A stretch of 22,879 nt of DNA, taken from positions 1 through 22,879 of the forward strand of contig NJBP01000035.1 of NCBI GenBank assembly GCA_005223085.1. Reading direction: 5' to 3'. Below the pieces are notes generated by a model. The model was given only the letters and a program-made list of their open reading frames with translations. It had not been told where the DNA came from and ran no database searches. Below, in pieces: positions 1-22,879 of this stretch. Every line of letters begins with the position of its first letter. The stretch's first letter is position 1. The translations under genes were made by a program, and so were the position numbers. The stretch comes from Candidatus Aerophobetes bacterium Ae_b3b (GTDB taxonomy: Bacteria > Aerophobota > Aerophobia > Aerophobales > AE-B3A).

Positions 1-107
1 ACAGATGGGTCGCCGAAGTCCCGGGGGGAAATTAGTATTCAGGAGATTTATACACGTATCGAGGGACTTTCCCCGCAGGAGCCTTATATCAGCCACCTTA
101 ACGAGTC

Positions 108-184
108 AGCTCTGCAGGCTTTGAATTTAGGGGGAGCAGTGAATAGCGATGAGTTGAGGGGGAATATTTTCCCCCTCAAGGATA
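108..184 (+). repeat. 75-base hairpin module, copy 1
   Basis: This is extra sequence relative to the short RNA element at 3160-3346, where the flanks join directly. It starts shortly after an ACGAG motif with AGCTCTGC, continues through a T-rich and then G-rich stretch ending in GGGGGAGCAG, and closes with a perfect 11-bp hairpin (154-164 with 169-179, TATT loop). A second, diverged copy lies at 248-316. Confidence 0.6.
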
Positions 185-247
185 GTTGAGGAAAAGAAAG
201 ACGTGATGTCTGAGGAGCGGCCGTAAGGTGCCGCAGGCAGCGACGAG

Positions 248-316
248 CTCTGCCTGTTTTTGAATTTTGGGGGGAGCAGCGTAGCGTCGAGGGGGGATGT
301 TTCCTCCCTCGAGATC
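248..316 (+). repeat. 75-base hairpin module, copy 2
   Basis: Diverged copy of the module at 108-184, again placed directly after an ACGAG motif. Its 11-bp hairpin (287-297 with 302-312, TGTT loop) differs from copy 1 at three pairs. Two changes are compensatory (T-A to C-G and A-T to G-C) and one is G-C to G-U. Conservation of pairing but not of sequence suggests selection on a folded RNA. Confidence 0.6.
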
Positions 317-457
317 CTCATGTCTTTCCCGAGACGAGATAGACGAGCAGAAACAATCCAAAGTCGATATACAGCGACGGAGGGGAAGAGTCCCGAGATA
401 CTCTTGAGGCAAAGTTAGTGCATCTTTAAGCATCTTGATTTTCAGGGGTTTTGACGC

Positions 458-1822
458 ATGAAAGATGGAAGAGGGTTAACTGAGGTTTTGGAAAAGCTTC
501 CTCCTCAGAATTTAGAAGCAGAGAGATCGGTACTGGGAGCGATGCTTCTGGAGAAAGAGACCATCCCTAAGGTTGCACAGATAGTAACAAGTTCCAGCGA
601 TTTCTACTCCGAGATTCACCGATTAGTCTACGAAGGAATAATTAGTCTATTTGATAAAAATAAGCCGGTAGATCTGGTTACTCTGAGAGAGGAATTTCGC
701 AAACGGGGCAAATTAGAAGAAGTGGGAGGAGCTGCTTATCTGGCTGAGCTGGTCAATTCAGTCCCCACAACAACAAATGTATCTTATTATGCCTGGATGG
801 TAAAGGAAAAACAGATCCTGCGGGAGTTACTTAAGGCAGCCGCTTCTATCAGTACTCTCTCCTATGATGCTTCGCAGGATGTAGATGTTGTATTGGATAA
901 AGCTCAGAGTCTTATTTTTGACATAACCCGAAAGAGAATCAAAACTCCCTTTGTCCATTTAAAAGATGTTTTAACGGAGACCTTTGAGCATATTGAAGCT
1001 CTGTATGAGAAAAAAGAACATATTACCGGAATCCCTACCGGATTTAGCCAATTGGATAGGTTGATCTCGGGCTTTCAGCCCAACGATTTGATAATCATCG
1101 CTGGACGTCCTTCCATGGGAAAGACCTCTTTTATCCTGAATATTGCCCAATACGCCGGGATCGAAGCCAACATACCCTTGATCATATTTAGCCTGGAAAG
1201 TGCTAATGAGCAGCTGGTAGAGCGTCTGCTCTGCTCAGAAGCAAGGGTTGACTCCCAAAAATTACGTACCGGTTTTCTCTCTGAAGATGATTGGTCCAGG
1301 CTTACTGATGCGGCCGGGGTTTTAGCTGATGCTCCCATTTACATTGACGATACTCCCAGTATTGGTGTGCTGGAGTTAAGGGCTAAAGTTCGTCAGGTAA
1401 AAGCCGAACATGATATTAAAATGGCTATCGTTGATTACCTCCAGTTAATGGTGGGTGACAAACGGGCTGAAAGCAGGCAACAGGAGATAACTGAAATATC
1501 CCGGAGTTTGAAAGCTCTGGCTAAAGAATTAAGAATAACAGTAGTGGCTATATCTCAGCTAAGCAGATCTGTAGAGAGGAGGGGAGAGGAAGATAAGCGT
1601 CCCCGACTTTCTGATTTGCGTGAATCAGGGGCCATTGAACAGGATGCTGATCTGGTACTTTCTTTATATCGAGAATACTATTATTCGGGAAAACGTGAGG
1701 ATGAAAGAGAAGCTGAGGTTATCATTAACAAGCAACGTCGTGGACCTATAGGTAGAGTACCTCTGATCTTCTTGAGTGAATATACTCGCTTTGAAGATCG
1801 AGAACCCGGCGAGATAAGGTGA
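458..1822 (+). CDS. dnaB: Replicative DNA helicase DnaB
   Basis: Hexameric 5'-3' helicase that unwinds DNA at the replication fork and recruits primase. The 454-residue length is normal for the family. The N-terminal DnaB domain (about 12-115) has the typical opening LPPQNLEAERSVLGAML. The RecA-like ATPase follows, with Walker A GRPSMGKT near residue 216, Walker B ending IVDYLQLM near 323, and the C-terminal signature SDLRESGAIEQDAD plus KQRRGP. There is no intein or insertion. The ATG at 458 is preceded by CAGGGG as a weak ribosome site. The purA start lies 14 bases downstream, and the stop codon overlaps the purA ribosome site, so the two genes are probably co-transcribed. The upstream region holds the expanded structured-RNA candidate and no strong promoter that I can see. 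Confidence 0.97.
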   Translation: MKDGRGLTEVLEKLPPQNLEAERSVLGAMLLEKETIPKVAQIVTSSSDFYSEIHRLVYEGIISLFDKNKPVDLVTLREEFRKRGKLEEVGGAAYLAELVNSVPTTTNVSYYAWMVKEKQILRELLKAAASISTLSYDASQDVDVVLDKAQSLIFDITRKRIKTPFVHLKDVLTETFEHIEALYEKKEHITGIPTGFSQLDRLISGFQPNDLIIIAGRPSMGKTSFILNIAQYAGIEANIPLIIFSLESANEQLVERLLCSEARVDSQKLRTGFLSEDDWSRLTDAAGVLADAPIYIDDTPSIGVLELRAKVRQVKAEHDIKMAIVDYLQLMVGDKRAESRQQEITEISRSLKALAKELRITVVAISQLSRSVERRGEEDKRPRLSDLRESGAIEQDADLVLSLYREYYYSGKREDEREAEVIINKQRRGPIGRVPLIFLSEYTRFEDREPGEIR

Positions 1823-1830
1823 AGGAGTAA

Positions 1831-3096
<1,266 letters not shown>

Positions 3097-3159
3097 TTTT
3101 ACTGATATCAATTTCTTGATAGTACCAGGAAAATAATTAGTATTAGAAGATTTATACGC

Positions 3160-3346
3160 GTATCGAGGGACTTTCCCCGGAGGAGCCTTATATCAGCCAC
3201 CTTAACGAGTCTTGGAGTTGAGGAAGAAGAAAGACGTGCTGTCTGAGGAGCGAAGCGACGAGTTTCACGTCTTTCCCGAGACGAGAAGACGAGCAGAAAG
3301 AATTCAAAGTCGATATACAGCGACGAAGGGGAAGATTCCCGAGATA
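3160..3346 (+). ncRNA. Candidate structured RNA, compact copy
   Basis: Paralogue of 56-401 lying between purA and the clpC promoter. The terminal helix pairs 3161-3164 with 3343-3346, has tandem G-A pairs (3165-3166 with 3341-3342), then 3167-3170 with 3337-3340 and 3171-3178 with 3328-3334. A 9-bp hairpin stem joins 3230-3238 to 3266-3274 (perfect Watson-Crick, where the other copy has a wobble), and a short hairpin joins 3309-3312 to 3321-3324. Similarity with the other copy starts further upstream, near 3136, with ATTAGTATT and a GA-rich run. A 70-codon open frame crosses it, but its reading is explained by the repeat. No poly-T terminator follows; the clpC promoter begins five bases after the helix. 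Confidence 0.55.
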
Positions 3347-3350
3347 ATTG

Positions 3351-3378
3351 TTGACAAGAGCCATATTTGTGCTATAGT
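3351..3378 (+). promoter_or_regulatory. clpC promoter
   Basis: TTGACA at 3351-3356 and TATAGT at 3373-3378 are separated by 16 bases. They match the sigma-70 consensus well and lie about 40 bases upstream of the clpC start. I see no CtsR-type or CIRCE-type operator (the GTCAAA repeats or the long inverted repeat) around it. Confidence 0.75.
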
Positions 3379-3416
3379 AAAACAGTTTCTTACTTCAATG
3401 TTGCGAGGTGTTCTGT

Positions 3417-5870
3417 ATGTTTAATAGATTTACCGAACGAGCAAGAAGAGTGATTTTGTTAGCCAGAGAAGAGGCCAAGCGATTAGATCACGACTATCTA
3501 GGAACAGAGCATATTCTTCTGGGACTGATTAGAGAAGGAGAGGGAGTTGGGGCTACAGCTCTGCAAAATTTAGGACTAGATCTGGCTCGGGTTAGGCAGG
3601 AAGCGGAGAAAGCAGTTGGTAGAGGGGGAGGAGCACTGTTTTTGGGTCAGATTCCTTTTACTCCTCGAGCTAAAAAAGTATTGGAGTTAGCAGTAACGGA
3701 AGCGAGAAACTTGGGTCATAACTATATTGGAACAGAGCATCTTCTTCTAGGATTAATCAGGGAAGGGGAAGGGGTGGCGGCTCAGATTCTTACCAATTTG
3801 GGGGCTGATCTAGAGAAAGTGAGGGAAGAGGTGGTGAATCTGCTAGGAGGAGAAAAGGTTTCCTTCCAACAAGCAGCTCAGCCCAGTAAAACTCCTGCTC
3901 TGGATAGATTTGGGCGTGACCTTACCCAATTAGCCAAAAATGGAGAGTTAGATCCGGTAGTAGATAGAGAGAAAGAGATTGAGCGTGTAATCCAAATCCT
4001 TTCTCGCCGAACTAAGAATAATCCTGTACTTATAGGAGAAGCAGGGGTAGGAAAAACAGCTATTGCCGAGGGATTGGCTCAGAAGATTGTGCAGGGATCC
4101 CTTCCAGAACTTTTGTTAAATAAACGAGTAGTCACAATTGAACTGGGTGGGATAGTCGCCGGAACCAAGTATCGAGGAGAATTTGAGAAGAGGATGGAGA
4201 GGATATTAAATGAGATTCGAAAGGCGAAGAATATAATTCTTTTTGTTGATGAGGTGCATACTTTGGTGGGAGCAGGGGCAGCCGAAGGAGCTATCGATGC
4301 CTCTAATATTCTTAAACCGGCTCTTGCCAGAGGAGAATTACAATGTATAGGAGCTACTACTTTAGATGAATATAGAAAGTATATTGAGCGAGATGAGGCT
4401 CTGGAGAGAAGATTTCAGCCGGTAATGGTGAACGAACCTACAGTCAAGGAAACTATAGAGATCCTAAGGGGTCTGAGAGACAAATATGAGGCTTTTCATC
4501 GAGTCAAAATAACCGACGACGCTCTGGTAGCGGCAACGAAACTTTCCTATAGATATATTCAGGGTAGATGTCTTCCCGATAAAGCTATTGATGTGATGGA
4601 TGAGGCTGCTGCCAGAATAAGACTGCAAAGTAGCACCCGTCCTAAGGAGCTTAAGAAAATTGAGGCAGAATTAGAGCAGCTTCGGAAAGAAAAGGAAGCC
4701 GCAGTTAAAGCACAAGAGTTTGAAAAAGCGGCCAATCTGAGGGATAAAGAAAAGAATTTGAAACAGTCCTTAAATAAAGAAAGGTCTCAATGGGAGGTGG
4801 GTAAGGGTAAGAAAAGGGAGAAGGAGAAAGTAACAGAAAAGGACATTGCCTACATTGTTTCTAGCTGGACCAATATTCCTCTACGTGACTTGACTGAAAC
4901 TGAATCTAAAAGACTTCTCCGTATGGAAGAGACTTTGCATAAGAGAATGGTTGGACAGGAAGAGGCTATAGGAGCGATATCTCAGTCTATTCGAAGGGCT
5001 CAGGCCGGAGTGAAAAATATTAAGCGACCTATTGGTGTCTTTATGTTCTTAGGTCCCACCGGCGTAGGCAAGACAGAATTAGCCAGGAGTTTAGCTGAGT
5101 TTCTCTTTGGAGATGAAGATGCCATGATCCGTCTTGATATGTCTGAATATATGGAGAAATTCAGCCTGAGTCGTCTTACGGGTGCTCCTCCCGGGTATGT
5201 AGGATACGAAGAAGGAGGGGAATTAACAGAAAAGGTGAGACGGCGTCCCTATTCAGTAATCCTCTTCGATGAGATAGAAAAGGCACATCCAGACGTGTTT
5301 AATATCCTCCTTCAGATTATGGATGATGGAAGGTTATCTGACAGTCTAGGCCATACAGTAGACTTTCGCAATAGTGTATTGATTATGACTTCTAATTTGG
5401 GGGCCGATCAGATTACCAGTGGATCTAGCCTCGGATTTCAAGCAAAAAAGGGAGGTGGAATGTCTTACGAGGAGATGAAGGGTAGGGTTACCTCCGAGTT
5501 AAAACGTAGCTTCCGACCCGAATTTCTAAACAGGTTAGATGAGGTAATCGTCTTCCATGCTTTAACTAAAGATGAGATTAAAAAGATAGTTGACTTAATG
5601 TTGGTAGAAGAAGAGAAATTATTGCAGGAAAAGGAGGTAAACTTAGAGGTTACCGAAGAGGCAAGGGATCTTATCGCTCAGGAAGGATATGATCCCGATT
5701 TCGGGGCAAGACCCTTGCGTCGAGCCATCCAGAGACTAATTGAAAATCCCCTCTCGGAAGAAATCTTGCAGGGCAGGTTCAAAACTGGAGACACCATCAT
5801 GATAGGAATAAAGAAGGGGAAGATTACCTTTGAAAAGAAAGAGAAAAGTAAGACCAGAGTTAAAGACTGA
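3417..5870 (+). CDS. clpC: ATP-dependent Clp protease ATPase ClpC
   Basis: Hsp100 unfoldase that feeds substrates to ClpP and disaggregates proteins in the cytosol. Two Clp-N repeats occupy about 2-70 and 78-145 (both with the [16 protein letters not shown] motif). The first AAA+ domain has Walker A GEAGVGKT near 206 and Walker [13 protein letters not shown]-like coiled region follows near 425-450, with [15 protein letters not shown]. The second AAA+ domain has GPTGVGKT near 545 and the C-terminal D2-small domain. The UVR segment separates it from ClpA and ClpB. I chose ATG 3417 because GAGGTG lies six bases before it and [10 protein letters not shown] is the usual beginning; an in-frame GTG nine bases earlier overlaps that ribosome site. 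The usual Firmicutes partners ctsR, mcsA and mcsB are not upstream, so the adaptor system may differ. Confidence 0.96.
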
Positions 5871-5926
5871 ATCTGCTTAAACAAATTACGAGCTCTACGC
5901 AACCGTTGCTAGAGAAAGGCTAACAG

Positions 5927-8170
5927 ATGAAAAATGCTGAGTGCCCCCTCTATGGTCAGAAAGAGGGGGTTTTTGTTAGAAAGGCTGGCGAAATCTTAAT
6001 TTTAGCGGTTTTGTTAGCAATTTTCTTCTTATCAGGATCTATGGCTCAAACCTTTCCTATCATCCGGGAAATTCAGATTCAAGGAGCCAAACATATCAAG
6101 ACTGAGAAGATAAAAGAGGTGATAAAAAGTAGAGTAGGCGAGCCCTTATCAGAGGAGATTATAAGGGAGGATATGCAGGCAATATATGAGATGGGTTTTT
6201 TTTCAAGTCTTGAAACCTTAAAAGAAGAAGTAACTGATGGAGTAAGGCTCATCTTCCGGGTTAAGGAAAATGAAGAAATTGTCAAGATTGAAATTAAAGG
6301 AGTTAGTAAAGGAGAGGAAAACAAGATAAAGCGCCTGATTACCTTTAAGGAAGGTGAGTTATGGAATTTTAAAAAAATAAAGGAAACTCGTGATAAAATT
6401 CTAACATTTTATGACAAAAGAGGCTATTTTTCTACTTCCGTAGATCTCTTCTCCATCGGATTAGAGAAAGGTAAATGTAAGGCTGTCCTGACCATCAAAA
6501 AAGACAGAAGAACCAGAGTAAGGAAGGTAGAAATTGAAGGTAACACTTTTTTTCCCGATAGGAAGATAAGAAGGTCCATGAAGACAAGATTCCGAGGTTT
6601 TTTCGACCCCAAGATCTTAAATGAAGATCTAGAAAAAGTTATCGATCTTTATCAGAACAGCGGTTATTACTTTGCTTATTTTGAATCACCAAGGTTTGAG
6701 TTTTTTACCGAAGGAAGAACTCATTGGGTCAGGGTCTTTCTGGAAATAGTGGAGGGTAAAAAATTCTTCGTCTCGGAAGTTGAAATAAAAGGAAACCGCG
6801 TCTTTCCCACTTCCAAAATCCTGCCTCAACTGCGACCAGGTAAAGGAAAAATCTTTGTGCTAACTTATCTTGAAAAAAGTTTGGACCTCCTCCGAGATAA
6901 ATATGGAGACAAAGGTTACATACATGCTCACCTTGAGCCAGATCTGGAATTTGATAGGCAAGCCGGTGAGGTAAAGATTCTGCTTCAGATAGAGGAGGGT
7001 TCGCTAGCGAAAGTAGGAAAGATCAAAATAGAAGGGAACACTTTTACCAAAGAAAGAGTTTTCAAACACACCTTTGTTCTTAAAGAGGGGGATATTCTTA
7101 ACGCACACAAACTCAGAGAAGGATGGCGCAGACTTTATAATCTCGGTTTTTTTGAGACGGTAGAAATCGAGCCTCTCTTTACCTCTTCCTCAACAGTAGA
7201 TTTGTTAGTCAAAGTCAAGGAGGCTGAGCAAAGAGGCCAGATTCTTTTTGGGGCAGGGTATAGTTCCGTTTCCGGGCTGGAAGGGCATATTCAGTTATCT
7301 AAAGATAATCTGGGGGGAGTGGGGAAAAAGATCAATCTGGACTGGAAATTTGGAAAAAGAAGAAGCGATTATGATATTGGTTATACAGATAGATGGTGGA
7401 GGGATAGTCCTCTAAGACTGGAGTTGGATCTCTACAACTTGCTCCGCAAATATTACGAAGCTGAAGGGGCCTACCAAAAGGAAAGAGTAGGAGGAAGGAT
7501 AGGGTTAGGATGGCCTATCTGGAAAAATATGACCACTTCGATTCGATTAAGAAATGAAGAGGTAACAATAAGCCATATAGAAGGAGAACCTTTTCCCAAG
7601 GATCCTGAGTTAGAAGCCGGGTCAAAAATAGAGCGTAGCCTGGAACTCATGCTGGATAGAAATACCAGAGTTAGAGATGAGGCCTTCAACCCCTACCAGG
7701 GGTCCTACAGCTTACTTTCGGTGGAAAAAACTGGAGGATTTTTGGGAGGAGATCTCGAATTTGTCAAGTATAAGGCGGAATGGCGAGGATATCTGAGGAA
7801 AGGTGAATTTTGGAAATCACCCATACTTGCCTATCGTCTGAGAGGAAGATTGGGAGAGAATCTTCCCTTTTACGAGCAGTTTTACCTGGGAGGTCTGGAG
7901 ACTCTGCGGGGCTACGAAGAAAATGAATTCAGGGGGGATAAAGCGGCTCTAGCGAGTTTAGAGTTAAGGGTTCCCCTCGCTAAAGAGCTCTTGGGCTCTT
8001 TATTTGTAGATGCGGGGAAGGCGTGGAGTGAAGATTCGCCAATGGAAGATTTTAAGGTAGGTTGGGGGTTCGGGATAAGGTTCAAGACTCCCATAGGGCT
8101 TATCCGCCTTAATTATGGAGTAGGGGAAAAAGAAGGAAGATTCTATTTTGGTATGGGTGAAGCTTTTTAG
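5927..8170 (+). CDS. bamA: Outer membrane assembly factor BamA
   Basis: Omp85-family protein that folds and inserts beta-barrel proteins into the outer membrane, showing the cell is diderm. After an N-terminal hydrophobic signal (about residues 20-40, ending SGSMAQ) come five POTRA domains (about 44-440, with repeated IEGNTFF/IKGNRVF-type strands and RGYF/YNLGFF turns). A C-terminal barrel (about 440-747) contains the diagnostic LRGYEENEFRGD motif near 655. At 747 residues it is close to the E. coli protein in length. The ATG at 5927 has AGAAAGG eight bases upstream, and no better in-frame start precedes the signal peptide. Oddly, a terminator-like hairpin lies inside the first 17 codons. lipB starts six bases after the stop. 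Confidence 0.93.
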   Translation: MKNAECPLYGQKEGVFVRKAGEILILAVLLAIFFLSGSMAQTFPIIREIQIQGAKHIKTEKIKEVIKSRVGEPLSEEIIREDMQAIYEMGFFSSLETLKEEVTDGVRLIFRVKENEEIVKIEIKGVSKGEENKIKRLITFKEGELWNFKKIKETRDKILTFYDKRGYFSTSVDLFSIGLEKGKCKAVLTIKKDRRTRVRKVEIEGNTFFPDRKIRRSMKTRFRGFFDPKILNEDLEKVIDLYQNSGYYFAYFESPRFEFFTEGRTHWVRVFLEIVEGKKFFVSEVEIKGNRVFPTSKILPQLRPGKGKIFVLTYLEKSLDLLRDKYGDKGYIHAHLEPDLEFDRQAGEVKILLQIEEGSLAKVGKIKIEGNTFTKERVFKHTFVLKEGDILNAHKLREGWRRLYNLGFFETVEIEPLFTSSSTVDLLVKVKEAEQRGQILFGAGYSSVSGLEGHIQLSKDNLGGVGKKINLDWKFGKRRSDYDIGYTDRWWRDSPLRLELDLYNLLRKYYEAEGAYQKERVGGRIGLGWPIWKNMTTSIRLRNEEVTISHIEGEPFPKDPELEAGSKIERSLELMLDRNTRVRDEAFNPYQGSYSLLSVEKTGGFLGGDLEFVKYKAEWRGYLRKGEFWKSPILAYRLRGRLGENLPFYEQFYLGGLETLRGYEENEFRGDKAALASLELRVPLAKELLGSLFVDAGKAWSEDSPMEDFKVGWGFGIRFKTPIGLIRLNYGVGEKEGRFYFGMGEAF
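5944..5976 (+). terminator. Terminator-like hairpin inside the bamA start
   Basis: CCCCCTCT (5944-5951) pairs with AGAGGGGG (5962-5969) over a 10-base loop and is followed by a T-rich tract, the form of a rho-independent terminator. It lies about 75 bases after clpC stops but 17 bases inside the assigned bamA reading frame. Confidence 0.7.
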
Positions 8171-8176
8171 AGGCCC

Positions 8177-8830
8177 ATGGAAAGATTAAGTGTGCTTGAT
8201 TTAGGGTTAAAAGATTATCAACAATGCTGGGTTTTCCAGGAAAGGTTGGTAAAAAGAATAACTTACAGTCAAATGGAAGATAGTTTAATTTTAGTGGAAC
8301 ATTTTCCCGTAATTACTCTGGGCCGACAGGGAAAGGAAGAAGATATTCTGGCGTCACCGGAGTTCCTTCACCAGAAAAAAATCTCCCTTTTTCGTGTAAA
8401 TAGAGGGGGAAGGGTGACTTTCCATGGGCCAGGCCAACTGGTTGCCTATCCCATACTCGATCTCAGCCTTGATCAAAAGGACATTCACCAGTATATAAGA
8501 AATTTGGAAAAAGTAGTCATAAAATCCTTGGGTAAACTGGGGATTGAGGGGAGATCTATTTCAGGGTATACCGGGGTGTGGGTAGGAAAAAAGAAAATAG
8601 CCAGCATTGGAATAGGGGTAAAAAGGTGGATTACCTATCACGGGCTATCCCTAAATGTAAATATTGATCTTTCCTATTTTTCTTTGATTAATCCCTGCGG
8701 TCTTTATGAGAATGACATGACTTCTTTAGCTGAAATTCTGGGCCCCGAAGTGAAAATGGATAGCGTGAAAAACCTTTTTGTGAATTCCTTTTGTGAGGTA
8801 TTCCTAAGGATTCCCTATGGCTGGTCATGA
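8177..8830 (+). CDS. lipB: Octanoyl-(acyl carrier protein) transferase LipB
   Basis: Moves an octanoyl group from acyl carrier protein to the lipoyl domains of 2-oxoacid dehydrogenases or GcvH, the first step of de novo lipoate synthesis, in the cytosol. The 217 residues are typical of the family. Visible motifs are RGGRVTFHGPGQ (77-88), catalytic Lys140 in GKKKIASIGI, HGLSLNVN (155-162) and catalytic Cys174 in INPCGL. lipA is not in the window. The gene starts six bases after bamA and ends in an ATGA overlap with the next gene, so translation is probably coupled within the bamA operon. The ribosome site (AGAGG) is weak and very close to the ATG, again consistent with coupling. Confidence 0.95.
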   Translation: MERLSVLDLGLKDYQQCWVFQERLVKRITYSQMEDSLILVEHFPVITLGRQGKEEDILASPEFLHQKKISLFRVNRGGRVTFHGPGQLVAYPILDLSLDQKDIHQYIRNLEKVVIKSLGKLGIEGRSISGYTGVWVGKKKIASIGIGVKRWITYHGLSLNVNIDLSYFSLINPCGLYENDMTSLAEILGPEVKMDSVKNLFVNSFCEVFLRIPYGWS

Positions 8831-9387
8831 AAAAAATGAGGCTTACAGGAGGAGTAGCAAGAGGAAGGCCAATAAAGACTCCCAAGGGAAAAGCTACCCG
8901 GCCTCTTCTTTCTCGAATAAGGAAGTCCCTTTTTGATGTTATAGGTGATGGGATCCAGAGAAGCCATTTTCTCGATCTTTACTCTGGATCAGGGGCAGTA
9001 GGGATCGAGGCCTTAAGCAGGGCAGCAGAAAGGGTAATTTTTGTAGAAAAGGATATGGTCTCGGTACATACCATAAAAGAAAACCTTGCCTTCTGTAATT
9101 TTTCATCCCGATCAAAAATCTGGCAGAAAGATGTTCTTAGCTTTCTTCCTTATCTTTTAGAAAAAGAAAGATTTGACTTTGTTTTTATTGCTCCTCCTTA
9201 CTATCAGGGGTTGCAGGATCGGACTCTAGATATTATAGAAAGGAAAAATATAGGAAAAACGCGGATTATAGTGCAGCATTCACCTCGAGAAAAAGTTAAC
9301 TTAAATCGGAAAAAAATCAAGCTATTCAAGCAGAGAAGATATGGAGATACAATTTTGAGCTTCCTTGATGGATCATATGCCCAATAA
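8827..9387 (+). CDS. rsmD: 16S rRNA guanine-N2 methyltransferase RsmD
   Basis: SAM-dependent enzyme of the family that methylates G966 (E. coli numbering) of 16S rRNA. The N-terminus carries the family signature LTGGVARGRPIKTPKG and RPLLSRIRKSLFDVI. SAM motif I, FLDLYSGSGAVGIEAL, is at about 48-63, and FVEKD (72-76) is motif II. The catalytic motif, usually DPPY or DPPF, reads APPY at 122-125, with GCT where a one-base change from GAT would give Asp. I recall an APPQY form in some lineages' RsmD-like proteins, so this may be a subgroup feature. Length of 186 is normal. It overlaps lipB by four bases and the next gene by several codons. Confidence 0.85.
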   Translation: MKKMRLTGGVARGRPIKTPKGKATRPLLSRIRKSLFDVIGDGIQRSHFLDLYSGSGAVGIEALSRAAERVIFVEKDMVSVHTIKENLAFCNFSSRSKIWQKDVLSFLPYLLEKERFDFVFIAPPYYQGLQDRTLDIIERKNIGKTRIIVQHSPREKVNLNRKKIKLFKQRRYGDTILSFLDGSYAQ

Positions 9388-9877
9388 GCTCATAATTCTT
9401 CTTTCCCATTGTCTTCTTAACCAGACTACCAGGGCCGAGGAGACGATCACTGCCTTGGCTACGGAAAAGCTACTGCAACTTTTTTCCAGCTACCCGATTC
9501 ATCTAGAACAGCTTTCCTGTCCAGAATTTTTGTTCATGGGGAAAAGAAAGAAAAGGACCAAAGATGAATGGGAGAAAATACCTGGCTTTAAGAAATTCTG
9601 TGGTGAGCTGGCTGACCAGATAAAAGAGGGAGTAAAAAGATTTGATGGGAAAGAAGCTTTTCCTTTGGTAACTATTGCTCGCTCTCCCTGTTGTTCGAGC
9701 GGAGAGGTTCACATAGGTAAGAGGATTTTTGCTGGCAAGGGCCTATTGGTTGAGGAATTGGAAAAAAGGATGAAATTGGAGCTCGTGGAATTTGACTTTA
9801 GAAGAGTAGCTGAATCAATCGAAAGGTTAAAATTCTTGCTCGAAAAAAAATGGGTAGTATTCAAAGAAAAACTATAA
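9377..9877 (+). CDS. TudS-related putative desulfidase
   Basis: The open frame encodes about 166 residues with the cysteine pattern of the TudS-related (CD3072-type) group: SHCLLN with Cys12, SCPE with Cys48, and ARSPCC with Cys105-Cys106. Characterised TudS proteins use an iron-sulfur cluster held by three such cysteines to remove sulfur from thiouracil, so a role in detoxifying or salvaging thiolated bases is possible, though the substrate here is unknown. I chose the ATG at 9377 because the family begins just before the SHCLLN strand; an upstream in-frame ATG at 9368 is possible and neither has a clear ribosome site. It overlaps the 3' end of rsmD and the annotated 5' end of uvrC, so it sits inside the operon and is probably translated by coupling. 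Confidence 0.7.
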   Translation: MPNKLIILLSHCLLNQTTRAEETITALATEKLLQLFSSYPIHLEQLSCPEFLFMGKRKKRTKDEWEKIPGFKKFCGELADQIKEGVKRFDGKEAFPLVTIARSPCCSSGEVHIGKRIFAGKGLLVEELEKRMKLELVEFDFRRVAESIERLKFLLEKKWVVFKEKL

Positions 9878-11718
9878 ATTGTTTATTCAAGGGTTCTCAA
9901 GTCAAAGAATCCCCTTCCAGTGCCTTGACTTTAGAAAAAAAACTAAATCGCCTGCCAGACTCACCGGGGGTCTACCTTTTAAAGGATGAAAAGAGAAAGG
10001 TTTTATACGTAGGCAAGGCCCTTTCTCTTAGAAAGAGAGTACGCTCTTATTTTCAAAGAACAAGCTTTTCTTCGAGAATTCACTCGTTGGTGGGTCAAAT
10101 TAAGGATTTGGAATGGGTGATTACCGATTCCGAGGCAGAGGCTTTTCTATTGGAGTCTAATTTAATAAAACACCATCGCCCTCGGTATAACATCCGGCTC
10201 AGAGACGACAAATCCTATCCCTACATTAAACTTACCGCTTACGAGCCTTTTCCACGTGTTTTTCTAACTCGAGGCCCTAAGGAGGATGGTTCTCTTTACT
10301 TTGGTCCTTATACCGACGTCAAAGCAGCCAGAAAGAGTTTGCGGTTGATCCACCGTTTTTTCCCCTTGCGCAGATGCAAGGGGAAATTCAAGTTAAGATC
10401 TAGACCATGCCTTAATTATCACATAAAGGAATGTAGCGGTCCCTGCGTGAAAAAAATTAATTCACGAGAATATGGTGGCCTAGCCAGGGGAGTTTCTCTT
10501 TTCCTTCAGGGACATTATGAGAGTTTACTTTCTCAGTTGGGAAAGGAGATGGAGGAGGCAAGTCGGGATGAAAAATTTGAGAGGGCAGCAAAATTGAGGG
10601 ATTTGATCAGAGCTATTCATAGGATTGGTCAGACTCAGAAGGTAGCCTCTTTCCCTGGAGGAGATAGAGATCTGATTGGTGTTGCTTATAATAATGAAGA
10701 GGCCTGTGTAGTTGTCTTTCAGATTCGGGAGGGGAAAGTGGTGGGTAATAAACATTTTCTGCTCAAGATCGGACAGGAAGATAAAGGAAAAGATATATTG
10801 ACCTTTTTCGTCAAACAATACTATGGTAAAGTTTCCTTTATTCCTCCGGAGGTACTCCTTCAATATGAAATAACCGACCAGGCTGCCATTAAGCGATGGT
10901 TTTCGGAAAGACGAGAAGGAAAAATTAAGTTGGATGTTCCCCAAAGAGGAAAGAAAGTAAAGCTAATGCAGTTGGTGATAAAAAATGCTCGTCTCATTTT
11001 GCAACAGGAGAAAGGTAGAGAAAAAAACGAGGCTCTTCTGCAGTTGAAAAACTATTTAGATCTAAAGGAAAAGCCTTCTCTCATCGAGGGATTCGACGTG
11101 TCTAATATAAAGGGAAAAGAAGCTACCGGGTCAGTAGTTGTTTTTCGAGAGGGAAAAGCTGAAAAGTCTAGCTATCGAAGATTCAAGATTAAAACGGTCA
11201 AGGGGATAAATGATTTTGCTATGCTCTCCGAGGTGGTAAAACGACGTTATCAAAGATTACTAAAAGAATCACATCCTCTTCCTCATCTTATTTTGATAGA
11301 TGGAGGGAAGGGGCAATTGTCTTCCTGTCTGAAAACGCTCAAGCAACTAGGTCTGGGTTATGTCTCCCTAATAGGGTTGGCCAAAGAATTTGAGGAGGTT
11401 TATCTTCCCTCTAGATCTCTTCCCCTTAATATTCCTCATGACTCAGTTGCTTTACGGCTCTTGCAGGAAATAAGGGATGAATCTCACCGATTTGCCTATG
11501 CCTACCACAGAAAAATTCGCCAGAGAAAAATGAGTCATTCCTCTCTGGATGATATACCGCGAGTGGGGGAAAAAACAAAAAAGGCTCTTTTAACCCATTT
11601 CAGGTCAGTTAGTCTAATTAAAAACAAAAGCTTAGAAGAATTAAGACAGATTCCTGGAATAGGAGAAAAAACAGCCAGAAGTATTCTTGAGTGTCTGAAA
11701 GCATCGGAATCGCGATAG
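9850..11718 (+). CDS. uvrC: Excinuclease ABC subunit C
   Basis: Dual-incision nuclease of nucleotide excision repair, loaded by UvrB at damaged DNA. An N-terminal GIY-YIG nuclease (about 35-115: SPGVYLLKDEKRKVLYVGKA) makes the 3' cut. A cysteine-rich segment (CKGKFKLRSRPCLNYHIKECSGPC) is conserved in the family and thought to hold an iron-sulfur cluster. A UVR domain (DEKFERAAKLRDLI) contacts UvrB. The RNase H-like 5' nuclease has FDVSN, LIDGGKGQL and DESHRFAYAYHR, and tandem helix-hairpin-helix motifs end the protein (IPRVGEKTKKALL, IPGIGEKTARSIL). Length of 622 is normal. The ATG at 9850 lacks a clear ribosome site and overlaps the preceding gene by 28 bases, so a downstream start before the TLEKKLNRLP segment is possible. 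Confidence 0.95.
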   Translation: MGSIQRKTINCLFKGSQVKESPSSALTLEKKLNRLPDSPGVYLLKDEKRKVLYVGKALSLRKRVRSYFQRTSFSSRIHSLVGQIKDLEWVITDSEAEAFLLESNLIKHHRPRYNIRLRDDKSYPYIKLTAYEPFPRVFLTRGPKEDGSLYFGPYTDVKAARKSLRLIHRFFPLRRCKGKFKLRSRPCLNYHIKECSGPCVKKINSREYGGLARGVSLFLQGHYESLLSQLGKEMEEASRDEKFERAAKLRDLIRAIHRIGQTQKVASFPGGDRDLIGVAYNNEEACVVVFQIREGKVVGNKHFLLKIGQEDKGKDILTFFVKQYYGKVSFIPPEVLLQYEITDQAAIKRWFSERREGKIKLDVPQRGKKVKLMQLVIKNARLILQQEKGREKNEALLQLKNYLDLKEKPSLIEGFDVSNIKGKEATGSVVVFREGKAEKSSYRRFKIKTVKGINDFAMLSEVVKRRYQRLLKESHPLPHLILIDGGKGQLSSCLKTLKQLGLGYVSLIGLAKEFEEVYLPSRSLPLNIPHDSVALRLLQEIRDESHRFAYAYHRKIRQRKMSHSSLDDIPRVGEKTKKALLTHFRSVSLIKNKSLEELRQIPGIGEKTARSILECLKASESR

Positions 11719-11751
11719 TATTAGGACCTCGAAAAAAGTTTAGGGAAGTAA

Positions 11752-12261
11752 ATGCACGATTTTTTAAAGCTAAAGTTAAGTCCATACTGGATAGGAGCCG
11801 TGTCCGAGAAAGGAAAACTGGTGAAGATTTCCGTTTGTTACAGCCAGAAAGATCTATATAGGAGTCTCGGGGCAGCCCTGAAGGAGCAAACAGGATCTTC
11901 TTCCTTCCTGAAACGGTTAAAGCAAGATCTACTTAGCTACTGGCAAGGGGAAAGGGTGGATTTTACGAATTATTCTTTAAAGCTGGATAGATACTCCTCC
12001 TTTCAAAGAAAAGTATGGAGACTTACTCAGGAGATTCCCTATGGAGAGGTTCGTTCCTACAAGTGGATAGCAAAAAGATTAGGAAGTAAAGGATATCGGG
12101 CTGTAGGCCAAGTTTTGGCTCACAATCCCTTTCCTCTCATTATCCCCTGTCATAGGGTGATTAGAGAGGATAAAAGTTTAGGAGGATTTTCAGCAGGGAT
12201 AGAGATCAAAAGAAAACTTCTCCGGAAAGAACGAATTAATTTGGCTTGCCTATATGAGTAA
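11752..12261 (+). CDS. ogt: Methylated-DNA--protein-cysteine methyltransferase
   Basis: Suicide repair protein that takes the alkyl group from O6-alkylguanine or O4-alkylthymine onto its own cysteine. The C-terminal half is canonical: FQRKVWRLTQEIPYGEVRSY as the helix-turn-helix entry, AVGQVLAHNP, and the active-site IPCHRV with Cys133, followed by GGFSAG. The N-terminal domain is short and poorly conserved, giving 169 residues. AGGGAAG precedes the ATG with good spacing. It follows uvrC by 33 bases, placing two DNA repair genes together. The 163-base gap to secA holds a small inverted-repeat element, so ogt may end this transcription unit. Confidence 0.93.
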   Translation: MHDFLKLKLSPYWIGAVSEKGKLVKISVCYSQKDLYRSLGAALKEQTGSSSFLKRLKQDLLSYWQGERVDFTNYSLKLDRYSSFQRKVWRLTQEIPYGEVRSYKWIAKRLGSKGYRAVGQVLAHNPFPLIIPCHRVIREDKSLGGFSAGIEIKRKLLRKERINLACLYE

Positions 12262-12312
12262 GCATGATATAATGGAGAAGACGAAAATCTTTGAGTTACT
12301 AATCATTAACTG

Positions 12313-12376
12313 TTCACCGCAAAGATCGCAAAGTGCGCCGAGATGAATCAAAAAGAAAAACTTAATGAGCGGTGAA
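12313..12376. repeat. Small intergenic inverted-repeat element
   Basis: TTCACCGC (12313-12320) and GCGGTGAA (12369-12376) are exact inverted 8-mers bracketing 48 bases that begin with AAAGATCGCAAAGTGCG. The left part resembles the CGCAAAG-type degenerate repeats scattered through many bacterial genomes. It lies between ogt and secA. Whether it is an RNA hairpin, a protein site or a repeat relic cannot be told from one copy. Confidence 0.4.
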
Positions 12377-12427
12377 ATATGATAAGGCTCAATAGTTACG
12401 ATCAGGGATATAAAAAGGGGGAGGATG

Positions 12428-15121
12428 ATGGATTTTCTAACGAAAATTTTCGGTACTCACCAGGAAAGAAAAGTTAAGAAACTCCTACCTTTGGTTAATA
12501 AGATCAACAGTTTGGAAAAGAAGACCTCTAGACTTCCGGATAAGGCTTTGCAGGGAAAGACAGACGAATTTAGAGGCAAGCTTCGTCCCATTGTCACCGA
12601 GATTGACAGTTTAGAGAAGGAAATGGCTGAACTTCCTGAAATTGAGAAAGAAGCAGCAAAATTACACCTTCAAAAGAGAAGGCAGGAGCTGGACAGTCTT
12701 TTCGAGGATATTTTGCCGGAGGCTTTTGCCATAGTTCGGGAAGCGGCTAGAAGAACCATAGGCCTTCGACACTACGATGTTCAGTTGATAGGTGGCATCG
12801 TTCTTCATCGGGGAGGAATAGCCGAGATGGCCAATGGAGAGGGTAAAACTCTGGTAGCTACCTTACCTGTCTATCTTAATGCCCTGGATGGGAAGGGGGT
12901 GCATTTAGTTACCATAAATGATTACCTGGCTAGAAGAGATAGAGATTGGATGGGACCGGTTTATGAATTTCTGGGTCTTTCGGTAGGAGTTATCCAGAAT
13001 CAAATGGACAACGTAAGTAGACGTGAGGCTTACCAGTGTGACATCACTTATGGTACCAATAATGAGTTTGGCTTCGACTATCTTCGAGATAATATGACTC
13101 CTACCAAGGAGGATCAGGTTCAGAGAGGATTCAATTATGCTATTGTGGATGAGGTTGATTCTATCTTAATTGATGAAGCTCGCACTCCTCTTATTATCTC
13201 TGGTCCGGCAGAAAGATCCACCGAACTTTATTACCAAATTGACAAGATAGTACCTCGTCTAAAGAAGGGAAAGAAAGACGAAAAAAAAGACGAAGATGAA
13301 AAGGATTATGACTACGAAATAGATGAGAAGGACCAGACAGTAGCTCTTACCGAAAGGGGGATTGAGAAGGCCCAGAAGTTATTAGGGGTGAGAGATATCT
13401 ATCAGATTGATCCAAAGTGGAGTACCGAGCCAGCAACTCATATTCATCAAGCTATCCGGGCTCATAAACTTTACGAACGAGATAGAGATTATCTGGTCAA
13501 AGATAGAGAGGTAGTAATAATAGACGAGTTTACCGGGAGGCTGATGCCGGGAAGACGTTGGAGCGATGGACTGCATCAGGCGGTAGAGGCCAAGGAAGGG
13601 GTGAGGATAAGGAATGAGAATCAGACTCTGGCAACCATAACTCTGCAGAATTACTTTAGAATGTATAATAAACTAGCAGGAATGACTGGAACAGCGAGTA
13701 CGGAAGCAGATGAATTCAAAAAGATCTATAATCTACAGGTAGTGACGATTCCTACCGATAAACCGAGTATCAGACAGGAACTTTCTGATAGAATCTATCA
13801 GAAAGAACGTGCCAAGTTTCAAGCTGTAATAAAACAAATAGAAAAACTTTATCGAGAGCAAAGACCTGTTCTGGTAGGGACCCGATCAGTAGAAAAATCT
13901 GAATTCTTAAGTAAGATGTTGAGAGAAAGGGGAATTCCTCATACGGTACTTAATGCTAAGTATCATGAGAAGGAGGCTCAAATTGTAGCTCAAGCGGGGC
14001 AAAGAAGAGCAGTGACCATAGCTACCAATATGGCCGGAAGAGGAACAGATATCAAACTGGAGGATGGAGTTGAGACGTTAGGAGGATTGTTTGTCATTGG
14101 CACCGAACGTCATGAGTCTCGCAGAATTGATAATCAGCTTCGAGGAAGAAGCGGTAGACAGGGAGGTCCTGGTGCTGCCCAGTTCTATGTTTGTTTACAG
14201 GATGAGTTAATGCGGATATTTGGCTCGGAGAGAATCGCCTCCCTCATGGAGAGGTTAAAAATTCCTGAGGATGAACCTATTGAGCATCCCTGGGTGACCC
14301 GCGCCCTGGAAAGAGCACAGCAGCAAGTTGAAAGAAGAAACTTTGAGATAAGAAAGCAGCTCTTAGAGTATGATGATGTGATGAACAAGCAAAGGGAAGT
14401 AATCTATAAGGAAAGAGAGAGTGTCCTGGAGGAAAGAAATCTAAGGGAAGATATTATGGAAATGATAAATAACACAGTTGAGACTTTGGAATCTTTATAT
14501 GCTGAAGAAAAAGTCAGACCTGAAGAGTGGGATATAAGGGGTTTGATTAAGAGATTAGAACAAATTTTCCCCATTTCTTTCCCTTATCATAGTTTAAAGG
14601 AGATCTATGACCGCAAGCAGTTAATGAAAGTAATCACGCAGGAGGTAAGAAAAGCTTATCAGAAAAAGGAAGAAAGACTGGGAGACGAGTTGATGCGGAC
14701 ATTGGAAAAAATGATTCTCCTGCATACTATAGACTCTCAATGGAAGGATCATCTGTATAGTATGGATGGTCTAAAAGAAGGGATTGGACTACGGGGATAT
14801 GGACAACGTGATCCTTTAATTGAGTACAAGAGAGAAGCCTTTGACATGTTTGAAGAATTAACGCAACGCATCAAAGAGAATGTGACTGAGCTTATATTCA
14901 AAGTGGAGATTTCCCGGGAGCCGTCCTGGGAACGAGTTCTAGTAGGAACTCCTCAGGTTCCTCAGCCAGCTCTAGTGGGAACTGATCAGGGAAAGGAAAG
15001 GATGGGTACTAGTCAGGAATCACATCTCCCTTACCGAAGGGGCAAGACAAAAATCGGTCGCAATGATCCCTGCTCCTGCGGGAGTGGAAAAAAATATAAG
15101 TATTGTTGCGGAAGAAGATAA
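12428..15121 (+). CDS. secA: Protein translocase ATPase SecA
   Basis: Motor that drives unfolded preproteins through SecYEG at the inner membrane. From the N-terminus: DEAD-type nucleotide-binding domain 1 with MANGEGKT (Walker A, about 135-142) and IVDEVDSILIDEARTPLIISG (Walker B, near 241), the preprotein-crosslinking domain, domain 2 with TNMAGRGTDIKL and LRGRSGRQGGPG, the helical scaffold and wing domains, and a zinc-binding tail ending NDPCSCGSGKKYKYCC. A lysine- and aspartate-rich segment (KKGKKDEKKDEDEKDYDYE) is a family-variable insertion near domain 1. Of two adjacent ATGs I prefer 12428, which sits well spaced from AAGGGGGAGG; the one at 12425 is too close. ilvB begins 21 bases after the stop. 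Confidence 0.97.
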   Translation: MDFLTKIFGTHQERKVKKLLPLVNKINSLEKKTSRLPDKALQGKTDEFRGKLRPIVTEIDSLEKEMAELPEIEKEAAKLHLQKRRQELDSLFEDILPEAFAIVREAARRTIGLRHYDVQLIGGIVLHRGGIAEMANGEGKTLVATLPVYLNALDGKGVHLVTINDYLARRDRDWMGPVYEFLGLSVGVIQNQMDNVSRREAYQCDITYGTNNEFGFDYLRDNMTPTKEDQVQRGFNYAIVDEVDSILIDEARTPLIISGPAERSTELYYQIDKIVPRLKKGKKDEKKDEDEKDYDYEIDEKDQTVALTERGIEKAQKLLGVRDIYQIDPKWSTEPATHIHQAIRAHKLYERDRDYLVKDREVVIIDEFTGRLMPGRRWSDGLHQAVEAKEGVRIRNENQTLATITLQNYFRMYNKLAGMTGTASTEADEFKKIYNLQVVTIPTDKPSIRQELSDRIYQKERAKFQAVIKQIEKLYREQRPVLVGTRSVEKSEFLSKMLRERGIPHTVLNAKYHEKEAQIVAQAGQRRAVTIATNMAGRGTDIKLEDGVETLGGLFVIGTERHESRRIDNQLRGRSGRQGGPGAAQFYVCLQDELMRIFGSERIASLMERLKIPEDEPIEHPWVTRALERAQQQVERRNFEIRKQLLEYDDVMNKQREVIYKERESVLEERNLREDIMEMINNTVETLESLYAEEKVRPEEWDIRGLIKRLEQIFPISFPYHSLKEIYDRKQLMKVITQEVRKAYQKKEERLGDELMRTLEKMILLHTIDSQWKDHLYSMDGLKEGIGLRGYGQRDPLIEYKREAFDMFEELTQRIKENVTELIFKVEISREPSWERVLVGTPQVPQPALVGTDQGKERMGTSQESHLPYRRGKTKIGRNDPCSCGSGKKYKYCCGRR

Positions 15122-15142
15122 TAAAGTTAAGGAGACTTTGGA

Positions 15143-16819
15143 GTGAAGAGAAGCGGATCCCGGGTAGTAACTGAGGCCTTATCAAAAGAGGGGGTAAAAA
15201 TCATATTTGGATATCCAGGAGGAGCAGTGATTCCTCTCTATGATGTTCTTTACGAGACGCCGGAAATCAAACATATCCTAACTCGTCATGAACAAGCAGC
15301 TGCCCATGCTGCGGATGGATATGCCCGAGCTACGGGTGAGGTAGGAGTATGTATTGCCACCTCCGGGCCAGGAGCAACAAACTTAGTTACCGGAATTGCT
15401 ACTGCCTATATGGATTCCATCCCTCTAGTTGTTCTCACTGGTCAGGTTCCAACCTCCATGATTGGAAACGATGCCTTTCAGGAGGCGAATATAACGGGAA
15501 TAACTTATTCCATAACCAAACATAACTATCTAGTGAAAGATGTGGATGAGCTACCTGGGGTTTTAAAAGAAGCCTTTTACATCGCCAGGACTGCTAGGCC
15601 GGGACCGGTATTAATAGACCTTCCCAGGAATGTGCAAACCGGAGAGACTTCAGTTCCTTATCCTGAAGAAGTTCAGATTAGAAGCTATAATCCTAACTAT
15701 AAGGGTAATCCCAAACAGATTAGACGGGCTGCCGAAGCTATAGACAAATCCGAGAGCCCTGTTATTTATGCTGGAGGCGGAGTAATCAGTTCAGGAGCAT
15801 CATCCGAATTAGCTGAATTTGCTCATCGCATCAATATTCCGGTGACCACTACCCTGATGGGATTGGGGTCTTTTCCTGAAGATGATCCGCTTTCCTTAAA
15901 GATGCTGGGGATGCATGGAACCCGTTATGCCAATTATGCAGTTAGTGACACGGATTTACTTATTGCTGTTGGAGCGAGGTTTGACGACCGAATAACCGGC
16001 AAGATATCGGAATTTGCCTCCCATGCCAAGATAATCCATATAGATATTGATCCCACTGCCATAAGTAAGAATGTGAGGGTCGATATCCCTATTGTGGGTG
16101 ATGCCAAAAATATTCTCTCTCAGCTCCTCTCGGCTGCCCGAAAAGGAAAGAAAAGAGAGAGTTGGCATGGAAAGATTCAGGAGTGGAAAAAAAAGTATCC
16201 CTTAAAATACGAGTTAGGTGAAGATTTGAAGCCTCAGTACGTAGTGGAAATGATCTATAAAATGACTAAAGGAGAGGCTATCATTACTACTGAGGTAGGC
16301 CAGAATCAGATGTGGGCGGCTCAGTTTTATCAATATACCAAACCCCGGACTTTTATCTCCTCCGGAGGATTAGGAACTATGGGCTACGGTTTTCCTGCTT
16401 CTATTGGAGCACAGATTGGCCGTCCGGAAAAGATTGTTTTCGACATTGCTGGCGATGGAAGTTTTCAAATGAATATACAGGAGCTGGCGACAGCAGTCAA
16501 TTACAAAGTTCCGGTGAAAATCGCTATTTTGAATAATGGATATCTGGGGATGGTTAGACAATGGCAGCAGCTATTTTACGAATCTCGCTACTCCCAGGTG
16601 AATCTAGAGGGCCACCCCGACTTCGTGAAGGTTGCCCAGGCTTACGAAATTGAGGGAATCAGGGTGACAAAGCCGGAACAAGTCGAGCCAGCTTTAAAAA
16701 AGGCTCTGAATATCGCCGGTCCAGTCATTTTAGATTTTAGAGTCTCTCGGGAGGAAAACGTTTTTCCCATGGTTCCAGCAGGAGCAGCTCTTAACCAGAT
16801 TATAGAGGGACTGGCCTAG
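15143..16819 (+). CDS. ilvB: Acetolactate synthase, large subunit
   Basis: Thiamine-diphosphate enzyme condensing two pyruvates (or pyruvate and 2-ketobutyrate), the first common step of valine, leucine and isoleucine synthesis. The 558 residues match biosynthetic [18 protein letters not shown], catalytic Glu50 in [18 protein letters not shown], the FAD/central region with GMHGTRYAN and [11 protein letters not shown], and the thiamine-binding [15 protein letters not shown] near 437 with the following [13 protein letters not shown]. The start is GTG with GGAG eight bases upstream. The regulatory subunit gene ilvN, which usually follows, is absent; a broken tRNA gene and accessory DNA come next. 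Either ilvN lies elsewhere or the local operon was interrupted. Confidence 0.95.
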
Positions 16820-16853
16820 TTTATAGCAAAATTCCTCGCCTTAATTTTTTTTG

Positions 16854-16896
16854 GCGCCTGTAGTTCAGTGGATAGAACGTCGGCCTCCGGAGCCGA
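16854..16896 (+). pseudogene. Truncated tRNA-Arg(CCG), 5' half
   Basis: The sequence folds as the first 43 bases of a tRNA: acceptor 5' strand GCGCCTG, TA at positions 8-9, D-stem GTTC/GAAC with an AGTGGATA loop, and anticodon stem TCGGC/GCCGA around CTCCGGA, giving anticodon CCG (arginine). After 16896 no TTCGAAT-type T-loop and no CAGGCGC acceptor partner occur, so the 3' half is lost or replaced. tRNA genes are common integration targets, and the change of sequence character at this point fits an island junction whose 3' tRNA half was not restored. Confidence 0.8.
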
Positions 16897-17577
16897 AAAC
16901 AAGGAATCCGAAAAGAAAGATAGAAAGCCTAAGAAGGGCGACTAGCCTCTTTTGCCCTCACTTTTGATTTCCCACCAATTTGCCTGAATTTGCCTCATTT
17001 TACACCTATTATGGACACTATATGGACACCAAACCTAGCCGTCCTATCGAACACCGACAAAACCGTTTAAAGTTGCATTCTCTGCAGACTGCGGACCCCT
17101 CGGGGGGAGCAGTACCCGAGCCACCATGAGACAATCTAAATAACCTCACTTACACTATATGACATATTTTCAAAACTCGGAGAGTAATGTTACTACAGTG
17201 TTATGCTAGGAAATCAATATAAGGAGTTACAAGTTCGGTCTAGGAGGGTACGGCCGCATTGTGCTTTAAATTACCGACTACCTGCTCCCCAGGCTACTAC
17301 TCCATTGACTCTAACTTAACAAGTGGTACTATTTTAGTGGGGGCAGGTCACTACCGTTACAGTACTCTGGTTATCTGAAACCACAATCGCTTTAGAGGCA
17401 AAGTATATTTTCGGGCTAGGTTATGCTTTTTGAGCTCTCATAAGTGCCATACGAGACTTTTAAACTAACCCACCCAGGCGAGGGAATAAGGTTGGGGGGC
17501 ATGGGGGGAGATGATTGGTACTAAAAGAAGCAGATCAGTATAACAAAAGAAACACGAGTTAGACAAAGGTGCAGACT
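16897..17577. other. Long non-coding stretch after the broken tRNA
   Basis: No convincing ORF on either strand; only a 38-codon frame near 17200, without family features. It contains a hairpin at 17099-17120 (CTCGGG with CCCGAG) and a longer pairing of 17281-17290 with 17339-17347 (one bulged T). G-rich runs occur near 17490-17512. It may be the arm of an integrated element, gene remains, or an unrecognised RNA. Confidence 0.5.
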
Positions 17578-18093
17578 ATGACATTCTGGGAATACGTGTT
17601 CGCCACCTTCGGTGGCGTAGGCCTCGGTTTCGTTTTCTCAATTTTCTTGTTCTATCTCACAAACAGATGGGGAAGGAACACAAGAAGGAAACTACTAGAG
17701 AAAAATGTTGTGAAAGAATTCGAATTCAATGAGAAATACCTGGAGGAGGTTGTGAAGAAGCTCGAGGAAGCTATACAAGACATCACTGTTGGAGACAAAA
17801 CCAGGTTTTACTATTTCAACTATAGAAGCTACCAACGTCTGTTTACTAATGCCTATTTTATGCAAAATTTTCTTTACGAAAAACTCAATCCAAATGATAC
17901 ATATAAACTAGATTTGATTCTAAACCGAATGACAATCCCTGGCGAACAATTTATGACAAGTTTAATGGATAAATGGAACAGCAGCCAAATAGGTCAGCAA
18001 GAAGCATTAAAGTTCGCTAGATTGGAACGCGATTCTATGAAGTCATTCATTAAAGATATTGGTAAGATAAAGCAAAAGATAGTAAGCAAATGA
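17578..18093 (+). CDS. Hypothetical one-pass membrane protein
   Basis: I do not recognise a family. The 171-residue product begins with one hydrophobic helix (about 4-27, FATFGGVGLGFVFSIFLFYLT) followed by a basic stretch (NRWGRNTRRK), which by the positive-inside rule puts the remaining 135 residues in the cytosol. The tail is mostly helical with a charged, coiled-coil-like section (KYLEEVVKKLEEAIQD), then aromatic-rich helices. ATG 17578 has AAAGGTG about six bases before it; the GTG at 17569 overlaps that site and is less likely. It lies 213 bases upstream of the SIR2-like gene on the same strand. Membrane proteins of this shape accompany some immune effectors, but any partnership here is inferred from position only. 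Confidence 0.65.
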   Translation: MTFWEYVFATFGGVGLGFVFSIFLFYLTNRWGRNTRRKLLEKNVVKEFEFNEKYLEEVVKKLEEAIQDITVGDKTRFYYFNYRSYQRLFTNAYFMQNFLYEKLNPNDTYKLDLILNRMTIPGEQFMTSLMDKWNSSQIGQQEALKFARLERDSMKSFIKDIGKIKQKIVSK

Positions 18094-18306
18094 ATTCTCT
18101 CCTTTTCCTTTCTGAGCCCATTGGCGCTTTTCATAAGAAGGTAGGAAAGGTACACACCATAATTCCCGGTACACGGAATATATTAAGCGTGAGTCTGGAC
18201 GGATGATTATTGTTGAGAATGACAGGGACAATGGTGGGTCGAGGATACTAGGCAACAAGGTTGTGCGGGTAATGAAGAGGATGTAAGCCAACAGGGAGTA
18301 GATAGA
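18094..18306 (+). other. Intergenic stretch before the SIR2-like gene
   Basis: It contains a 27-codon open frame near 18200-18285 beginning MIIVENDRDN and extending upstream without a start codon to a TAA near 18135. It may be the tail of a lost gene, since it has no matching ribosome site. AGGGAGT near 18290 serves the downstream gene. Confidence 0.35.
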
Positions 18307-19374
18307 ATGTCTGGAAAGTCCTTCCCCGAAAAGAAGGTCTATTTCTTGGGTGCAGGTGCTTCGAATGCTTCTGACTTTACGCTCCCACTAATGAAGGGAT
18401 TCTTCCAAGAAACAAACCTCTTTTCGGAAGAGTACCGCGAGCTTTGTGAGTTCATTGTCAGGAACTTTCCTCAAACCCTCCGGAAAAAGATCAATATAGA
18501 AGACACAAACCTAGAGGATATCAAATCAGAAGACGTAAATCTAATAGATATGAATTTAGAGCATGTTATTACCTATCTGGAACTGAGCATAGACAGATTC
18601 GGTTCATTCGGAAAACGTCCTGATGGTCCTCTCTTTGATGCTCGGAAACAGTTCAGCCAACTCGTCAAAAAGCGACTAGATTACCCACCTAAAGATGATA
18701 GATTGTGGTGCAAAAAGTTCAAACGTATTCTTCGGGACCTGAATGAGCATAGGGAGGACACTGTTATTACCTTGAATTATGATCTTGTCGTAGAAAACAC
18801 GCTAAAGGAGATTTGGGCGAATGGCGAACACCCATTATACGAAACAATGTGTCATATATTGACGGAAGCCCCAGTTTTCAGTCTTGGACGCCTCAGAAAG
18901 GACTGGTGGAATGGTTTGTATCTGAAGCTTCATGGTTCCATAGAGTGGTATCAATGTCCTTACGACGATTGTCCCAATCGCCCGACGCTAGAAATTCCTG
19001 ATCGGTGGAGGGCAGATAAACCAAAGATGTGCGGTATTTGCGGCGCCACTCTTGAACCAGCAATTGTTCCGCCTACGATGAGTAAAGCTTTCGATAGGTG
19101 GCCTAGGTTAGGGCTTGTGTGGCGATTGGCTAGGGAAGAACTCACGGCAGCAACTACTGTAGTATTTATAGGTGTCTCTTTCGCTTCGTCGGATTACTAT
19201 CTCCGTTGGTTGCTAAAATCATCGTTCCTTAATCCAAACAGTAGCAAAAAGTCTGTAGTGGTCGTTGATAAATGTCCATCGGTTAAGTGCAAAATAAGGG
19301 AAATGGTTGGTATAGACCCGACATATTACCCTAATATCGATACCTATATTAGTGAAGAAATAGATAATAGATGA
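18307..19374 (+). CDS. SIR2-like (SIR2_2) putative NADase
   Basis: The protein has the nucleotide-binding signature of SIR2-like enzymes: VYFLGAGASNAS with GAGAS at 15-19, TLNYD with Asn157 and Asp159, and LKLHGS with His209, the Asn/His pair that acts in NAD cleavage in characterised immune SIR2 domains. A putative zinc knuckle sits between them and the last strands (Cys217, Cys222, Cys242, Cys245), and VVFIGVSFASSDYY (285-298) is the late Rossmann strand. Bacterial SIR2 domains of this type deplete NAD during phage infection (Thoeris, DSR and similar systems); here that role is inferred. No second effector or sensor domain is fused, so a separate sensor would be needed. An acidic segment at 64-86 looks like an internal duplication. 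ATG 18307 follows AGGGAGT by about ten bases. The stop overlaps a small ORF (ATGA). Confidence 0.85.
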   Translation: MSGKSFPEKKVYFLGAGASNASDFTLPLMKGFFQETNLFSEEYRELCEFIVRNFPQTLRKKINIEDTNLEDIKSEDVNLIDMNLEHVITYLELSIDRFGSFGKRPDGPLFDARKQFSQLVKKRLDYPPKDDRLWCKKFKRILRDLNEHREDTVITLNYDLVVENTLKEIWANGEHPLYETMCHILTEAPVFSLGRLRKDWWNGLYLKLHGSIEWYQCPYDDCPNRPTLEIPDRWRADKPKMCGICGATLEPAIVPPTMSKAFDRWPRLGLVWRLAREELTAATTVVFIGVSFASSDYYLRWLLKSSFLNPNSSKKSVVVVDKCPSVKCKIREMVGIDPTYYPNIDTYISEEIDNR

Positions 19375-19523
19375 CAGGTTATTCACGTAAAGAAGAAGGG
19401 TCTTTCCCACCCCCTGCGATTGCGGAACGAGTGAAATTGGAGGAAGCCATTAGATGAATAAAGCAAGTAGAGGGATTGGTGTTATTGAGGAGGAATGAAG
19501 CATGCAAGAATCTCATCAAGTAA
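19371..19523 (+). pseudogene. Small ORF with in-frame TGA after the SIR2-like gene
   Basis: Its ATG overlaps the SIR2-like stop codon (ATGA), implying coupled translation. The frame reads 28 residues (MTGYSRKEEGSFPPPAIAER...EEAIR), meets TGA at 19455-19457, and would continue for 21 sensible residues (IKQVEGLVLLRRNEACKNLIK) to TAA. The simplest reading is a recent CGA-to-TGA nonsense change in a roughly 50-residue helical protein. Elsewhere TGA is an ordinary stop in this window, so recoding is unlikely. A free-standing 28-residue peptide is the alternative. Confidence 0.45.
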
Positions 19524-19666
19524 ATGCTGAATGCATTAGTTGCTCCTTCAAGGGAAGTATCGAAGTTAGGAAGGGGAAAAAGATACATGAGATGAGCTGT
19601 TCAGAGTGTGGCAAAAAGACATTAAGGAAGCGGAAAAAATCTCATAGGACTGAAAGACATAAATAG
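19502..19666 (+). CDS. 54-residue zinc-ribbon protein
   Basis: This small gene starts at an ATG eight bases after GAGGAGG, a strong ribosome site, and ends in a very basic tail. It has two CxxC pairs, Cys11-Cys14 (CISC) and Cys33-Cys36 (CSEC, followed by GKK), spaced like a rubredoxin-type zinc ribbon, so a DNA- or RNA-binding or protein-docking role is plausible. It lies on the same strand as the SIR2-like gene, overlaps the end of the broken small ORF, and is probably co-transcribed with both. I do not recognise a specific family. Confidence 0.6.
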   Translation: MQESHQVNAECISCSFKGSIEVRKGKKIHEMSCSECGKKTLRKRKKSHRTERHK

Positions 19667-19806
19667 GCGCCCATGATTTGGCCAGGGTGAGTGGGGGCGT
19701 GATGGACGATTATTACTATGTTGTGCTCGCAATATGACGTATGAGTTTGAGCTAGTAAAACCCTTAGTCAGAACGTAATCCAACAGCTTCAAACAAATAC
19801 CAACCT

Positions 19807-19843
19807 TAGGCCAAATCTCAGCACTTGTCAATCTGGGTTTTGG
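19807..19843 (+). repeat. Dispersed direct repeat, copy A
   Basis: The 27-base core at 19810-19836 is identical to copy B (21456-21482) and differs at one base from copy C (22514-22540). It is followed on the + strand by GGAGG and an ATG that soon meets a stop. CCAAA near the left end can pair with TTTGG at the right. On the minus strand the core contains TTGACA. It lies in the 296-base gap between the zinc-ribbon gene and the 3' end of the ApeA-type gene, where I see no other feature. Confidence 0.85.
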
Positions 19844-19962
19844 AGGGATATGATGGATGAAGAACGCGAGTAAGCAAACTAGCCAACTACAGACGTTAAC
19901 GTATGAACGTGAAGTTGTAAGAAATTACTATTCCACCAATCCTGCCCCTACAAAGCATACTC

Positions 19963-21354
19963 TTACTTTTTTCTCATTATTGGTAGAAAGCTTTTGATTT
20001 CTGATGGGCCAAAGCCCAATTCCGCTAGTAGACAGATTTCTAGCAATATTCTCAATTGTTGAGTGAGGAGAAAGAGGTTGTTTCCAACGGCAACAGTTTC
20101 CTTTCGTTCTTTTAGACGATGAACATAATAATTCCTGGTATCAACAGCAGTATTGGTAAAACTTTTTTTACCTTCTATGAGCTCAGTGAACACGACTCTG
20201 TGTGCCTCAATAATTTCTTTTAATCTTGACCTCAAGGATACTTCATACCCAAATTCTATTCTGCTTTTGAGGCTATCTTTAAATGGTCCCTTTACCACGT
20301 CTGGAATTGCTGCTACCAGAGCACCACGTATTTTTTTATAGTCTGCGACTCCTAAATATTCTCCGCAGTAGGTACGCCGATGATACGATTCTAGGGCATG
20401 TATTGCGTTGAGAAACTTATTTTCGAGACTCATGAAGGGACTATATAGGCTTTCAGAATACATATCATATACGGGTTCCAATAAATCAATCTTCTCGAAC
20501 CAATTTTTCAAAAAGCCCTCAAATTTACCAGAAATATTCTTAAATGTAAAAACCATATCAGGCACAGGCAACCTTTCGGGTACTTTGGGAATATCTCTAA
20601 GTCCGTGGTATATTTCAACCGGCGGATAATAATCTTCGCCTTTCCTTTTTTCCTTGTTTGATTCCGTTAATCCTTTGATAGTCAACGGATAAACCGGCTC
20701 CATAACCCATAGGCTTAGGGATTTTTGTATCTGATGCACAATTCCAAAGAATTCATCGTAAGATTTTTCCTCTGAAGCCTCTATTGTTATATATGTTCTT
20801 TCTTTGACACTTATACCCTTCTTTATGGTAGAAAACGTTCTATCAATAGTCTCAAAATCTATGGATACCTTATAGTTCTCACCAATATTCGCGCAAATGG
20901 ATTCGGGTTTGCTATATTTTATCACTATTTCTTTTCCATCAAGAGAAGGCTGTATATTAAGTCCATGAATATTGACCCACTCATCCAGATACGAATAGTG
21001 AATAGATAATTTCCTGAATCTGATATCCTCTTTTTCCTTAAAATGCACACCAATGAAAGCATCATAAATGTTGAATAAAGAAGTAGAAGCTGATTGGCCC
21101 AAAGAACTTGAGTTCGATTTGATTCGACGGCATTTGTACAGAGTAACATTTTTCCCTACTGATTTCCCTAATGAAACGTGACCCAATATGATTTCTGGGT
21201 CAGGAGCCCCATACGCATCCTCTATTTTCTGAAAAGAGCCCTTTAGGTCCAAAACTGTTCCTTCGTTCGGGTCAAAACGTAGCGTTCCCGGGAACTGCTC
21301 TTTATCCTTATCGGGAAGCCACCACATACCGCTGTATTCGAATCGTTCAATCAT
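19963..21354 (-). CDS. apeA: ApeA-type HEPN anti-phage protein
   Basis: At 463 residues this has the two-part build of ApeA: an N-terminal beta-rich ApeA domain opening with GMWWLPD...FPGTLRF...GTVLDLKGSF (about 1-290) and a C-terminal helical HEPN domain (about 300-455). The HEPN domain contains AIHALESYHRRTY and the RNase motif R-x4-H as Arg407 to His412 (RNYYVH), so the catalytic residues are intact. ApeA is reported as a single-gene abortive-infection defence, with HEPN ribonuclease activity as the likely toxic step; RNA target and trigger are not known from sequence. ATG 21354 has AGGAGG six bases upstream. It is convergent with the SIR2-like cluster and bracketed by repeats A and B. The family call rests on my recognition of the two domains. 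Confidence 0.8.
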   Translation of the reverse strand: MIERFEYSGMWWLPDKDKEQFPGTLRFDPNEGTVLDLKGSFQKIEDAYGAPDPEIILGHVSLGKSVGKNVTLYKCRRIKSNSSSLGQSASTSLFNIYDAFIGVHFKEKEDIRFRKLSIHYSYLDEWVNIHGLNIQPSLDGKEIVIKYSKPESICANIGENYKVSIDFETIDRTFSTIKKGISVKERTYITIEASEEKSYDEFFGIVHQIQKSLSLWVMEPVYPLTIKGLTESNKEKRKGEDYYPPVEIYHGLRDIPKVPERLPVPDMVFTFKNISGKFEGFLKNWFEKIDLLEPVYDMYSESLYSPFMSLENKFLNAIHALESYHRRTYCGEYLGVADYKKIRGALVAAIPDVVKGPFKDSLKSRIEFGYEVSLRSRLKEIIEAHRVVFTELIEGKKSFTNTAVDTRNYYVHRLKERKETVAVGNNLFLLTQQLRILLEICLLAELGFGPSEIKSFLPIMRKK

Positions 21355-21360
21355 TTCTTA

Positions 21361-21366
21361 CCTCCT
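21361..21366 (-). promoter_or_regulatory. Strong ribosome binding site for the ApeA-type gene
   Basis: On the minus strand AGGAGG is followed by six bases and the ATG at 21354. It fixes the start codon and implies efficient translation. Confidence 0.85.
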
Positions 21367-21455
21367 AAGGTTTTCCTACTAAGACCCTGAGTTGCGTGAA
21401 CCCTCTATCATCCATTCAAGAGTTTTCTTATGGCGCTATCCGGAAGAAAGGCTGA

Positions 21456-21482
21456 GCCAAATCTCAGCACTTGTCAATCTGG
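21456..21482 (+). repeat. Dispersed direct repeat, copy B
   Basis: Core identical to copy A, same orientation, about 100 bases upstream of the ApeA-type start when read on the minus strand. It is again followed on the + strand by a G-rich run and an ATG with only eight codons. The rest of the gap 21367-21656 holds a 10-base palindrome (21578-21587, GTCCTAGGAC) and no gene that I can support. Confidence 0.85.
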
Positions 21483-21656
21483 ATTGGGGGGAATATGGAG
21501 AATGATGCAATCAAATTTTAGAATAATCTAATGTCGGATTCAGATGCCTGTATTATTGAAGCATAAGTGAGAAGTCCGTCCTAGGACCGAGCTCAAGTTC
21601 CCCGGCAAGAAGTGGTCAACATAATATATTGGGAGGTGATTCGAGCGCTTTGAAAA

Positions 21657-22346
21657 TTATGATTTCTCACTTACAATCATGAACTCGATGGATCCGTAAC
21701 TTATCTTCTTTTTACTGAAGGGATTGGCGCCCAGTAGCACCTCAAAACCGTGTTGTTCTAGTACCCATTTCAACTCCGGAAAGGTATAGCTCCGATCACT
21801 ACATTTGATTTTCTTCTTTTGACCATCTTTCTGGGTCATTTCCTCTTCAAATTCAAAGCGACACGTCATAGGATCGAATTTATCATCCCGAAAAAGGTTC
21901 AAAGTAGTAAGGATGAATATCCCATGTTTTCTTAAGGACCTGTGAACTGCCTTCAGTACCTTGTAGTTCTCATTATCATTCTCCAGTAATCCAAAAGCTC
22001 CTTCGCAAAGACACAGGACAGCGTCAAATTCATTTATGAAGGGCAACTCTCTTGCATCACAGACTCTAAAATCAACCTGGACATTCTTTCTTTTTGCCAC
22101 TTCTTTGGCGGCTTTAATCATGCTAAGGGACAAATCTATACCAGTGATATTCCTATAACCTTTAGTTGCCAAACTAATAGCATGACGTCCAGTCCCACAT
22201 CCAACATCGAGAATCTTCATGGCAGGATCTCTCAAATACTCTTTAATCATCCACTTGACTTCATTTTCAGTATTCTTTGTGAATGGGTAGTCTTCGTACT
22301 CTATTCCCATTTCTTCAAAAAACTCTCTGTACCATTGGGGATTCAA
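21657..22346 (-). CDS. Class I SAM-dependent methyltransferase
   Basis: A single-domain enzyme of about 229 residues. SAM motif I reads ILDVGCGTGRHAISLA, motif II GIDLSLSMIKAAKE, then FRVCDARELPF and FDAVLCLCEGAFGLL as motifs III-IV. The C-terminal YTFPELKWVLEQHGFEV strand-helix is typical of small-molecule methyltransferases of the Methyltransf_25/11 type. The substrate cannot be told; there is no DNA-binding domain or DPPY/NPPY motif, so a restriction-modification role is unlikely. I prefer a TTG at 22346, eight bases after AAAGGAG, beginning LNPQWYREFFEEMG. A TTG at 22370 would add eight residues but lacks a ribosome site. It is flanked by repeats B and C, has no co-directional close neighbour, and may be cargo rather than part of the immune genes. 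Confidence 0.75.
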   Translation of the reverse strand: MNPQWYREFFEEMGIEYEDYPFTKNTENEVKWMIKEYLRDPAMKILDVGCGTGRHAISLATKGYRNITGIDLSLSMIKAAKEVAKRKNVQVDFRVCDARELPFINEFDAVLCLCEGAFGLLENDNENYKVLKAVHRSLRKHGIFILTTLNLFRDDKFDPMTCRFEFEEEMTQKDGQKKKIKCSDRSYTFPELKWVLEQHGFEVLLGANPFSKKKISYGSIEFMIVSEKS

Positions 22347-22510
22347 GTTACTTGCTCCTTTGTTGTCCAAGATGACAGATAATTCTTAGATATCTGACTG
22401 CGCCGGGATAACTCCTTTTCTCTTGAACCATTGAGGACGATGTGATGCCTGGACTCCAACAACAAAGCTACCACTTATCAAGAAACTCATCATCGTGTTT
22501 GCTGAAACCC

Positions 22511-22540
22511 TAGGCCAAATCTCAGCACTTGTCAATGTGG
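22511..22540 (+). repeat. Dispersed direct repeat, copy C
   Basis: Matches copies A and B over 27 bases with one difference (C to G at 22537), and shares TAGG before the core with copy A. It has the same orientation and lies about 140-170 bases upstream of the methyltransferase start on the minus strand. Confidence 0.85.
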
Positions 22541-22879
22541 TTTTTATGGAGGTTATCATCATAGCAAAACTCCCCAAATTTGACAAACTCTTTATTTATG
22601 CTATATATACAACGCTAGAAAGGTTTTCTTAGATTGGCAGTATGCTACAATGGAGTAGCCTATGGGCAATCAATGTGAGACCTTAATTCCTTCCAGGCTA
22701 AAGTATATCGCTCTTCTTTCCCATCAAACTAACAATTCCCAATTCAAATCAATAATAGGGTTTAATACCTTTTTTTGCAGTAGTGCAACAAATTATCTTT
22801 GAGTTAATATAACGTATCTTTTCGTGGTGAAGAAAGTAGGAATAATATTAGACGCTAGATTAGCCAAAATAAGAGACTT
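22541..22879. other. Right-edge stretch without a supported gene
   Basis: AT-rich sequence after repeat C. A 28-codon + frame starts at the ATG near 22547 but has no family features. Nothing else coding is visible up to the window edge. Confidence 0.4.

Follow-up and report, generated by a model that had tools for sequence, protein, structure and literature searches.

The enterobacterial repeats ERIC/IRU, RU-1 and RU-2 are small, dispersed and mostly intergenic; their ends pair into one long stem-loop, and they were found through filled and empty sites (PMC2229807). In Neisseria, the Correia/NEMIS repeats lie directly upstream of genes and vary between long and short versions (PMC2229807, PMC10969869). 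REP sequences and BIMEs are dispersed and folded, and RAYT (Y1) transposases are thought to move them in trans in single-stranded form (PMC2817692); ISDra2, of the IS200/IS605 family, uses a short fixed target, TTGAT (PMC2806898). ERIC, Correia, RUP and REP are the nearest kinds to the element described here (PMC2229807, PMC10969869, PMC2817692).

The sequences upstream of dnaB and clpC in a 22,879-nucleotide stretch of DNA from Candidatus Aerophobetes bacterium Ae_b3b (the window) are copies of a small mobile DNA repeat with a conserved hairpin fold, which tends to insert directly 5' of gene promoters. This repeat, restricted to a single order of Candidatus Aerophobetes, is a selfish family and not a switch for dnaB and clpC. 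We consider it highly probable that both regions represent a mobile structured element, a judgement that does not extend to the class of enzyme that moves it. A literature search on such repeats in Aerophobetes found no paper describing the element.

Results

A first-pass annotation, made from the sequence alone, had proposed the regions 56-401 and 3160-3346 as two copies of a + strand structured RNA of no recognised class. Their homology was confirmed by alignment: the terminal and central blocks were identical, with an E of about 3e-28 for each of the end blocks, far beyond chance, and the dnaB copy contained extra sequence. The proposed borders were too narrow, as the empty clpC site of a same-genus genome (G001, ~90% identical in the flanks to the window's own genome, G000) placed the limits of that copy further out. 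The left border of the dnaB copy is approximate, since this copy sits at the contig end. The element typically measures ~235 bp, and ranges from ~60 to 400 bp. Its left terminus, TTGATAGTACC, is common to many copies and probably belongs to the element rather than to the host flank. The coordinates of all features are given in Table 1.

Table 1. Positions in the window of the two element copies, their helices and the adjoining clpC promoter
Feature	Position	Strand	Evidence
clpC copy, whole (~235 bp)	3116..3350	+	Empty site in G001 (L111): ATTTCTTGACAAGAGCC; same-genome copies
dnaB copy, long form	11..403	+	Aligned to clpC copy; G001 empty (L137)
Left terminus	3116..3126	+	Common to many copies
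Outer helix P1, 5' arm, tandem G-A	3161..3178	+	Covariation; G-A columns nearly invariant
Outer helix P1, 3' arm	3328..3346	+	Covariation; G-A columns nearly invariant
Helix P3, TATATC / GATATA	3189..3194 / 3312-3317	+	
Helix P4, GTCTT / AAGAC	3209..3213 / 3286-3290	+	
Helix P5, clpC copy, AAAGACGTG / CACGTCTTT	3230..3238 / 3266-3274	+	
Terminal hairpin P6 (TGAGGAGCGAAGCGACGAG), tandem G-A pairs	3244..3262	+	
Helix P5, dnaB copy, AAAGACGTG / CATGTCTTT, one G-U	197..205 / 319-327	+	Fold
Extra nested hairpin, dnaB copy (TTGAGGGGGAATATTTTCCCCCTCAA)	154..179	+	Same module in other copies
Second extra nested hairpin, dnaB copy (TCGAGGGGGGATGTTTCCTCCCTCGAG)	287..313	+	Same module in other copies
Native clpC promoter, directly 3' of element	3351..3378	+	Same promoter without element in G001
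clpC promoter boxes, -35 TTGACA / -10 TATAGT	3351-3356 / 3373-3378	+	

In the right part of the window, a gene for a SIR2-like protein (18307-19374, + strand) lies close to one for an ApeA-like HEPN protein (19963-21354, - strand; PADLOC PDC-S58, Cas13-ApeA models), and this pair is possibly a defence island.

The family was not limited to two copies, as had been supposed. In the window's own genome, 52 pieces matched, and about a dozen of these were nearly complete copies with 86-100% identity. When the genome and its relatives were searched with a covariance model, as the annotation had suggested, further copies were found: the element was present in 15 of the 17 genomes of the order, with 42 hits in G002 and 26 in G000, which holds at least that number of copies. 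By sequence search, it was detected in 13 genomes out of 61, all belonging to the window's order, and in none of the 44 genomes outside it. According to the named records, the group is Candidatus Aerophobetes; some of its genomes are deposited as 'Clostridia bacterium' assemblies from metagenomes. The nearest neighbour of a copy came from the same genus in 47 out of 54 cases and from the same genome in 32, a pattern that points to amplification lineage by lineage. A phage, plasmid or viral origin was rejected, as the viral contigs, phages and plasmids searched gave no match. A known RNA family was also rejected: Rfam gave no hit at curated or permissive thresholds, with no score above the curated gathering threshold.

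In both copies, a helix with tandem G-A pairs joins the far ends (TATC-GA-GGGA / TCCC-GA-GATA), and stem P5 inside the element is kept in the dnaB copy by means of one G-U pair, both as first noticed. The shortest copies (e.g. L034 and L036) consist of a bare ~60 bp hairpin (TATCGAGGGACTTTCCCGAGATA), and longer forms, up to ~400 bp, have more GA-rich hairpins nested in the loop. Across 55 distinct sequences in a model-fitted alignment, two-sided changes were observed in 34 of the 47 pairs, amounting to 307 cells versus 107 in shuffled and 34-60 in slid controls. Because this alignment had been fitted to the model, covariation was retested on a plain MAFFT alignment, which gave 24 pairs and 101 cells (versus 32 shuffled and 20-32 slid). 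The base pairs thus covary beyond the controls, as expected of a structured RNA. In P5, seven of the nine pairs exhibited two-sided changes and 98.9% of cells were paired. The central stem varied by genome, with the forms GACGTG/CACGTC, GACTTG/CAAGTC, GATTTA/TAAATC, AACACA/TGTGTT and GAGGTG/CACCTC.

Several features distinguish the two strands. G-T and A-C cells numbered 88 and 72, respectively, over all pairs, and 87 and 32 once one mostly-A-C pair was set aside, counts taken from a fitted alignment that itself leans to the + strand. The tandem G-A pairs, which would be T-C mismatches on the - strand, are nearly invariant. Folded as RNA, the clpC copy reached -61.5 kcal/mol (z -2.2) on the + strand and -50.5 kcal/mol (z -0.6) on the - strand; the longer dnaB copy folds well as either strand because of its added hairpins. 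With DNA energy parameters, no significant fold was obtained for the + or the - strand. From the wobble polarity, the conserved tandem G-A pairs and the better + strand folding, we conclude that selection acts on the + strand to form a single long hairpin, irregular and with tandem G-A pairs. The working form of the element may be RNA or single-stranded DNA.

Nearly the whole of G001 was compared site by site with G000. At the clpC locus, G001 is empty, reading ATTTCTTGACAAGAGCCATATTTGTGCTATAGT, and the window is filled, reading ATTTCTTGA[TAGTACC...CCCGAGATAATTG]TTGACAAGAGCCATATTTGTGCTATAGT. The dnaB site is likewise empty in G001, as are L004, L011, L012, L016, L019 and L032; three other sites (L002, L036 and L040) had right-side support. 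The reverse case, filled in G001 and empty in G000, was observed at L253 and L151. Altogether, about ten loci showed a clean empty site in this comparison. The element thus appears to be mobile, its positions differing between close relatives, as judged from genomes 10% apart. Four loci (L007, L037, L041 and L046) were filled in both genomes with different interiors, and the interiors therefore turn over. The presence of remnants or other forms of the element in other genera, at sites that are empty in close relatives, suggests repeated independent insertion at these sites.

In many G001 copies, illustrated by L188, L244, L253, L259 and L265, the interior was swapped for another palindromic repeat (GTGAATAGTGAATAG...GATTCACGAAATACGATTCACC) and the outer helix was kept. 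The remnants or other forms of the element in other genera were observed at the same promoters or in the same upstream regions, namely at clpC in G004 (L121), at a clpB/clpC paralogue in G009 (L126) and at dnaB in G002 (L143).

Insertion is precise beside TTGA(C), and leaves TTGAC intact. Among the 55 distinct right ends of G000 and G001, 32 adjoin TTGAC (expectation ~1%) and 37 adjoin TTGA. In empty alleles, a native promoter often uses the TTGAC target as its -35 box, for example at clpC, where the element lies directly 5' of this box and so outside the transcript of the adjoining promoter. This is a clear natural example in which insertion and target have the -35 hexamer in common, so that the promoter boxes stay intact. 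A match of at least 5/6 to TATAAT at a spacing of 16-18 was found in 17 of the 55 right flanks (31%). A good -10 box accompanied 8.8% of all TTGAC sites in G001 and 28% of the intergenic ones. As the rate in the right flanks is close to that of intergenic TTGAC sites (p = 0.75), active promoter targeting was rejected, and the promoter association is largely explained by the choice of TTGAC together with survival in intergenic DNA; in TTGAC-flanked copies alone, the -10 excess was marginal (15 out of 32, p = 0.04). Orientation matched that of the downstream gene in 36 of the 44 copies with a callable gene, the gene calls being crude (longest ORFs).

TTGA is present on both flanks at clpC, L011, L016 and L253, which resembles a 4-bp target duplication. 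Three sites disagree with this. At L004, the native site is TTGG, which the right flank keeps, and the left end is TTGA; at L019, the right flank retains the native TTGA and the left end is TTTA; at L032, the left end is again TTTA, and L019 and L032 have TTTATAGCAC in common. These left tetranucleotides, read against the 10% diverged G001, point tentatively to an element-borne left end with no target duplication.

Discussion

The element is multicopy, lacks coding capacity and shows filled and empty sites between relatives, as do non-autonomous mobile repeats in the broad sense. Most likely, it is such a repeat, moved in trans by a putative transposase that reads the folded strand. Like the HUH/Y1 enzymes of IS200/IS605 and REP elements, this transposase would recognise the folded single strand and join it to TTGA(C) targets. 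Copies would then persist mainly since landing just upstream of a -35 box keeps the promoter usable. Among the draft genomes, no autonomous copy and no copy with a transposase gene was found.

That an IS200/IS605-type (Y1, HUH) transposase moves the element as single-stranded DNA is a possible account that we hold only tentatively. It would fit the fixed short target, the strand-specific fold and the hints at L004, L019 and L032 that no target is duplicated, and Y1 or TnpB genes are present in several of the order's genomes, G000 among them. However, the ends of the element pair together instead of forming two separate end hairpins, no Y1 domain was found in eight element-bearing draft genomes (G001, G003-G008 and G010), and in G000 the one small Y1 gene that was checked (L280) has a different repeat on its flanks. 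Y1 domains were detected in 7 of the 17 order genomes, TnpB in 6 and RVT_1 in 4, none of which tracks the element, in drafts of 59-93% completeness where the absence of a domain is weak evidence. With similar reserve, HUH/Y1 chemistry may be taken as the most fitting precedent for the mobilising enzyme.

The L280 gene (1402-1920, contig C37 of G000) encodes a small, RAYT-like Y1 transposase and lies between ribA/B- and ribH-like genes. The dispersed repeat flanking it, GGTAGCCGC...GCGACTACC, resembles a REP family and occurs inside or beside element copies as well (L038 and L044). As this repeat differs from the element, a REP/RAYT assignment was rejected; the element was not found at the Y1 loci fetched, L280 included. 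Five TnpB-type (PF07282) matches were observed in G000 (contigs C67, C14, C24, C29 and C50) and none was detected in G001. An IS605/TnpB omega-RNA was rejected: TnpB is present in G000, yet the element also occurs in relatives without detected TnpB or Y1 TnpA.

We regard as unlikely, on balance, a classical DDE-type MITE with terminal inverted repeats and a 4-bp TTGA target duplication. The arms of P1 form an inverted repeat, and the four sites with TTGA on both sides agree with a duplication, but the arms are not terminal, with ~45 bp before the left arm and ~4 after the right. Moreover, the four letters at the left end depart from the native target at L004, L019 and L032, those at the right match it at L004 and L019, and the tandem G-A pairs are conserved despite breaking the palindromy of the duplex. 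Nor were ends common with a transposase-bearing element, as in canonical MITEs, found in the draft genome.

A new class of mobile element, whose whole body would work as a folded RNA or a folded single strand of DNA, joined at -35 boxes by a novel enzyme and spread over promoters throughout the order, seems to us improbable.

Very little likelihood attaches to a cis-regulatory or trans-acting class of structured RNA controlling dnaB, clpC and other genes. Strong covariation, + strand folding and the 36 of 44 copies co-oriented with the downstream gene would all suit it. Set against these are the clean empty sites within the genus, with most relatives lacking the element at clpC or dnaB; the element's location 5' of the -35 box, which leaves it out of the adjoining promoter's transcript; and the high similarity of copies within a genome, before unrelated genes. 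The annotated + strand RNA thus finds support as a covarying + strand structure, but not as a two-copy RNA bound to these two genes. Covariation usually counts as proof of a functional RNA class; here it is strong in a mobile repeat with empty sites, and the family is a useful warning for RNA discovery.

Spread by a reverse transcriptase via an RNA copy, which a + strand folded over the whole body might suggest, was rejected as hardly credible, with RVT_1 absent from G000, G001, G002 and most other copy-rich genomes, no A-tail and no intron-like ends.

As a non-autonomous mobile repeat, the element is similar to ERIC/IRU, RU-1 and RU-2 in its small size, its dispersal and the pairing of its 5' and 3' ends into one stem-loop. 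It differs from them in sequence and phylum, and also in its TTGAC target, internal module turnover, tandem G-A pairs and strong cross-genus covariation. With Correia/NEMIS, it shares the position upstream of genes and the long and short forms; Correia repeats, however, carry their own promoters, whereas this element lies against a -35 box that the host already had. It is dispersed and folded, as are REP/BIME, but has no GTAG-type head and is not beside a RAYT gene. The short fixed target is a likeness to IS200/IS605, and recognition of a folded single strand, a feature of that family, would be another; the differences are the lack of an internal transposase gene, a target that is mostly TTGAC, and ends that pair together. 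The element fits neither the canonical MITE nor the REP/RAYT definition. Small size, dispersal, pairing of one end with the other and absence of coding capacity are features it has in common with ERIC, Correia, RUP and REP. Compared with ERIC, Correia, RUP and REP, it is without a known partner enzyme and is distinguished by its own target, by inverted repeats that are internal rather than terminal, and by a multi-helix, covarying body that contains tandem G-A pairs.
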